Positions 1 to 64,000 of a DNA stretch of 64,000 bases are shown piece by piece. Source of the DNA: Pararhodobacter zhoushanensis (lineage in GTDB: Bacteria > Pseudomonadota > Alphaproteobacteria > Rhodobacterales > Rhodobacteraceae). Within the stretch, counting starts at the first letter, position 1. The number at the start of each line of letters is the position of its first letter. The translations under genes were made by a program, and so were the position numbers. The stretch is taken from positions 1,987,501 through 2,051,500 of the forward strand of contig NZ_JAPDFL010000001.1 in assembly GCF_025949695.1 (NCBI RefSeq), read 5' to 3'. The notes beneath the pieces were generated by a model. The model saw nothing but the letters and a program-made list of their open reading frames with translations. It made no database searches and was not told the DNA's origin.

Positions 1-117
1 GGCCATGTTCGACGGGTCCGACAGGATCAGCGTGTCGAGCCCGGCCTCGGCCATGGCGGCGCGGGTCTTGGCGAGCCGGGCGTCGTATTCGGTGCGGGTG
101 AAATCACTGTCGTCCAT
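1..117 (-). CDS. M24-family peptidase / creatinase-type hydrolase, N-terminal fragment
   Basis: Only the first 39 codons lie in the window; the rest runs off the left edge. The peptide starts MDDSDFTRTEYDARLAK and ends LILSDPSNMA. The helix followed by a D-P-S/A-N-M turn is typical of the creatinase N-terminal domain found in Xaa-Pro peptidases and in ectoine hydrolase DoeA. The ATG at 115-117 is preceded on the minus strand by a clear AGGAGG-type ribosome binding site at 122-128. Nothing of the catalytic C-terminal pita-bread domain is visible, so the substrate (peptide, creatine or ectoine) cannot be decided. Confidence 0.6.
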   Translation of the reverse strand, partial: MDDSDFTRTEYDARLAKTRAAMAEAGLDTLILSDPSNMA

Positions 118-177
118 CGGGCCCTCCTGTTGATGGGCAAAGCATGGCACGGCAGCGAAACAGACGCAAAGGCGCGA

Positions 178-194
178 TGTCCCACGATGGGACA
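178..194. promoter_or_regulatory. Palindrome TGTCCCA-CGA-TGGGACA, possible operator
   Basis: A perfect 7-bp inverted repeat with a 3-base centre lies 61 bases upstream of the start of the minus-strand peptidase gene, where a promoter or operator would be expected. A related palindrome occurs at 36294-36310. The binding protein is unknown, and a small RNA hairpin in the leader is an alternative reading. Confidence 0.35.
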
Positions 195-282
195 ATGCAG
201 CCTTCTGAATATTTTCAAAGATTTAGAGGGCCTGGGTAACCTTGCGTTTACCCCAGCGCCCACGGCTGCCTTTCTTTGCTCG

Positions 283-322
283 CCAAATATCCCGGGGGGT
301 CCGGGGGGCAGCGCCCCCGGCG
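283..322 (+). repeat. Intergenic repeat AAATATCC + G-rich run + hairpin, copy 1
   Basis: The sequence reads AAATATCC, then CGGGGGG, then a GC hairpin (CCGGGGG ... CCCCCGG, 307-320). The same arrangement recurs at 20441-20523, 20566-20627 and 36719-36828, always between genes. The rest of the 118-384 gap holds no convincing gene. The hairpin may act as a terminator between dtd and whatever reads toward it. Confidence 0.5.
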
Positions 323-384
323 GGTCGCCCAAGGAGCCTGCGCGTCAGCGCGGGGGACGAGGGCGAAACACCCCCCGCCTTGCG

Positions 385-822
385 TCACATGTCCAGCCAG
401 ATCGTCATCGGCCCGTCATTGACCAGCGCCACTTGCATTTCGGCGCCAAACTCCCCGCGCCCGACCGCGACGCCCTGCGCGGCAAGGTGGTCGGCGAAAA
501 GCTCATAGAGCGCGCGCCCTTCATCCGGCGGCGCAGCGGCGGAAAACCCCGGCCGGTTCCCGCGCGAAGTATCCGCCGCCAGCGTGAACTGGCTGACCAC
601 CAGCGCCCCGCCGCCCACATCCGCCAGCGAACGGTTGGTCTTGCCCGCCTCGTCGCGAAAAATGCGCAGTTTCAGGATCTTGTCGGCCAGCGCGCGGGCC
701 TTGTCCGGCCCGTCGCCCTGCATCGCGCAGATCAGGATCATCAGCCCCGGCCCGCAGGCCCCGACCACCGCCCCGTCGACCGAGACCGACGCCTCGGTCA
801 CCCGTTGTACCAGCGCGCGCAT
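385..822 (-). CDS. dtd: D-aminoacyl-tRNA deacylase
   Basis: A 145-residue cytoplasmic enzyme that hydrolyses D-amino acids, and glycine on tRNA-Ala, off mischarged tRNA. The start [17 protein letters not shown] is the normal family N-terminus, so an in-frame extension upstream was rejected. Key motifs are present: SQFTL (in [13 protein letters not shown], about residues 77-89) and the C-terminal NDGPMT motif that forms the cross-subunit chiral-proofreading site. Length equals the family norm. The ATG overlaps the stop of the upstream zinc-ribbon gene (TGATG), so it is the last gene of the telA/xpaC operon and probably co-translated with it. Confidence 0.95.
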
Positions 823-1942
823 CAGCGGTTCTGCGTGATGTAGAAGATGACGCCCGCGACGATGATCGCGACGATCACCGCGCCGGTGATCTTCCAGGCA
901 GACCACGGGCGTTCGCCCTGCACCTTGCCGGTCTGGCCATTCACCACGAACCGATAGGATTTACCGCGATAGCGATAGGCCGCCATCCAGATCGGCAACA
1001 GCACGTGCTTGAACCGCTCATCCTGATGCTCGGTATCGACCGAATGCACCCGCTGCTCGTCGCCGCCGATGTCGCGGCGCACGTCCTGACGGATCACCTC
1101 GTCCATGCGCTCGACCGCCAGAACGTGGCCATCGGGCAGCTGCACCGTGTACCCCTCGGCGCGGAACCCGGACAGGAACTGCGGCGAATAGGGCGCCAGT
1201 TCGCCCAGCATCCACGGCTCGAGCGCGCGGACATATTTGCGCGGCAGCGATTGCGAGGCCATGATCAGCATATCGTGGAAATGCCGCGCGACCCGGCCCG
1301 ACACGCGGTGCCAGCGGATCTTGCGGACCTGCTCGGTTTCCATCTTGCCGTTACGGTTCACCGTGCGGGTTTCGTAATAGGCGTCGCCCCGTTCGCCGGT
1401 ATAGCGCGAGCGGGTGTCGCTGTCGAAAGACCAGTAGGGCACATAAAGCCCGTCCAGCCGCGAGCCGTCCGAGCGGGCGTAGTCCTTGAGCTTGTTGGGG
1501 GCGAACCACAGCCGCCCCAGCCATGATTTCATCGCATCATGCGCCTCGCGCTCGGCCAGTTTGAAGGGCAGGACGGCGGCGGGTTTGATCTGGCGTTGGG
1601 TGCCGGTGTCGGTCACCACCGGCGAGCCGCAGAACGGACATTGCGCCGCGTGCTGGGCGGGGTCGAAATCGACCTGCGCGCCGCAGTTCGAGCAACTGAG
1701 GATGCGGTGTTCCTCGATCGCGTCGGCGGGCAGGTGATTGGCCAGCGCGTCGCGCAGATCCATGGTTTCCAGCGCGACATCGCGCTCGGCCTCGGAATGC
1801 GGGATGTCCTGCTCGTGGCCGCAATACTGGCAGGTGAGCCGCCGCTGACCCGGCGAAAACCGCAGCTGGGCGCCGCAATTTTCGCACGGGAAACGGTGTT
1901 CATCACCCGCAACGGGCGGGGCGGGGGGCTTGTGTCGCTCAT
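822..1942 (-). CDS. Double zinc-ribbon membrane protein (TFIIB-type), interrupted by a one-base frameshift
   Basis: Has two Cx2C...Cx2C zinc ribbons near the N-terminus ([16 protein letters not shown] and [16 protein letters not shown]), a central beta-rich region and one C-terminal membrane helix ([15 protein letters not shown]), so it is membrane-anchored with a large soluble part. Such proteins are often mislabelled as primosomal helicase because of the zinc ribbon. The ATG at 1940-1942 (MSDTSPP) is one frame away from the body. Adding one base to the G6 run at 1923-1928 joins [20 protein letters not shown] perfectly and gives 373 residues. It starts 7 bases after the SPFH gene, a partner it commonly accompanies. 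The molecular role is unknown. Confidence 0.75.
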
Positions 1943-1948
1943 GGCGCG

Positions 1949-3070
1949 TTACCCGGCGGGCGGGGGCGGCGGCGGCGGCATGGCAGCGAAGACCTGTGCC
2001 AGCGCCTGCACGGCTCCGGCCTTTTCCCAGCCGGCCATGCCCTGCGTCCAGACCATGGTGTCGCGGGTCAGCTGACCCTGCGCCAGCATCTGTTGCAGTT
2101 GCGCGGTGCCGAAGGGCCCGGTCGTCTGGCCGTTCACCGCAACGTGGAACTGCGCGGCGGCGGGGGGCGGTGGCGGCGGAGCGGCGGCGGCGGGCTGCGT
2201 GTTGCTCTGATTGTTGCCCGTCATCGCATTGGCCATGGACTGCGCCATGCCCATGCCCATCCCCATGCCCATTCCGGCACCCATCGCGTTGTCGCCACCA
2301 GCCGAGGCCGCCTGCTGCATCGCCTGAGCCGCCGAAAACTGGGTGTATTTGTTCAGATCGCCCACGATCCCCATCGACGAGCGCTGGTCGAGCACCTTCT
2401 CGACCTCGGGCGGCAGCGAGATGTTCTCGATGTAGAGTTCCGGCATCGACAGGCCGTATTCGGTCAGTGTGGGCTCGATCGCCTCGCCGACGATCTTGGA
2501 CAGATCCTGCGTGTTGGCCGCCATGTCCAGCGCCGGAATCCCCGAGGCCGCCAGCGACTGCGAGACCTTCTGCACAACGATATTGCGGATCTGCCCCGAG
2601 ATTTCGTCCTGGGTGAATTCGCCATCCGTGCCGACGATCTCGGTCATGAACTTGGACGGATCGGTCACGCGGATCGTATAGCTGCCAAAGGCCCGCAGGC
2701 GCAGCGCGCCGAATTCCGGGTCGCGCAGCATGATCGGGTTCTGCGTGCCCCATTTCAGGCCCGGAAAGCGCCGGGTGTTGACGAAGTACACCTCGGACTT
2801 GAAGGGCGAGTTGAAGCCGTGGCTCCAGCTGCGCAGGGCCGTCATGATCGGCATATTGTTGGTTTCCAGCTCGTAAAGGCCGGGACCAAAGATGTCGGCC
2901 ATCTGGCCTTCGTGGATGAACACGGCCGCCTGTCCTTCACGGACCGTCAGCTTGGCGCCCATCATGATGTTGTTGCCGTAGCGTTCAAAACGATAAACGA
3001 GCGTATCGCGGCTGTCGTCCAGCCATTCGATGACGTCGATGAACTGGCCCTTGAGGAAATTGAATACCAT
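1949..3070 (-). CDS. SPFH-domain protein with C-terminal GYF_2-like domain
   Basis: 373 residues. Residues about 30-245 form an SPFH (stomatin/prohibitin/flotillin) core of the virion-core/YdjI type. A Gly-Met-rich linker (GMGMGMGMGM, about 260-275) and a poly-proline stretch follow, then a GYF_2-like domain (about 305-360, FHVAVNGQTTGPFG). SPFH proteins assemble on membranes as scaffolds. There is no clear membrane helix, so the following zinc-ribbon protein with its membrane anchor may tether it. The start is supported by AAGGAG 6-7 bases upstream of ATG. It sits between the DUF2927 lipoprotein and the zinc-ribbon gene in the same operon, which suggests an envelope-stress role (inference). 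Confidence 0.88.
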   Translation of the reverse strand: MVFNFLKGQFIDVIEWLDDSRDTLVYRFERYGNNIMMGAKLTVREGQAAVFIHEGQMADIFGPGLYELETNNMPIMTALRSWSHGFNSPFKSEVYFVNTRRFPGLKWGTQNPIMLRDPEFGALRLRAFGSYTIRVTDPSKFMTEIVGTDGEFTQDEISGQIRNIVVQKVSQSLAASGIPALDMAANTQDLSKIVGEAIEPTLTEYGLSMPELYIENISLPPEVEKVLDQRSSMGIVGDLNKYTQFSAAQAMQQAASAGGDNAMGAGMGMGMGMGMAQSMANAMTGNNQSNTQPAAAAPPPPPPAAAQFHVAVNGQTTGPFGTAQLQQMLAQGQLTRDTMVWTQGMAGWEKAGAVQALAQVFAAMPPPPPPPAG

Positions 3071-3106
3071 GGGTCACTCCTTAAGAAATCTATTCAAAAG
3101 ATGGGG

Positions 3107-4063
3107 TCAACTTGCACCCGCCACAAGCTCGGAGGCAATTGAAAAAATCGTTCGGCGGGCCCGGGCCTCGGTCATGCCGGGGGTCAGGCGCGGGTCGTAG
3201 TGGATGCGCAGCAAGAGCAGATCCTGTTCGGTCAGCAGCGCGAATTCCTGATCATCGTTGAAAATCGACGGCCGCGCACCGTCGGAATCCGCGGCCAGTC
3301 CCAGCCCTTGGGTCAGTTCTTCGTGATAGCAGGCAAGGCGGGTCAGATCGGGGTGTTCGGCGCGAATGATGGCGACGGCTTCGGTGTAATTGGCCGACCC
3401 GTCGCGGGCAAAGGCCAGCACCAGACAGAAGGTCTCGCGCGGCATGTCGGTGATCAGGCGCACGGCTCCATCGTCAATACCGGGGATCAGCGCGCGCAGC
3501 CGGTCGCCAGCACCTTGGCGTTCGCTTTCCGAGAGGATCAGAACGTGGAAATTGCCGTCGGTCTGGCCCAGCGGCGTAACGCTGATCGGGTGGTCCGATG
3601 CTTCGGCCAGCCGGGCGGCGAGCGCGCGCACGTGTTGATAATCCGCAGCGCGGGTGGCGCGTCCGGTGGTTGCGCCGAACTCCAGCGAATAGCGCACGGG
3701 CACGGCCCAGCGACGCAGCACGCTGGAGCGGCCAGAGGCGGCACCGCGCTCGGAATGCTCGTCACGCAGGGCGACGTCGATATAGGTTTCGGCCAGCCGA
3801 CCAGCGGTCAGCCGCAGGTCGTTGGTGCCCGGATCGGTGCGCAACATCCGGTTCGAGACGCGCTGCGTCTCGATCTCGGTGTAATAGCGCCGCAAGTCGG
3901 CCGATTGCGGGTCGATGGCCAGCACCTCGGCGGGCCGAGCCGGCGCGGGGGCGGCCATGGGATTGGGCGCACTCCCGCCGAGCGAGGTGCAGCCTGCCGT
4001 CAGCGCGGCGCTGAACCCCAGCGCCGCGAGGGACCGGACCGAAGGGTCGCCCGGTATGCGCAC
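3107..4063 (-). CDS. DUF2927-domain lipoprotein
   Basis: 318 residues. A lipoprotein signal peptide ends in the lipobox LTAGC (Cys about 25), followed by a Pro/Ala-rich linker and a DUF2927-type domain (FTIASELVAG-like end, conserved HEELTQGLGLAAD segment around residues 250-265). The HEE.xQ.LG pattern is conserved in the family and looks metal-site-like, but no activity is established here. The start lies one base after the telA stop, so it is in the same transcript. Most likely attached to the inner leaflet of the outer membrane or to the inner membrane; the +2 residue after Cys is Thr, which favours outer membrane. Confidence 0.8.
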   Translation of the reverse strand: MRIPGDPSVRSLAALGFSAALTAGCTSLGGSAPNPMAAPAPARPAEVLAIDPQSADLRRYYTEIETQRVSNRMLRTDPGTNDLRLTAGRLAETYIDVALRDEHSERGAASGRSSVLRRWAVPVRYSLEFGATTGRATRAADYQHVRALAARLAEASDHPISVTPLGQTDGNFHVLILSESERQGAGDRLRALIPGIDDGAVRLITDMPRETFCLVLAFARDGSANYTEAVAIIRAEHPDLTRLACYHEELTQGLGLAADSDGARPSIFNDDQEFALLTEQDLLLLRIHYDPRLTPGMTEARARRTIFSIASELVAGAS

Positions 4064-4064
4064 G

Positions 4065-5231
4065 TCAGGCCTGAGCGCCGTTTTCGCGCGCCTTGGCAGC
4101 CGACAGCGAATCGCGCAGCTCGATCTCCATCTTGCGCAGTTCCTCTTCGGCGGCGGCGCGCTTGGCCTTGCCTTCGTCGGCGATCTGCAGGCTGTCCTGA
4201 ATGGTCGCGACCAGCTGATCGTTGGCGTGCTTGACGGCCTCGATATCGAAGACGCCGCGCTCCATCTGCTCGCGCACCGTGCGGTTGGTTTCGCGCAGGT
4301 TGTCGGCGTTCTTGGTCAGCAGTTCATTGGTCAAGTCATTGGCCGCCTTGATCGATTCCGCCGCCTCGCGCGAGCGTTGGATGGTCAGCGCCTGCGCCAG
4401 CTGGGTCTCCCACAGCGGCACGGTGTTCACCAGCGTCGAGTTGATCTTGGTGACCAGCGACTTGTCGTTTTCCTGCACCAGACGGATCGAGGGCAGCGAC
4501 TGCATGGTGACCTGACGGGTCAGTTTGAGGTCATGCACCCGGCGCTCCAGATCGTCGCGCGCGGCGCGCAGATCGCGCAACTCCTGCGCCATGATGATCT
4601 TCTGATCTTCGGGCGCGGCCTCGACCACGGCTTCTTGCGCGGGGATCGTGGTGGCGTCGAGTTCCTTCAGCTTTTCTTCACCAGCGGCGATGTAGAGTGC
4701 CAGCTCGTTGTAAAAATCGAGGGTCTTTTCATAGAGCACATCCAGCGACTTGATGTCTTTGAGCAGGACGGTCTCATGGCTGAGCAGGTTCTCCGTGATC
4801 TTGTCGATCTGGCCCTGCACGGTCTCATAGCGGGCCATGAAATTGGCCAACGGTGCTGCCTTGCCGGTCAGACGCTCCCACCAGCTGCGTTCGCGGCGGG
4901 TGTCGAGTTCGCTGACCGAAAAGCCACGGATCGTGGTGACGATCTGGCGCAGGCTGTCACCGGCGGGGCCGACATCCTTGTTGCGCACGTCGTTCAGCAT
5001 GGCCTGACTGATGGTCTGCAGCTCGACCTGGGCGCGGGCACCGAACCCGATGATCGACGAGGTTTCCGCCATGTCGATTTCATTCATCCGGCTGCGGATC
5101 GCATCGGCAACCGGGGCCTCGGCCTGATCCAGCGGGACAAGCTCGCCGACCGGCTCGGGCAGTCTCGTCAGCGCCGTTTCTTCAACGGCGGTCGCAAGTT
5201 GCGTGGCCTGCTGGCGGATCTCGTCGGACAT
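4065..5231 (-). CDS. telA: Toxic anion resistance protein TelA family
   Basis: 388 residues, largely helical, with the family signature across residues 55-345 (GFGARAQVELQTISQAML, RERSWWERLTG, and LVTKINSTLVNTVPLWETQLAQAL). The C-terminal 60 residues are a charged coiled coil. TelA proteins are linked to tellurite and other oxyanion or membrane stress; they are cytoplasmic or membrane-peripheral and the biochemical activity is not known. AAGGA lies 9 bases before ATG. The preceding gene encodes the XpaC-like partner, the same pairing as xpaC-yaaN in Bacillus, so the two probably act together. Confidence 0.9.
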   Translation of the reverse strand: MSDEIRQQATQLATAVEETALTRLPEPVGELVPLDQAEAPVADAIRSRMNEIDMAETSSIIGFGARAQVELQTISQAMLNDVRNKDVGPAGDSLRQIVTTIRGFSVSELDTRRERSWWERLTGKAAPLANFMARYETVQGQIDKITENLLSHETVLLKDIKSLDVLYEKTLDFYNELALYIAAGEEKLKELDATTIPAQEAVVEAAPEDQKIIMAQELRDLRAARDDLERRVHDLKLTRQVTMQSLPSIRLVQENDKSLVTKINSTLVNTVPLWETQLAQALTIQRSREAAESIKAANDLTNELLTKNADNLRETNRTVREQMERGVFDIEAVKHANDQLVATIQDSLQIADEGKAKRAAAEEELRKMEIELRDSLSAAKARENGAQA

Positions 5232-5270
5232 CGGGGCTTCCTTTCAAGGGATGAGGTGCTGAAAACGGGG

Positions 5271-6227
5271 TCAACGGGGTTGCGGGTCGGGGATGCTGTT
5301 GGGGCCGGGAATGCGCGGGCGCAGGCCTTCGCGTTCCAGCCGCTCGCGCAGCACGTCGATTTCGATATCCAGCGCCTGACGGTCGTTGTCGCGCAGGGTT
5401 TCGGTGCGCAGCATGAAATTCTGCTCAAGATCGTCGAGCAGGGCCACATAGTCGCTGCGCGCCTCGGCGTTGCGATCACGCTCATAAATCTCGACAAACT
5501 TGACCGTCGCATCGCGCGCGCCTTCAAGGTAGACACTCAGATAGCGGCGGGCAGCGGTCAGGTTCTGCGGATCATCCTCGACCGTGCGCAACAGCTCGCG
5601 GACATGGGACTGAAAATCGGTCAGGCGGCTTTCCAGCGTGCGGTCGCGGGCGCGCAGCATGGCGTCGGACATCGCGGCCAGATAGGCCTCGGCGGTGTCG
5701 ATGGCGCGGGCGACGCGGTCGGTCTGGAATTCGTCGATCCCCTCCATTCCCTTGTCGCGCAAGGGGTCGGGGCCGAAGGCGAAGAAATGCAGACCCGCGC
5801 CGAACAGGCCGAAGATCACCGGACCGGCCATGCCATAGGCGCTGCCCAGACCGGCCAGCCCAAGGCCAAGACCCATCACCACCGAGCCGAAGATCTTGCG
5901 CGGGATCGCCGGGCGGCGGGCGACGCGGCGTTGGGCGTAAGCGTCCTGGGCGATCACACCTTCGCGCGTCAGCCAGGCCGAGAGCATCAGCAGGGCAAAG
6001 ACGCCCAGATGCTGCGCCAGTCCGGCGGGATCGCGGAAGAACGCGCTGAATGCCCAAAGGAAAGGCAGCATAAACAGGATGTTGACCCGCGCGCCCACCG
6101 GGTTCACCCGCTTGCGCTTGGCCTTCTTGCCGCGTTTGGGGCCTGTGCTGACCGCGGTCGAGCTGCGTTCCTCGTCCGAGCGGGGATCGCCACCGGGGCT
6201 GTATGCGCCGCCGTATCGCCGTGCCAT
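5271..6227 (-). CDS. XpaC-like membrane protein (5-bromo-4-chloroindolyl phosphate hydrolysis family)
   Basis: 318 residues. A basic N-terminus (PKRGKKAKRKR) is followed by hydrophobic segments at about 47-64, 73-86 and a Gly-rich pair at 112-150, then a long helical cytoplasmic domain (about 165-300). The layout and the neighbouring telA fit the XpaC family (PF10112 type). Despite the family name, no phosphatase motif is visible and the catalytic role is doubtful. Starts 3 bases after the stop of a 26-codon membrane ORF, in the same operon. Confidence 0.78.
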   Translation of the reverse strand: MARRYGGAYSPGGDPRSDEERSSTAVSTGPKRGKKAKRKRVNPVGARVNILFMLPFLWAFSAFFRDPAGLAQHLGVFALLMLSAWLTREGVIAQDAYAQRRVARRPAIPRKIFGSVVMGLGLGLAGLGSAYGMAGPVIFGLFGAGLHFFAFGPDPLRDKGMEGIDEFQTDRVARAIDTAEAYLAAMSDAMLRARDRTLESRLTDFQSHVRELLRTVEDDPQNLTAARRYLSVYLEGARDATVKFVEIYERDRNAEARSDYVALLDDLEQNFMLRTETLRDNDRQALDIEIDVLRERLEREGLRPRIPGPNSIPDPQPR

Positions 6228-6230
6228 GCC

Positions 6231-6311
6231 TCAGCCCCCCACGAACCAGACGTAGACGATCAAGGCGACCAACAGCAGGTAGGAGGTCTTTTGCAGGCCC
6301 GTGGTGCTCAC
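6231..6311 (-). CDS. Putative 26-residue single-helix membrane microprotein
   Basis: A GTG-started frame encodes MSTTGLQKTSYLLLVALIVY and six more residues: a short polar start, then one hydrophobic helix. It ends 3 bases before the XpaC-like gene. A GGGGA stretch 7-8 bases upstream of GTG could be a weak ribosome binding site. It is the first ORF after the proposed operon promoter. Expression is not proven; the tight spacing and helix composition are the only support. It might regulate or anchor the downstream membrane proteins. Confidence 0.4.
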   Translation of the reverse strand: MSTTGLQKTSYLLLVALIVYVWFVGG

Positions 6312-6384
6312 GTCTCAATTCCCCGTCGCGTGCCCCAAGGCCGGGGCTGTGTGTCTTGCCCCCCAATAGCGGGAGAGTCCCCTC

Positions 6385-6413
6385 GATATAGGAGAGATTT
6401 ATGAAACTATAAG
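6385..6413 (-). promoter_or_regulatory. RpoH-like promoter for the xpaC-telA-SPFH operon
   Basis: On the minus strand the sequence reads CTTA-N17-CCTATAT. The alphaproteobacterial heat-shock sigma (RpoH) consensus is CTTG-N17/18-CYTATNT, so one base of the -35 differs. The -10 ends about 74 bases upstream of the first ORF of the operon. Heat or oxidative stress control would suit a TelA/SPFH operon, but this is inference from one site. Confidence 0.4.
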
Positions 6414-6460
6414 ACAGGTCCGGCGGGATTGGAAAGCACCGATGGGGTGCGCGCCGGTGC

Positions 6461-7582
6461 TCAGCCGCGTGGTTTGGGGCGGCGGGGCGGAGCGCCGTCC
6501 TTGCTGCCGCTGGGGCTGGCCGATTTCTGGCCCCATGAGCGCGGCTTGACGGTTTCGCCATCCGGCCCCTTGCGCGGACCGCCGTGCGATTTGGCCCCCC
6601 AGGATTTGCGCCCGGGCATCTCGTCGGGCGCGATCGTGCCGGGTTTGGCCGGGCGCACGGGGCGCTTGGTGGCGGGCTTGCCGATGGTGGGCTTACCGGC
6701 GGCGGGCTTACCGGCGGCGGGTTTCCCGCCCGTGGGTTTGGCCCCGGCGGGCGCGGGTTTATCGGCCGGTCTGGACGGCGCGGCGCGGCCCGAGGCGACG
6801 TCATCGGCCCCAAGCCCCAACTGGTCGCGCAGCACGCGCGGGCGCAGTTCCTCGACCGCGCCATCGGCCAGATCGCCCAGCTGGAACGGGCCGTACGCGG
6901 TGCGGATCAGGCGGTTGACGGTCAGGCCGACCGATTCCAGCGCGCGGCGGATCTCGCGGTTTCGGCCCTCACGGATGCCGACGCTCAGCCAGGCGTTCGC
7001 GCCCTGCTGGCGGTCGATCGACACCATCATCGGCTGAAAACGCTCGCCGTCGATGGTCACGCCCGCCTTGAGCGGGGCCAGCGTGGCGTCGGTCGGGCGA
7101 CCGTTCACCCGGACGCGGTATTTGCGCAGCCAGCCGGTCGAGGGCAGTTCGAGCCGGCGCTTGAGCTCGCCGTCGTTGGTGAGCAGCAGCAGACCTTCCG
7201 AGTTCAGGTCAAGCCGGCCGATGGAGAGCACGCGCGGCATGTCCTCGGGCAGCTCGTCAAAGACCGTGCGGCGGCCTTTTTCGTCGCGCTCTGACGTCAC
7301 CAGACCCAGCGGCTTGTTATACAGCCACACGCGCGTCGGCTCTTTGGCACCCAAGGGCACGCCATCGACGATGATCTTGTCGCGGGCGGTGACGTTCAGG
7401 GCGGGGCTGTCGATCACCTCGCCGTTCACGCGGACGCGGCCCTCGGCGATCATCGTCTCGGCGACGCGGCGCGAGGCGACGCCCAGCCGGGCCAGCACTT
7501 TGGCGATGCGGTCGCCGTCACGGACGGCGCCGGTCGGCACGGCTGTGGCTTTGGGGCGTTTCGGGGTCGAGGGTTTGGTCAT
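6461..7582 (-). CDS. rluB: 23S rRNA pseudouridine synthase RluB-like
   Basis: 373 residues from ATG at 7580-7582 (MTKPSTPKRPKATAV). An S4 RNA-binding domain (about 25-75, RIAKVLARLGVASRR) is followed by the pseudouridine synthase domain with the catalytic-Asp motif GRLDLNSEGLLLLTNDGEL (about 128-146) and REGRNREIRRALESVG. The C-terminal ~110 residues are a low-complexity basic tail with repeated GKPAAGKP units, probably RNA-binding and disordered. An open frame continues upstream but overlaps the divergent tadA promoter and lacks homology, so the later ATG was chosen. RluB modifies U2605 of 23S rRNA in E. coli. Confidence 0.9.
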   Translation of the reverse strand: MTKPSTPKRPKATAVPTGAVRDGDRIAKVLARLGVASRRVAETMIAEGRVRVNGEVIDSPALNVTARDKIIVDGVPLGAKEPTRVWLYNKPLGLVTSERDEKGRRTVFDELPEDMPRVLSIGRLDLNSEGLLLLTNDGELKRRLELPSTGWLRKYRVRVNGRPTDATLAPLKAGVTIDGERFQPMMVSIDRQQGANAWLSVGIREGRNREIRRALESVGLTVNRLIRTAYGPFQLGDLADGAVEELRPRVLRDQLGLGADDVASGRAAPSRPADKPAPAGAKPTGGKPAAGKPAAGKPTIGKPATKRPVRPAKPGTIAPDEMPGRKSWGAKSHGGPRKGPDGETVKPRSWGQKSASPSGSKDGAPPRRPKPRG

Positions 7583-7700
7583 CAGGGCAACGCGGGGCAG
7601 GGGAGGGGGACGGGCGGTTTTCCCGCGAAAACCCGGTGTGGCGGCGCCAACCCATGCGGGCAGGCTTGCGCGGTCGGGCGGGGACGGGCATCTAGGCCCC

Positions 7701-8171
7701 ATGAACCCGTTCCCGAGCCCCATGTCAATCAAGCCGATGGAGATCGCGCTGGACGAAGCCCGCGCCGCCGCCGCGCGCGGCGAGGTGCCGGTGGGCGCGG
7801 TGATCACCAATCCGCAGGGCGTTGTGGTGGCCCGCGCGGGCAACCGTACGCGCGAGCTGAGCGACCCCAGCGCCCATGCCGAGATGCTGGCGCTGCGCGC
7901 GGCCTGTGCGGCGGCGGGCAGCGAGCGGCTGCCGGGCCACGCGCTGTGGGTGACGCTGGAGCCCTGTCCGATGTGCGCCGCTGCGATCGGTTTCGCGCGG
8001 ATCGCCCGGCTGTATTACGGGGCGAGCGATCCGAAATCGGGTGGCGTGGCACAGGCACCACGGGTTTTTACCCATCCTCAATGTCATCATGCGCCCGAGG
8101 TTTACGACGGCATTGCCGAAGAACCGGCCGCCGCGCTGCTGCGCAGCTTCTTTTCCTCGCTTCGGCGATAA
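7701..8171 (+). CDS. tadA: tRNA-adenosine deaminase (wobble A34 to inosine)
   Basis: 156 residues with the cytidine/deoxycytidylate deaminase fold. Zinc and catalytic residues are visible: SAHAEMLAL (His ligand and proton-shuttle Glu) and LEPCPMCAAAI (two Cys ligands). It converts A34 of tRNA-Arg(ACG) to inosine. The ATG at 7701 gives MNPFPSPMSIKPMEIAL; an internal ATG eight codons on is also possible. Divergently transcribed from rluB with a 118-base gap. Confidence 0.95.
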   Translation: MNPFPSPMSIKPMEIALDEARAAAARGEVPVGAVITNPQGVVVARAGNRTRELSDPSAHAEMLALRAACAAAGSERLPGHALWVTLEPCPMCAAAIGFARIARLYYGASDPKSGGVAQAPRVFTHPQCHHAPEVYDGIAEEPAAALLRSFFSSLRR

Positions 8172-8452
8172 TCGCTGGAAAACCGCATTATTGTTGCCAA
8201 AAATAGGGGCGAGGATGGTTAATTGTGGCCACGCGCCCCGGCAATGTCACGGAAATGCCCGGTCTGAATCGCAGTCTGAGAAAGTGGATTGCGTGATTCG
8301 GACGAATTTCGTAAAGTTATCAGCAAAGAAAAACCGAGGCAGTGGCAGAAATTCGGTCAAAACGGGCAGTTGATCAGGGCAGTTCTGTCCTGAAACCTGC
8401 GTCTGACCCGAAGCCTGTTGGTGTCGACGGCACAAACGGCAGAGCAGGCACC
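8172..8452 (+). promoter_or_regulatory. Leader region of the cellulose operon
   Basis: About 280 bases, more AT-rich than its surroundings, with no convincing gene. A short palindrome ATTCG-GA-CGAAT lies at 8296-8307. No single sigma-70 promoter stands out. The operon promoter and any regulator sites probably lie here, because the cellulose genes downstream are closely packed. Confidence 0.35.
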
Positions 8453-9205
8453 ATGATCAATTCAGTCCAGGGACTTGTCCCTCAACGCTCCATTGCGTCC
8501 GTTGCACAGCGGATTTTCGCGGCACGCTCGACCATGGGTCGGGCGTTTCTGGCTCTGACGGCATCGGTTGCGGTGCTGGCCGGTTGCTCGGAACAAGCCG
8601 GCAACCAGGCGGCGGGCGGCGTTTACGGGTTCTTCAACTCCAGCCGCAGCCCGGCCATGGAAACGCTGGAAAACACCGTGGAATTTGCTGTGGTCGCGCC
8701 CAACCGCGCGATGGTGAACGCCCCCGAGGCGCTGGTGGTGTTCGAGCGCAACCTTGGCGGCGCGATCGAGCAGCGGATCATCCTGCCCAACGCAACCGCG
8801 ATGCGTGGCGACAATGCGATTCATATCCGGGCGCAGACCTCGGGCAGCGCCGATCTGAACCGGCTCGATTTCGCCCAGATGTCGGCGCGGTTCGGCGGCA
8901 TGCCGGCACCGTTCGAGACCGTCCAGGCCAGCAGCATGCAGACCGGCACGGATGCGCTGGGGGCCTATCTTTACGCAACCCAGAACGTCGGTTCAGGCGG
9001 GGTCTGCGTTCTGGTGTTGCGCCGTCTTGGTGTCGGCGCGCGCCCCTTGCCGCGCGGCACGCAGGCCTTGGATGTGGTCATGCGCAACTGCGTGAACGGC
9101 TCGCTGGAGCAGGCTCTGGCCCCGATGGGCGGCGGTGCGATGGGTGTTGGCGGTGCGCAGGGCACGATTTACACGCTGTCTCCCCATGCGGCGCCACGTG
9201 GATAA
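8453..9205 (+). CDS. bcsN: Cellulose biosynthesis protein BcsN-like lipoprotein
   Basis: From ATG 8453 it has 250 residues. A hydrophobic segment with lipobox (FLALTASVAVLAGC) begins at an internal ATG at 8534, which gives a textbook lipoprotein signal and may be the true start. The mature part is Ala/Gly-rich with no known catalytic motif and contains a Cys pair (GGVCVLVLRR and VMRNCVNG). Position immediately before bcsA and general character match BcsN of the rhizobial/rhodobacterial bcsN-A-B-C type operon. Its role in cellulose export is not defined. Confidence 0.7.
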   Translation: MINSVQGLVPQRSIASVAQRIFAARSTMGRAFLALTASVAVLAGCSEQAGNQAAGGVYGFFNSSRSPAMETLENTVEFAVVAPNRAMVNAPEALVVFERNLGGAIEQRIILPNATAMRGDNAIHIRAQTSGSADLNRLDFAQMSARFGGMPAPFETVQASSMQTGTDALGAYLYATQNVGSGGVCVLVLRRLGVGARPLPRGTQALDVVMRNCVNGSLEQALAPMGGGAMGVGGAQGTIYTLSPHAAPRG

Positions 9206-9262
9206 GATCATTGATTTTCATAGGCTTTATCGGGATGTACGAGTGATGCGGGGAAGCGTTCA

Positions 9263-11671
9263 ATGAGGATCATCGGGACAAGGGCGCTGTCGCTTGGCGA
9301 CAAGACCAACCTGTTGTTATGGATCGGTGTGATGGTCCTTGTCGCGGGTCTGGTCAGCGTGCCGACCTCCATTCAGGTGCAGGCGACGCTTGGCATTGCC
9401 TCGGTGATCGTGGTGGCCGTTCTCAAGCCGGTGGCCATGCAGAGCATGGTCGCGCGCTTTGCCATGATGGCCGTCGCCTCGACGCTGGTGATGCGCTACT
9501 GGGCCTGGCGGGTCACCGAAACGCTGCCGCCGCCCAGTGATATTGTCTCGTTTATTCCGGCACTTGTCCTGTTCATCGTCGAAAGCTACGCCATCGGCGT
9601 GTTCTTCCTGTCGGCCTTCATGACCGCGGACCCCGCCACGCGCGAACTGCCGCCGCGGGTGGCTGCCAAGGATCTGCCGACCGTCGATATTCTGGTGCCG
9701 TCCTATAACGAGCCGGTCGAGATGCTCGCCGTCACGCTGTCGGCGGCCAAGAACATGCACTACCCGGTCGACAAGCGCACGGTGGTTCTGTGCGACGATG
9801 GCGGCACCGATCAGCGGTGCAACTCGGATGACCCCGAACTGGCGGCCAAATCGCGCAAACGTCGGCGCGACCTGATCCAGCTGTGCAGCGAGCTGGGCGT
9901 CATGTATTCGACCCGCGCGCGCAATGAGCACGCCAAAGCCGGTAACATGTCGGCGGCGCTGGAAAAACTGGACGGCGAGATCGTGGTCGTCTTCGATGCC
10001 GACCACGTCCCCAGCCGCGATTTTCTGGCCCGCACGATTGGCTACTTCGTCGAAGACCCCAAGCTTTTTCTGGTGCAGACGCCGCACTTCTTCCTGAACC
10101 CCGATCCCATCGACCGCAACGTCGGTCTGCGCAAGGATTGCCCGCCCGAGAACGAGATGTTCTATCACCTGTCGCACCGCGCGTCTGGACCGGTGGGGCG
10201 GGGCGTTCTTTTGTGGCTCGGCCGCCTTGCTGCGCCGCAAGGCGCTGGACGAGGCGGGCGGTTTCGCCGGGGATACCATCACCGAGGACGCCGAAACCGC
10301 GCTGGGGATCCACGCGCGGGGCTGGAAGTCGCTGTATGTCGATCACGCGATGATCGCCGGTCTGCAGCCTGAGACCTTCGTGTCCTTCATCGAACAGCGG
10401 GGCCGCTGGGCGACGGGGATGATGCAGTTGCTGATCCTGAAGAACCCGTTGAAATACGGCGGTCTCAGCATCACGCAAAAGCTGTGCTACCTGAACTCGA
10501 TGACGTTCTGGCTGTTCCCGCTGGTGCGGATGACCTTCATCCTTGCGCCGCTGATGTATCTGTTCTTCGGCTTGCAGATCTTCGTGGCGACCATCGAGGA
10601 AGTCGCTGTGTACATGACCAGCTACATGGTCGTTAACCTTATGATCCAGAACGCCTTGTACGGCAAAGTGCGTTGGCCGCTGATCTCCGAGATTTATGAG
10701 ACTGCGCAGGCCCCGTATCTGTCGGCGGCGATCTTCAAGACCTTCTGGAACCCGCGCGGCGCCAAGTTCAACGTGACCGCCAAGGACGAGGTTCTGATCG
10801 AGGATTTCGTCTCGCCGATCTACAAGCCGATGGTGTTCATCTTCACGCTGACCCTGCTGGGCGTCGTGGCGGCGGCGGTCCGTTGGGTCATGTATCCGGG
10901 CGATCACAACATCATCATGGTTGTGGGCGGCTGGGCTGTTTACAACTTCCTGCTGGTCGGTGCCGCGCTGCGGGCTGTTGCCGAGCGTCAGCAGCGCCGG
11001 TCGGTGCCGCGGGTGCCGGTCAACGTGCCCGCAACGGTGGCCATCGGGGTCGACAACCCGTCGTTCCAGTCGGCCACGGTGGTTGATGCCTCGACCTCGG
11101 GTTGCCGGATCGTGCTGCGTACGCGGACCAATGCCGACGGCTCGTCCGCGCCGCTGCCGGTCAAGGGCGAGGCGTTCTACTTCACGCCCGAATTCCCCAA
11201 GTCGCCGCATCTGGAAAACGCCGTACGCGCGCAGGTTCAGTCGGTCACGCGCGAAGGTGAAACCGTCGCGCTGGGGGTCCGCTTTGACCCCGATCAGCCG
11301 ATGGTCGTGCGCGAAACCGTGGCGCATATGATCTTTGGTGACTCGGCGTCGTGGGAGGCCGTGCGCGCCAGCCGTCACAAGCAGATGGGACTGGTGCGCG
11401 GCATGGCCTATGTGCTGTCGCTGTCGTTCCAGGGCATTTACCACACGCTGCGCGCCCTTGCGAACGAACCGGCCCGCCAAAAGCGCGCCCGGATCCGCGA
11501 ACGCACCGAAGAGATCAACGAGTCAACGCCGGCGCATCTGCTCGCCTTTGGCGAGGCGTTCGATCCTGCGGCACCGTCGCGTCCGGTCTCTCTGTTGCAG
11601 GCCGCGATCTCGCAGAATGCGGCGCGCGGCGCGGATGGACGCTCGCCCGATCTGCAAGGGGGACGATCTGA
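9263..11671 (+). CDS. bcsA: Cellulose synthase catalytic subunit with PilZ domain, interrupted by frameshifts
   Basis: Inner-membrane GT2 synthase that polymerises UDP-glucose into beta-1,4-glucan and threads it across the membrane when c-di-GMP binds. Visible motifs: YNEPVEM (about 147), CDDGG (177), DADHV (246), TED (339), QRGRW (377-381) and PilZ motifs RRSVPR and DASTSG (about 578-613). The frame breaks near 10181-10185: deleting one base restores ALDRWGGAFFCGSAALLRR. Near the end, adding one G to the G5 run 11658-11662 gives a TGA that overlaps the bcsB ATG (TGATG). With both changes the protein is 802 residues, close to R. sphaeroides BcsA (788). Without the second change the frame runs on to 11753 inside bcsB. 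Confidence 0.88.
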
Positions 11672-13912
11672 TGCTGGTGCGTCGCGTCGCCCTGCTGGCC
11701 GTGCTTGCGCTGGCCTTGCCGGTCGGGGTCGCCCCGGCTTTTGCCCAGTCTGACGGCATCATCCCGCTGCCCAGCACCGATGATGCGCTGAGCGGCGGTA
11801 TGTCCGAAGGCGATCTTGACCGCCTGAATGAGGAACGCTTCGACGCCGAAGCGCACCGCGGCAACTTTGTCGAGCCGGTGGCCTATGATCCGTCTGTGGT
11901 CAGCCCGTTGCGCCCGATCGAGGCCCGCGGTCGCCCGGCGGGCAGCGCCATCCGTTTCGACGGTGAGCGGCGCACGCTGCAATTCGCGCTGTTCGTGCCG
12001 CGCCCGGATCAGGTGCGCGCGATGCGCATCTCGACGCTGTCGTCGATCAACGTGCTGCCCGAGCGCTCGCAGTACCGCGTGTACGTCAACGACACGCTGG
12101 TGGGCGAGGGGCGGCTGGAGAATTTCACCGAATTCGGCGCTGTTGACTTCCCGATGGGGGCGGCCGTGGTGCTGGCCGGACAAAACAACGTGCGCATCGA
12201 ACTGATGCAGTACCACCGCATCTATTGCGGCCCCGAGGCCAGTTTTGCGCTGTGGTCGGACATTGATCTGGCCAATTCGGGTGCGGTGCTGTCGTCGTCC
12301 GAGGGGATTTCGGGGCAAGAGGGCTTCCTGATGGGGCTCGCCGCCGCGTCGGCGACCGGTTCGGGCATCGAGATCCGCGGGGCCGACGGGCTGGGTGCCT
12401 ATCAGGACGAGTGGGTTTCGACCATCACGCAGCGCATCAGCGCGGCGTTGGGGGGCGACCCGATTCCGTTCCGCTTCACGCCCTATTGGAGCGTGCAGAG
12501 CACGGGCCGGTCGGCGTCGCGCATCACCTTCCTGCCGTCAGCCGTCAACCGGCTGAGCTTTCGCGCGGCAGGTGATGGCGCGCAGGTGATGGTGGTGGAA
12601 TACGTCCCCGATCTCGCGCCCCGGTGCCTTGCCCGAGTTCGAGAACATCCTGCCCCGCGTCGCCGAACGCGCCGCGCCGGCCCTGATCGACACCCAACGC
12701 CCGGTGGCATTTTCGGAGTTCGGCTTCCGCACGACCGAAGTGTACGACCGCTATGCGCGCATCGATGCGCGCTTTCGCTTGCCCGACGATTACGTGGTGC
12801 TGACCAACGCCAAGGCCGAGATCGCGCTGGACTACATCTATGTCGACGGCCTGCCCGAAGGCGCGGCGCTGCTGGTCAATGTCAACGGCACCAACATTCG
12901 CCTGTTGCCGCTGCGCGGCGAGGGCGGTCAGTTGATCGAGCAGTTCCCGCTGCGGTTCGAGGCGCGCTATCTGCGCTCGGGCATCAACACCGTGAGCTTC
13001 GAGGCGATGATCCCCGGCTCGCCGCCCGACATGCCATGCCCGTTCACCGAAACGCCGTTTCTGGCGATTGGCCAAAGCTCGACCCTGACGATGCCCTACA
13101 GCCCGTCGATGTATCTGCCCGACATGCAGATCGGTTTTGCCGGTCTGACCCCGGCCAGCGTCCATGTGAACGAGATGTCCTCGCGGTCGTTCGACGCCAA
13201 TGACGTGGTGACCCTGCGTGCCGCCCTCAGCGGCGGCGAGCGCAGCGATGCGGCGGCGCTGAACACCAGGCTGACGCTGTTGTCGCTGGATGATCTGGGC
13301 TCGGTGCCGATGGGGGGCTATCAGTTGAGCCGCCGGTCGCTTGAGGCGGCAATGACAGACTACCCGTCGACGCTGACCGGCGCGCCCGCCGAGCAGCCCG
13401 CGCATGCGCTGCTGCGCGTGCAGGACCGGTCCGACAGCACCGCTGCGCTGGCGCGGGGCTGGGACTGGATCCAGAACGGGTTCAGCACCGCGCTGCAATG
13501 GTTGCAGCCGCGGTCGGGCATGTTGCTGGAGCAATGGCTCGAGCAGCAGCACGCGCAGGCGGTGTTGATCCAGCTGGACGCGACGCATCCCAACAACCTG
13601 TGGATGGTGCGCGCACCGGATTCGGACATCAGCGCGATTGCCTCGGCCATCGTTGCCGCCCGGACCAATGCCGAAGGCCCGCGCGGTCAGGTTTCGGTTC
13701 TGGATCAGGACGGCCATTGGCAAAGCTGGGTCGCGCCTGACCGCCAGCCGGTGCTGCTGGAGGCCGTCACGCTGGGCAACGTCCGCCATGTGGTCGGCAA
13801 TTTCGTGTCGGCCATGCCGATCCGGTACGTGGCCGGCCTCTTTTTCCTCGCCCTTATTTCGGCACTTTTCGCCCTCAGATTGGTGATTGCCACGCGGGAG
13901 CATGAGAAATGA
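11671..13912 (+). CDS. bcsB: Cellulose synthase regulatory/periplasmic subunit BcsB, interrupted by a frameshift
   Basis: Periplasmic partner of BcsA that guides the glucan through alternating carbohydrate-binding and flavodoxin-like domains. It has a Sec signal (RRVALLAVLALALPVGVAPAFAQ), a long beta-rich periplasmic region and a single C-terminal membrane anchor (YVAGLFFLALISALFALRLV). The frame changes near 12619-12622: shortening the C4 run to C3 gives APGALPEFENILPRV and a 746-residue protein. The start overlaps the bcsA stop, and the stop overlaps bcsZ (ATGA), showing tight translational coupling. Confidence 0.88.
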
Positions 13913-14997
13913 ATCGTCGCAATTTCCTGACGTTGCTGGGTGCTGCACCGGCTTTTGCCGCGGCTGGCGGTGCCTCGGCGCAGGGCTATCTGGCCACCGC
14001 TGATCTGTCGGTCAGCGCCGCCCCGGTGTGGGACGCGTGGAAAGCGGCGTATCTGCGCGCCGATGGCAGGGTCGTGGACGGGCTGCAGCACAATGCCAGC
14101 CACTCCGAAGGGCAGGGGTACGGGGCGCTGCTGGCGACTGAGTTCAACGATCTGGACGCCTTCGCGCGCATCGTCGAGTGGAGCGAGATGAACCTTGCCG
14201 TGCGCGGCGACGGGTTGCTGGCCTGGCGCTATCTGCCCGAAGAAAGCAACCGGGTGCCGGATCTGAACAACGCCTCGGACGGCGATCTGTTCTACGCCTG
14301 GGCCATGGTGCGCGCCGCGACGCGGTTTGACGACCGCAGCTATCTGGGCCGCGCACAGATCACCGCTGCGGCGCTGGTCGATCGCTGCGTTGTCGACAGC
14401 ATGGCCAATCCCGCCGAGAAGATCTTCCTGCCCGCCGCGCAGGGCTTTGTTCATGCCGACCGGCAAGTGTTTAACCCGTGCTACATCATGCCGCTGGCCC
14501 TGCGCGAGCTGGCGGCGGCGACCGGCGTTGTCGAGCTGGCGCAGGTGGCGCAACACGCCGAAGCGATCCTGCAGCGGGTGGCCGTGTCCGGCCCGGTGCC
14601 CGACTGGTTGCAGGTAACCGCCAGCGGGATCGGACCGGCTGACGGGTTCTCATCCGCCGCCGGGTACGAGGCGATGCGCATTCCGCTGTATCTGATCTGG
14701 TCGGGGCTCAAGTCGCATCCGGCCGTGTCGCAGATGATGCGCGTCTACGAACAGACCGTCCTGCCCGGCGCCCCGGTGCCGACCCGGATCGAGCCCAGCA
14801 CCGGCGCGGTGCTCGAGGCGTCCAACGATCCCGGCTACCGCGCCCTGGCCGCGCTGATCAATTGCACGGGCAATCCCGGCTCTGTCGGTTCCGATATGCC
14901 CGCGTTTGATCCCACCCAACCCTATTACCCGGCGACCTTGCAAATGTTCGCGATGATCGCTGCCAATCAGGTGAGTCCCGAATGCGTCCCGATTTGA
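13909..14997 (+). CDS. bcsZ: Periplasmic endo-1,4-beta-glucanase, glycoside hydrolase family 8
   Basis: 362 residues. GH8 catalytic features: the general-acid Glu in HSEGQGYGALLA (about residue 67) and the Asp in NASDGDLFYAW (about 124). It trims or edits nascent cellulose in the periplasm and is a standard part of bcs operons. The N-terminus MNRRNFLTLLGAAPAFAAAG contains a twin-arginine motif (NRRNFL), so export may use Tat rather than Sec. The ATG overlaps the bcsB stop, and the 3' end overlaps the next gene by 16 bases. Confidence 0.93.
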   Translation: MNRRNFLTLLGAAPAFAAAGGASAQGYLATADLSVSAAPVWDAWKAAYLRADGRVVDGLQHNASHSEGQGYGALLATEFNDLDAFARIVEWSEMNLAVRGDGLLAWRYLPEESNRVPDLNNASDGDLFYAWAMVRAATRFDDRSYLGRAQITAAALVDRCVVDSMANPAEKIFLPAAQGFVHADRQVFNPCYIMPLALRELAAATGVVELAQVAQHAEAILQRVAVSGPVPDWLQVTASGIGPADGFSSAAGYEAMRIPLYLIWSGLKSHPAVSQMMRVYEQTVLPGAPVPTRIEPSTGAVLEASNDPGYRALAALINCTGNPGSVGSDMPAFDPTQPYYPATLQMFAMIAANQVSPECVPI

Positions 14998-16460
14998 TCC
15001 CCTCCGCCCTTCGCGCGTCTGCTGCCAGCTTCGGGCTGGCGCTGGCGCTGACTTTGGCGATGCCCGCTCCGGCGCTGGCGCAGGCCCCCGGTGCCGAGGA
15101 TCTGCGCGCGCTGATCTATTATCTCGACCATGACGACCAGCGCGCCGTACAGGCCGAAATGCGCCGCCTGCGCTCGGCCTTTCCGCGCTGGACGCCGCCG
15201 ACGGATGTGAACGACCTGCGCGCGCAGGCCTCGACCACCGGCGCCTCGGTCGATGTGCAGCCGATCTGGGCGCGTATCCAGCGCAATGATTATGTCGGCG
15301 CGCGGGCGCTGATCGACGAGGCGCGCGCACGTGTGCCGGGCTGGTCGCCCGATGCCGAGATGCTGCGCGTGCTGGAAACCAGCGAATCGCAGATCGCCTT
15401 TGATGAGGCCTACGCCCGCCGGGACGCCGCAGCGGCCATCGCCGCCGTGCGCCGTACCCCGGCGCTGATGCGCTGTGACCGGATCAACAATGCGTGGCGT
15501 CTGGCCGAGCTTTATCAGGCGGCGGGCCAGAACGGCAACGCCGTGACCACCTATCGCGGTGTGGTGTCGTCGTGCACGCGGATCAGCGAAGTGACCCCGA
15601 CGCTGGAAAAGGCCAATGACGTCACCACGCTGGAAGAACTGGCCGCGCTGTTTGACGTCGCCCGTCAGGCCGCACCGGCCAACACCAACAGCCTGAACGA
15701 GCTGGAAACGCGGTTGCGCGCCGGTCGCGGCGGGGCTGCACGCACGCCCGCGCGCACGGTGGCTCCGACCGCTCCGGCCGCTGCGGTGGCCGCTGCTCCA
15801 AGCGCCGCCGCGCCCGTGGTCACGGGCGGTGCCGCCCCCGCCGCGCCGCAGGTCGCCACCGCGCCGGGCCGTCTGCCGCTGCGCGGCGACAACCGCGCCA
15901 GTCAGGTGCGCGGGCTGAAAGAACAGGGCAACTGGGCCGGGTGCCTTGCCGCGTCGGCCAACCCGCGCTCGATCGAGGTGCTCTACGAGCGCTCGTGGTG
16001 CGCCTATAACCTCGACCGCGCCGGCGAGGCGCTGGCCGGGTTCACCGCCGCCTCGCAATCGGGCAGCGCCTTGGGCGGCGATGTGCCGCGCGATCTCGCG
16101 CTTTGGCATGATCCTTTCCTATCTGTCGATGAACATGACGGAAGAGGGGGCACGGCTGGCCGCCTCGACCCCGTTGACGCAAGAGCAGCGCGTGACGGTG
16201 GAATCGACGATTCTGGATCAGCGCGGCGTGCGGGCCTATCATTCGGGCGATTTCGCGCAGTCGATTGCCTATCTCACCGCGCTGGAACAGCTGAGCGGCT
16301 CCCTGCGCCGCGATCTGGCGATGCTGCGCGGCTATGCCTATCTCAACAATGACCAGCCGCGCGAGGCCGTGGCCGAGTTCACCCGGTTGAACGATCAGCT
16401 GTCCACCGAAGAAACCCGGGGCGCGCTGCAATCGGCCCGGGGCATCATGAGCGGGGTTAA
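14982..16460 (+). CDS. TPR-type cellulose operon protein, interrupted by frameshifts
   Basis: Reconstructed length 492 residues: signal peptide (LALALTLAMPAPALAQ), two helical repeat regions, and between them an Ala/Pro-rich linker (about 245-295). The repeats resemble TPR/Sel1 units that in other bacteria form the periplasmic part of BcsC; there is no outer-membrane barrel, so an unlinked export pore must exist. Removing one T from 16102-16104 restores DLALGMILSYLSMNMTEEG. Adding one G at 16453-16456 makes a TAA at 16458-16460 that ends the gene before the next ATG; otherwise the frame fuses with the following gene. Confidence 0.7.
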
Positions 16461-16470
16461 AGACCCGTTG

Positions 16471-17346
16471 ATGCATCTGGTCCTTCATATCGGCGCGCAT
16501 GGCACCGACGGGGGCCAGATCGCCGACTGGATCGCGGGCAATCGCGGGGCGCTGAACGCCCAAGGCATCTGCGCCCCGCCGCCGCGCCTTTTTCTCACCC
16601 GGATCTCTGAGGCACTGGATGCCGGGCGCGACACCGACCCGCAGCAGCGCGAAGAGACCCTGTTGCGCGGGCTTGGGGCCTCGGGCGAGCAGCGGCGCAT
16701 GGTGGTCAGCGCGCCGGGTCTGCTGGGGTCCACCGCCGATGTGCTGCAGGCCGACGGTTTCTATGTGCATGACGTGTCGCGCAGGCTGTATGCGCTTCAC
16801 ACACTGTTTCCGCGCACCCGCCTGACCGTGCTGATGGCCGTGCGCACGGCCAGCGGCGTGATCCCGATGCTGTTGCCCGACGAGCCGGGCGCGGCCGAGG
16901 CGCTGCTGCCGCTGATCCCCGATGATACATTGCCGTGGTCCCGGCTTGGTGCCGCGATCCGCCGCCATTTGCCGCGCGCCGCGCTGGTGGCATGGCGGCA
17001 CGAGGATCTGGGCACGGTCTGGCCGCGTGTGCTGGGGCAGGTTGTCGGTCCCGACGCGGTGTTGCCGCCCAATGGTCTGCTGGATTTCGCCCTGAATGGT
17101 CTCAGCGCCGAGGCCCGCCTGCGGGCGCAGCGCTACCTGACCGGCAAGCCGCTGGTCAGCACCGCCCAGCTGCGCCACGTCGCCCATGCCTTTGCCGAGC
17201 GCTTCGGGCGCGCCCCGCTGGCCGATCCTGCTGCCGCGCTGCCGGGCTGGGTCCGCAACCGGCTGGCCGAGCTGGATGCCGGTTACACCACCGAATGGGC
17301 CGATCTGGCCGGGCTGGACGGCGTGCAGGTTCTGATGCCGCGCTAA
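16471..17346 (+). CDS. Conserved Rhodobacteraceae protein with degenerate sulfotransferase-like start
   Basis: 291 residues beginning MHLVLHIGAHGTDGGQIADW. The LVLHIGAH start recalls the HIGxHKTGTT phosphate-binding loop of sulfotransferases, but the K-T-G-T-T residues are missing, so PAPS binding is unlikely. Similar proteins are, as far as I recall, common next to alaS in roseobacters and uncharacterised. No signal peptide or membrane helix. As sequenced the frame is open upstream into the TPR gene; the ATG here and family memory argue for a separate gene. No strong ribosome binding site is seen. Confidence 0.6.
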   Translation: MHLVLHIGAHGTDGGQIADWIAGNRGALNAQGICAPPPRLFLTRISEALDAGRDTDPQQREETLLRGLGASGEQRRMVVSAPGLLGSTADVLQADGFYVHDVSRRLYALHTLFPRTRLTVLMAVRTASGVIPMLLPDEPGAAEALLPLIPDDTLPWSRLGAAIRRHLPRAALVAWRHEDLGTVWPRVLGQVVGPDAVLPPNGLLDFALNGLSAEARLRAQRYLTGKPLVSTAQLRHVAHAFAERFGRAPLADPAAALPGWVRNRLAELDAGYTTEWADLAGLDGVQVLMPR

Positions 17347-17481
17347 GGGGGCGCGACGGTTCGGCACCCGCAATCCCCGCTGAAACGCCCGAATGCGCGA
17401 TTCCCCCTTGGACCATGCGGCGGAATTCCTCTAAATGTCGCGCGACACGCGTTTCACCTCAGGCAAGGGCCCCTTTCGCCG

Positions 17482-20133
17482 ATGGCAAGCCTCAACGATA
17501 TCCGCTCGACCTTCCTCGATTATTTCCGCCGCCAGGGTCATGCCGTGGTCGACAGCTCTCCGCTGGTGCCGCGCAATGATCCGACGTTGATGTTCACCAA
17601 CTCGGGCATGGTCCAGTTCAAGAACGTCTTTACCGGGCTGGAGCACCGCGATTATTCGCGCGCCACGACCTCGCAGAAATGCGTGCGCGCGGGCGGCAAG
17701 CACAATGACCTCGACAACGTGGGCTACACGGCGCGCCACCACACGTTCTTTGAGATGCTGGGCAACTTCAGCTTTGGCGACTACTTCAAGTCCGATGCGA
17801 TTCCCTTTGCATGGGAACTGCTGACCAAGGATTTCGGCATCGACAAGAGCCGGTTGCTGGTCACGGTCTACCATACCGACGACGAAGCGGCGAACATGTG
17901 GAAAAAGGTTGCCGGTCTGTCCGACGACCGCATCATCCGCATTCCCACCGATGACAACTTCTGGCGCATGGGGCCGACCGGTCCCTGCGGTCCGTGCACC
18001 GAGATCTTCTATGACCACGGCGACCACATCTGGGGCGGCCCTCCGGGCTCCAAGGATGAGGATGGCGACCGGTTCATCGAGATCTGGAACCTTGTGTTCA
18101 TGCAGAACGAGCAGCTGGAAAGCGGCGATCTGATCGACCTGCCGCGTCAGTCGATCGACACCGGCATGGGGCTGGAGCGGATCGGCGCGCTGCTGCAAGG
18201 CAAGCACGACAACTACGACACCGACCTGATGCGCGGTCTGATCGAGGCCTCGGCCAATGTCACCGACGGCGCGCCGGACGGGCCGGGCAAGACCCACCAC
18301 CGGGTGATTGCCGACCATTTGCGTTCGACCTCGTTCCTGATTGCCGATGGCGTGATGCCCTCGAATGAGGGGCGCGGCTACGTGCTGCGCCGGATCATGC
18401 GCCGCGCCATGCGCCACGCGCATATGCTGGGCGCGCAGGACCCGGTGATGCACAAGCTGGTGCCGGCGCTGGTGCGCGCGATGGGCGGGCATTATACCGA
18501 ACTGAAACAGGCCGAGGCGCTGATCACCGAGACGCTGCGGCTGGAAGAGACCCGCTTCCTGACCACGCTGGACCGCGGGCTGAAGCTGCTGGATGCCGAG
18601 CTGGACAAGATTGCCGACGACAGCAACCTGCCGGGCGAAGCGGCGTTCAAGCTCTATGACACCTATGGCTTCCCGCTCGATCTGACGCAGGACGCGCTGC
18701 GCGAGCGCGGGCGTGCGGTGGATGTCGCGGGCTTCGAGGCCGCGATGGGCGAGCAAAAAGCCAAGGCGCGCGCCAGCTGGTCGGGTTCGGGTGAGGCCGC
18801 CAATCTGGCGATCTGGTTCGAGCTGGCCGATGCCCATGGCGGCACCGAGTTCCTGGGCTATGACACTGAGACCGCCGAAGGGCAGGTGCTGGCGCTGGTT
18901 GCGGGCGATGCGGCGGTCAAGACGGCGACGGGCGAGGTTTCGGTCGTGGTCAACCAGACGCCGTTCTATGGCGAATCCGGCGGTCAGGTCGGCGATACCG
19001 GCTGGCTGCGCTGGGACGGCGGCGAGGCCGTGGTGCGCGACACCCGCAAGATGAACGGCGTCTTCGTGCATGTGGCCGAGGTCACGCAAGGCACGCTGCG
19101 CGTCGGCCAGCCGGTCAAGCTGGAGGTGGATCATACCCGCCGCAGCGCGATCCGCGCCAACCACTCGGCGACGCACCTGCTGCACGAGGCCCTGCGCCGC
19201 GCTCTGGGCGACCATGTCGCGCAGCGCGGCTCGCTGAATGCGCCCGACCGGCTGCGGTTCGACTTCAGCCATGGCGCGGCGCTGAGTGCTGCGGATGTGG
19301 CGGGGGTTGAGGCCGAGGTGAACGCCTTCATCCGCCAGAACGCGCCGGTGGACACGCGGATCATGACGCCCGACGACGCGCGCGCTCTGGGGGCGCAGGC
19401 GCTGTTTGGCGAGAAATACGGCGACGAAGTGCGCGTGGTGTCGATGGGCCGTCTGCTGGATTCGGGCAAAGGGTCTGACGGCAACACCTATTCGCTGGAA
19501 CTCTGCGGCGGCACGCATGTGGCGCGCACCGGCGATATCGGCGCGTTTGTGCTCTTGGGCGACAGCGCATCGTCTTCGGGCGTGCGCCGGATCGAGGCGC
19601 TGACCGGCGAGGCGGCGCTCAGCCATCTGCGCGCGCAGGACGCCCGGCTGGCCGAGGTGGCGGCAGTGCTGAAAACCTCGATGGCCGATGTGGTCGAGCG
19701 GGTGAAAGCGCTGGCGGATGAGCGCCGGGCCCTGTCCAACGAGGTCGCGCAATTGAAACGCGATCTGGCGATGGGTGGCACGGGCGGCGGCGGGGTCGAG
19801 GCCGTGGAGGTCAACGGCGTCAAGTTCATCGGTCAGGTGCTGAGCGGGGTTTCGGGCAAGGATCTGCCCGCGATGGTCGACGCGATGAAGGAAAAGCTGG
19901 GCTCGGGCGTGGTGCTGCTGATCGCGGATACCGGCGGCAAACCGGCGGTTTGCGCCGGCGTAACCGACGATCTGACGGCGCAGTTGTCGGCGGTCGATGT
20001 GCTCAAGGCCGCGGTCGCGGCACTGGGCGGCAAGGGCGGCGGCGGCCGCCCGGCGCTGGCGCAAGGCGGCGGTGCGGATATGGCCGGGGCGGACGCAGCC
20101 CTCAAAGCGGCGCAAGCCGTCATCGGAGGATAA
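17482..20133 (+). CDS. alaS: Alanyl-tRNA synthetase
   Basis: 883 residues, complete. The N-terminal class II catalytic core has motif 1 ([15 protein letters not shown]) and motif 2 ([19 protein letters not shown] then [17 protein letters not shown]). The editing domain holds the zinc/deacylation motif [11 protein letters not shown] (about 562-572) and CGGTH (about 674), and the C-Ala domain ends the protein. It charges tRNA-Ala and edits Ser/Gly errors. The spacer before it (17347-17481) shows no obvious gene. A DUF1330 gene follows directly. Confidence 0.98.
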
Positions 20134-20134
20134 C

Positions 20135-20437
20135 ATGCCCAAAGCCCTGTGGATCGCCCATGTCGAAGTCACCGACGCCGAGGCTTATGGCCGCTACGCC
20201 AAGCTCGCCGGCCCGGCAATCGCGGCGTTCAACGGCAAGTTCATCGCCCGCGGCGGGCGCTATGAAACGCTGGAAGGCGCAGACCGCGCGCGGCACGTGG
20301 TCGCGGTGTTCTCCTCGCTGGAAGAGGGCGCGGCCTGCTACCGCTCGGACGCGTATCAAGAGGCGCTGAGCCACGCGCGCGGCGCATCGGTGCGCGATCT
20401 GGTCGTGGTCGAACTGGTCGACGACGCGGAGCTCTGA
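20135..20437 (+). CDS. DUF1330-domain protein
   Basis: 100 residues with a ferredoxin-like alpha/beta barrel pattern, starting MPKALWIAHVEVTDAEAYGR; conserved segments include FIARGGRYETLEG and YRSDAYQEAL. DUF1330 proteins are small cytoplasmic dimeric-barrel proteins of unknown activity. GGAGGA precedes the ATG by 4 bases, and the start lies one base after the alaS stop, so it is co-transcribed with alaS. A GC hairpin at 20441-20463 just after the stop probably ends the transcript. Confidence 0.88.
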   Translation: MPKALWIAHVEVTDAEAYGRYAKLAGPAIAAFNGKFIARGGRYETLEGADRARHVVAVFSSLEEGAACYRSDAYQEALSHARGASVRDLVVVELVDDAEL

Positions 20438-20440
20438 AAA

Positions 20441-20523
20441 GCGAGGGGCTGCTCGCCCCTCGCGCTCCCCCGCCAAAGGGGGAGCACGCTCCCCCTTTGG
20501 AAACCCCCCGTGGATATTTTCAG
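20441..20523 (-). repeat. Intergenic repeat with two hairpins, copy 2 (inverted)
   Basis: Contains GCGAGGGG...CCCCTCGC (20441-20463) and a perfect 13-bp hairpin CCAAAGGGGGAGC-AC-GCTCCCCCTTTGG (20473-20500). Read on the minus strand it begins CTGAAAATATCCACGGGGGG, nearly identical to the start of the copy at 36719. It likely doubles as terminator for alaS-DUF1330. Confidence 0.55.
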
Positions 20524-20565
20524 ACAGAAAATGAAGCAGGGTTAACGAAGCCTTATCATCTGTCC

Positions 20566-20627
20566 TTAAATATCCTGGGGGGTGAATGCGCGGCACGCGC
20601 AGAGGGGGGCAAGGCCCCCTTGCCCGG
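20566..20627 (+). repeat. Intergenic repeat AAATATCC type, copy 3
   Basis: Starts TTAAATATCCTGGGGGG and contains a hairpin GGGCAAGG-CCC-CCTTGCCC (20607-20625) that sits against the 3' end of the convergent Lrp-type gene. It faces copy 2, so the 20441-20627 gap is a back-to-back pair of the element. Confidence 0.5.
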
Positions 20628-20629
20628 TC

Positions 20630-21085
20630 TCACAGGGGCAGGGCGGTGGTGTCTTTGAGTTCTTCCATCACAAAGCTCGCCGAAACATCCGCCAGATCCA
20701 CCCGCCGCGTAAGCTGTTGATAGAGCGCGTCATAGGCTTTGACGTCGGCAACGCGGGCACGGATCAGGTAATCCAGATCGCCAGTCATGCGGTAGGCGCC
20801 CAGGATTTCGGGCATGTCGCGGGTCGCCTTGGCAAAGCGCGCCAGCCAGCCGGGCCGGTGATCATTGGTGCGCACCATCAGGAAGACGATCAGGCCCAGC
20901 CCCAGTTTCTCGGCATCCAGCAGCGCGACGCGGGCGCGGATCACGCCGGATTCTTCCAGCAGCCTGATCCGCCGCCAGACGGCGTTGCGCGACAGGTTCA
21001 CGGCGGCGCCGATATCGTCCAGCGGCAAGGACGTGTCGCGTTGCAGAACGGCGAGGATGCGGCGGTCTGTGTCGTCCAGGATCAT
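20630..21085 (-). CDS. Lrp/AsnC-family transcriptional regulator
   Basis: 151 residues. An N-terminal winged helix-turn-helix (LDDTDRRILAVLQRDTSLPLDDIG..NLSRNAVWRRIRLLEESGVI) is followed by a RAM ligand-binding domain (FLMVRTNDHRPGWLARF, GAYRMTGDLDYLIRA). Such proteins sense amino acids and control nearby or distant amino-acid genes. The neighbours do not show the target. Divergent from DUF6356, so the 21086-21203 gap probably holds its own promoter and autoregulatory sites. Confidence 0.92.
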   Translation of the reverse strand: MILDDTDRRILAVLQRDTSLPLDDIGAAVNLSRNAVWRRIRLLEESGVIRARVALLDAEKLGLGLIVFLMVRTNDHRPGWLARFAKATRDMPEILGAYRMTGDLDYLIRARVADVKAYDALYQQLTRRVDLADVSASFVMEELKDTTALPL

Positions 21086-21203
21086 CGTATTTGGCTTCTT
21101 ATTGGGATGCAGTCACACGATCTTGCCATAAGACCTGAAACTTTGCGACCCTTTCCCACCGACCCGGCGCTAAACTGTCTGGACCCCAAACCGGAGACCC
21201 GCC

Positions 21204-21410
21204 ATGATCCAGCGCCTGTTCCTTGATCACCCTGCCGCCGTCGACGAGAGCTATCTCGAGCACGCCCGCTTCGCGAGCGGCTTCAGTGGCTGGCTGATAC
21301 TGGCGGGGCTGGCGGCGGCAGTTCATGCCGTGCTACCCTTTGCCTGTCAGGCGACGGCGAGCCGTATCATCCGCCGTCTGCATGCACGGATCGAGAACCG
21401 GGGTCACTGA
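21204..21410 (+). CDS. DUF6356 family small membrane protein
   Basis: 68 residues, MIQRLFLDHPAAVDESYLEH then a membrane helix (SGWLILAGLAAAVHAVLPFAC). The conserved FLxHPxxVxEsYxEHxxxA start is typical of this family in alphaproteobacteria. Function unknown. Its stop abuts the ATG of the amidotransferase gene, so the two are translated together. Confidence 0.8.
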   Translation: MIQRLFLDHPAAVDESYLEHARFASGFSGWLILAGLAAAVHAVLPFACQATASRIIRRLHARIENRGH

Positions 21411-22205
21411 ATGTGCCGTTGGGCTGCCTATGTCGGAACGCCGATTTTTCTGGAAGACATCGTCAGCCGGCCCGGCCATTCGCTGATCCAGCAGAGCCAG
21501 CACGCCACGCAAGGCTCGACGGCGATCAACGCTGACGGGTTCGGCATCGCGTGGTATGGCGAGCGGCCTGAGCCGGGGCTTTACCGCGACACCTATCCGG
21601 CCTGGTCCGACCCCAATCTGCGCTCGATCACGGCACAGGTCCGCTCGCCCCTGTTTCTGGCGCATGTGCGCGCCTCGACCGGCACCGCGACCAGCCGCAA
21701 CAATTGCCACCCGTTCACCGTCGGCCGCTGGAGCTTCATGCACAATGGACAGATCGGCGGCTATGACAGCTTTCGCCGCGACGCCGACATGATGATCCCT
21801 GAAGCGCTGTATCCCCACCGCAAGGGGGCCAGCGACAGTGAGGCGCTGTTCCTGATCGCGCTGGCCGAGGGGTTGGACCGCGATCCGCAAGGTGCCTTGG
21901 AGCGGGCTGCGGCGCGGATGATGGCGCTGAGCCGGGCCAAGGGCGGCGCGCCGCATCTGCGCATGACCTGCGCGTTCAGCGATGGCGAGACGCTCTATGC
22001 CGCGCGCTATGCGTCTGACGATGCTGCGCCCAGCCTGTGGCACCGCTGGTCGGACAGCCGGGGCGGGCGGGCCGTGGTGTCCGAGCCGCTGGAAGCCGAC
22101 GAATGCGGCTGGGAAGTGATCCCGCAGGCCTCGTTCTGCCTGTTCAAAGGCGAGGCGGTCGAGATCCGGCCGTTTTCGCCCTGTCCACTGGTGCAGGCGG
22201 CTTGA
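21411..22205 (+). CDS. Class II glutamine amidotransferase
   Basis: 264 residues starting MCRWAAYVGTPIFLED; Cys2 becomes the N-terminal nucleophile after Met removal. Further Ntn-hydrolase features: NADGFGIAWYG, AHVRASTGTATSRNNCHPF and FMHNGQIGGY. The single-domain layout resembles EgtC/YafJ proteins that hydrolyse gamma-glutamyl amides. No ergothioneine genes are nearby, so the substrate is unknown. Translationally linked to the DUF6356 gene upstream. Confidence 0.9.
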   Translation: MCRWAAYVGTPIFLEDIVSRPGHSLIQQSQHATQGSTAINADGFGIAWYGERPEPGLYRDTYPAWSDPNLRSITAQVRSPLFLAHVRASTGTATSRNNCHPFTVGRWSFMHNGQIGGYDSFRRDADMMIPEALYPHRKGASDSEALFLIALAEGLDRDPQGALERAAARMMALSRAKGGAPHLRMTCAFSDGETLYAARYASDDAAPSLWHRWSDSRGGRAVVSEPLEADECGWEVIPQASFCLFKGEAVEIRPFSPCPLVQAA

Positions 22206-22237
22206 CAGTTCCGATGTCCGGGACGAAGCCGGACCGC

Positions 22238-23119
22238 ATGACCCACAGTGATTTCCTGAGCGCCTTGCCGCCCGCGACCCGTGCCGCCCTGACCCATCGC
22301 TCGCCCACGGCGGGCTTGTGGCATCTGGCCGGGCATGGCGGGGTGATCATGGTGTTGGGCGCGCTGATTGCCATCGGTGTGCCGGGGTGGTGGCTGCTCA
22401 TGCCGCTGCAGGGGATCGCGCTGGTCTTCCTGTTCACGCTGGAACATGAATGCACGCACAAGACCCCCTTTGCCAGCGATCGCTTATGCGACCGGGTGGG
22501 GGCGGTGACCGGGGCGTTGATCCTCAACCCCTTCACATGGTTTCGCTATTTCCATCTGGCGCATCACCGCTTCACCAACCAGCCCGGCGACCCCGAGCTG
22601 GACAGCCCCAAGCCCGAAACCCGCGCGCAGTGGCTCTGGCATGTGTCGGGCCTGCCGCTGTGGGGCGCGTCGATCCGGCTGATCCTGCGGCTGGCGGCGG
22701 GGCGCGAGCATCCCGCCTATCTGCCCGCCCGCGCCCGTGCGAAGGCCGAGCGTGAGGCGCGGCTGTTGCTGGCGGTCTATGCGCTGGCGGCGCTGACCCT
22801 GCTGTGGTCGCCGCTGATCCTGTGGCTGTGGGTCGTCCCGCTGCTGTTGGGCCAGCCGTTCCTGCGCCTGTACCTGCTGGCCGAGCATGGCGATTGCCCC
22901 CAGGTTGCCGACATGTTCGCCAATACGCGCACGACGTTCACCACCGCGCTGGTGCGGTTTTTTGCGTGGAACATGCCGTATCACGCCGAACATCACGTGT
23001 TTCCCGCCGTGCCCTTTGACAAGCTGCCCGCCTTGCATCAACAGATGCGCGAGCATTTGCGGGTGACGGCGGCGGGCTATGTCGCGTTTTCGCAGGCCTA
23101 TCTGGCGCGCCGTCGCTGA
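22238..23119 (+). CDS. Membrane fatty acid desaturase family protein
   Basis: 293 residues from ATG 22238 (an ATG 8 codons upstream at 22214 is also possible). Several membrane helices and the three di-iron histidine boxes are present: HECTH (in LEHECTHKTPF), HLAHHRFTN and YHAEHHVFP. It would insert a double bond or hydroxyl into an acyl or carotenoid-like chain at the inner membrane. The subclass cannot be fixed from sequence alone. It lies 32 bases after the amidotransferase. Confidence 0.88.
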   Translation: MTHSDFLSALPPATRAALTHRSPTAGLWHLAGHGGVIMVLGALIAIGVPGWWLLMPLQGIALVFLFTLEHECTHKTPFASDRLCDRVGAVTGALILNPFTWFRYFHLAHHRFTNQPGDPELDSPKPETRAQWLWHVSGLPLWGASIRLILRLAAGREHPAYLPARARAKAEREARLLLAVYALAALTLLWSPLILWLWVVPLLLGQPFLRLYLLAEHGDCPQVADMFANTRTTFTTALVRFFAWNMPYHAEHHVFPAVPFDKLPALHQQMREHLRVTAAGYVAFSQAYLARRR

Positions 23120-23177
23120 CAAGGGGTTGAACCGGGCGACCAAGACGGGCATGACTAGAACAAGTAGGGAACGTTGA

Positions 23178-25581
23178 ATGAGCGACTCGAACCGGCCCAG
23201 CCTGTCGTCCATGGCCTTTGCAGGCGCCACCGCCTCGCGTCAGGCGGCGTATCTGGATGGGCTGAACAGCGAGCAGCGCGCCGCCGTCGAGGCGCTGAAT
23301 GGCCCGGTGCTGATGCTGGCGGGCGCTGGAACCGGCAAGACCCGCGCCCTGACTGCCCGGATTGCGCATCTGATTTCCACCGGTACGGCGCGTCCGAATG
23401 AGATTTTGGCCGTTACCTTCACCAACAAAGCCGCGCGCGAGATGAAGCACCGCATCGCTGGCTTGCTGGGCGACACGGTTGAGGGGATGCCGTGGCTGGG
23501 CACCTTCCATTCGATCGGCGTGCGGTTCCTGCGGCGGCATGCGGAACTGGTGGGGCTTAAGTCGAACTTCACCATCATCGACACCGATGACCAGCTGCGG
23601 CTGATGAAGCAGCTGATTCAGGCCGCCAATCTGGATGACAAACGTTGGCCCGCGCGGGCGCTGGCCAATCTGATCGACGGCTGGAAGAACCGCGCATGGC
23701 GCCCGGATATGGTGCCGGGGGCCGAAGCGGGCGCGTTCAACAACCGCGGGACCGAGCTGTATGAGGCCTATCAAGAGCGGCTGCGCACGCTGAATGCCTG
23801 TGATTTCGGTGACTTGCTGCTGCATGTGGTGACGATCTTCCAGCAGAACCCCGATGTGCTGGCGCAATACCAGCGCTGGCTGCGGTTCATTCTGGTGGAC
23901 GAGTATCAGGATACTAACGTCGCCCAGTACCTGCTGCTGCGGCTTCTGGCGCAGGGGCATCAGAACATCTGCTGTGTCGGTGATGACGACCAGTCGATCT
24001 ATGGCTGGCGCGGGGCCGAGGTGGGCAACATCCTGCGGTTCGAGCGGGACTTTCCGGGTGCCAAGGTGATCCGGCTTGAGCAGAACTACCGCTCGACCCC
24101 GCATATTCTGGCCGCGGCCTCGGGCGTGATCAGCGCCAATGAGGGGCGGCTGGGCAAGACCCTGTGGACCGAGGCGACCGAGGGCGAAAAGGTCCGCCTG
24201 ATCGGCCATTGGGACGGCGAGGATGAGGCGCGCTGGATCGGCGATGAGGTCGAGGCGCTGGAGCGTGGCACGCGCGGGCTGGACCCGATCAGCCCCGATG
24301 ACATGGCGATTCTGGTGCGCGCCAGCCATCAGATGCGCGCGTTTGAGGACCGGTTTCTGACCATCGGCCTGCCGTATCGCGTGGTCGGTGGCCCGCGATT
24401 CTATGAGCGGCTCGAGATTCGCGATGCGATGGCCTATTTCCGCCTCGCCGTCAGCCCGACCGACGATCTGGCGTTCGAGCGGGTGGTGAACAACCCCAAG
24501 CGTGGCATTGGCGACAAAGCGCAGCAGACCATCCAGCGCGTCGCGCGCGAGGCCGAGGTGCCGCTGCTGATGGGCGCGGCGCTGGTGTTGCGCGACGGGC
24601 TCCTGGGCGGCAAGGCGGCGGGCAATCTGCGCGCGTTCATCGAAAGCATGGCGCGCTGGCACGATATGGTGCGCAGCCCGGTGGTGTCGGCCAATGATGA
24701 TCTGGTGATTGAGGACGACGTGCCGCCGCCGAGCGTCTCGCATGTGCGGCTGGCCGAGATGATGCTGGACGAGATCCGGCTATACCGCCATGTGGCAGGC
24801 GCAAAAGACGCCCGAGGCCGAGGGGCGGCTAGAGAACCTGAAGGAACTGATCAAGGCGCTGGAGGGCTTCGACAGCCTGCAAGGCTTTCTGGAGCATGTC
24901 GCGCTGATCATGGATAACGAGGCCGAGGAATCGCAGGAGAAGGTCACCATCATGACCCTGCACGCGGCCAAGGGTCTGGAATTCCCCGCCGTGTTCCTGC
25001 CTGGCTGGGAAGACGGGCTGTTCCCCAGCCAGCGCAGTCTGGACGAAAGCGGGCTCAAGGGCCTGGAAGAGGAACGCCGTCTGGCCTATGTCGGCATCAC
25101 GCGGGCCGAGCGGCTGTGCATGATCTCGTTCGCGGCCAACCGCCGGGTGTTCGGGCAGTGGCAAAGCCAGCTGCCCAGCCGGTTCATCGACGAATTGCCG
25201 CCCGAGCATGTCGAAGTTCTGACGCCGCCGGGCATTCATGGCGGTTTCAGTGCAGGCAAAGCGCATCACGCGACGCCGGTCGATGATGACTCGCTCGAAG
25301 GCCGCGCCACGCGGGCCGATGTCTATAACGCGCCGGGCTGGAAACGCATGCAGTCGCGGGGCCGGGTTGCCCCGGCGGCGCCCAAGGCCCTGCGCGGCTC
25401 GGCCGAGCCGTCGGTGCATTTTTCGGCCGGCGAGCGGGTGTTCAACAAGAAGTTCGGCACCGGCACGATCATCGCGGTCGATGGCGACAAGCTGGCCGTG
25501 GCCTTCGATCAGGCCGGGGAAAAGCACATCCTGTCGCAATATGTGCTGCCCGCTGACGGAATGGACGACGTTCCCTTCTGA
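23178..25581 (+). CDS. uvrD: UvrD/Rep-type DNA helicase II, interrupted by a frameshift
   Basis: SF1A 3'-5' helicase for nucleotide excision and mismatch repair. Walker A GAGTGKT (about residue 50), DExx box VDEYQDTN (about 240), QNYRSTPHIL and C-terminal VTIMTLHAAKGLEFPAVFLPG and YVGITRAE motifs are visible, ending in the usual KFGTGTIIAVDGDKLAVAF tail. The frame breaks at about 24774: removing one A turns DEIRLYRHV into DESGYTAMWQAQKTPEA, and the whole is 800 residues. Since every motif on both sides is intact, a one-base sequence error is more likely than gene loss. Confidence 0.92.
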
Positions 25582-25668
25582 GGGAAGTCGAGCGCTTAAC
25601 TATAGCAGTTGAATGAAATGCCGCAGATGCGGGTTTTCCAGCGCCTGTCAGGGTGCCCTCAAGACATG

Positions 25669-25710
25669 AAAAAAGCGCGGTTGCCCAGGGAGGAGGAGGG
25701 GCAACCGCGC
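25669..25710 (-). terminator. Rho-independent terminator of the DUF1127-RNA transcript
   Basis: Stem GCGCGGTTGCC / GGCAACCGCGC (25675-25685 and 25700-25710) followed on the minus strand by six T. The loop carries the CCTCCTCCC motif, so one structure serves both as RNA element and terminator. Confidence 0.85.
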
Positions 25711-25744
25711 CGTTTCGCGGGACAGGGGAGGAGGTCTGGCCCGC
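25669..25744 (-). ncRNA. CcsR-like (cuckoo) RNA unit 4, two hairpins with CCTCCTCCC loops, terminator at its end
   Basis: On the minus strand, hairpin 25717-25744 and hairpin 25675-25710 each expose CCTCCTCCC in the loop (GGGAGGAGG on plus at 25726 and 25688). The last hairpin has an 11-bp perfect stem and is followed by T6 (25669-25674), a classical Rho-independent terminator ending the array. The loop sequence is complementary to a Shine-Dalgarno GGAGG, so these RNAs could sequester ribosome binding sites. Known relatives: CcsR1-4 of R. sphaeroides. Confidence 0.85.
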
Positions 25745-25753
25745 CGTCTATGG

Positions 25754-25820
25754 GGCGCAGCGCCTCAGGGAGGAGGAGGAGCCGCCGCGCCATAACGAAA
25801 ACCGAGGGAGGAGGTTCGGT
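25754..25820 (-). ncRNA. CcsR-like (cuckoo) RNA unit 3
   Basis: Hairpins 25801-25820 (5-bp stem ACCGA/TCGGT) and 25754-25791 (longer, imperfect GC stem) carry the motif at 25806 and 25768. Spacing between the motifs is 38 bases, the same as in units 1 and 4. Between units 2 and 3 lies an extra plain hairpin GCCCCG-GAATT-CGGGGC (25847-25863) without the motif. Confidence 0.8.
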
Positions 25821-25860
25821 CGTCGTATCTGTTTTGGAGCCCTTCGGCCCCGGAATTCGG

Positions 25861-25934
25861 GGCGCGGTTCCCAGGGAGGAGGAGGGGAACCGCGCCGGAG
25901 TGCTGTCGGCCCAGGGAGGAGGAGGGGCCTAAGC
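25861..25934 (-). ncRNA. CcsR-like (cuckoo) RNA unit 2
   Basis: Hairpins 25902-25934 and 25861-25896 carry the motif at 25914 and 25874 (40 bases apart). The second has a perfect 11-bp stem GGCGCGGTTCC/GGAACCGCGCC, nearly the same as the terminal hairpin of unit 4, suggesting the units arose by duplication. Confidence 0.8.
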
Positions 25935-25942
25935 TACTGGTC

Positions 25943-26014
25943 GGAACCTGCCGCTGGGAGGAGGTAGCAGCGGTTCCTTGCACGATCGGCCCAGGGAGGA
26001 GGAGGGGCCGTCGT
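25943..26014 (-). ncRNA. CcsR-like (cuckoo) RNA unit 1
   Basis: First unit after the DUF1127 stop codon. Hairpins 25982-26014 (ACGA(T)CGGCC/GGCCGTCGT) and 25943-25977 (GGAACC/GGTTCC outer stem) carry the motif at 25994 and 25956, 38 bases apart. In R. sphaeroides the RNAs are processed from the transcript that begins at the DUF1127 gene promoter; the same is expected here since no separate promoter is evident. Confidence 0.8.
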
Positions 26015-26052
26015 TCTGGTCGCAGGCCCAAGGGCCTGGAATTCTTTGCCTT

Positions 26053-26274
26053 TTAGACGTCGCGGCCGTAGGCTGCTTCGTAAGCCAGGCGGGTGATCAT
26101 GCTGCGGCTGATGCCCAGATCGGCCAGCTCGCGGGTGGTCAGTGCGTTCAGTTCGTTGTAGGTGCGAACATAAACGCGCGAGCGGGTCCAAGCGGCGCTC
26201 AGCGAACCGAAAGCCGAAGCGATCTGGCCAAAGAGGCCAAAGCCGCGGGTCTGCTGGGTTGATGCGTATGCCAT
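26053..26274 (-). CDS. ccaF1: DUF1127 small RNA-binding-type protein (CcaF1-like)
   Basis: 73 residues from the ATG at 26272-26274 (MAYASTQQTRGFGLFGQIAS). The C-terminal half carries the DUF1127 signature: YVRTYNELNALTTRELADLG, then ISRSMITRLAYEAAYG. In R. sphaeroides the equivalent protein (RSP_6037, CcaF1) is encoded directly upstream of CcsR1-4 and binds RNA. The identical arrangement here, with the hairpin array starting 38 bases past the stop, supports the same role in stress-response RNA control. An in-frame ATG seven codons upstream is an alternative start. Confidence 0.88.
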   Translation of the reverse strand: MAYASTQQTRGFGLFGQIASAFGSLSAAWTRSRVYVRTYNELNALTTRELADLGISRSMITRLAYEAAYGRDV

Positions 26275-26331
26275 GGTGTCTACTCTTTCGTTCATCTGGG
26301 GTTGGACAAATTTCTTTCCCCGTTGAAGCAA

Positions 26332-26359
26332 AGATGGACTTTATGCTGCACTTGCACAA
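26332..26359 (-). promoter_or_regulatory. Candidate promoter of the DUF1127-CcsR transcript
   Basis: On the minus strand TTGTGC, a 16-base spacer and CCATCT lie 58-85 bases upstream of the start codon. This loosely resembles a heat-shock-sigma promoter, which would fit the RpoHI/RpoHII control known for the R. sphaeroides locus, but the match to the -10 is weak. The remaining gap (26360-26580) holds a hairpin CGCTGC-TAT-GCAGCG (26376-26390) and presumably the mrp promoter. Confidence 0.3.
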
Positions 26360-26580
26360 TCCCTCGAATGAGCAACGCTGCTATGCAGCGAAGTCATGGC
26401 GACGTAGGGTAACCCAAGCGTCTGAGTTCCCGGCGCGCGGCCCGATCCGCTCCGGGCCCGCCTCGCGGTTTCGCAGGTGCAGCATTTTTCGCCACAGCGT
26501 GCTTAATCGGGTGGGGGTTGCCTTGTGCGTAAACACACTCAGGTTAGGCGCAATGATTCGGAATAAAGGGGGCTTTGCCC

Positions 26581-27669
26581 ATGTCATCCAGCTCGGCGCC
26601 GACGCGCGAAGAGATTCTTGCAGCCCTGAAGGGCGTGGCGCTGCCGAAGGGCGGTGATCTGGTCAGTGCCGATTTGATTCGGGCGCTGGTCGTCGATGGC
26701 GGCGCGGTGCGCTTTGTGATCGAGGCCGAGACGGCTGACGAGGCCCGCGCGCTGGATCCGGTGCGCGCAGAGGCCGAGCGTGTCGTGGCGGCATTGCCCG
26801 GCGTGGCGCGGGTATCGGTGGCGATGACGGCGCATGGCCCGGCGCCCAAGCAGCAAGCGCCCAAGGGTGAGGCCCCTTCGCTCAGCATCGGTCGTCACCC
26901 GACGCCCGGCCCGTCGGTGGTGCCCGGCGTCAAGCGGATCATCGCCGTCGGCTCGGGCAAGGGCGGGGTGGGCAAGTCCACCGTGTCCGCCAACCTTGCC
27001 GTGGCGATGGCGCGCGAGGGCTGGCGCGTGGGTCTGGTCGATGCCGATATCTACGGCCCCAGCCAGCCGCGCATGATGGGCGTGTCCAAGCGACCGGCCT
27101 CGCCCGATGGCAAAACGATCATTCCGCCGGTGGCGCATGGCGTGCGGGTGATCTCGATCGGGCTGATGCTGCCCGAGGATCAGGCGTTGATCTGGCGCGG
27201 TCCGATGCTGATGGGCGCGTTGCAACAGTTGATGACGCAGGTGGCATGGGGCGATCTGGATGCGCTGATCATCGACATGCCGCCGGGGACTGGGGATGTG
27301 CAGATGACGCTGTGCCAGAAGTTCGACGTGACCGGCGCAATTGTGGTGTCGACGCCGCAGGACGTGGCGCTTCTGGATGCGCGCCGGGCGCTGAACGCGT
27401 TCTCCACGCTGAAAACGCCGGTGATCGGGCTGATCGAGAACATGTCGACCTTCATCTGCCCCAACTGCGGCCATGAGGAGCATATCTTCGGCGACGGTGG
27501 CGTTGCGCGCGAGGCCGAGAAGACCGGCATCCCGTTCCTTGGCTCGCTGCCGTTGACGCTGGAGGTCAGGCTGTCGGGGGATGGCGGTGTCCCCGTGGCG
27601 GCCACGGACAGCGCCGTTGCTGAAAGCTATCGGCGGATCGCGCGGGGGCTGATGGCGCAACTGGCCTGA
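26581..27669 (+). CDS. apbC: Mrp/ApbC (NBP35-like) iron-sulfur cluster carrier ATPase
   Basis: 362 residues from ATG 26581. An N-terminal MIP18/DUF59-like domain (about 5-80), a variable linker and a deviant Walker P-loop ATPase domain ([17 protein letters not shown], about 122-138; [27 protein letters not shown]). The CPNC motif (in [15 protein letters not shown]) is the Fe-S cluster ligand pair shared by the dimer. It delivers Fe-S clusters to apoproteins in the cytoplasm. A GGGGG stretch precedes the ATG. A terminator follows at 27701-27734. Confidence 0.95.
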
Positions 27670-27700
27670 TCCGGCCCAGCCTTTCCCCGTGATTTCCCAG

Positions 27701-27734
27701 AACGGCCCGAACCTGAGAGGTTCCGGGCCGTTTT
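27701..27734 (+). terminator. Rho-independent terminator after apbC, nested in a larger inverted repeat
   Basis: Stem AACGGCCCG-AACCT / AGGTTCCGGGCCGTT with one bulge, loop GAG, then TTTT. It is enclosed by a second inverted repeat: CCCCGTGATTTCCCAG (27685-27700) pairs with CTGGGAAATCAGGGG (27746-27760) with one bulged base. Confidence 0.85.
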
Positions 27735-27760
27735 CTGTGGGCGATCTGGGAAATCAGGGG

Positions 27761-28060
27761 AGGGACGGACCGGGAAATCCCGGCACCCGCCGGGCTGTTT
27801 GCGGGAGGGAAGCGGGGGCGCACCGGGAATTTGCAGACGATTTCGATCTAAGTCTTTGTTTTTACGTCTTGGTGCCTTCTGGCGGCGGGTTTGGGAAATC
27901 CAGGGACATGCTTTGGGAATTCATGGCACCCGGCTGGGATTGGCCTGGGACAGGCGTGGGCCGAGCGGGCGGCGATGGGAGGCTGCGGCCCGATTCGGGG
28001 CCGGTCCGGCATCTGGTGGGAATCCATGGGAGAGCCGATTCAGCGCGAAAATCGATGGAA
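27761..28060. other. Noncoding region rich in GGGAA(A/T)TC boxes
   Basis: No credible gene. Repeated boxes include TGGGAAATC (27747), CCGGGAAATCCCGG (27770-27783, a palindrome), GGGAATTTG (27825), TGGGAAATCC (27891), TGGGAATTC (27914), a phased TGGG-N7-TGGG-N7-TGGG run (27935-27960) and TGGGAATCC (28017). MraZ binds phased TGGG repeats, so some may be extra MraZ sites, but the full AAATC extension is not explained. The stretch 28061-28390 carries CCGATT repeats, a DnaA-like box and TTAACCA/CTAACCA boxes at 28280 and 28297. Confidence 0.45.
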
Positions 28061-28147
28061 TCGGGCCGATTTTGCCCAAAAACGCGCGACTCTGTCGGCA
28101 GGAACTGGCCGAATCGGATCACAGCCCTGTGCACGCCGATTTCAGCC

Positions 28148-28156
28148 TGTGGATAA
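28148..28156 (-). promoter_or_regulatory. DnaA box (TTATCCACA) upstream of the dcw cluster
   Basis: The plus strand reads TGTGGATAA, the exact complement of the strong DnaA box TTATCCACA, followed by an AT-rich stretch (28153-28185). A second weaker GGATAA lies at 28174. DnaA may influence cell-division gene expression. One perfect box could also occur by chance. Confidence 0.35.
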
Positions 28157-28393
28157 ACATGTTAATAAAATGAGGATAAATTCTGTTGCTTCACGGCAAC
28201 AATTTTCGGGCGAGCCGGAGTTTCTTTCGGGAACAGCGCAGGCTTTGTCTTCTGCCCGATGTGGTGGGCCAAGCGCCGGTTAACCACAATATCTTGCTAA
28301 CCAAAGGCTCCGAAAGCTTGATTTGGGGTCGTCATCCGCGCTGAGCGCGCCGCCCAATCCCGCGAAAATCGTCGCGTGGACTGAAATGTACCG

Positions 28394-28422
28394 TTGCTTC
28401 CCATGATCTCCCATGGAATACC
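28394..28422 (+). promoter_or_regulatory. dcw leader promoter with two MraZ boxes
   Basis: -35 TTGCTT (28394-28399), a 17-base spacer and a -10 AATACC (28417-28422) preceded by TG. The spacer contains TCCCA-TGATC-TCCCA (28399-28413), that is two TGGGA boxes exactly 10 bases apart on the minus strand, the known MraZ operator pattern. Binding there would block RNA polymerase, so MraZ autorepression is expected. Confidence 0.6.
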
Positions 28423-28428
28423 TTGTTT

Positions 28429-28617
28429 CACCGAGGCAAAGCAAAAATAGAAACCCGGGAAGTAGTACAGGCAAACACTACAACGAAAGATCCAAAGCGA
28501 AGCGAGCAGCATCTCACATCCCCCCCCAATGAGATGGTTTCGTATTTGGGCTCCCTGAAAAATGGGAACGAGGGCGGCGGTCCGGGTATGGCAGCACCCG
28601 GGCCGCCGTTTCAATTT
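28429..28617 (+). ncRNA. upsM: UpsM-like small RNA from the mraZ leader
   Basis: The transcript from the promoter at 28394-28422 would run about 190 bases to a strong terminator ending just 41 bases before mraZ. R. sphaeroides makes an abundant ~206-nt RNA, UpsM, from exactly this position by partial termination in the mraZ 5' leader. Internal structure here: a hairpin CATCTCA...TGAGATG with a C8-containing loop (28510-28536), then the terminator. The transcription start is estimated, not measured. Confidence 0.7.
28575..28617 (+). terminator. Terminator/attenuator between UpsM-like RNA and mraZ
   Basis: 13-bp stem CGGCGGTCCGGGT / ACCCGGGCCGCCG including one G-U pair, an 8-base loop, then TTTCAATTT. 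It precedes the mraZ start, so dcw expression must depend on read-through of this structure. Confidence 0.85.
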
Positions 28618-28658
28618 CAGCCCTCCGTTGTGGCGGGCCCATAGAGAAGGCGGGCACA

Positions 28659-29177
28659 GTGTCGCTGAGATTTCGCGGCAACGAGACGCAAGGCATCGAC
28701 GGGAAGGGGCGCGTCTCCATCCCGGCCGACTTTCGTCCCGTGATCGTGTCCGGCGACCACCGTATGGCACAGGGCGAGCGCCCGAGCTTTGTCATCGTGT
28801 ACGGCACCCGCTCTCAGAACCATCTCAAATGCTACACGCTGCGCGAGATCGAGAAAATCGAAGCGCGCATCGAGCTGATGGATGATGGTAGCGATGACCG
28901 CGAGATTTTGGAAACGATTTTCCACGGCAGCGCCATGACGGTTCAGCTGGGCGACGATGGTCGCATCGTGCTGCCGGCAAAGCTGCGCAGCAAGCTGGAT
29001 CTGGGCGACAAGATTTTCTTCATCGCGGGCAACGACCACTTCAAGATGTGGAAGCCCGAGACCTACGACGACTTCGAGAATGACCGCACCGACGCGCTGC
29101 TGCGCGAACGGGGCGACCGCTTCAACCCCACCTCCCTGTTGCCCAAATTGCCGCCGCAAGCGGCCGCTGCAGAGTGA
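28659..29177 (+). CDS. mraZ: Division/cell wall cluster transcriptional repressor MraZ
   Basis: 172 residues from a GTG ([20 protein letters not shown]) preceded by AGAAGG. Two AbrB/SpoVT-like half-domains with signature [14 protein letters not shown] (about 14-27) and [14 protein letters not shown] (about 96-109); DxKGR-type motifs build the DNA-binding ring. MraZ represses its own operon through TGGG repeats, which are present in the promoter upstream. The gene overlaps nothing and is followed by rsmH after 11 bases. Confidence 0.95.
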
Positions 29178-29188
29178 CGCAAGGACCG

Positions 29189-30181
29189 ATGACGCCGAAC
29201 ACCCCAGACGCCCCGCATATCCCCGTGCTCCTTGGCCCCTTGCTGGCCGGGGTGGCGCCGGTCGCAGGCGTCTGGCTGGACGGAACGCTGGGTGCTGGCG
29301 GCTATACGCGCGGGCTGTTCGAGGCGGGCGCAGAGACGGTAATCGGCATCGACCGCGACCCGCTGGCGCTGGAACTGGCACAGGACTGGGCCGCGCCTTA
29401 CGGCGACCGCTTCCGCCCGGTGCAGGGCACGTTTTCCAACCTCGACACGCTGGCCGGTGAACTGCTCGACGGTGTGGTGCTGGATCTGGGCGTGTCCTCG
29501 ATGCAGCTGGACCTGGCTGAGCGCGGGTTTTCGTTCAACCGCGACGGCCCGCTGGACATGCGGATGAGCCAGGAAGGGCTGTCGGCCGCGGATCTGGTCA
29601 ACGACTGCGACGAGACCGAGCTGGCCGATATTCTCTATCATTACGGTGAAGAGCGCGCTTCACGCCGGATCGCCCGCGCGATCGTGGCGGCGCGCGCGGT
29701 GGCACCGATCGAGACGACGCTGAAACTGGCCGAGATTGTTTCAGCCAATCTGCCCCGTCCCAAGCCGGGGCAGAGCCATCCCGCGACGCGCAGCTTTCAG
29801 GCGCTGCGTATCGCCGTGAACGCCGAGTTCCACGAGCTTGCCGACGGGCTGGAAGCCGCAGAGCGCGCGCTGAAACCCGGCGGGATGCTGGCCGTGGTCA
29901 GCTTTCACTCGCTTGAGGACCGCATCGTCAAACGCTTCTTGCAGCAGCGTTCGGGCCGGATGGGGCAGGGCAGCCGCCACGCGCCAATGGTCGAGGTCGA
30001 GGCGGATCGCTTTGTCACCCTGACCCGCAAGGCCATCGCCGCCGATGACGCCGAATGCGCCGCCAACCCGCGCTCGCGCTCGGCCCTGTTGCGTATCGCG
30101 CGCCGCACCGAAGCGCCGGCCAGCGGTGCTGACCGCTCGGCGCTGGGACTGCCAAGGTTAGCGTTGAAAGGAGAGCGTTGA
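29189..30181 (+). CDS. rsmH: 16S rRNA (cytosine-1402-N4)-methyltransferase
   Basis: 330 residues from ATG 29189, which has AAGGA 4 bases upstream; an in-frame GTG at 29174 is less likely. SAM-binding motif [17 protein letters not shown] (about 36-52), GVSSMQLD and the conserved [13 protein letters not shown] near residue 245. It methylates C1402 in the ribosomal P site. Second gene of the dcw operon; its stop overlaps the ftsL ATG (TGATG). Confidence 0.95.
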
Positions 30182-30495
30182 TGCGCGCGCTTTTCTACGT
30201 GCTGTCGGCTTTCGCGGTGATGGGGCTGGCGATCTGGGCCTATGATCAGAACCAGAAAACCCAGACCGCCATGCGTGACGTGCGCAGCCTGCGTGCCGAG
30301 ATCCACGCGCTGAACGAAGCGCTCAGTGTCCAGCGCGCCGAATGGGCGTATCTGAACCGGCCCCAACGCCTGCGGGCGCTGGTCGACATGAACTATGCCC
30401 GTCTGGGCCTGATGCCGCTGCAAGGCGCGCAATTCGGCCAGATCGGTGAAATCCCCTATCCGCTGATCGCCACCCAGACCGAGGGTTCGCTGTGA
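30181..30495 (+). CDS. ftsL: Cell division protein FtsL
   Basis: 104 residues. One N-terminal membrane helix (LFYVLSAFAVMGLAIWAY) and a periplasmic coiled coil (about 35-65, MRDVRSLRAEIHALNEALSVQRAEW cut by heptads), then a short tail. It forms the FtsQLB complex that activates FtsWI. Identity rests on size, topology and position between rsmH and ftsI. AAGGAG lies upstream inside rsmH. Confidence 0.9.
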   Translation: MRALFYVLSAFAVMGLAIWAYDQNQKTQTAMRDVRSLRAEIHALNEALSVQRAEWAYLNRPQRLRALVDMNYARLGLMPLQGAQFGQIGEIPYPLIATQTEGSL

Positions 30496-32291
30496 CCGAT
30501 CATTCCCACCAGCCGCCCCGCACACCGCTCCGCCCCTTGCCGCGCATTCTGGATGCGCGGGCGCAGGGCGTGAACCCTGAGAGCATCGAGCGCGAGAACC
30601 TGCGCGTCCGGCGCGAACAGGTGCGCGATGTGGGCCGCAGGCGGGCGGAATGGCGCATCCTGTTTCTGGCGGCGGCATTCTTTGCCGGATACGCCGCAAT
30701 CGGGGCCAAGATGGGCATGCTGGCCGCTACCCCGGTGGTCGAGGCCGAGCCCTGGGTCGGTGAGGGCATCTCGGGCGAGCGGGCCGATATTCTGGACCGC
30801 AACGGCCGGGTGCTGGCGACCAATCTGGTCACGCATTCGCTCTATGCCGAGTTGCGCTACATGATCGACGGCCGCCGCGCCGCGCAAGAACTGGCGCGGA
30901 TTTTCCCCGATATGGACGAAGAGCGGCTGGTCGGCCAATTGACCGACCCCAACCGTCGCTTCGTCTGGCTGCGCTCGCGCCTGTCGCCCGAGCAGGAGCA
31001 GGCCGCGCATGACATCGGCGAGCCGGGGCTGCTGCTGGGCCAACGCGACATGCGGCTTTATCCCAACGGTTCACTGGCGGCGCATTTGCTGGGTGGCACG
31101 GCCTATGGCGAGCAAGGCGTGACAGCGGCGGAAATTCAAGGCGTTGCGGGTGTCGAGTACGACATGAACGAGCGGCTCAGTGACGCTGATCTGGCCGATG
31201 TGCCGGTCGCGCTGTCGATCGATCTGGGCGTTCAGGCCATCGTCGAAGAGGTGCTGGCAGGGGGCATCGAGATGCTGAACGCCATCGGTGGCTCGGCCAT
31301 TCTGATGGATGTTCACACCGGCGAAGTCGTCGCGCTGGCCTCGGCCCCGGTGTTTGATCCGAACGACCGCCCCGCGCCGCCTGTTTCGCTGGCCGAGCAG
31401 GAAACCTCGCCGCTGTTCAACCGCGGGGTACAGGGGCTGTACGAACTGGGCTCGGTGATGAAGGCCTTCGCGCTCGCGCAGGCGCTGGATATGGGCCTGA
31501 TCACCCGCGAGACGATGATCGACACGCGCGGACCGATGCGCGTCGGCCGCTTCTCGATCCGCGATTACCACAATTACGGGGCGCAGATGTCGGTCGAGGA
31601 TATCTTTATCCGGTCGTCCAACATCGGCACCGCGCGGATAGCGCAAATGATCGGCAGCGAGCGTCAACGCGAGTTCCTGCGGCAGTTCGGCTTTCTGGAC
31701 CCGCTGCAACTGGAGCTGCCCGAAGCCCGCCGCCCGCAACCGCAATACGATCCGCGCTGGTCTGAGGTGTCGGCAATGACCATCAGCTATGGGCACGGTC
31801 TGTCGATGACGCCCATGCATCTGGCGGCGGGCTACGCCGCGATTGTGAACGGCGGCACGCTGGTGCAGCCGACCCTGCAACGCCGCGCCACGGTGATGCC
31901 GGGGCCGCGCGTGATCTCCGAGGAAACCTCGCGCATCATGCGCACGCTGATGCGCGAAGTGGTGACCGAAGGGACAGCCTCGATGGGCGAGGTCGAGGGC
32001 TATGTCGTCGGTGGCAAGACCGGTTCTGCCGACAAGCCCAACCCGCAAGGCGGCTATTATGACGACCGTCTGGTTGCCACTTTCGCCGGCGCTTTCCCGA
32101 TGAACGATCCGCGTTACGTCATTGTCGTGACGATGGACGAACCTCAGGATACCTCGGGTCCGGTGGCGCGCCGCACTGCCGGTTGGACCGTGGTTCCGGT
32201 CGCGGCTGAGATCGTGCGCCGGGCCGCGCCGGTGCTGGGAATGCGCCCACAGGACCCGGCAGACGTTGAAGCGGCCCTGCGCCTGCGGTAG
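30492..32291 (+). CDS. ftsI: Septal peptidoglycan transpeptidase FtsI (PBP3)
   Basis: 599 residues from GTG 30492, overlapping the ftsL stop (GTGA). A cytoplasmic tail, one membrane helix (about 55-75), a pedestal domain and a class B transpeptidase domain with SxxK (SVMK, about 320), SSN (about 375) and KTGS (about 508). It crosslinks septal peptidoglycan and is a beta-lactam target. Confidence 0.97.
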   Translation: MTDHSHQPPRTPLRPLPRILDARAQGVNPESIERENLRVRREQVRDVGRRRAEWRILFLAAAFFAGYAAIGAKMGMLAATPVVEAEPWVGEGISGERADILDRNGRVLATNLVTHSLYAELRYMIDGRRAAQELARIFPDMDEERLVGQLTDPNRRFVWLRSRLSPEQEQAAHDIGEPGLLLGQRDMRLYPNGSLAAHLLGGTAYGEQGVTAAEIQGVAGVEYDMNERLSDADLADVPVALSIDLGVQAIVEEVLAGGIEMLNAIGGSAILMDVHTGEVVALASAPVFDPNDRPAPPVSLAEQETSPLFNRGVQGLYELGSVMKAFALAQALDMGLITRETMIDTRGPMRVGRFSIRDYHNYGAQMSVEDIFIRSSNIGTARIAQMIGSERQREFLRQFGFLDPLQLELPEARRPQPQYDPRWSEVSAMTISYGHGLSMTPMHLAAGYAAIVNGGTLVQPTLQRRATVMPGPRVISEETSRIMRTLMREVVTEGTASMGEVEGYVVGGKTGSADKPNPQGGYYDDRLVATFAGAFPMNDPRYVIVVTMDEPQDTSGPVARRTAGWTVVPVAAEIVRRAAPVLGMRPQDPADVEAALRLR

Positions 32292-32321
32292 GCATCGCCC
32301 TAACCGGCGTTGGGGGAAAGA

Positions 32322-33794
32322 ATGCAAGAGACAAGCCTTGGCGATCTGGGACTGACCGCCCGTTCTGGCGACACGCGGGTGCGTATCCGCGCGCTGACGC
32401 TCGACAGCCGCACGGTGAAGCCCGGCACGCTGTTCGCAGCGCTTCCGGGGTCGCGCGTGCATGGGGGCGAGTTCATCGACCCGGCGCTGCGCATGGGCGC
32501 CAGCGCGGTGCTGACCGACCGCGACGGCGCGCGTATCGCCGCCGAGACGCTGGCCCGTCACCCCGATGTCGCCCTGATCGTTGCCGAAGACCCGCGCGAG
32601 GCTTTGGCCCGCGCGGCGGCGCTGTTCTACGGCACGCAGCCAGCGGTGATGGTGGCGGTGACCGGGACGAACGGGAAAACCTCGGTCGCCAGCTTTACCC
32701 GCCAGATCTGGGCCGCGATGGGTCATGCCGCGATCAACGTCGGCACCACCGGGGTCGAAGGCGTCTGGGGCCGTCCGCTGGCCCATACCACGCCCGACCC
32801 GCTGACCCTTCAGGGGCTGCTGGCCGATGCCGCCGAGGCCGGCGTGACCCATGCCGCGATGGAGGCCAGCTCGCACGGGCTGGACCAGCGGCGGCTGGAC
32901 GGGGTGCGGCTGGCGGCAGCGGCGTTTACCAATCTGACGCAGGACCATCTCGATTATCACGCGACGATGGAAGAGTATTTTCAGGCCAAAGCGGGGCTTT
33001 TCACCCGTTTGCTGCCAGAGGATGGCGTCGCGGTGATCAACACCGATGACCGGTTTGGCGCGCGGCTGGTGCGGCTGGTGTCGCAGCCGGTGCTGGCTGT
33101 CGGCTCGGGCTCCAGCTGCGATCTGCAGCTGATCGCGCAACGCTTCCATGCGCAGGGCCAGACCCTGCGCTTCGGCCTCAAGGGCCGGTCGCATCAGGTC
33201 GAGCTGGGGCTGGTTGGCGGTTTTCAGGGGGCGAATGCGCTGCTGGCGCTGGGTCTGGTGATCGCGACGGGCGGCGATACCGCCGAGGCGATCACCGCCA
33301 TGGCGCAGTTGCAAGGCGTGCGCGGGCGGATGCAGCTGGCCGCCACCCGCGACAATGGCGCGCCGGTCTTCGTGGATTACGCGCATACCCCGGCGGCGGT
33401 CGAGACCGCGCTCAAGGCGCTGCGTCCGCATGTGATGGGGCGTCTGATCGTGGTGCTGGGGGCCGGTGGCGACCGCGACAAGACCAAGCGCCCGCTGATG
33501 GGCAAGGCCGCGGCGGAAAACGCGGATGTTGTATTTGTGACAGACGACAACCCGCGGAGCGAGGTTCCAGCCCTGATCCGTGCAGAAATAGTGAAAGCCT
33601 GCCCTGACGCGATCGAAGTTCCCGACCGCGCCGAAGCCATCCTGCGCGCCGTCGATGCGCTGGAGCCGGGCGATGCCCTGCTCATTGCGGGCAAGGGGCA
33701 TGAGACGGGACAGACCATCGGCGACGTGGTCTATCCCTTTGACGATCTCGAACAGGCCAGCGTCGCGGTAGCGGCACTTGATGGAAAGCTGTGA
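32322..33794 (+). CDS. murE: UDP-MurNAc-L-Ala-D-Glu:meso-DAP ligase
   Basis: 490 residues from ATG 32322 with GGGGAAAG upstream. ATP site TGTNGKTSV (about 115), HTTPDPLTLQ, and the meso-diaminopimelate selectivity motif DNPRSE (about 410), so the third stem-peptide residue is meso-DAP as expected for a Gram-negative. Cytoplasmic. One base separates its stop from the murF start. Confidence 0.97.
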   Translation: MQETSLGDLGLTARSGDTRVRIRALTLDSRTVKPGTLFAALPGSRVHGGEFIDPALRMGASAVLTDRDGARIAAETLARHPDVALIVAEDPREALARAAALFYGTQPAVMVAVTGTNGKTSVASFTRQIWAAMGHAAINVGTTGVEGVWGRPLAHTTPDPLTLQGLLADAAEAGVTHAAMEASSHGLDQRRLDGVRLAAAAFTNLTQDHLDYHATMEEYFQAKAGLFTRLLPEDGVAVINTDDRFGARLVRLVSQPVLAVGSGSSCDLQLIAQRFHAQGQTLRFGLKGRSHQVELGLVGGFQGANALLALGLVIATGGDTAEAITAMAQLQGVRGRMQLAATRDNGAPVFVDYAHTPAAVETALKALRPHVMGRLIVVLGAGGDRDKTKRPLMGKAAAENADVVFVTDDNPRSEVPALIRAEIVKACPDAIEVPDRAEAILRAVDALEPGDALLIAGKGHETGQTIGDVVYPFDDLEQASVAVAALDGKL

Positions 33795-33795
33795 C

Positions 33796-35196
33796 ATGAC
33801 CCTGTGGACCGATACTGACGCCGTTGCCGCGACCGGGGGCCGCGCCACCGCGCCCTTCGCCGTCTCGGGCCTGTCCATCGATACCCGCTCGATCAGGCCC
33901 GGCGATCTTTTCGTCGCCCTGAAAGCCGCGCGCGACGGGCATGACTTTGTCGCGCAGGCCTTCGAGAAGGGCGCCGGCGCCGCGCTGGTCAGCCACATCC
34001 CCGAGGGTGTAACCGGCCCCTGTCTGCTGGTCGAGGACGTGCTGGCGGGCCTCACCGCGCTGGGGGCCGCAGGCCGCGCGCGGGCCAGGGGCAAGGTGAT
34101 CGCGGTGACCGGCTCGGTCGGCAAGACCTCGACCAAGGAAATGCTGCGCGAGATGCTGGTGGAATTCGGCAGCGTCCACGCCGCCGAGGCCAGCTTCAAC
34201 AACCATTGGGGCGTGCCGATCACGCTGGCGCGGCTGCCTCAGGATGCCGATTTCGCCATCGTTGAGATCGGCATGAACCACCCCGGTGAAATCAAGCCGC
34301 TGGCGCTGCTCACCCGGCCCGATGTCGCGATGATCACCACGATTGCGCCCGCGCATCTGGAGGCCTTCACCGATCTGGCGGGCATCGCGCTTGAGAAGGC
34401 CGATATCTACGCCGGTCTCACCCCGGGCGGCGTCGCGATCTACAATGCCGATCTTGAGACCTCACCGATTCTGGCCGGTGCCGCGGGCCCGCAGGGCGTG
34501 AGCTTCGGCAAGGCCGGGCAGGTGGCGCTGGCCTCGGTGCGCCTGACGCCCTCGGCGCTGGTCGCCACGACGATCATGGATGGTGACACCTATCACATCC
34601 GTCTTTCCGACGCGGGCGCGCATTTCGCCCTGAACGCACTGGGCTGTCTCGCCGTGGCGCGCGCGCTCGGGCTCGATCTGGCGCTGGCCGCACAGGGCCT
34701 TGGGCGCTGGCAGCCCCCCGCTGGCCGGGGCAAACGTGAGACGCTGCTGCTGGACCCCGCGACCGAGGCCACGGCGATCCTGATCGACGACGCCTTCAAC
34801 GCCAACCCGACCTCGCTGGCCGCCGCCCTTGACGTGCTGGCCGCCACCCAGCCCGGCCCCGGTGGCCGGCGCATCGCCATTCTGGGCGATATGCTCGAGC
34901 TTGGCCCCGATGAGACTGCCCTGCACGCCGCCATCGCGCAGCACCCGGCTGTCGCCAAAACGGATCTGATCCACACCGTTGGCCCGCGCATGAAAACGCT
35001 CTGGCAAGCGCTGCCGCAGGGCAAGCGCGGCCATTGTGCCGCGCAGGCGGACGATCTTGGTGCCAAGGCGCATCACCTTGTGCATCCCGGAGACGTGGTG
35101 CTGGTGAAGGGGTCCAAAGGCAGTTATGTGTCGCGCGTCGTCGACGCGCTGCGCCATCTGGGCCACCCATTGCCCGACGATACCACGGGAGAGTAG
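33796..35196 (+). CDS. murF: UDP-MurNAc-tripeptide:D-Ala-D-Ala ligase
   Basis: 466 residues. ATP-binding [12 protein letters not shown] (about 109-120), [11 protein letters not shown] and [14 protein letters not shown], all family signatures. It adds D-Ala-D-Ala to finish the UDP-MurNAc-pentapeptide in the cytoplasm. GGAAAG before the ATG overlaps the end of murE. Confidence 0.97.
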
Positions 35197-35198
35197 CC

Positions 35199-36284
35199 AT
35201 GCTTTTTTGGCTCGCAGAATTTTCCGAAGCCTTCATCGGCTTCAACCTGTTTCGCTATATCACCGTGCGGGCAGGGGCGGCGTTCTTTACCGCGCTGATC
35301 TTCGGCTTTGTCTTTGGCAAGCCGCTGATCAACTTCCTGCGCAAACGGCAGGGCAAGGGCCAGCCGATCCGCGAGGACGGGCCGGAATCACACCTGCTGA
35401 CCAAAAAGGGCACGCCGACGATGGGCGGGCTCTTGATCCTGTCGGCGCTGACCTTCTCGACGCTGATGTGGGCGCGGCTGGACAATGTCTATGTCTGGCT
35501 GGTGCTGGGCGTGACGCTGGGCTTTGGCGTGATCGGTTTTGCCGATGACTACGCCAAGGTGACCAAGGCCAATACCAAAGGCGTGTCGGGCAAGATCCGC
35601 ATGGCGGCGGGACTGGTGATTGCGCTGATTGCGACGGTCATCGCTGCCTATGCCCACCCGACCGATCTGTCGGGCCAGCTGGCGCTGCCGGTGTTCAAGG
35701 AATTCCTGCTCAATCTGGGTATCTTCTATGTGCCCTTCGGGATGATTGTCATCGTCGGTTCGGCCAATGCGGTGAACCTGACCGATGGTCTGGACGGGCT
35801 GGCGATCATGCCGGTGATGATCGCCGCCACCACGCTGGGCGTGATCGCCTATGCCGTGGGCCGGGTCGATTTCACCTCGTATCTGGATGTGCATTACGTG
35901 CCCGGCACCGGCGAGCTTCTGATCTTCACCGCCGCGCTGACGGGCGGGGGCTTGGGCTTTTTGTGGTACAACGCGCCGCCGGCGGCGGTGTTCATGGGCG
36001 ATACCGGCTCGCTTGCTCTGGGCGGCGCGCTGGGGGCGATTGCGGTCGCCACCAAGCACGAGATCGTGCTGGCCATCGTCGGCGGCTTGTTCGTGGTCGA
36101 GGCCCTGTCTGTGATCATTCAGGTGGCGTATTTCAAGCGCACCGGGCGGCGGGTGTTCCTGATGGCCCCGATCCACCACCATTTCGAGAAAAAGGGCTGG
36201 GCCGAGCCGCAGATCGTCATCCGCTTCTGGATCATCTCGCTGGTGCTGGCACTGATCGGTCTGGCGACGCTCAAGATCCGCTGA
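35199..36284 (+). CDS. mraY: Phospho-MurNAc-pentapeptide translocase
   Basis: 361 residues, about ten membrane helices. It transfers phospho-MurNAc-pentapeptide to undecaprenyl phosphate (lipid I). Signature motifs: GFADDYAKV (Mg/catalytic Asp pair), [13 protein letters not shown] and [14 protein letters not shown]. In most Rhodobacteraceae murD, ftsW and murG follow; here the next gene lies on the opposite strand, so this is the last dcw gene present. Confidence 0.97.
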
Positions 36285-36290
36285 ACGGGC

Positions 36291-36313
36291 GGCTGTCCCA
36301 TCGTTGGACAGCC
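36291..36313 (+). terminator. Hairpin after mraY, palindrome related to 178-194
   Basis: GGCTGTCC-CATCGTT-GGACAGCC, an 8-bp perfect stem starting 6 bases after the mraY stop. There is no T-run, so termination would be weak or Rho-dependent. The core TGTCCCATCGTTGGACA resembles the palindrome at 178-194. Confidence 0.4.
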
Positions 36314-36377
36314 CGGCCGGTTGCGGATTTACAACGGGTTGCGCGGGCGCGGTAACCCTGTGTTAACCGCTTTCGCG

Positions 36378-36638
36378 TCAAAGCGGCCGTTGCAGGCGCT
36401 GCAACAGCGCGCCGTTGCGGCAATAGGCGGGCGTCTCATCGGCCCCGTCGGCATGCGCTTCCAGCCAGCTTTCGCAGTCGCAGACCCCCGTGCAACCGAT
36501 GCAGGTGAAGATCGCATTGCGCAACTCTTGCGCCGACAGATCGGCACGGATGATCGCTTCATCGAGGTCGGCGTGCACGGTCGTCGCCATGCGGTTCATG
36601 AGGTCGGCGTGCTGGTCGATTTTGCTGAACAGGCCCAT
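36378..36638 (-). CDS. DUF6455 family Cys-rich protein
   Basis: 86 residues, MGLFSKIDQHADLMNRMATT, with a cluster of conserved cysteines (CIGCTGVCDC, and a later AYCRN). The pattern suggests metal or redox chemistry but no function is known. A perfect FNR-type box (36692-36705) lies 54 bases upstream of the start, so expression probably rises under low oxygen. Convergent with mraY. Confidence 0.82.
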   Translation of the reverse strand: MGLFSKIDQHADLMNRMATTVHADLDEAIIRADLSAQELRNAIFTCIGCTGVCDCESWLEAHADGADETPAYCRNGALLQRLQRPL

Positions 36639-36691
36639 CGGTCAAACTCCTTGCTGATGCAACAGAGTGACCCGCGCCTCGCCCGTTCACC

Positions 36692-36705
36692 TTGATTCAG
36701 ATCAA
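36692..36705 (-). promoter_or_regulatory. FnrL box TTGAT-TCAG-ATCAA upstream of the DUF6455 gene
   Basis: A perfect match to the FNR/FnrL consensus TTGAY-N4-RTCAA. Its centre is about 60 bases upstream of the start codon; if the box is centred near -41 the transcript would start around 36657, leaving a short leader. No gene starts close by in the other direction. Confidence 0.7.
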
Positions 36706-36718
36706 CCGCGCTTCTTTG

Positions 36719-36828
36719 CTCTGAAAATATCCACGGGGGGATTCCCAAGGGGGCGCGTGCGCCTCCCTTGGGCGGGGTGTGGGGCTGGCCCCACCGGGCC
36801 GAGGGGGCTCGATGCCCCCCGAGGCCCG
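36719..36828 (+). repeat. Intergenic repeat AAATATCC type, copy 4
   Basis: Begins CTGAAAATATCCACGGGGGG, matching copy 2 (20441-20523) for about 20 bases, followed by the hairpin CCCAAGGG-GGCGC-GT-GCGCC-T-CCCTTGGG (36744-36772) and a further GC palindrome (GTGGGGCTGGCCCCAC, 36779-36794). It fills the gap between der and the DUF6455 gene and may terminate der transcription. Confidence 0.5.
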
Positions 36829-36831
36829 CCC

Positions 36832-38309
36832 TTAGTGCCCCGGCTTGATGTGCTTTTTCAGCCGTGACGGCTGCGAGGATTTGCGGTCCTTGTAGGGGTT
36901 CTGTTCGGCACCGCTGCGCAAAAACAGCCGGATCGGCGTGCCCGGCATGTCGAAGCTCAGCCGCAAGCCGTTGACCAGATAGCGCTTGTAGCTTTCCGGC
37001 AGCGCCTCGGGGTGCGAGACCTTGACCACGAATCCCGGCGGACGGGTCTTGGCTTGGGTCATGTAGCGCAGCTTCACGCGCTTGCCGCCGGGGGCGGGGG
37101 CGGGTGGGCCTCGGTCATCGCGGCCAGCCAGTTGTTCAGGCGCGAGGTGCCCACACGGCGGTTCCAGATCGTATGCGCGCGAATGATCGCCTCGTGCAGC
37201 CGGTCCATGCCACGCCCGGTCTTGGCCGAGACGGTGACCAGCGGCGCACCCTTGAGCTGCGGCAGGTAACGCTCGAACGATTCCAGCAGCAGTTTCAGCT
37301 TGTCCTGCCGGTCTTCCTCGATGTCCCATTTGTTGACCGCGATGACCACGGCGCGGCCCTCGGTCTCGGCCAGATCGGCGATGCGCAGATCCTGGGTTTC
37401 GAATGGAATGGCGGCATCCAGCAGCACCACGACCACCTCGGCGAATTTCACCGCGCGCAACCCGTCGGCCACCGACAGCTTTTCCAGCTTGTCGGTCACG
37501 CGAGCGCGGCGACGCATGCCGGCGGTGTCGAACAGCCGCATCGGCGTGCCGTTCCACGAGAAGGGCAGGGCGATGGAATCGCGGGTGATCCCGGCCTCGG
37601 GCCCGGTCAGCAGGCGCTCTTCGCCGATGATCTGGTTGATCAGCGTCGATTTCCCGGCATTCGGCCGGCCAATGACGGCCACCTGCAGCGGGCGTTTCTC
37701 GGTCGGGGCCCAGTCGGGGATGTCGTCACCGAAGCCTTCGGTGTTGTCGGCCTCTGAATCCTCGTCAATGCTGACGTCGGTCTGCGGCGCTTCGGCCTGC
37801 GAGCGTTCCTCGAAGGTGGCGGCCAGCGGCACCAGCAGGTCATAGAGTTCGTCCATGCCCACGCCATGCTCGGCGGACAGGCGGACAGGTTCGCCAAGGC
37901 CCAGCGAGAAGGCTTCCAGATAGCCGCCTTCGCCTGCGTTGCCTTCGGATTTGTTGGCCGCCAGGATCACATGCCGTGCGCGGCGGCGCAGGATGTCGGC
38001 GAAGATCTCATCCGCCGGGGTCACGCCGATCCGGGCGTCGATCATGAACAGGCAGACATCGACCATTTCGACCGCGCGCTCGGTCAGGCGGCGCATGCGG
38101 CCCTGCAGGCTGTCGTCGGTGACGTTTTCCAGCCCGGCCGTATCGATGACGGTAAAGCGCAGGTTGTTCAGCCGCGCGTCGCCTTCGCGCAGGTCACGGG
38201 TCACGCCCGGCTGGTCGTCGACCAGCGCAAGGCGGCGACCGACCAGACGGTTAAACAAGGTAGATTTGCCCACATTCGGGCGGCCCACGAGGGCGACAGT
38301 GAAGCTCAT
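36832..38309 (-). CDS. der: Ribosome assembly GTPase Der (EngA), interrupted by a frameshift
   Basis: Two tandem GTPase domains: [19 protein letters not shown] and [18 protein letters not shown], then a KH-like domain. It is needed for 50S subunit maturation. The frame breaks in the C/G runs at 37090-37104: one added base joins MTEAHP to [19 protein letters not shown], giving 492 residues, the usual length. Der is essential in the bacteria tested, so a sequence error is the best explanation. The start [14 protein letters not shown] (38307-38309) is preferred over an upstream in-frame ATG. Confidence 0.93.
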
Positions 38310-38369
38310 TGCGGCCCCTGGATGCTCAGAAGCCGCCGACATAGGCGTCGGCGGGAGCTTTGTAAAGCG

Positions 38370-39677
38370 TCAGCGGTAGGCGAGCAGGTTGCCTTCGCGC
38401 GTCAGGATGTACATCACCCCGCCCGCGACGATGGGCGACGAGGCCGCGCCACCGGGGATCGGGATCTCGGCGACGGTGTTGCCCGAGACCGGGTCAAAGC
38501 CGCGCAGCACCCCGTCACCCGAGGCGACCCACAGCTTGCCGCCGGCCAGAACCGGGCCGTTCTGCGGGTAGATCGCCAGACGGCGGCGCACACGGTCCGA
38601 GGTATAGAGCGGCAGATCCTGCGCCCAGATCAGCGAGCCATCGCTGGCATCGAGGCGCATCAGGCGGTTCTGGTCGCTGACCAGAAACACCGAGCCGCCG
38701 ACCGGCCACACCGGGTCATTGGCACCCTCGGGGCTGGTCCACAGCGTTTCGCCCGAGCGCACGTCGATGGCGAACACCCGGCCCGACTGGTTGGCGGCGT
38801 ACAGGCGGTTGCCGTCGATCACCGGATCGCCGGTCAGCGCCGGGATCGAGGCCAGCGCGGCCCCGGTACGGCGGCCTGCGGCGACCGTGGTCCACATCCG
38901 CCCGCCGTTCGAGCGGCGCACGGCGGTCAATTCACCGGCCTGCGTCGGGAAGATGACGGCATCGCCCGCGATGGCCGGGGCCGAGCCGCGCGCGACGGTG
39001 GTCAGGGCAGGCGTGCCCGGCAGGGTCCAGTCGATCCGGCCGGTGGCGGCGTTGAGGCTCCACATGCTGCTGTCGATGGCGGTGACATAGACGTTGTTGC
39101 CATTCACCGCCGGCGAGCCGGTCAGCGGGGCGTCAAAGTCGACGCGCCAGATCTCCGCGCCGGTTGCGGCGTCCAGGGCAGCAAGGAAGGCATAGGCCGA
39201 GGTCACATAGACCCGCCCGCCCGACACGGCCAGCGACCCGCCCGAGGCCGAGGTGCCCCGGTCACGCGGTGCGGTCAGGTCGGTGCTCCACAGCACGGCC
39301 CCGGCGGTCGAGGTGGCTTGCACCCGGGCCGCGGCGTCGAGCGTGTAGACGCGGCCATCGGCGACCACCGGATCGGTGGTCAGGCGTCCGCGGCGGGTGT
39401 CGCCGGTGCCGATGGTCGTGGACCAGATCAGCTGCGGGTTGGCCGACAGCGCCGGGTGCGACGGGCGCGCACCGGGCGTGCCCTGACGCTGGGTCCAGCT
39501 GGCATTGGCGCTTTGCGCCGGCAGCGAGATCGGCTGCGCGCGGTTGGCTTGCACGCCGTCCGAGCCGCCCCACGGGGCGCGCAGGGCGACGCGCTCGCCT
39601 TCCAGCGGGCGTTCACGGTTACAGCCGGCGCTCAACGCCACCAGGCCAATCAGGGTCGCGGTACGGATCAGGCTCAC
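38370..39677 (-). CDS. bamB: BamB-like beta-propeller lipoprotein (PQQ-binding-like repeats)
   Basis: 435 residues. A lipoprotein signal with lipobox LSAGC (Cys 19), then repeated beta-propeller blades with A/G-x-x-x-W-x-x-x motifs (TGAEIWRVDFDAPL, TGRIDWTLPG, SGETLWTSPEG, DGSLIWAQDLP). It fits the outer-membrane assembly factor BamB in being a propeller lipoprotein encoded between a YfgM-like gene and der, the same order as yfgM-yfgL(bamB)-der in E. coli. Likely anchored to the inner face of the outer membrane. Confidence 0.85.
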   Translation of the reverse strand: MSLIRTATLIGLVALSAGCNRERPLEGERVALRAPWGGSDGVQANRAQPISLPAQSANASWTQRQGTPGARPSHPALSANPQLIWSTTIGTGDTRRGRLTTDPVVADGRVYTLDAAARVQATSTAGAVLWSTDLTAPRDRGTSASGGSLAVSGGRVYVTSAYAFLAALDAATGAEIWRVDFDAPLTGSPAVNGNNVYVTAIDSSMWSLNAATGRIDWTLPGTPALTTVARGSAPAIAGDAVIFPTQAGELTAVRRSNGGRMWTTVAAGRRTGAALASIPALTGDPVIDGNRLYAANQSGRVFAIDVRSGETLWTSPEGANDPVWPVGGSVFLVSDQNRLMRLDASDGSLIWAQDLPLYTSDRVRRRLAIYPQNGPVLAGGKLWVASGDGVLRGFDPVSGNTVAEIPIPGGAASSPIVAGGVMYILTREGNLLAYR

Positions 39678-39695
39678 GGGTTATCCCCCAGTAGG

Positions 39696-40355
39696 TCAGC
39701 CGAGGTCGCTGGGCTGGTCACCGCCCAGGACGACGATCAGTTGCGCGACCCGGCGCCGCAGCGCATCGGTCACATCGGGTTCTTGCAGCAGGGCCTGTGC
39801 CTGGGCCAGCGCGCCGTCTTGGTCGCCGGTTTCCATGGTCAGCAGGGCCAGTTGTTCCAGCGCCAGCGGGCGGAAGGTCTGCCCGGGCTGTGCCAGCCCT
39901 TGCAGTGTCGCGCGGCGTTCGTCGACAGGAATGTCGGTGCCGCCGATGATCACCCGCTTGAACGCGGCGATCTGGCGATAGGCCAGCGGCAGGGTGGAAT
40001 CGTTTTCGACGCGGGCCAGCGTTTCCATCGCCCCGGCGCGATCCTCGGCCTCGATATCGGCCGCGCCCAGCAGCAGGTTCAGGATGCCCGCGCGGTCGCC
40101 GGTGGCGTCGATGGCGGTCAGTTCGGTCCGCTGGGTGGCCGGATCGGTGGTGTCGAGCGCGGAAATCACCGCATCGCCAAAGCTGCGCGCGGCGGCTTCG
40201 TCCTGCGCCTTGCGCCATTCGTTGAACGCGGCACCGCCGACGATCATCAGGACCAGCGCAATCGCGATCCAGCCGTATCTGCGCATCGCCCCATACAGGC
40301 GGTCGCGCTTGAGTTCCTCGTTCACCTCGTCGATGAAGCTGTCGGGGTTGCTCAC
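39696..40355 (-). CDS. YfgM-like membrane-anchored TPR protein
   Basis: 219 residues. A cytoplasmic start (SFIDEVNEELKRDRLYGAMRRYG), one membrane helix (WIAIALVLMIVGGAAF, about 29-44), then a helical periplasmic TPR-like domain. YfgM in E. coli associates with the SecYEG/PpiD chaperone site. Gene order YfgM-BamB-Der supports the identification. The stop-to-start gap to bamB is 18 bases. Confidence 0.82.
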   Translation of the reverse strand: MSNPDSFIDEVNEELKRDRLYGAMRRYGWIAIALVLMIVGGAAFNEWRKAQDEAAARSFGDAVISALDTTDPATQRTELTAIDATGDRAGILNLLLGAADIEAEDRAGAMETLARVENDSTLPLAYRQIAAFKRVIIGGTDIPVDERRATLQGLAQPGQTFRPLALEQLALLTMETGDQDGALAQAQALLQEPDVTDALRRRVAQLIVVLGGDQPSDLG

Positions 40356-40750
40356 GTCTGGCCTCCGGTTTTCTGAACGGCTGCGCCTTATGGCACACGT
40401 CGCCTCTCATAGCCCGAGACGCCAGCCCTTGCCAAGGGCGCTGCCTGCGCAGGCGCGGGGGTTCGCCGCTTTTCCTGTCAACGCATCGTTTGGCGGCCTG
40501 CCGCCTGTGCAGGTGCAGAATCTTCGGTGCACCTGCCGCATGACGCTGCGGCATGAGGCCCGCAGCGTTTGCAAAATAAGGGGTTTGGGGGTAATCCACA
40601 GGCAACCTGTTGCGTATAGACAACGTGTCAGGCTGCTTGTGGCAGGCCCATCTCTGGGCCGAGCCGTTCAAGCTGCGCGATGATCGGATTGAAAAGGCCC
40701 GAAGAATTGCTGCGCCGCGCAGCGGTTCCCGGCCCCAAGAGGTTACTTTG
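40356..40750 (+). promoter_or_regulatory. Divergent regulatory region of the RND operon, with inverted repeat
   Basis: 395 bases without a gene. A perfect 9-bp inverted repeat GCAGGTGCA-N10-TGCACCTGC (40509-40536), followed by a smaller one CCGCA-N6-TGCGG (40537-40552), could be a regulator site or a structured leader. No regulator gene adjoins the pump, so control would be by a distant factor. Confidence 0.35.
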
Positions 40751-41893
40751 ATGCGTGTCGTTCCGCTGATTACTGCCGCGTTGGTGCTGGCGTTCCTGTA
40801 CCTGCTGGTCATGCAGCGTGACGCGCTGATGGCCTTTGTCGGCGTGGAAGCCAGCCCGGTCGAAACGGCACCGATGGGGGCTGCCGCAGCGGCACCGGTC
40901 GAGGATGCGCTGTTCACGGTCGTCGTGGAGCGGATCACCGAGCGCGATCTGGAAAGCGCCATCGTGCTGCGCGGCCGCACGGCGGCTTCGCGCAGTGTCG
41001 AGGTGCGCGCGCAGACCGGCGGTCTGGTGACCTCGCAGCCGCGCCCGCGCGGCGCGCTGGTCAGCGCCGGTGAGGTTCTGTGCCAGCTCGATCCCGGCAC
41101 CCGCGCCGCGCAGATGAGCGAGGCACAGGCACGGCTGAGCGAAGCCCGTGCGCGCCTGTCCGAAGCGCAGATCAACCAGACCACCGCCACGCGTCTGGCC
41201 GAAGAAGGGTTTCGCGCGCAAAACACCACCGCCACCGCAGACGCTGCCGTTCAGGCGGCGCTGGCCGGGGTCGAAGCGGCGAACGCCGGGGTCGAAGCTG
41301 CCAGCACCGAGCTGGACCGCCTGACCATCGCTGCGCCGTTCGACGGGTTGCTGGAGGTGAACTCGGCCGAGATCGGCAGCCTGATGCAATCAGGCGGCCT
41401 GTGCGCAACGGTGATCCAGCTCGATCCGATGCTGATCGTCGGCTATGCCGCTGAGGCGCAGATCGACCGGCTGGCCGATGGCGCGCTGGCCGGGGCGCGG
41501 TTGTCGAACGGGCGCGAAGTGCAGGGGCGGGTGACCTTCCTTGCCCGCGCCTCGGACCCGGCGACGCGGACCTTCCGCGTCGAGGTGACGGTGCCCAACC
41601 CCGATCTTGAGATCCGCGATGGCATGAGCGCCGATATTCTGGTCGCCGCCACCGCAACGCGCGGGCATCTGGTGCCCGGCTCGGCGCTGACGATCAGCGA
41701 TGACGGCACGCTGGGCCTGCGGCTGGTCGATGAGACCAACCATACCTTCTTTCAACCCGTCACCGTGCTGCGCGATGCGCCGCAGGGCTTCTGGGTCAGC
41801 GGGCTGCCCGCCGAGGCCGATGTGGTCGTGGTCGGGCAGGAATACGTAACCGACGGCATCGAGGTGCGGGTATCGCGCCGCGGCGAGGACTGA
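40751..41893 (+). CDS. RND efflux periplasmic adaptor (membrane fusion protein)
   Basis: 380 residues. An N-terminal membrane anchor (VPLITAALVLAFLYLLVM), a lipoyl half-motif, a coiled-coil hairpin (about 115-170, repeated SEAQARLSEARARLSEAQ), a beta-barrel and a membrane-proximal domain. It bridges the RND pump to an outer-membrane channel, which is not encoded here. Five bases separate it from the permease gene. Substrate unknown. Confidence 0.9.
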   Translation: MRVVPLITAALVLAFLYLLVMQRDALMAFVGVEASPVETAPMGAAAAAPVEDALFTVVVERITERDLESAIVLRGRTAASRSVEVRAQTGGLVTSQPRPRGALVSAGEVLCQLDPGTRAAQMSEAQARLSEARARLSEAQINQTTATRLAEEGFRAQNTTATADAAVQAALAGVEAANAGVEAASTELDRLTIAAPFDGLLEVNSAEIGSLMQSGGLCATVIQLDPMLIVGYAAEAQIDRLADGALAGARLSNGREVQGRVTFLARASDPATRTFRVEVTVPNPDLEIRDGMSADILVAATATRGHLVPGSALTISDDGTLGLRLVDETNHTFFQPVTVLRDAPQGFWVSGLPAEADVVVVGQEYVTDGIEVRVSRRGED

Positions 41894-41897
41894 GCGC

Positions 41898-44800
41898 ATG
41901 CATGGCATGATCGACTGGGCGGCAGCCCGCGCGCGGATGGTACTGGCCTTCGTGTTCCTGACGCTGGGCGCCGGGGTCATGGCCTATGTCGGACTGCCCA
42001 AAGAGGGCGAGCCGGATATCGAGGTGCCCGCGCTGTTCATCTCGGTGCCGTTTCAGGGCATCTCGGCGGCGGATTCCGAGACGCTGCTGGTCCGCCCGAT
42101 GGAGCAGGAGCTGTCCGGCCTGACCGGCCTCACCGACATGACCGCCACCGCGCGGCAAGGATACGCCAGCGTCGTGCTGGAATTCGAATTCGACTGGGAC
42201 AAGACCGCCACCATCGCCGACGTGCGCGACCGCATGAGCCGGGCTGCGACGAATTTCCCCGACGGTGCGGACAGTTACTCGATCAACGAGTTCAACTTCA
42301 GCCAGTTTCCCATCGTGATCATCGCGGTATCGGGTGACGTGCCCGAACGCACGCTGATGCGCGCTGCCCGCAATCTCGAGCGCGCGATCGAGGGCGTCGA
42401 TGCGGTGTTGTCCGCCGATGTGTCGGGCACCCGCGACGAGATGGTCGAGGTGATCATCGACCCTTTGCGGCTTGAGGCTTATAACGTCAGCGCGGTCGAG
42501 CTGATCAACGCCGTGACGATGAACAACCAGCTGGTCGCGGCGGGGGATATCGAGACCGACTCGGGCCGCTTCTCGCTGTCGTTGCCCGGCAGTTTTGAGG
42601 ACCCGCAGGACATCTACGATCTGCCGATCAAGCATGTCGGCGACCGGGTGGTGACGCTGGGCGATCTGGCCACGATCAACATGACCTTTCAGGACCGTCA
42701 GGGCACCGCCCGGTTCGAGGGGCAGCCGACGCTGGCGCTGCAGGTGGTCAAGCGCAAGGGCTTCAACCTGATCGGCACGGTCGAAGAGGTGCGCGCCGCC
42801 GTCGATGCCGAGGTCGCCAGCTGGCCGCCAGAGCTGCGCGAGTCGATCACTGTCACCCCGGCGCTGGACCGCAGCTATCAGGTTGCCTCGATGATCAGCC
42901 AGCTGGAAGGCTCGGTGCTGACCGCCATCGCGCTGGTGATGATCGTGGTGCTGGCCAGCCTTGGCACGCGCACGGCGCTGCTGGTCGGTTTCTCGATCCC
43001 GTCATCGTTCCTTTTGTCGTTCATCCTGCTGGGCGTGATGGGGGTGACGATTTCCAACATCGTCATGTTCGGCCTGATTCTGGCCGTGGGGATGCTGGTC
43101 GACGGGGCCATCGTGGTCGCCGAATACGCCGACAGCGAGATCGCCAGCGGCAAGGGGCCGATGCAGGCCTATACCACGGCGGCCAAGCGGATGTTCTGGC
43201 CGGTGATCTCGTCCACCGCGACGACGCTCTGCGCCTTCCTGCCGATGCTGTTCTGGCCCGGTGTGGCCGGTGAGTTCATGGGCATGCTGCCGATCACGCT
43301 GATCTTCGTGCTGACGTCCTCGCTGATCGTCGCGCTGATCTTCCTGCCCATTCTGGGCGGCGTGACCGGCCGGATTGCCCGCAGCTTTGACGGCATCGCC
43401 CAGCACCTGCGCCGCCTGCCGTGGCTGCTGCGCCTGCCGTTTCTGGCCGTGGCGCTGGTGGTGATGGTTGGCGGGCTGGCCACGATGCTCAACCCCGGCC
43501 TGCTTATCCCAGACGCCGGGGCCGTCGCGCAGATGGGCGTGCTGGCCGTGCTGCCCGGTGCGCTGGCGACGATGCTGGGGGCGGCGGGGATGTCGATCAG
43601 CCTGAACGCGGTCAAGCCGCGCCCGCGCGCCCGCGCGGTGCAATCGGGCTATCGCCGCACGCCGTTCGGCTGGCTGACCAAGGCGGTTGTCGGCAACCCG
43701 GTGATGCCCTTCGTGGTCACGGCGGGCATCGTCTTTGGCGTCTGGCAGGTGTTCACGTATTACGGCGAGAACAACTACGGCGTTGATTTCTTTGTCTCGA
43801 CAGAGCCCGAGCAGGGCATCGTCTATGTCCGCGCACGCGGCAACCTGTCGCTGGCGGAAAAGGACGCGCTGCTGCAACAGGTCGAGCAGATCGTGCTGGC
43901 CGAACCCGGCATCGCCTCGAGCTTTGCCTTTGGCGGTTCGGGCGGGCTGGAGCAGAACACCGGCGGCGGTCAGGCACCGCGTGATATGGTCGGGCAGATC
44001 CAGTTCGAGCTGCTCAACTGGGATGAACGCGATGGCCGGCCCGAGCTTTTGGGGCAGGTGGTGCTGGACCGGATGGAGGCGCAGTTTCGCCAGATCCCCG
44101 GCATCATCACCGAATACATGATCATGTCGGGCGGGCCGGCCTCGGCCAAGCCGATCCACCTGCGCCTGACGGGGCAGGATTTCGAGGTGCTGGGGCAGGC
44201 GGTGGAAACGGTCGAAGCCCGGATGCGCGAGATCGGCGGCATCATCGGGATCGAGGACAGCCGCCCGCTGCCGGGGATCGACTGGGAAATCCGCGTCGAT
44301 ACCGCCACGGCGGGCCGCTTTGGTGCCGATGTCGCCACGGTGGGCGGCATGGTGCAGCTGGTCACCCGCGGGCTGATGCTGGACACGATGCGCGTCGACA
44401 CCTCGGATGAGGAAATCGAGATCCGCGTGCGCCTGCCCGAAGAGGACCGGCTGCTCTCCACGCTCGATACGCTGCGCGTCCAGACGCCGCAGGGGCTGGT
44501 GCCACTGTCGAATTTCGTCACGCGCGAGGCCGTCGCGCAGCGCGGCACCATCGACCGCTACGGCGAGCAACGCTATTTCGACGTCAAGGCCGACGCCGCG
44601 CCCGAGATGGTCAGCGTGGTGAATGCCGATGGCTCCATCGCCCGTCTGGCGCCGCTGGCCACGCTCGACGCCCGTGTGCATGCCGAAGGCTCGGAGGCGG
44701 CGCAGGCGGCCCAGAGCGCGCGTCAGGCGGTCATCGAGGCGGGCCAGCATATCGTGCCCGTCACCCCGACCGAGCGCATCGCGGCGCTGACCAGCTGGCT

Positions 44801-45617
44801 GGAACAGGAAACCCCGCTGCCCGGCGGTATCGGCTGGCAATGGACCGGCGAACAGCAGGATCAGGAAGAGACCGGCGCGTTCCTCGGGGTCGCCTTCGGC
44901 GCGGCCATGGGGCTGATGTTCATCATCCTGCTGGCCCAGTTCAACAGCTTTTACAACGCGGTGCTGGTGCTGCTGGCGGTGGTGCTGTCCACGGCGGGCG
45001 TGTTGATCGGCATGCTGGTGATGAAACAACCCTTCTCGATGATCATGACGGGAACGGGGGTGGTGGCGCTGGCCGGGATCGTGGTGAACAACAACATTGT
45101 GCTGATCGACACCTATCAGGACTTCCTGCGCTACATGCCCAGGATCGAGGCGATCATCCGCACGGCGGAACAACGCCTGCGCCCGGTTCTGTTGACCACG
45201 ATCACCACCATGGCAGGGCTGGCCCCGATGATGTACGGGCTGTCCATCGACTTTGTGAACGGCGGCTATACGCTGAACAGCCCGACCTCGATGTGGTGGA
45301 AGCCGCTGGCGACGGCGGTGGTGTTCGGGCTTGGCATCTCGACGGTGCTGACGCTGGTGCTGACCCCGGCCCTGCTGGCGGCGCGCATCTGGATCGAGGG
45401 CTTTGCCAAGGCGCTGCTGCCCTTCCTGCGCGCTTTCGCGCCGGGCCGCGCCCGCGCCGACCGCGCGCTCAAGCGCCGCAGCGGCAAGGTGCGCCATGCC
45501 GAGATCATCTGGGATCCGGCACCCGCCGTCGCGGGGCCGGCGGTCCCGTCTGTCGTGACGCCTGAGGCGCCTGCTGCCCGTCCTCTCAAACGCGGCCCCC
45601 GCCACGCGGCGGAGTGA
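41898..45617 (+). CDS. RND efflux permease (HAE type)
   Basis: 1239 residues, longer than the usual ~1040, with an extended central membrane region (about 490-580) and a C-terminal cytoplasmic tail. Twelve or more membrane helices and two large periplasmic loops. The helix-4 motif reads GMLVDGAIVV, where AcrB has LVDDAIVV, and the helix-10 motif reads VVNNNIVLID, where AcrB has Lys940, so two proton-relay positions differ. GAGG lies upstream of ATG. Exports unknown compounds using the proton gradient. Confidence 0.9.
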   Translation: MHGMIDWAAARARMVLAFVFLTLGAGVMAYVGLPKEGEPDIEVPALFISVPFQGISAADSETLLVRPMEQELSGLTGLTDMTATARQGYASVVLEFEFDWDKTATIADVRDRMSRAATNFPDGADSYSINEFNFSQFPIVIIAVSGDVPERTLMRAARNLERAIEGVDAVLSADVSGTRDEMVEVIIDPLRLEAYNVSAVELINAVTMNNQLVAAGDIETDSGRFSLSLPGSFEDPQDIYDLPIKHVGDRVVTLGDLATINMTFQDRQGTARFEGQPTLALQVVKRKGFNLIGTVEEVRAAVDAEVASWPPELRESITVTPALDRSYQVASMISQLEGSVLTAIALVMIVVLASLGTRTALLVGFSIPSSFLLSFILLGVMGVTISNIVMFGLILAVGMLVDGAIVVAEYADSEIASGKGPMQAYTTAAKRMFWPVISSTATTLCAFLPMLFWPGVAGEFMGMLPITLIFVLTSSLIVALIFLPILGGVTGRIARSFDGIAQHLRRLPWLLRLPFLAVALVVMVGGLATMLNPGLLIPDAGAVAQMGVLAVLPGALATMLGAAGMSISLNAVKPRPRARAVQSGYRRTPFGWLTKAVVGNPVMPFVVTAGIVFGVWQVFTYYGENNYGVDFFVSTEPEQGIVYVRARGNLSLAEKDALLQQVEQIVLAEPGIASSFAFGGSGGLEQNTGGGQAPRDMVGQIQFELLNWDERDGRPELLGQVVLDRMEAQFRQIPGIITEYMIMSGGPASAKPIHLRLTGQDFEVLGQAVETVEARMREIGGIIGIEDSRPLPGIDWEIRVDTATAGRFGADVATVGGMVQLVTRGLMLDTMRVDTSDEEIEIRVRLPEEDRLLSTLDTLRVQTPQGLVPLSNFVTREAVAQRGTIDRYGEQRYFDVKADAAPEMVSVVNADGSIARLAPLATLDARVHAEGSEAAQAAQSARQAVIEAGQHIVPVTPTERIAALTSWLEQETPLPGGIGWQWTGEQQDQEETGAFLGVAFGAAMGLMFIILLAQFNSFYNAVLVLLAVVLSTAGVLIGMLVMKQPFSMIMTGTGVVALAGIVVNNNIVLIDTYQDFLRYMPRIEAIIRTAEQRLRPVLLTTITTMAGLAPMMYGLSIDFVNGGYTLNSPTSMWWKPLATAVVFGLGISTVLTLVLTPALLAARIWIEGFAKALLPFLRAFAPGRARADRALKRRSGKVRHAEIIWDPAPAVAGPAVPSVVTPEAPAARPLKRGPRHAAE

Positions 45618-45898
45618 CCGGCACCACGGGGCTCCCGCCTCGGCTTGCGGATCAAAGATCCGCGCGCCTCGTTGGGCCGGGTGCGCCACGCTGACGCGCG
45701 GCGCGCGCCGCCTGGCCCTGACGGGGGTGATGAACCGACCCGGTGCTGCGTATTTAAGGCAAGATGAGGGGCAAGTGCCCCCCGCGCGCGTCTTGGCCCG
45801 CCAACGATCCTCAGGGGATGACGCCGGCTTTTGCTGAGGAGGGGGCAGGATGCCTCCTGACGCCGCGCGGCGCTACTGCCGCGCTTTGCCGGGTAACC
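45618..45898. other. Gap between RND permease and tig, hairpins only
   Basis: No convincing gene. A perfect hairpin GCGGATC-AAA-GATCCGC lies at 45645-45661, and GGGGCA-AG-TGCCCC near 45768. Either could end the RND transcript, though neither is followed by a T-run. Confidence 0.4.
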
Positions 45899-45930
45899 AA
45901 AAGCCCCCGCGCCGGTTGAGGCGCGGGGGC
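45899..45930 (-). terminator. Rho-independent terminator of tig
   Basis: Minus strand stem GCCCCCGCGCC-TCAACC-GGCGCGGGGGC (11 bp, perfect) followed by TTTT, 33 bases after the tig stop codon. Confidence 0.85.
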
Positions 45931-45962
45931 GATTGCAGGGTCGCGATGCCGTCAGACGGTGA

Positions 45963-47294
45963 TCAGGCTTCGTTTTCCAGCGCGTCCAGAGCGGCTTTCA
46001 GCTCGTCCTTGGTGACCTCTTTTTCGGTCACGGCGGCTTTGCCGAGGATCAGGTCGACGACCTTGTCCTCGAAGATCGGCGCGCGCAGCTGCTGTTGCAT
46101 CTGCTGGTTCTTTTGCACGAATTCGAAGAATTCGCGCTCTTGACCCGGGTACTGACGCGCCTGGCCCATGATCGCCTGGGTCATCTCGGCATCGGTCACC
46201 TGAACCTCGGCCTTGCGGCCCACTTCGGCCAGCAGCAGCCCCAGTTTCACCCGGCGCACGGCGAGCGATTTGTGCTCGTCGGTCGGTTCGACCGTGTCGT
46301 GGTTGTGGTGATCGACCTCGGGGTTTTCGTCATGCCACAGCTGGTGGGCGATCTGCGAGGCTTCGGCATCGACCAGCGACTGCGGCAGATCGAAGCTGAC
46401 CGCCGTGTCCAGCTGGTCGAGCAGCGCGCGCTTCACGATGGCGCGCGACGCCTGGGCGTATTCGCCTTCCAGACCGTCCCGGATCTGGCCCTTCAGCGCG
46501 TCCAGCGATTCGGCGCCAAAGCGGCTGGCCAGCTCGTCATTCAGTTCGGCCTCGGCCGGGGCTTTGACGGCCTTGATCACGCATTCAAAGACGGCTTCCT
46601 TGCCGGCCAGATGGGCGGCCTGGTATTCAGCCGGGAAGCTGACGGTGACGTCCTTGGTTTCGCCGGCCTTCACGCCGACCAGCTGCTCTTCGAAGCCGGG
46701 GATGAACTGGCCCGAGCCGAGCGCCAGCGGGTAGTCTTGCGCGGTGCCACCGTCAAAGGCTTCGCCGTCGATGCGACCGGTGAAGTCGAACACGACCTGA
46801 TCGCCGTTCTCGGCAGCGCCGTCCTTGTCTTCGAAGTTCTGCGCCTGCTTGGCCAGATTGGCCAGCGCTTCGTCCACGGCAGCGTCATCGGCTTTCACCA
46901 CCAGACGCTCCAGCGTCACGCCGGTGAAATCGGGATCGGCGATTTCGGGCAGGGCCTCGTAGGACAGATCGACGATGACGTCATCGCCTTCTTTCCAGGT
47001 CTCGCCGTCTTTCATCTCGACTTTGGGCTGCATCGCCGGGCGTGCGCCGGTTTCTTCGAAATGCTGCTGCATCGCGCCGTCGACGGCTTCCTGCATTGCT
47101 TCGCCGATCAGGCGCTGGCCGAACTGCTTTTTCAGCATGGCCATCGGCACCTTGCCCTTGCGGAAGCCCTTGATCTCGACCTCGGGCTGGGCCTCGCGCA
47201 GCTTTTCGTCCACCTTCGCCGTCAATTCTGCGGCGGTAACGGTGATCGTGTAGCCACGCTTCAGGCCGTCATTCAGGGTCTCGGTGACTTGCAT
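45963..47294 (-). CDS. tig: Trigger factor, ribosome-associated prolyl isomerase/chaperone
   Basis: 443 residues from ATG 47292-47294 ([19 protein letters not shown]). The ribosome-binding signature [12 protein letters not shown] (about 44-55), a PPIase FKBP domain (about 150-240, [20 protein letters not shown]) and the C-terminal arm domain are present. It binds nascent chains at the tunnel exit. An upstream in-frame ATG would add 29 residues lacking homology. The leader contains hairpin AGGCCGCC-CGGAC-GGCGGCCT (47322-47342). Confidence 0.96.
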
Positions 47295-47496
47295 TGTGTT
47301 CCTCGCATATGCTGACAGGCCGCCCGGACGGCGGCCTGAAGAAATCTGCGCCTTACTAGTTTGCGGGCCGGGGCGGATCAACCCTGAATCGGCGTGTGGA
47401 CTAAGGCGAGTCGCGGGCTTTGCGCCCGGCTCTGGCTATGGGGGGCGAAGGCGCGCATAAAGGGCGGCGAAACACCCGCTGCCAGGGGAGGTGCGC

Positions 47497-47673
47497 GTGC
47501 CCCTTTTCGTCCTGTTGTTCCGCCTGCTTCGGCGCACAGCCCGCCAGCCGCGGGGTCGGCTGGTGCTGACCTTCGGCATCACGCTTGTCCTGATTGCGGT
47601 GATCTGGGGGATCGAGGCCGCAGGCTTGTGGCCGGACTGGGCGCATGTACAGGGCCGCGGGCGGTATTACTGA
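47497..47673 (+). CDS. Small conserved-looking membrane protein
   Basis: 58 residues from GTG 47497, placed 6 bases after AGGGGAG; an upstream GTG at 47491 is too close to that site. Sequence MPLFVLLFRLLRRTARQPRG then a membrane helix (LTFGITLVLIAVIWGIEAAG). Function unknown; it is the last host-like gene before the prophage. Confidence 0.55.
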   Translation: MPLFVLLFRLLRRTARQPRGRLVLTFGITLVLIAVIWGIEAAGLWPDWAHVQGRGRYY

Positions 47674-48021
47674 AGCAAGATTGCCGGTCTTGGCGGCTGG
47701 CGGGCTGACCGGGCAAGGTTCATCGACGCCGGGCGGTGAGGCGAAGCTGGTGAACCAGCAACACGCAGCAACATGCGAAGCACCCTGCCTTGCGCAGGTG
47801 AAAATCAATCAAGAACAGATTTTCAAGGCTTTGTGGCGATCCCGGAAGGAACGGAAAAATCCCCTGATCCCAACGGGATGCGCTGTAAAACAGCGCCTTG
47901 TTAGATCACGGGATTTCAATGACTTACAAACTGAATTGTAAAACCGCGCGGGTGCATCTCACAGCACCTCTTGCCGGCGGCGCGGACCACCCCTCGGCCA
48001 GTTCCGAGCAAAGGAGATGAC
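47674..48021 (+). promoter_or_regulatory. Prophage boundary region with palindromic operator
   Basis: No gene seen in 348 bases, which are more AT-rich than the host DNA. Features: hairpin GCGCTGT-AAA-ACAGCGC (47880-47896) and the palindrome TTACAA-ACTGAA-TTGTAA (47924-47941), a plausible repressor operator before the plus-strand ORF at 48022. The attachment site probably lies here as well but cannot be identified without the other end. Confidence 0.4.
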
Positions 48022-48291
48022 ATGAGCAAAGAGATGATGTTCCCGATCATGGGAGACCCGATCATCAAGGCTATCCCCTGGCCTGCACTTCTCCCGCATG
48101 AGGCAAGCGCTCAGCGTAACCACGGCGGGCAAACGCTCAACAGGCTCGCGCAGCGAGGCGGCCTTGGCATCGAGGAAGCCTATCACATCTTGCGGGATGA
48201 GCCTTGCCCGACCGGGGACCGGTACAACAAGGATTTGGTGCGCGTGGCATTAATGCGGATGCTCGCGAAGTTCAACGCGGGGCAGAACTGA
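48022..48291 (+). CDS. Hypothetical protein at prophage end
   Basis: 89 residues, MSKEMMFPIMGDPIIKAIPW. AAGGAG lies 4-5 bases before ATG. Alone on the plus strand at the left end of the prophage, with a palindrome 80 bases upstream. The middle (QTLNRLAQRGGLGIEEAYHIL) looks helical. No family recognised; possibly a host-interaction or moron gene. Confidence 0.65.
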   Translation: MSKEMMFPIMGDPIIKAIPWPALLPHEASAQRNHGGQTLNRLAQRGGLGIEEAYHILRDEPCPTGDRYNKDLVRVALMRMLAKFNAGQN

Positions 48292-48295
48292 CCGT

Positions 48296-48514
48296 TCACC
48301 TCCGCGAATAGCTGCCCCGATAGGGCGGCGTCGTCTCTCCTGCATGCCATGACTTGATGATGTCCTCGCGCGAGGCCTGCCGCCCGCAGGCACTGCATCG
48401 CAGCCGGTGGAAGGCCATGAACCGCTCAGGTTCGCAGCCGAGCTGATCAGCCCCGAGAGTCGCGGAATGGCCGCAACCAGGGCAGGTGACGTGGATGAGA
48501 ATCGCGCCGGACAT
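48296..48514 (-). CDS. Small zinc-ribbon protein
   Basis: 72 residues with two CxxC pairs (VTCPGCGHSATL and LRCSACGRQASR) separated by about 23 residues, typical of a structural zinc ribbon. Ends 5 bases from the convergent ORF at 48291. Role in the phage unknown; such proteins are often found near lysis genes. Confidence 0.65.
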   Translation of the reverse strand: MSGAILIHVTCPGCGHSATLGADQLGCEPERFMAFHRLRCSACGRQASREDIIKSWHAGETTPPYRGSYSRR

Positions 48515-48553
48515 GTGCGGAACGTATCGCGAACATGCGGGCGCGGAAAGGTG

Positions 48554-48793
48554 TCACTGAGCGACCCATTGCGCCAGCACCTGCAGCCGCTCGCCGCAGT
48601 CCAGCAACGCCGTGCGATCGGCGCGCCAGAGCGTTTCCACCTCGACCTGCCGTAGTGCCCGCTGCGGCAGGTCCACCGGGACCGGGCAGGCCGCCGTCAT
48701 GGTGTCGGGCGGCGGGTCAGAACGAACCCAGGCGGCGCACGCTGTCAGCGCCCAGGCACATGCGGTCAGCGTCAGGATCGTTCGCAGCGGCAT
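48554..48793 (-). CDS. Outer-membrane spanin lipoprotein (Rz1-like)
   Basis: 79 residues from ATG 48791-48793: MPLRTILTLTACAWALTACA with lipobox LTAC (Cys 19), then a short soluble part with Pro residues (DPPPDT). It overlaps the 3' end of the Rz-like gene by 77 bases in another frame, the classical Rz/Rz1 arrangement. The pair fuses inner and outer membranes in the last step of lysis. Confidence 0.75.
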   Translation of the reverse strand: MPLRTILTLTACAWALTACAAWVRSDPPPDTMTAACPVPVDLPQRALRQVEVETLWRADRTALLDCGERLQVLAQWVAQ

Positions 48794-49025
48794 CGTCAAG
48801 CTCCTGTTGAAGGCGGTCACGTTCCAGAGCGGCAGCGGCCTGCGCCTCGGCCAGACCGATGATGCGCGCCTGAGCTTCCCGGAGATCGGCCTGCGCGCGC
48901 GCCACGCGGTCGCGTTCGACATTCCCGCGCCAATGGTAGCCGTACCCGACAGCGCCACCCCACGATGCCAGCAGGAACACGAGGCCGATTGCCCATGGCG
49001 GTAGGGCGGCTAGGGCGCGGATCAT
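48717..49025 (-). CDS. Inner-membrane spanin (Rz-like)
   Basis: 102 residues: an N-terminal membrane helix (PPWAIGLVFLLASWGGAVGYGY) followed by a coiled coil (about 36-82, DLREAQARIIGLAEAQAAAAL). This topology and the embedded Rz1-like lipoprotein gene identify an i-spanin. Confidence 0.75.
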   Translation of the reverse strand: MIRALAALPPWAIGLVFLLASWGGAVGYGYHWRGNVERDRVARAQADLREAQARIIGLAEAQAAAALERDRLQQELDDAAANDPDADRMCLGADSVRRLGSF

Positions 49026-49055
49026 TCCGGAACCACCGGCGTTCTGATGGCCATG

Positions 49056-49805
49056 TCAGGCGCTCCAGTTGTTGTGAAGATTGACGATTTCGGCGGGGCC
49101 GAGCGCGCGGTTGATCGCGAGGACATTAGAGATCGGGCCGGGGAAGAAGAAGACGGGCGTCCCGCTGCTGTTGAGAGCACCGACAGCCATGCCGAGACCG
49201 TTGATCGTGGACCCGCTCTGCGCGCCGCTGTAGACCTCTGCGCCGTCCACGTACAAACGATCCGTGGTGCCATCCCAGAGCAGCGCGCCGGTGTGCCAAT
49301 CGCTGCCGAGGTCAGGCCCGCCGAAGATCACGTTTGCCGAGTTTGCGCCAACGCCCCCGGACACTCGCCCGTTGGCGTCCAGCGCGAGCAAGGCGCGGGT
49401 GCCGGAACCAGAAGATCCGACGATCACGCGTGTTCCGACACTTCCCTCATTCGCCTTGAACCGCGCGACCAGCGTTCCCGCAGCGCCCGGCACGAACGCT
49501 GTCGTCAGCCGGTCGTCGCTACCGTCAAACTGCATGCCGGTGGTCTGGCGTGTCGGGCGAAAGCCGGTGGAGGACTGGGTGGCATTGATCGCATTGCCGC
49601 TCTTGTCCACCACCAGAGCCAGGGCAACCGTAAGATCCGCCGGGGTTTCGCCCGCCTCGTCAGCGAACAGCGTGGCAGGGTCTCGACCATCCAAGAGGAA
49701 GCCAGAGTCGGACGCGCCAAAGACCGCTGCGGGGGACCAGCTGTTGCGCTGTTGCTGGCCAAAAGGCGAGCCGAACCCGTCCAGCGGAGATCGGATGCTA
49801 CGCAT
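49056..49805 (-). CDS. Phage protein with LamG/concanavalin-like domain
   Basis: 249 residues from ATG 49803-49805 (MRSIRSPLDGFGSPFGQQQR). The C-terminal 170 residues show a LamG-like jelly-roll pattern (QFDGSDDRLTTAF, LVARFKA, WHTGALLWDGTTDRLYVDGAEVYSG). Probably a virion-surface or fibre-associated carbohydrate-binding protein. Overlaps the next gene upstream by 8 bases. Confidence 0.65.
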   Translation of the reverse strand: MRSIRSPLDGFGSPFGQQQRNSWSPAAVFGASDSGFLLDGRDPATLFADEAGETPADLTVALALVVDKSGNAINATQSSTGFRPTRQTTGMQFDGSDDRLTTAFVPGAAGTLVARFKANEGSVGTRVIVGSSGSGTRALLALDANGRVSGGVGANSANVIFGGPDLGSDWHTGALLWDGTTDRLYVDGAEVYSGAQSGSTINGLGMAVGALNSSGTPVFFFPGPISNVLAINRALGPAEIVNLHNNWSA

Positions 49806-50082
49806 GCGACACCCATACGATGCCGGACTGCCCCGCGCCGGTTCGGGCATAGATGCGGGTTCCAGCGATTCCCGGCGCCAGATCGGCCAGATCGGCGTTA
49901 CGCTCGCCCGAGTACGGGTTGTACAGGATGCCCTGCGCTCCAGTTGCTGGGGGCGTCTCGCCGACGGTGACCTGCACATAAATGCCGTAGCCACTGACGT
50001 TCTGGAAGGTGATGCTGGTCACATCGTCATTCGTGAGTTGTGTCCAAACGTCGGTGATCGGGACTTGTCCATTGCGTGCCAT
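49798..50082 (-). CDS. Hypothetical phage protein
   Basis: 94 residues, MARNGQVPITDVWTQLTNDD, beta-rich (ITFQNVSGYGIYVQVTV, IYARTGAGQSGIVWVSHA). Similar small proteins sit beside LamG-type tail proteins in many prophages and may be head- or fibre-decoration proteins. No family name can be given. Confidence 0.6.
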   Translation of the reverse strand: MARNGQVPITDVWTQLTNDDVTSITFQNVSGYGIYVQVTVGETPPATGAQGILYNPYSGERNADLADLAPGIAGTRIYARTGAGQSGIVWVSHA

Positions 50083-50129
50083 AGGTGGCTCCTTTCATGG
50101 GTGTGGATGCGGCGGGCAGGATGGTTGGG

Positions 50130-50777
50130 CTATTCCAGCGACATGCCGGCGAGGTGCAGCGCAGCGTCGAACTGCGCCGCGTAGCCCGCGATCAGCGCGG
50201 CCTTGTCTTGCCCGTTGACCGTGCGGCGCGCCTCGGCGGCTTCCTCGGCCGACAGGCCGGGGATCCCGTCCAGCATCTCATAGTGCCCGATGCCCTTGCG
50301 CCTGCCGTTCCAGCGCCCATCGATCAGACCTTTGATCAGCACCCGCGCCGAGATCACCGGTTCGAGCATCTTGTCAGGATAGCGCACCAGGTCGACACCC
50401 GCGTCGGCGGAAGACGCCGCGTAGTTATCCAGCCATGTCAGCTGGACGTGGCCCCGCCCGTAATAGACATGCCCATAGGGCGGCTGGGGCAGGGCGTAGC
50501 GCGCCACGGCGCTGGCCGCACCCCGGCGCTCGGCCAGTTTGTTGACGGCCCGGCGCGCCCCGGCGTCGGTGGCGGCAAAGCCCTCGCGCACCGGAACCAT
50601 GCGAGCACCCGTTTCGTGGAAGGCTGTCGCCAGCGCATAGGCCAGCGTCGCGCGGCGGCCATCGCCGACCGTTTGGAACGCGGTCAGGATGCCGTTCATC
50701 CCGTCGACCTGCGACTGATTCAGTCGCCCACCAAAAAGGCTGCGGCGTACCGCGTTGAAAAATCCGGCGTCATTCAT
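50130..50777 (-). CDS. Endolysin, glycoside hydrolase family 19-like
   Basis: 215 residues from ATG 50775-50777 with GGAGGAAAC upstream. The catalytic-Glu region AFHETGARMVPVREG and the later GHVYYGRGHVQLTWLDNY match GH19 chitinase/muramidase-like phage lysozymes, which cut peptidoglycan glycan strands. No signal peptide is visible, so release would depend on a holin, probably one of the two small membrane proteins upstream. Confidence 0.85.
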   Translation of the reverse strand: MNDAGFFNAVRRSLFGGRLNQSQVDGMNGILTAFQTVGDGRRATLAYALATAFHETGARMVPVREGFAATDAGARRAVNKLAERRGAASAVARYALPQPPYGHVYYGRGHVQLTWLDNYAASSADAGVDLVRYPDKMLEPVISARVLIKGLIDGRWNGRRKGIGHYEMLDGIPGLSAEEAAEARRTVNGQDKAALIAGYAAQFDAALHLAGMSLE

Positions 50778-51183
50778 CGCGTTTCCTCCAGGGGATGATG
50801 CAGCGATTACCCGGGTGCGCCCATGCCGACCACCAGCGCCAGCGGGCGCGCTCGGGTTCGGGGATTGCGTAAAGTCGGGCCCGCAGGAACAGGACAGAGG
50901 CGGCAAAAACCATCAGGTTAAAGACCGCATTGAAGTCCACGCCACCCAGAGCGTCGCGCATCTGGGGCCAGCTATCTCCGAAGACCACACGCGCCCAATC
51001 CCACCAGAGCGAACGCAGGACTTTGGCCGACACCAGAAGGATCACAGCGGCGACGGTATAGCGTCCGAAAGGGTCGAGTTGCTGGCGGGTGAGCGGCCAG
51101 AAGGCTCGCATCACAAAGAGCATGCCCATGATCGCCAGGGCCGAGGAAGCCTGAGCGAAGAAGGCGGGGAGAATACTTGTCAC
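50770..51183 (-). CDS. Phage membrane protein, possible holin
   Basis: 137 residues from GTG 51181-51183. Three hydrophobic segments (AQASSALAIMGMLFVMRAFW, YTVAAVILLVSAKVLRSLWW, AVFNLMVFAASVLFLRARLY) and a positively charged C-terminus. Position between endolysin and other lysis-type genes suggests a three-helix holin. The start overlaps the preceding stop (GTGA) and its end overlaps the endolysin start. Confidence 0.6.
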   Translation of the reverse strand: MTSILPAFFAQASSALAIMGMLFVMRAFWPLTRQQLDPFGRYTVAAVILLVSAKVLRSLWWDWARVVFGDSWPQMRDALGGVDFNAVFNLMVFAASVLFLRARLYAIPEPERARWRWWSAWAHPGNRCIIPWRKRDE

Positions 51184-51335
51184 TCGGCGGTCCTCATACT
51201 GTTCAGTGCATCCCGTAGCTGGCCGATCTCTGCGGCCAGCAGATCCTTTGCAGCCGAGCGCGCCGCATCGGCTTCGCTCTTGGCTGTCGGCTTGTCTGCC
51301 TTGCTGGGCTTCTTGCGGTTCAGGGGCCAGATCAT
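51180..51335 (-). CDS. Small charged phage protein
   Basis: 51 residues, MIWPLNRKKPSKADKPTAKS then a helical stretch (AARSAAKDLLAAEIGQLRDAL). Linked by 4-base overlaps to genes on both sides (ATGA at the start, GTGA at the end), which is strong evidence that it is translated. No membrane helix; function unknown. Confidence 0.6.
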   Translation of the reverse strand: MIWPLNRKKPSKADKPTAKSEADAARSAAKDLLAAEIGQLRDALNSMRTAE

Positions 51336-51556
51336 GATCGCCCCGCCCGGTTGATCTGCACCATCGCTTCGCGAAGGGCATGGATCGCCTCAAAGAGCTG
51401 GCGCGCATCATCTCGGACGTCAGCAAGGCGCTGCGCATCAGTTTCGCGCAGAGTTTGCTGACCTCTGAAATAGAGCGCGCCCATGACCACAGCCAGAATG
51501 TAGCCCGGCCCTTGGTCTGTCGCCCATGCGATCAAAGATGTGATTGCAGCTTCCAT
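51332..51556 (-). CDS. Small membrane protein, holin or anti-holin candidate
   Basis: 74 residues: MEAAITSLIAWATDQGPGYI then a hydrophobic segment (YILAVVMGALYF) and a charged helical tail (RETDAQRLADVRDDARQLFEA). One membrane helix plus coiled-coil tail. Its stop overlaps the start of the 51-residue ORF. Confidence 0.6.
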   Translation of the reverse strand: MEAAITSLIAWATDQGPGYILAVVMGALYFRGQQTLRETDAQRLADVRDDARQLFEAIHALREAMVQINRAGRS

Positions 51557-51631
51557 CTAGCCCCTCAATCGGTGCTTCAGTCATCGCCTGAGCGCAACGA
51601 TTTGCTGCTCAACCGGCGGCGCCTGATGCCT

Positions 51632-52417
51632 TTAAGGCGTCATCCAGGCGACCATCGAGGGCGCCAGCGACGCGACAATGGCGTGAGCGGCGGCGTCCTC
51701 GGTGATGTCGCGGTCGAGCACCATCCAGCCTGCGATGGCGCTTTTCCAGAAAGTCGTCGCACCGATCGATCCGACCTTCCATGTGCTGCCGAGGTCCATC
51801 GTGAGTGCCCGAGCGAGGGTGCCGACCGGGGTCTCCAGATCGTTGACAAACAACTTCGTCAGATAGTTGTTGGCGCTGGTTTCATGGCAAGTCGCCGTGA
51901 TCAGGTTAGGCCCTGCCGACAGCGTCGACCCTGCGATGGAGATGGTGCCGCCCGAGTCGGCCAGCTGGAAGTAGAGCGCACCGGTTTCGGAAACCCCGAT
52001 GCCGATGTGCGTCGACCCAGAAAAGCGGGTGATCGCACGTCCGTTGGTGACAACACCTCCGTCCAGCATGTCTTGCGTGATGTTCACCAACAAGAAGATG
52101 GTGAAGGCTTTGCCACCAGGCTTACCGGTGTCGATGTGCCGCGACCCGTTCCAGCCGGTGAAGCAAGGCAGATCGTTCATGCTTGCAACTTCCGTCACGG
52201 CTGGTGGCGTGCCCGTCGCACCGGCGTAAGCCATTTTGTGCGGAACAGGACCGCCCAAGAGCACACACTCAGGTTCAAGCATCCAGCCTGCGAAATAGTT
52301 GTTTACAAACTGGGAGCCGCCACCAAGGCGGGCGTAGAGTTGTGCGTACCACTCCGGCAGGAAAAACTGCGTGCCGAGGGTGACGTTTGTTGAGCCAGGG
52401 ATAACCAGACCAGCCAT
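51632..52417 (-). CDS. Phage protein with LamG-like domain, fibre-associated
   Basis: 261 residues. MAGLVIPGSTNVTLGTQFFL, then a LamG-like beta sandwich with GSRHIDTGKPGGKAFTIFLL, and a close ending (VGSIGATTFWKSAIAGWMVLDR) similar in plan to the protein at 49056-49805. It follows the tail fibre gene by 11 bases and is probably part of the adhesion structure. Confidence 0.65.
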   Translation of the reverse strand: MAGLVIPGSTNVTLGTQFFLPEWYAQLYARLGGGSQFVNNYFAGWMLEPECVLLGGPVPHKMAYAGATGTPPAVTEVASMNDLPCFTGWNGSRHIDTGKPGGKAFTIFLLVNITQDMLDGGVVTNGRAITRFSGSTHIGIGVSETGALYFQLADSGGTISIAGSTLSAGPNLITATCHETSANNYLTKLFVNDLETPVGTLARALTMDLGSTWKVGSIGATTFWKSAIAGWMVLDRDITEDAAAHAIVASLAPSMVAWMTP

Positions 52418-52428
52418 GCTGTTTCCTC

Positions 52429-54600
52429 TCAGGTGATGTCGATAAGTTGCGTATGCAGGGCGTGGGATTTGGTGCGGGTTTGGCCATTGATCAGAAGATC
52501 ATCCCCGGCACCGGCACTGTCCGCGATCGAGGTGCGAGCGCCGATGACCGGGCCTTGATATGTCCCTCCGACACCGGTCGCCGTATCGCGCAACCCGGCA
52601 CCGAGCTGCTGCGCGGTGCCAGTCGGCGTATCGGACAGCGTGACAACAACCTCCCAATCGGTGCCGCTGTCGACGGATTCGACGGCGACATTGCTGATGG
52701 TCACGCTGTTGCCATCGCCCGCGTCCCACCAGCTCAGCCCGGCATTTGACACGGCGGTGATTGCCGCGTTGTCGATCACGATAGGCCCGACGATGTTTGC
52801 GGCGGCGGTGTTGAAGCGCACGCGGACCTCAGCCCCGGTGCGGACAGCGCTGATCATGCGGAGCGGTTCATATCCGGCAGAACCGAAGTAGGTGCCGAGC
52901 AGCGCCTCATAGACGAACCACGACCGGTGGTTGACGCCGTGATACCCCATGTGTGTGGTATCCGAACTGAGGCCTTCATCTTCTGCGTTGGTGTAGAGAT
53001 ACTCGGGGCCAACCGCGACGAAGTTGCGAACAGCATCTTGCATCAGCGTCAGCGGCGCGCGCGAAACTTCCATCGTGCCATTGGTCGTGCCAGCGGTGGT
53101 GTCGTTTGCATGCGTCATTCCGTGCACCAGCATCGGAGCTTCGTGACGGGTTCCGCCGTGACCTTCGATCAGATCTTGCCAGCCGTCATAGATGCGTTCG
53201 ATCTCAGCGACATATTCCGCTTCGGTGTCGGCTACGTTGGAGCCGCCTTGTGACCACAGCATGGGGCCGATGATCATTTCGACGCCACGATCCTCGCACA
53301 TCATGCGCAGCTGGGCGTAACAAAGCGCGAGGTTGCGCCACGTTGCGCTGCCAGGCCCCTGCTCCGACGTATTTGCGCCGCCGACAGCCACGTTGATGCC
53401 GACGATTGCGGTGTCGCTGTCGACCTCATTCAACATGTAGTTGCTGACTGCGGTGCAATCGCTTTCCGCATAGGCCGACCAGATCGTGTCTTCCTGTTCG
53501 CGCATATCCACGATCGCCCCAAGATCCTCGGGCGTGTAGAGATATTGGAACCGGTTGGGTTTGCTTGCATTGGCGAACATCTGACCGGGGCGGACTCCAC
53601 CTGCGAACATTCCCAATCGGCCAGGTGCAGGGCAGGTGCCGTTCAGCAACCCGTAGGAAACGGCCGAGTTAAGCGACTGACCGCTCAAGGTCAGCACGAG
53701 TACCTTTTTATACGATGGGCTAATCGACCATCCACCTCGCCGGGGATATTGGTAGAGATGCGGGACCCCATCATACCCCGGCTGGAAGGCCTGTTCGACG
53801 AGCCCGATCGCCACCGCTGATACAGTCGCAGACAGCGCCTTAGGACCTGCAAAAGTACCGCCGTTGCTGGGGTCTTTGTATGTTGCGCTCCCCTCAGCCC
53901 CGTCCGTCAGTGGCCACAGAGCTGAAGCGCCGACGATCTGCGCATTACCGTCGCTGTCGACATAGGCTCCGTAAACCCCCAGATCCCCTTCATAGAAAAA
54001 GCGACGATAGAAAGATCCATCCTCCGTCTTCACCAGGTCGAGCGTCGCAGGAGCACCGTGCTCGCCCACAAGGCGGCGCGTCAACGGCCCATATTCTTGC
54101 AAGAGATCGAGATCTCGCGATGTCTCATCGCGGAAAAATTGACCTGAACCAGATTTGATCAGCGTGAACTCGATCGGCGCACCATGCTCGAAGGTCACGT
54201 TATCGGTGACAAAACCAAGATTGACGTCGACCGCGGCAAGGTCAGACTCGGAAACCTTACCATCCAGCGCAGCCTGCAGACCGGTCACCGTACTGATCGC
54301 CTGCTCGCCGGTGTGATCCGCCCGCGCGCGCAATGCGGCGTCCGAGGCGTTTGCCGTCGCCCCTTCCTCAACACCGGCCAGCTTGGCACGCTCAACAGAC
54401 GACATGATCTTGGCAGTATCAGTTTCAGCCAGATCATCGATGTTATCGCCGGGTTGCACCGCGCTGTCTGCCAACGCGCCCTGCGCGGCGCTGGCCTTGC
54501 CTGCGAGCAACGCCTCGATCCATGCGGCCTCGTTGGCAAGATCGGCTTCATTGGAAACAACCCCGCCCGAAATCGGGCGAGTGCGCGGGGATACGGCCAT
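52429..54600 (-). CDS. Tail fibre/spike with SGNH-type esterase domain
   Basis: 723 residues from ATG 54598-54600 with GAGGT upstream. An N-terminal fibre segment (about 1-120) with repeated helical turns, a central linker, then an SGNH/sialate-O-acetylesterase-like domain: block I LTLSGQSLNS (about 300), GGAN region (about 390), GPMLWSQGGSN, and the catalytic D-x-x-H DTTHMGYHG (about 565). A beta-sandwich C-terminal domain follows. It probably deacetylates host surface polysaccharide during adsorption. The substrate is unknown. Confidence 0.75.
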   Translation of the reverse strand: MAVSPRTRPISGGVVSNEADLANEAAWIEALLAGKASAAQGALADSAVQPGDNIDDLAETDTAKIMSSVERAKLAGVEEGATANASDAALRARADHTGEQAISTVTGLQAALDGKVSESDLAAVDVNLGFVTDNVTFEHGAPIEFTLIKSGSGQFFRDETSRDLDLLQEYGPLTRRLVGEHGAPATLDLVKTEDGSFYRRFFYEGDLGVYGAYVDSDGNAQIVGASALWPLTDGAEGSATYKDPSNGGTFAGPKALSATVSAVAIGLVEQAFQPGYDGVPHLYQYPRRGGWSISPSYKKVLVLTLSGQSLNSAVSYGLLNGTCPAPGRLGMFAGGVRPGQMFANASKPNRFQYLYTPEDLGAIVDMREQEDTIWSAYAESDCTAVSNYMLNEVDSDTAIVGINVAVGGANTSEQGPGSATWRNLALCYAQLRMMCEDRGVEMIIGPMLWSQGGSNVADTEAEYVAEIERIYDGWQDLIEGHGGTRHEAPMLVHGMTHANDTTAGTTNGTMEVSRAPLTLMQDAVRNFVAVGPEYLYTNAEDEGLSSDTTHMGYHGVNHRSWFVYEALLGTYFGSAGYEPLRMISAVRTGAEVRVRFNTAAANIVGPIVIDNAAITAVSNAGLSWWDAGDGNSVTISNVAVESVDSGTDWEVVVTLSDTPTGTAQQLGAGLRDTATGVGGTYQGPVIGARTSIADSAGAGDDLLINGQTRTKSHALHTQLIDIT

Positions 54601-54613
54601 AGCTGGACCTCGT

Positions 54614-56962
54614 TTATGTGGGGGTAGCAGTGACGGTCGCGGCCCAATGGCCGACGGCGGTGTTTTCGGTGACGGCGCGGACAAAGACGTGGTGCAGCAC
54701 GCCAGCAGGAAGCCCGGTGACGGTGGTGTTCACCGGGTCCGAGGGATCGCAGGTGATCTCGGCATAGAAGATGGCAAGCTCTTGATCGGCGCTGGTGCCG
54801 ACCCAGATCTGCAGCGCCGCGCAGGCGCTTTCGGACGGGGCCGTTGCGTCAATCTCGATCGAGCCTGCACCAGCCGTCAGGGAAACCCCCGTGGGCATCC
54901 CAAGAGAGAACCCGACCTGCACCGCGTAGAGAGGCACCCAAGCGCTGACACGATCATCAACCCGGCAGCGGATCCCAAAGTCATAGCTGGACCCGGAAAT
55001 AGTCGCGCCCAAGCCACCCTCTGCGATCAGGTCGTCTGAGGCCTCGAAAGAGAAGTTTGCCATGGGCAGCCAGAACGGCTCTTGATTGCGACGAAACCGG
55101 GCCTCGATTGAATCGATGCGCGGATAGAAGGTCGTGATCGGCTCTTCGTAAACGTAGTCGCCCGGGACCGAGCAGGTCAGAAAGATCGTCGAGCCATCGA
55201 CCGATGCCGACACCCAGCTGGTCTGCCGGACGGTAGGGTCGGAGGGAACTGTCGATTGGTCCAGCCGCTCCGCTTCATCGGTTGCCGCGTTCCACGCATA
55301 GACCGCTTCGGCATCCTCTTCGAGATCCAGCGGCAGCTGCAGCGCGACACCGCCGCCGCTTTCGAGCCACTGCGCCGGATGCGAGCGGGTCACGCGATAG
55401 GTGCCATTGCGGGCATCTGTCGGGCGGCCCAGCAGTGACACCGCCACCCGGCCACCAGCCTGCGCCTTGAGGGCGCTCGGCGGGAACAGCGCCGACAGCT
55501 GGCGCTGCAGCTTCATCCGCTCCGCGACAATCTTCTGGATGCGCTGCGCCTGCGGGCTCGAAAAAACCAAGCCAAGATCGATCGCCGTGATCCGGTCGTC
55601 ATCGCCGTCCCAGTTCGCCGACACAGGGTAGGGCGGCTCTTCGGTGCTTTCCCATCCAGCGGAGGGGTCGGGGTGAACCGCCTTGACCGCCCCGGGCAGA
55701 TCACGCGTCGATCGCGTGCGCCGGAAGATCACCGGCTGGTCCCGCAGGCATTCGCTCAGCGTCACCTCGGGCGCTTCCCACGCCCCCGGGGAATAGCCAA
55801 TCTGACCGCCAGATCGGAACAATGTGCCCGCGCCGGCACTTTCCAGCGGCTTAAGGACATCAGACAATTCTGAACCGTCGCTATAGGCAATCAGCCCGCC
55901 GACGCGATAGCGCCGCTCGGCCCCGCCTGATTTCAGGGGCACCAGCTCATCCGCGATGACTGCCGCATCGGTGAAGTTCTGCAGGGCGATCTGGGCCAAC
56001 GGATAGCGCGCGATCGGGTTGAAGCGCAGCGCGTCCAGCAGGCAGAGCGCCTGATTGTCGCTGACCTTCCATGTCTCGGGATCATCCGCGTCCTGCGTCA
56101 GATCGAGCGGGTTCCAGACCTTTGTCCAATCCGCCTGAACCTCGAGCATAGGCGGCGAGGACGGCCAGCGGGTGTTGCGTTCTTCAATGTCACCCGCGAC
56201 GAAGCGCACCCACAGAACCGTCCGACCCGACCAGCGGTCCGTTGCCCAGAACTTTTCCGGGTTGATGCCGCGCAGATCGCCGACTTCTTCAAGAATGGCC
56301 GCCGGTGGGTGCGTCTGATCCCCGCGCCCGAACCAGACGTTCACATGACTGGCGAAGGGATAGTTGATCGCAACACCGCCGATGGTTCCCTTGACCGCGC
56401 GCCAGGTCACGACCGTGCCACCCACCGGCGCAGGCGCATCCAGCGTGACCCGAAGGTCGGTCGAGCCGACCGTCGCAATGGTCACCGGCCCGTCGTCGGT
56501 CCATGCGGCCATGCCGTCGCCAATCGGAGCCGAGGCGAGCCCATGCATGACATCGACGGTGGTGTTGCCCTCTAGCACGGTGGCGGTGCCCGTCGAATGC
56601 CCGCCGAAATCGTAGGGATTGCCGGTCAGGCCGACCGGGCGACGATCAAGGAACAGCGCGAAGTTCGTGCCCGCGCTGGGGCGGCTGTTCAGGATGATAC
56701 AGCCATAGAGAATACCGTCCTTGACCACCCAATATGGCGCTGGCGATCCTTGGATCCGGCCATTGCGGCCATAGGCCACGCGGTACGGCGGCAGGCTGTC
56801 AGGCGTCGCAAGCTCGCGTGACAGGTCAGAGCCTTGGCTTTTCTTCTGCAGCAGCTGCGACGCGGCCGAAAGAACGACCGATATCCCAAGATTGACCAGC
56901 GCTGATGCAAGCGTTGCGTTCACCCCCCAGACCACAAGGGCCTTGATGATCAGATCTGGCAT
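54614..56962 (-). CDS. Phage tail tip / host specificity protein (J-like)
   Basis: 782 residues from ATG 56960-56962 (MPDLIIKALVVWGVNATLAS). A hydrophobic N-terminal helix, a long beta-rich middle (YGRNGRIQGSPAPYWVV, INPEKFWATDRWSGRTVLW) and a fibronectin-III-like end (about 690-782, PTGVSLTAGAGSIEIDATAP). Gene order after the tape measure and before the fibre matches the tip attachment protein. The start lies 13 bases inside the preceding DUF6950-like gene. Confidence 0.75.
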   Translation of the reverse strand: MPDLIIKALVVWGVNATLASALVNLGISVVLSAASQLLQKKSQGSDLSRELATPDSLPPYRVAYGRNGRIQGSPAPYWVVKDGILYGCIILNSRPSAGTNFALFLDRRPVGLTGNPYDFGGHSTGTATVLEGNTTVDVMHGLASAPIGDGMAAWTDDGPVTIATVGSTDLRVTLDAPAPVGGTVVTWRAVKGTIGGVAINYPFASHVNVWFGRGDQTHPPAAILEEVGDLRGINPEKFWATDRWSGRTVLWVRFVAGDIEERNTRWPSSPPMLEVQADWTKVWNPLDLTQDADDPETWKVSDNQALCLLDALRFNPIARYPLAQIALQNFTDAAVIADELVPLKSGGAERRYRVGGLIAYSDGSELSDVLKPLESAGAGTLFRSGGQIGYSPGAWEAPEVTLSECLRDQPVIFRRTRSTRDLPGAVKAVHPDPSAGWESTEEPPYPVSANWDGDDDRITAIDLGLVFSSPQAQRIQKIVAERMKLQRQLSALFPPSALKAQAGGRVAVSLLGRPTDARNGTYRVTRSHPAQWLESGGGVALQLPLDLEEDAEAVYAWNAATDEAERLDQSTVPSDPTVRQTSWVSASVDGSTIFLTCSVPGDYVYEEPITTFYPRIDSIEARFRRNQEPFWLPMANFSFEASDDLIAEGGLGATISGSSYDFGIRCRVDDRVSAWVPLYAVQVGFSLGMPTGVSLTAGAGSIEIDATAPSESACAALQIWVGTSADQELAIFYAEITCDPSDPVNTTVTGLPAGVLHHVFVRAVTENTAVGHWAATVTATPT

Positions 56963-57338
56963 GACAGGATCACTTTCTTGAACGTCGCAAAACCGCCATC
57001 GATGCGGGATGCCCACATGTCGCCCCCGACCGATATGGCGAGCGCCCGCCGCCCACCCGCACGAATGAGGCCAATTTCCCCCGGCAAGCCGATACCGGGC
57101 TTGAGGTTCGATTCAGAAGCCAGCCCCATGAAAAGCCGCCGCCAGCCCCCGCATCACGGATCAGCGCATAGGCCCCAGCTTCGGTGCTGTACCGGCCCCG
57201 CAGCGGTGCCATCGCGTCAATGCCGTGCAGGCGCTGGAACACGTCGCACGCCGCCGTGCAGCAGTCCGACACCCCCCAGACCCACGGCCCGGACATCACG
57301 TCCAGAACCGCGTCCATAGCCGCATCGTGCGTCACCAT
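56950..57338 (-). CDS. DUF6950-like tail assembly protein, interrupted by a frameshift
   Basis: The N-terminal half (MVTHDAAMDAVLDVMSGPWV, VSDCCTAACDVFQRLHG) has a Cys in the position of an NlpC/P60-like nucleophile. As sequenced the frame slides after AGAGGG; adding one base to the A4/T4 run at 57131-57134 restores FMGLASESNLKPGIGLPGEI then VGGDMWASRIDGGFATFKKV, giving 129 residues. Probably a tail assembly peptidase like lambda K. The last bases overlap the J-like gene. Confidence 0.65.
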
Positions 57339-57928
57339 TTCGGCAGCGATGCCACGAGATTTCCGATTGCCCCCGATACCCACCGCCCTGCCGTGTCGTC
57401 AGGGTCGGTGCGCCGTTGGTCATCCCAGCTGTGATGCGTCGCGGCGCGCGAGCGCTGCGACGGGCCGCTGGTGATCTGCAGGCTCACCAGCCGGACCATA
57501 TCAATGTCGCCGTCGGCGGTGTCCTCATCGCTCACCGTGCCGATGCCGCCAGTGAAGCACAGCATCGGCTGTCCGATCAGCACCGAACCGGCCCGCTCGG
57601 TCGTCGCGCCGAACCATACCTGGACCGTCCGACCGCGCGCTGCTTCGGCGTCGCCAAGGATTTCATCGATCAGGTCAGGATCACCGCCCGCCGTTGCCGT
57701 ACCCTCGACCATCGCCAGCGATGCCGCCTCATCGGGCAGGGTGACCGTTCCGGCATTCATTTCATGCAGGCCGATCCAGTCGTGCCCACCCCAGCTGATC
57801 GTCCCGGACCCGGAATGAACCCGCACGGGATCATCCGGCCAGTCCACGAAAACCAGCGTCACAGGTTGGAAGCCGCCCGCCGAGATGGCCGCGAGCAGAT
57901 CATCATCGATGTCGCGCGTCAGGCCCAT
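57332..57928 (-). CDS. Phage tail protein (distal tail, unnamed family)
   Basis: 198 residues, MGLTRDIDDDLLAAISAGGF, beta-rich with HSGSGTISWGGHDWIGLHE, a pattern seen in small tail proteins placed between the tape measure and the tip protein. A His-rich, Asp-rich tail ends it. The start overlaps the previous gene by 10 bases and the end overlaps the DUF6950-like gene. Confidence 0.65.
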   Translation of the reverse strand: MGLTRDIDDDLLAAISAGGFQPVTLVFVDWPDDPVRVHSGSGTISWGGHDWIGLHEMNAGTVTLPDEAASLAMVEGTATAGGDPDLIDEILGDAEAARGRTVQVWFGATTERAGSVLIGQPMLCFTGGIGTVSDEDTADGDIDMVRLVSLQITSGPSQRSRAATHHSWDDQRRTDPDDTAGRWVSGAIGNLVASLPKW

Positions 57929-58656
57929 GGGTCAACCTCGGTGGCATCTTCGGGATACTCACCCGGCAACACCTCGCGCAGCGCCCAGGAATACATCCAG
58001 TTGCCGCTGACCGGCTGGTCTGAAGGCGACCGGCTGGTGACCCGGAAAACCGCTGTCTCGGTGTCGCCCACGCTGACAATCCCGGCAGGCAGCGCATCGA
58101 ACAGCGGGATCACCGCATCGCCCGACGCATCCGCAAACACCGTCTTGACGGCTCGCGATGCGCCGCCGTCTTCGCCCTCGACGTATACCCTGATCACATC
58201 ATAGGCGCGGCAGACCAGCGCCCCCGGGGTCAAGCCCGAAAGCGCCAAAGCGTCAAAGCCGTTCAACGTGGTGACTGTCGCCGCCAGGGCAGGGCCGGTG
58301 AACCACAAGAGCGAATCGCCGCCATCCGTCCATTCGAGCGGGTCACCCTCGGTTGTCCAGGTCAAAGGAGCCGAGGCCAGCGGGCGCGCTTCATGGCACC
58401 AGTTGATCGATGGGCACGCCATGCGCACCAGATTGACCCCGCCGTCCAATAGGCGATTGAGGCTTGCGCTCATGCCCGCCCCGTCGCGGTTTCCCGACAG
58501 CGATGACGCTGTGACGCGAATGATCCGGCGGCGCGGACCCGACGACGACACATAGTCCTGTCCGCTGAACACACCGCGCGACGACCGCGACGGCAGTTCG
58601 TCGTCGATCAGCGTCGCGGTGTATTTGAGCGGCGGAAAGGCGTAGATCACCGTCAT
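57919..58656 (-). CDS. Phage tail protein (distal tail, unnamed family)
   Basis: 245 residues, MTVIYAFPPLKYTATLIDDE, beta-rich. Directly after the tape measure gene (4-base overlap), the position of the distal tail protein. Repeated short beta motifs (TWTTEGDPLEWTDGGDSLLW) suggest a galectin or oligosaccharide-binding-like fold, but this is not certain. Confidence 0.65.
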   Translation of the reverse strand: MTVIYAFPPLKYTATLIDDELPSRSSRGVFSGQDYVSSSGPRRRIIRVTASSLSGNRDGAGMSASLNRLLDGGVNLVRMACPSINWCHEARPLASAPLTWTTEGDPLEWTDGGDSLLWFTGPALAATVTTLNGFDALALSGLTPGALVCRAYDVIRVYVEGEDGGASRAVKTVFADASGDAVIPLFDALPAGIVSVGDTETAVFRVTSRSPSDQPVSGNWMYSWALREVLPGEYPEDATEVDPWA

Positions 58657-60977
58657 GCCGGGCGCACCTCACCGAAGCTTTTATGCGTAGCGGTAACCGA
58701 ATCGCGGACGATACCAGGCCTTGCATCCTGAACCGCGCGCTTCACCATCCGGCCCGTGTCGTCATAGATCGTTGCGACAAAGGCGTGCATGCTTGGGTCA
58801 AAGCCGATTCCGATGTGACTGGCACCGCCGTCGCCGCCGGACGCAACGCCAAGCTTTCCATCACTACCGCGACGCAACGGAAGGATGGCTTCCGGTCCCG
58901 CTTCGCCCATCACGCCCGCGCCTTTGGCAAATGCGAACATGGTCGGTCGGCTGACCACCTGACCGCTATAGGCAGACAGCGAAGGGCTGCCGCTGAAGAC
59001 GTTCCCGTTGGCGTTGAACAAGACGTTCAGCAGGCTTCCGAAAATGCCACCTCCGGTCTTTCCGGCCGTCGTGCTGCCCAGCAACGACATCAGTGCGTTG
59101 TTCAACATCATCTCCGCCGCCCGGCTCAGCAGTTGACTGATAGCCTGACGGGCGGAATCACCGCCCTGCACCACTTGTATGAAAAATCGGCTCATGTTCC
59201 CAGCAAGGCTCTGGATGCGAGACTGCGCGTCTTCGGTCGCCTTGCTGACGGCATCGACACCGGCCGCCGCGCCCGAGGCAGCACCAGGCGTCTCTGCCAG
59301 CGCTTGATTGATTGCCGCCAGCGCAGCCGCTGTGTCGGTCGTTTCGATCCCGGCGTCGGCCATTGTTGCCCGCAGGGCTGCCAGCGCCTCGCGGGCGTGG
59401 TCAAAGCCTTGAGTAATTTGCTGAACGGCATCGGTTCTGTATTGCTGACCACGGTCGCGGGCGGTGCCTGCCAATTCGGACTGAAGTCTCGCAAACTCGT
59501 CTGCGCGGCTTCCGATTGCTTCGTCCAACCCAAGAATCTCGGCAAAATTGACGTCGCCGAAGGGCGTGCTGACGCCACCGAGGCTGCCGACCATGTTCCG
59601 AAGGAAGCCTGCCCAGATACCAGAAAGGCTGCCGACCAAAGTGTGGAATCCCGCCTCGACGCCCGCCCAAACTGCTCTGAGCCCAGTGGGAATGCTTGAT
59701 GCGCTAATCACGATGCCAGCCCAGACGCCGCGAGCGACGTCGCCCAGAAGCGACAATGCCTCCCCCCAGCTTCCGGTTCGCTCGCGCAAGGTCAGCAAAG
59801 CGTTGATGGCAAAACCAGCGCCGACGATGAAGGCCCCGATGCCGGTTGCCAGCAGTGCGCCACGCAGGGTGATCAGTGATGCGACCCAGGTGCCGGTTGC
59901 CGCTATGGCTCCCCAGATCGCGGGGACATACGCGGCGACAAGCCCGACAGCGGCGCGGGCAATTGCCGGGATGAAATAGGCGGTCACCGCAGCAGACGCC
60001 GCGATGATATAGCCCTGGAAGCCGCCGACAGCATCGCTGGCAGCAGCTACCGCACTCAAAACCTGTGGACCAAAGGCCGACACTCCTGCGGTCAGCGCTG
60101 CAAAAGCCGCGACACCCAAGAGAACCGGCGATGCGATCATGGCGGTAGTTCGCAGGATCGTGCCCAGGATGATCAACAGGGGCCCGGCGACCACAGTGAT
60201 CGCCGCAAGTGTCGCGCCAAAAGTCTGCATCGTGGGTGAAAGGCGGGCGAAACCGACAGAAAACTCTACCGCAGCGCTGGTAATGAAGGTCAGCGCCGGC
60301 AGAAGCGCCGCCGTAATCTGCCGCGAAATGCCGGTGACGACACGATGCAAGCGCGTCAGGTTGTCTCCAAACAGTTCAGCCGCGCGGGCGGTATTCTCAG
60401 AAAGCGTCAGACCGAGAGCATCGGCCTCATCCATCAGCGCACTCAGCCCGGCGGATCCGCCACGCAACAACGGCATCAGTTCTGCGCCAGATCGGCCCAA
60501 GAGCTGGATCGCAAGCGCTGTTCGCTCGGCCCCCTCCGGCATGCGCGCCAGCCGATCGGCGACGTCTTGCAGGACATCGACCGTAGGGCGCATCGCCCCC
60601 GCAGAATCCCTGACCGCAATCCCGACATCAGTGAAATCAGAGGCGTTCTCGACCATACCGCGCGACATGCGGGCGATTGCCCCCTGAAGCGTGCCCATCT
60701 CGACACCCGACAGCTCCGCCGCGTGCTGCAGCTGCGACAGAGCCTCAACCGGGATCCCGATCCTGTCAGCCGTTTTGACCAGATCGTCCATGGCGCTGAT
60801 CTGACCGCGCACGGCCAGAGCGATGCCAGCACCGATCACACTGACCGCCGCGCCGATTTGCTGCATCCTCCGGCCGAGCTGCTGCATGGTGGACTGGGCC
60901 TGACGCGCACCGGTAGTGAATTGGGCCGCGTCCAGACCAAGATTGACCCGCAGGGCACCGACAACGCTAGAGGACAT
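58653..60977 (-). CDS. Phage tail tape measure protein
   Basis: 774 residues, Ala-rich and mostly helical. The N-terminus (LGLDAAQFTTGARQAQSTM, MQQLGRRMQQIGAAVSVIGA) is typical; hydrophobic blocks at about 230-420 and a C-terminal GEAGPEAILPLRRGSDGKLG motif are common in tape measure proteins. Its length sets the tail length (by the usual ~1.5 angstrom per residue rule, about 115 nm). Chaperone genes precede it as expected. Confidence 0.9.
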   Translation of the reverse strand: MSSSVVGALRVNLGLDAAQFTTGARQAQSTMQQLGRRMQQIGAAVSVIGAGIALAVRGQISAMDDLVKTADRIGIPVEALSQLQHAAELSGVEMGTLQGAIARMSRGMVENASDFTDVGIAVRDSAGAMRPTVDVLQDVADRLARMPEGAERTALAIQLLGRSGAELMPLLRGGSAGLSALMDEADALGLTLSENTARAAELFGDNLTRLHRVVTGISRQITAALLPALTFITSAAVEFSVGFARLSPTMQTFGATLAAITVVAGPLLIILGTILRTTAMIASPVLLGVAAFAALTAGVSAFGPQVLSAVAAASDAVGGFQGYIIAASAAVTAYFIPAIARAAVGLVAAYVPAIWGAIAATGTWVASLITLRGALLATGIGAFIVGAGFAINALLTLRERTGSWGEALSLLGDVARGVWAGIVISASSIPTGLRAVWAGVEAGFHTLVGSLSGIWAGFLRNMVGSLGGVSTPFGDVNFAEILGLDEAIGSRADEFARLQSELAGTARDRGQQYRTDAVQQITQGFDHAREALAALRATMADAGIETTDTAAALAAINQALAETPGAASGAAAGVDAVSKATEDAQSRIQSLAGNMSRFFIQVVQGGDSARQAISQLLSRAAEMMLNNALMSLLGSTTAGKTGGGIFGSLLNVLFNANGNVFSGSPSLSAYSGQVVSRPTMFAFAKGAGVMGEAGPEAILPLRRGSDGKLGVASGGDGGASHIGIGFDPSMHAFVATIYDDTGRMVKRAVQDARPGIVRDSVTATHKSFGEVRPA

Positions 60978-60981
60978 CGCT

Positions 60982-61251
60982 CTATCCTTTCTTATTCCGC
61001 ATCAGCGCCCGGTCGATCCGATCCCAGGCAGCAATGCACGCCGCGAGGTTCTGCCCGCGCCGCGGCTTGATGCCGGTAAATTCCTCGAAACTTGGCGGCT
61101 TTTTCATCCGGGGCATGGTCGCGCCCCACCAGACCATCGCTTGTTCGCGCTGCTGGCGCGCGACCATGCCTTCCATCTCAAGGACGAACAGGCGTGGGGT
61201 CAGATCCCAGAACCGCGCCGGACATCCGCCCGCCGCGATGTAGTCTTTCAA
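60982..61251 (-). CDS. Tail assembly chaperone T, made as G-T fusion by -1 frameshift
   Basis: 89 codons counted from an in-frame TTG, but independent initiation is unlikely: the frame is open back to the slippery site at 61293-61299, so ribosomes slipping -1 in gene G continue through RETAEGSGLEIPGLL into this frame (KDYIAAGGCPARFWDL). The total fusion would span 60982-61616. It overlaps nothing but ends 5 bases before the tape measure start, matching the lambda G/GT layout. Confidence 0.75.
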   Translation of the reverse strand: MKDYIAAGGCPARFWDLTPRLFVLEMEGMVARQQREQAMVWWGATMPRMKKPPSFEEFTGIKPRRGQNLAACIAAWDRIDRALMRNKKG

Positions 61252-61265
61252 GAGGCCGGGAATTT

Positions 61266-61616
61266 CTAGGCCGCTGCCTTCGGCCGTTTCCCGTTTCCCG
61301 AGGGTGCCGCCTTCTGCTCAGGGTTCATGGCTGTCATCAAGTCCGTGAACAGATTCGGGTTCGCCGCGATCAAGTCATCGACAAGATACTTGTCGGCCTC
61401 ATCCTCATGGTGCCGCTGAAGCGCGATCAGCACCACATCGGTGACGATCCGCATGTTGGGCACCCAGCTTTTGCCAGCGCCAACCGGAGGCTCCAGCTTT
61501 TCCAAGGCATCCTGTCCATGCTTTTCTTGCAGATCAGCGATCGACGACATGCCCATGTGAAGCTTGTACGTTTTTTCGCCCAGCTGCACTTTCATCGACC
61601 CTCGGGGATCAGTCAT
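61266..61616 (-). CDS. Tail assembly chaperone G
   Basis: 116 residues, MTDPRGSMKVQLGEKTYKLH, helical, ending GNGKRPKAAA. It sits between the tail tube gene and the tape measure. Tail chaperones coat the tape measure during assembly. Zero-frame codons TCG GGA AAC near the 3' end form G_GGA_AAC. Confidence 0.8.
   Translation of the reverse strand: MTDPRGSMKVQLGEKTYKLHMGMSSIADLQEKHGQDALEKLEPPVGAGKSWVPNMRIVTDVVLIALQRHHEDEADKYLVDDLIAANPNLFTDLMTAMNPEQKAAPSGNGKRPKAAA
61293..61299 (-). promoter_or_regulatory. Slippery heptamer GGGAAAC for -1 programmed frameshift
   Basis: Reads G GGA AAC in the zero frame of gene G (codons TCG GGA AAC), the ideal X-XXY-YYZ pattern, nine codons before the stop of G. 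A second GGGAAAC 8 bases downstream is out of phase. After slippage there is no stop codon until the end of the T frame at 60982. Confidence 0.75.
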
Positions 61617-61625
61617 GCTTCAACC

Positions 61626-62096
61626 TCACGCGATCGTTCTGGTGTTGGAGGCCTGCCGCTCCATGATCTTGGCAGACAGCGCGCCCATGGCCTTGTCGCC
61701 CACGGTGCCGGTGGGGATATAGTTGTTCACATACCCCCGATAAGTGCGCCGGATCGACGTGCCGGCGGGGTCGAGATTGAACTCGAACAGGACGTCCTCC
61801 TTGGTGCCAGCCTCAGTAAGCCCCGCAAGCGTGTCCAGCAGAGTGTCGCCAGCACTGCCAGGCCACAGCTGCTTTTCCTGCGACCAGTCCGCCACCGGCA
61901 GCAGGCCCGGGATGGTTTCCCGCGTCCGGCCCGGTGACTGCATATGCGTCACGTCCACATCTTCCGGGGTCTGGTCAGGAAAGGGCAGGGCCTCGAACCC
62001 GAGGATCTGGGTCCATGTGGTGGTCTCCGCGACCGTGCGACCAATCCAAAGCTCCCAGTCATAGGCGATATCGCCCGCGAATGCAGTTTGCGGCAT
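61626..62096 (-). CDS. Major tail protein (tail tube)
   Basis: 156 residues from ATG 62094-62096 with GGAGGG upstream. Sequence MPQTAFAGDIAYDWELWIGR, beta-rich with WSQEKQLWPGSAGDTLLDTL and GYVNNYIPTGTVGDKAMGAL, which fits a tail tube protein of the lambda V/HK97 type. Position next to G is canonical. Confidence 0.75.
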   Translation of the reverse strand: MPQTAFAGDIAYDWELWIGRTVAETTTWTQILGFEALPFPDQTPEDVDVTHMQSPGRTRETIPGLLPVADWSQEKQLWPGSAGDTLLDTLAGLTEAGTKEDVLFEFNLDPAGTSIRRTYRGYVNNYIPTGTVGDKAMGALSAKIMERQASNTRTIA

Positions 62097-62097
62097 C

Positions 62098-62487
62098 TCA
62101 TGCCCTCCATGCAGTGGTGAAATCCATGCTGACACGGTGCGGCCGGTCAGGTTCGTTCGCGCCGCCTTCGCGGCTATCCCGGGTGGCAACATGCGTCACC
62201 AGCCGAAAGTTGGTATCCCGATACCCATGCAACACCGGGCGAATGGCACGCGCCAACGCCTTGGCCTGATCAAGGGTTTCCGCGTAGCAATCGATCTGCA
62301 CGCGCCCCTCGAACAGTCCATTCGGCCCGTTCATCACCAGCCCTTCGGCATTATCGACAACCGTCAGAATAACCCCGGGCAGCGGCATCCCTTGCGGATG
62401 CGCACCCCAGTTGATGCGCGCGATCGGCGCGATAGCAATCACATCTGCCGATCCGGTCAGAAGGGCGCGAAGATCCTCTTCCATCAT
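62098..62487 (-). CDS. DUF3168-type tail completion/terminator protein
   Basis: 129 residues, starting MMEEDLRALLTGSADVIAIA, with IARINWGAHPQGMPLPGVIL and VQIDCYAETLDQAKALARAI as in DUF3168. Such proteins cap the tail tube or join it to the head. A second ATG one codon later is equally possible. Overlaps the 58-residue ORF upstream. Confidence 0.8.
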   Translation of the reverse strand: MMEEDLRALLTGSADVIAIAPIARINWGAHPQGMPLPGVILTVVDNAEGLVMNGPNGLFEGRVQIDCYAETLDQAKALARAIRPVLHGYRDTNFRLVTHVATRDSREGGANEPDRPHRVSMDFTTAWRA

Positions 62488-62660
62488 TCGACCTTGATCT
62501 TCACGCCGCGCGCAACGAACGAGGACAGACCCTCTGTCCAGCGATCACAGTTTATCGAACCCGGAAACAGCCATTCGATGGCGCCAAGGGCGTGGATGAC
62601 CAGCCTGGCGGCCCGCAGACGCCAAAGCGGGTAGTGAACTTTCAAGAAAACCTGTGTCAT
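62484..62660 (-). CDS. Small hypothetical phage protein
   Basis: 58 residues, MTQVFLKVHYPLWRLRAARL then VIHALGAIEWLFPGS. Tightly coupled: its ATG overlaps the stop of the HK97-gp10-like gene (TGATG) and its stop overlaps the DUF3168 start. Function unknown. Confidence 0.6.
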   Translation of the reverse strand: MTQVFLKVHYPLWRLRAARLVIHALGAIEWLFPGSINCDRWTEGLSSFVARGVKIKVE

Positions 62661-63139
62661 CACGACCCCCTTGCAGCTTGCGCGGCAGCGCGTCGCGCTG
62701 CTCTCGCCACGGTGCGTTGGATGTCATTCCATATCTCACGCTTCAGGCGGTCCAGCATCGCATCCTTGTCCTGATCCCACGCAGGCCGCATGAAGGGCTG
62801 AGCGCGGTGATTGATGTTGCCGAACTCTTGGTTCCAAGCCGCCGGGTCGGGGCCGGGGCCCACGAACATCTCGACCGACGCCCGGTCATCCCGGAACATC
62901 CGGCGATGCTGTGACCGCTGGCGCTTGCTCAATTTAGTGCTGACCGCGATCGAATTGGCCAGATCAGGCGCACCGGTCGCAGGGTCATTCGGGGCCAGCG
63001 AGCGAGCGATCGCCGCCATCGGCTCGGCTGAGGTTTTCAATGCACGCCGCAAGCTCGCCTTCTGGGTTGCCTCGCGGCCCAAGCGCTCAAGCTCACGCTC
63101 CAGCTCCGCAAATCCCTCAAGGCGAACAGTCACGCTCAT
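62660..63139 (-). CDS. HK97 gp10-like tail/neck protein
   Basis: 159 residues from ATG 63137-63139 (MSVTVRLEGFAELERELERL). The helix LERELERLGREATQKASLRRAL and the ending HRAQPFMRPAWDQDKDAMLD match the HK97-gp10 family of head-tail completion proteins. It overlaps the closure gene by 4 bases. Confidence 0.85.
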   Translation of the reverse strand: MSVTVRLEGFAELERELERLGREATQKASLRRALKTSAEPMAAIARSLAPNDPATGAPDLANSIAVSTKLSKRQRSQHRRMFRDDRASVEMFVGPGPDPAAWNQEFGNINHRAQPFMRPAWDQDKDAMLDRLKREIWNDIQRTVARAARRAAAQAARGS

Positions 63140-63507
63140 TGATCGGTCCTCGCGCTCGCGGTGATTTCCAGCCACTGACGGCGCGTCCCCGCCAATTCCT
63201 TGATCCCGTGAATGTCGTAGACCTGGCCTGACTCAACGAGCCGGTCCTTGGGCGTGATCCCAGACGAAAATAGCGACCAGCGCACAACGAAACGCGTCGT
63301 CACATGCGCGGCGGCCTCGCCCGCGCGCCAGCGTTCACCGTCGCTGATTGGCGTCTTCTGAGCCCAGACCAACAAGCCGATATTGTCCGCATCCGGGGCC
63401 ACCTCGTTCCACTTCCAGTCCGACCCGAAACCGGTCGTCACCAACGTCGCGCGCCGGAATTGCACGCGACGATCGAGCAACGCGCGGGGTCTGCCGATCA
63501 TCGCCAT
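63136..63507 (-). CDS. Phage head closure (head-tail joining) protein
   Basis: 123 residues from ATG 63505-63507 (MAMIGRPRALLDRRVQFRRA). A beta-barrel pattern with VWAQKTPISDGERWRAGEAA, TRFVVRWS and YDIHGIKELAGTRRQWLEIT, characteristic of SPP1 gp16/HK97 gp7-like closure proteins. Confidence 0.85.
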   Translation of the reverse strand: MAMIGRPRALLDRRVQFRRATLVTTGFGSDWKWNEVAPDADNIGLLVWAQKTPISDGERWRAGEAAAHVTTRFVVRWSLFSSGITPKDRLVESGQVYDIHGIKELAGTRRQWLEITASARTDQ

Positions 63508-63509
63508 AG

Positions 63510-64000
63510 TCAAAAATGGGGGCGGATAAACCGCCGCAGCTTTGTCATGATTTTGGCCGGAAGCACCTCTGGCGTGCTTGCCTCACTCAGACCATCCCAC
63601 TGTTCAATCAGTTCCTGCACCGCAAGCCGTATCTCGGCAGGCACATCCGCAGCAGCGTCGCCATAGCCGGCAACATAGGTAATCTGCACGGCGTCGTCGC
63701 GGTCAGCAGTGCTGGGCCACGACGATTCTGGATCGAGCCTCAGAAATGCCCCTGAGAAATCCTTGTGCAGACGGTAGGTGCTGCTGGCGAGCGTCTGCTC
63801 AACGCTACTGTCGTCGACGTAAGTGATCGACGCGATCGAGGCAACCGGCGCCAAAGCAAGCGGCAAGCGTTCCCCGGTGGGGAAAGCGGACCATGTGTCC
63901 TGCCACGTCTGGGTGATCAGGGCGCGACGCAGGATGCCGTCGATCCCGTCGAGATGCGACATCGCGGACGCGAGCAACAAATTGGTGTCTTCGAGATCGT
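63510..64000 (-). CDS. Phage head-tail connector (gp6-like), 5' end beyond window
   Basis: At least 163 codons. The reading frame continues to the window edge (DLEDTNLLLASAMSHLDGID), so the internal TTG at 63980 is not the start. A helical bundle start then a conserved ending (VPAEIRLAVQELIEQWDG) matches HK97 gp6/GTA gp6-type connectors. The next gene beyond the edge should encode the capsid protein. Confidence 0.85.
   Translation of the reverse strand, partial: DLEDTNLLLASAMSHLDGIDGILRRALITQTWQDTWSAFPTGERLPLALAPVASIASITYVDDSSVEQTLASSTYRLHKDFSGAFLRLDPESSWPSTADRDDAVQITYVAGYGDAAADVPAEIRLAVQELIEQWDGLSEASTPEVLPAKIMTKLRRFIRPHF

Follow-up and report, generated by a model that had tools for sequence, protein, structure and literature searches.

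The window, a stretch of 64,000 nucleotides from Pararhodobacter zhoushanensis, carries on its minus strand a gene for a small RNA-binding-type protein, a DUF1127 protein of 73 amino acids, and, directly after it on the same strand, a run of eight hairpins with a shared loop motif (Table 1). Read on the plus strand the motif is GGGAGGAGG, present in eight exact copies that start at 25688, 25726, 25768, 25806, 25874, 25914, 25956 and 25994 (spacings 38, 42, 38, 68, 40, 42 and 38), where 0.78 copies are expected by chance (standard deviation 1.02, largest count 4; none of 100 shuffles with eight); read on the minus strand, the copies become CCUCCUCCC. These are exactly the positions and spacings given in the preliminary description. 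Two motifs 20-50 bases apart occur six times in the whole genome of 4.65 Mb, each time inside this array.

On the promoter side of the DUF1127 gene lies a divergent plus-strand gene for an Mrp/ApbC-type ATPase (26575-27669), and a plus-strand gene for a UvrD/PcrA-type helicase, ending at 25581, converges on the other side of the array. The helicase region (23178-25581) consists of two overlapping frames, 23178-24917 and 24790-25581, possibly through a frameshift or a sequence error.

Table 1. Features of the DUF1127 gene and hairpin array, in transcript order (window coordinates)
Feature	Position	Strand	Basis or remark
Promoter-like element: TTG 26359-26357, N19, CCATCT 26337-26332	26332..26359	-	conserved upstream of ccaF1
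DUF1127 protein gene (73 aa), very probable ccaF1 orthologue	26053..26274	-	PF06568, 45.5 bits (cut-off 23.3)
Motif-free small hairpin before the array	26023..26038	-	fold
Motif hairpin 1	25982..26014	-	motif and fold; GGCCCCTCCTCCTCCCTGGGCCGATCG common to 12 of 80 loci
Motif hairpin 2, ACCUCCUCCC loop	25943..25977	-	motif and fold
Motif hairpin 3	25899..25938	-	motif and fold; with hairpin 4, RF02791 at 36.7 bits
Motif hairpin 4	25861..25896	-	motif and fold
Motif-free small hairpin in the 68-base gap, then A-rich unpaired bases	25836..25851	-	fold
Motif hairpin 5, ACCUCCUCCC loop	25795..25826	-	motif and fold
Motif hairpin 6	25754..25791	-	motif and fold
Motif hairpin 7, ACCUCCUCCC loop	25717..25744	-	motif and fold
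Motif hairpin 8, terminator-like, T6 end	25669..25716	-	motif and fold; with hairpin 7, RF02791 at 42.7 bits; covariation

The 384 bases from 26052 to 25669 on the minus strand have a folding energy of -176 kcal/mol, while shuffled versions average -145.08 (standard deviation 6.18, z -5.0), and the fold places all eight motifs in hairpin loops, as had been claimed. The further claims that the array begins 38 bases past the DUF1127 gene (stop at 26053, first motif hairpin from 26014) and that it ends in a terminator-like minus-strand hairpin with T6 hold as well. The longer loop CUCCUCCUCCCU occurs in hairpins 1, 3, 4, 6 and 8, the remaining three having ACCUCCUCCC. A scan for sigma-70 promoters and terminators, the latter with a loop limit of 8, gave no minus-strand site; the loop of the last hairpin has 12 bases.

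Conservation of the locus

The nearest named genome is that of P. zhoushanensis ZQ420, with 95.95% identity over 4 kb. Among 40 genomes searched, the window's own included, the DUF1127 protein has matches at E <= 1e-3 in 24, and identity to 16 relatives is 36-82%. Sixteen of the 17 other genomes of the genus match, and each of the 16 best matches has 3-11 coding-strand motifs after it; five of six genomes from other genera of the family match, and in four of these five an array of 3 to 15 motifs lies close to the gene. One of these other-genus loci (L028) has its 15 motifs after a short DUF1127 protein of 64 amino acids. The loci of two class-level matches and of four lesser matches (L037-L040) contain no motif array, and the 3-kb loci of the five further DUF1127 genes in the window's own genome (one of them G000:C1:4004734-4004838) hold not a single motif.

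The preliminary description had made its reading depend on the conservation of the hairpins in related genomes, and they are conserved: in a collection of named genomes, each of the 80 best among 277 relatives carries 3-16 coding-strand motifs within 1.5 kb after the stop; in the same 80, no motif after the stop is reversed, and the upstream flank examined contains no motif. An mrp gene stands in the flank of 78 of 79 loci (the exception being L116) and a helicase gene in that of 45 of 79. The array has both neighbors in L053 and L056, which are of the sphaeroides type, and likewise in the window, which therefore has the genomic place seen in the R. sphaeroides group; R. sphaeroides 2.4.1 was not among the loci returned, and these two Cereibacter-type loci stand in for it. 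The compared loci are orthologous and syntenic, so counts across them are not independent. Across the family, 296 of 394 genomes have one or more motif pairs spaced at 20-50 bases, the reversed control pattern being present in some genomes at lower counts. The match to a plasmid record, that of Paracoccus sp. AK26, covers 38% of the query. A genome of the family carries 25 motif pairs (G198:C1:334949-335425), and the listed places include a three-hairpin unit in near-identical repeats; this array has probably expanded in tandem recently.

The stems are conserved by pairing. At least five pairs close 609 of 633 motifs in 79 loci (a set that, as for the gap, grouping and flank counts, excludes L057, the second contig of C. 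johrii), compared with 26% when the flanks are shuffled. For the last hairpin, aligned in 78 of the 80 loci (70 distinct; L050 and L057 were left out where the flank ended), 90.3% of cells pair versus 74.5% in shuffles, and both sides have changed in 12 of 13 pairs, which one of 500 shuffles achieves. Its covariation score is 0.425 against 0.175 in shuffles (none of 500 reaching it) and 0.07-0.20 with slid partners. The invariance of the loops is in part by construction, since motifs were chosen by exact match. A run of T4 or longer lies within 40 bases past the last motif in 50 of 79 relatives.

Relation to known RNA families

By comparison, the conserved unit comprises a promoter-like element, a DUF1127 gene and co-oriented CCUCCUCCC-loop hairpins with covarying stems, beside mrp. 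The array is a real and conserved locus of a kind already known. The earlier identification as a ccaF1-CcsR or cuckoo RNA locus is borne out by the orthology of the DUF1127 gene, the co-orientation of every one of the 80 arrays, the near-constant mrp neighbour, the covarying stems and the promoter-like element, which C. johrii has too. Very probably, then, the ccaF1-CcsR (CIN1, cuckoo RNA) locus has its Pararhodobacter orthologue in the window, and the orthologue works by the stress sRNA mechanism proposed below. A studied stress sRNA locus is thereby placed in Pararhodobacter with family-wide support.

The closest likeness is to ccaF1 (RSP_6037)-CcsR1-4 of R. sphaeroides, likewise a DUF1127 gene followed by same-strand CCUCCUCCC-loop hairpins and a terminator; the sphaeroides-type loci L053 and L056 share the window's eight motifs as well as mrp, and C. 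johrii has the promoter-like element in the same place. The differences are in spacing (2+2+2+2 in CcsR1-4 versus 4+4 in the window) and in the score with the two-hairpin CcsR1 model. A covariance-model search, which the preliminary description had proposed, found no Rfam family in the window at its cut-off. RF02791 (CcsR1) does align to hairpin pairs, namely 7+8 (42.7 bits, E 5.8e-9), 3+4 and, at 18.1 bits, 1+2, yet its best score stays below the cut-off of 65.3 bits. As a positive control, four of 16 loci searched (L053, L056, L062 and L067, all Cereibacter-type) pass with 83.8-106.2 bits, in each case by the first pair only. RF02791 therefore covers CcsR1 more than CcsR2-4, and missing its cut-off says little against kinship. 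Covariance models fixed at two or three hairpins miss arrays of this kind at their cut-offs.

The cuckoo RNA family (Reinkensmeier and Giegerich 2015, as described in PMC4504443 and others) is likewise defined by adjacent hairpins with a fixed loop motif and variable stems. Its members are described with 2-4 hairpins per RNA, whereas the window has eight in one run; these form two groups of four adjacent hairpins, with CCUCCUCCC loops and covarying stems. The rhizobial RNAs ar14/SmelA075, SmelA099 and NfeR1 (RF02344) are reported to have three or four CCUCCUCCC hairpins (PMC3927594, PMC10746234). Matches to RF02344 in the window, at 44.9 and 34.3 bits, lie below its cut-off of 58.8 bits, and NfeR1 differs in its reported sigma-70-type promoter. 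SisA-D of Caulobacter crescentus are reported as sibling sRNAs with a common 10-mer anti-Shine-Dalgarno motif (PMC12559287); they differ in being separately controlled and in having a sponge, CrfA.

Promoter, proposed mechanism and targets

In 51 of 80 loci, C. johrii included, ccaF1 is preceded by the element TTG-N19-CCATNT, which occurs with spacers of 14-18 or 20-25 in none of the 80; reversed sequences have none. The variant CYATNT gives 16 of 80 at spacer 18, 51 at 19 and one at 23, with one control hit at 22, and TATNT gives 19 of 80 at spacer 19 and four at others, with one control hit at 23. Because the promoter of R. sphaeroides ccaF1 is reported, in a figure legend of PMC10253847, as an RpoHI/RpoHII promoter, RpoH control is by analogy likely for the window locus too. 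A TAT at -12, reported for another RpoH promoter (PMC10673084), is absent from the CCATCT element. A single RpoH match in the genome exceeds the cut-off, at 365.2 bits; three others fall short of it (273.5, 258.5 and 140.4 bits).

We propose the following model, in which, for Pararhodobacter, we infer transcription, processing, targets and every other step beyond the anatomy. A stress promoter of the RpoH type would drive a single transcript of the ccaF1 orthologue and the array. Its 5' part would be translated into a CcaF1-like protein, and its 3' part would be cut into small RNAs by RNase E under the influence of that protein, as PMC10253847 describes for CcaF1 and RNase E in R. sphaeroides; Hfq, RNase E and PNPase are treated in PMC7866481, and PMC8625941 also belongs to the literature on the locus. 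With Hfq, for which the genome has a gene (111.8 bits), the C-rich loops would then pair to G-rich Shine-Dalgarno sites and leave metabolic and other mRNAs less translated or less stable. The CCUCCUCCC loop has been read as anti-Shine-Dalgarno (PMC3927594, PMC10746234).

The genome has 17 occurrences of the pattern GGAGGAGG-N3-10-ATG, compared with three of the reversed pattern. A Pfam scan covering ten of the 17 frames that follow these sites gave an FMO-like protein, malic enzyme, a molybdopterin-binding protein, acyl-CoA dehydrogenase, a GCV_T folate-binding protein, DctP (two), a zinc alcohol dehydrogenase, a C92 peptidase and one frame without a match. The exact GGAGGAGG start site is kept in four of 17 genus loci for malic enzyme and in three of 14 for acyl-CoA dehydrogenase, the own genome counted in both. 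Because conservation of these sites within the genus is no more than partial, no target is established.

Number of RNAs and alternative readings

One claim of the preliminary description, that two hairpins per RNA and four RNAs are arranged here just as in R. sphaeroides, is not supported by the spacing. With gaps of up to 50 bases taken to form one group, the window array (38-42-40-68-38-42-38 in transcript order) falls into 4+4, whereas C. azotoformans (L053, 39-66-38-76-40-73-40) and C. johrii (L056, 39-66-37-76-39-74-39), which we take to belong to the R. sphaeroides group, are spaced 2+2+2+2. That grouping is found in five of 79 loci, these two among them, and 2+2+2 in 18; most others are mixed, and 4+4 occurs in two, the window's nearest kin (L041) and Paracoccus gahaiensis. 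Because the grouping counts exact motifs, a group is broken up wherever one of its motifs has decayed. Gaps of at least 60 bases contain a motif-free hairpin in 162 of 162 and 30 of 30 cases, compared with 2 of 361 short gaps, a count that lacks a chance control and is not proof. Judged from spacing alone, two four-hairpin RNAs would perhaps be expected, the number and size of the RNAs being the least certain step of the model.

The fours may, however, be two fused pairs that could still be cut into pairs, since the two-hairpin RF02791 gives alignments over hairpins 7+8, 3+4 and, with a weak score, 1+2. The same alignments speak for a reading to which we give somewhat less than an even chance: the locus is the same, and its precursor is cut into four two-hairpin RNAs as in R. 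sphaeroides, RNase E having no need of wide spacing between pairs. In its favor, hairpin 1 has a 27-base stretch in common with one Cereibacter-type pair, and nine consecutive bases are unpaired in the gap from hairpin 6 to hairpin 7 of L041. Against it, the pairs of L053 and L056 are set 66-76 bases apart, whereas the hairpins within each four are spaced at 38-42 bases, and L041 has 13 unpaired A/U in its middle 68-base gap versus 1-5 in each of its others. A tentative suggestion, in our view rather doubtful, is that the locus forms a multivalent anti-Shine-Dalgarno array that changes fast, with hairpins gained, lost and regrouped from species to species, tuning the number of loops per RNA, so that two four-loop RNAs would here replace four two-loop ones. 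Its basis is the range of 3-16 exact motifs per locus, in pairs in the sphaeroides type and in fours in the window, and, if it is true, loops per RNA would set the dose or co-operativity of mRNA blocking. The natural variation between 4+4 and 2+2+2+2 offers a way to ask if single hairpins, pairs or entire RNAs are the units that act.

Action in trans may itself be doubted. The hairpins might mainly stabilize or terminate the ccaF1 mRNA, or serve as a landing site for the CcaF1-like protein, and both the terminator-like last hairpin and the reported binding of CcaF1 to RNA, with an effect on its own ccaF1-CcsR transcript (PMC10253847), would fit. We regard this as improbable: one hairpin would suffice for such a role, the 3-16 exact loop copies on covarying stems indicate that the loops are under selection, and flhR mRNA is reported as a target of CcsR1-4 (PMC8307010). 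The opposite strand might act instead, its GGGAGGAGG loops forming a CsrB-like sponge for CsrA. CsrA prefers GGA in hairpin loops, and the plus-strand hairpins do present it there, but the motif lies on the DUF1127 strand in all of the best 80 of 277 loci and the T-run is on the minus strand. We reject the sponge, to which we give virtually no chance: the genome (97% complete) has no CsrA match, and the same search finds CsrA in three of 14 controls.

Arrays on viral contigs

Among the IMG/VR loci (within L142-L196), 55 viral contigs have three CCTCCTCCC at hairpin spacing. By eye, 47 of the 55 show a spacing of 35-45 bases and a last stem of at least 11 pairs, and the 12 bases that follow the array sort 37 of the 55 into two groups. 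Eight of nine viral loci tested pass the Rfam cut-off for ar14, with up to 109.2 bits. The ar14-type arrays of L168 (5113-5233), L171 (4477-4596) and L160 (3533-3648) look phage-borne, as their neighbors are genes for phage helicases, exonucleases, endolysin and tail fibers. Five related named phages, including 16-3 and AP-16-3, have no array in the stretches compared, and our search of mostly freely available literature returned no report of phage-borne arrays of this kind. The ar14 arrays of L174 (10617-10741) and L157 (757-1157) are each close to the end of a contig and are followed there by a DUF1127-like match; they are therefore probably the host flank of a provirus, although L174 also carries a phage RNA polymerase.
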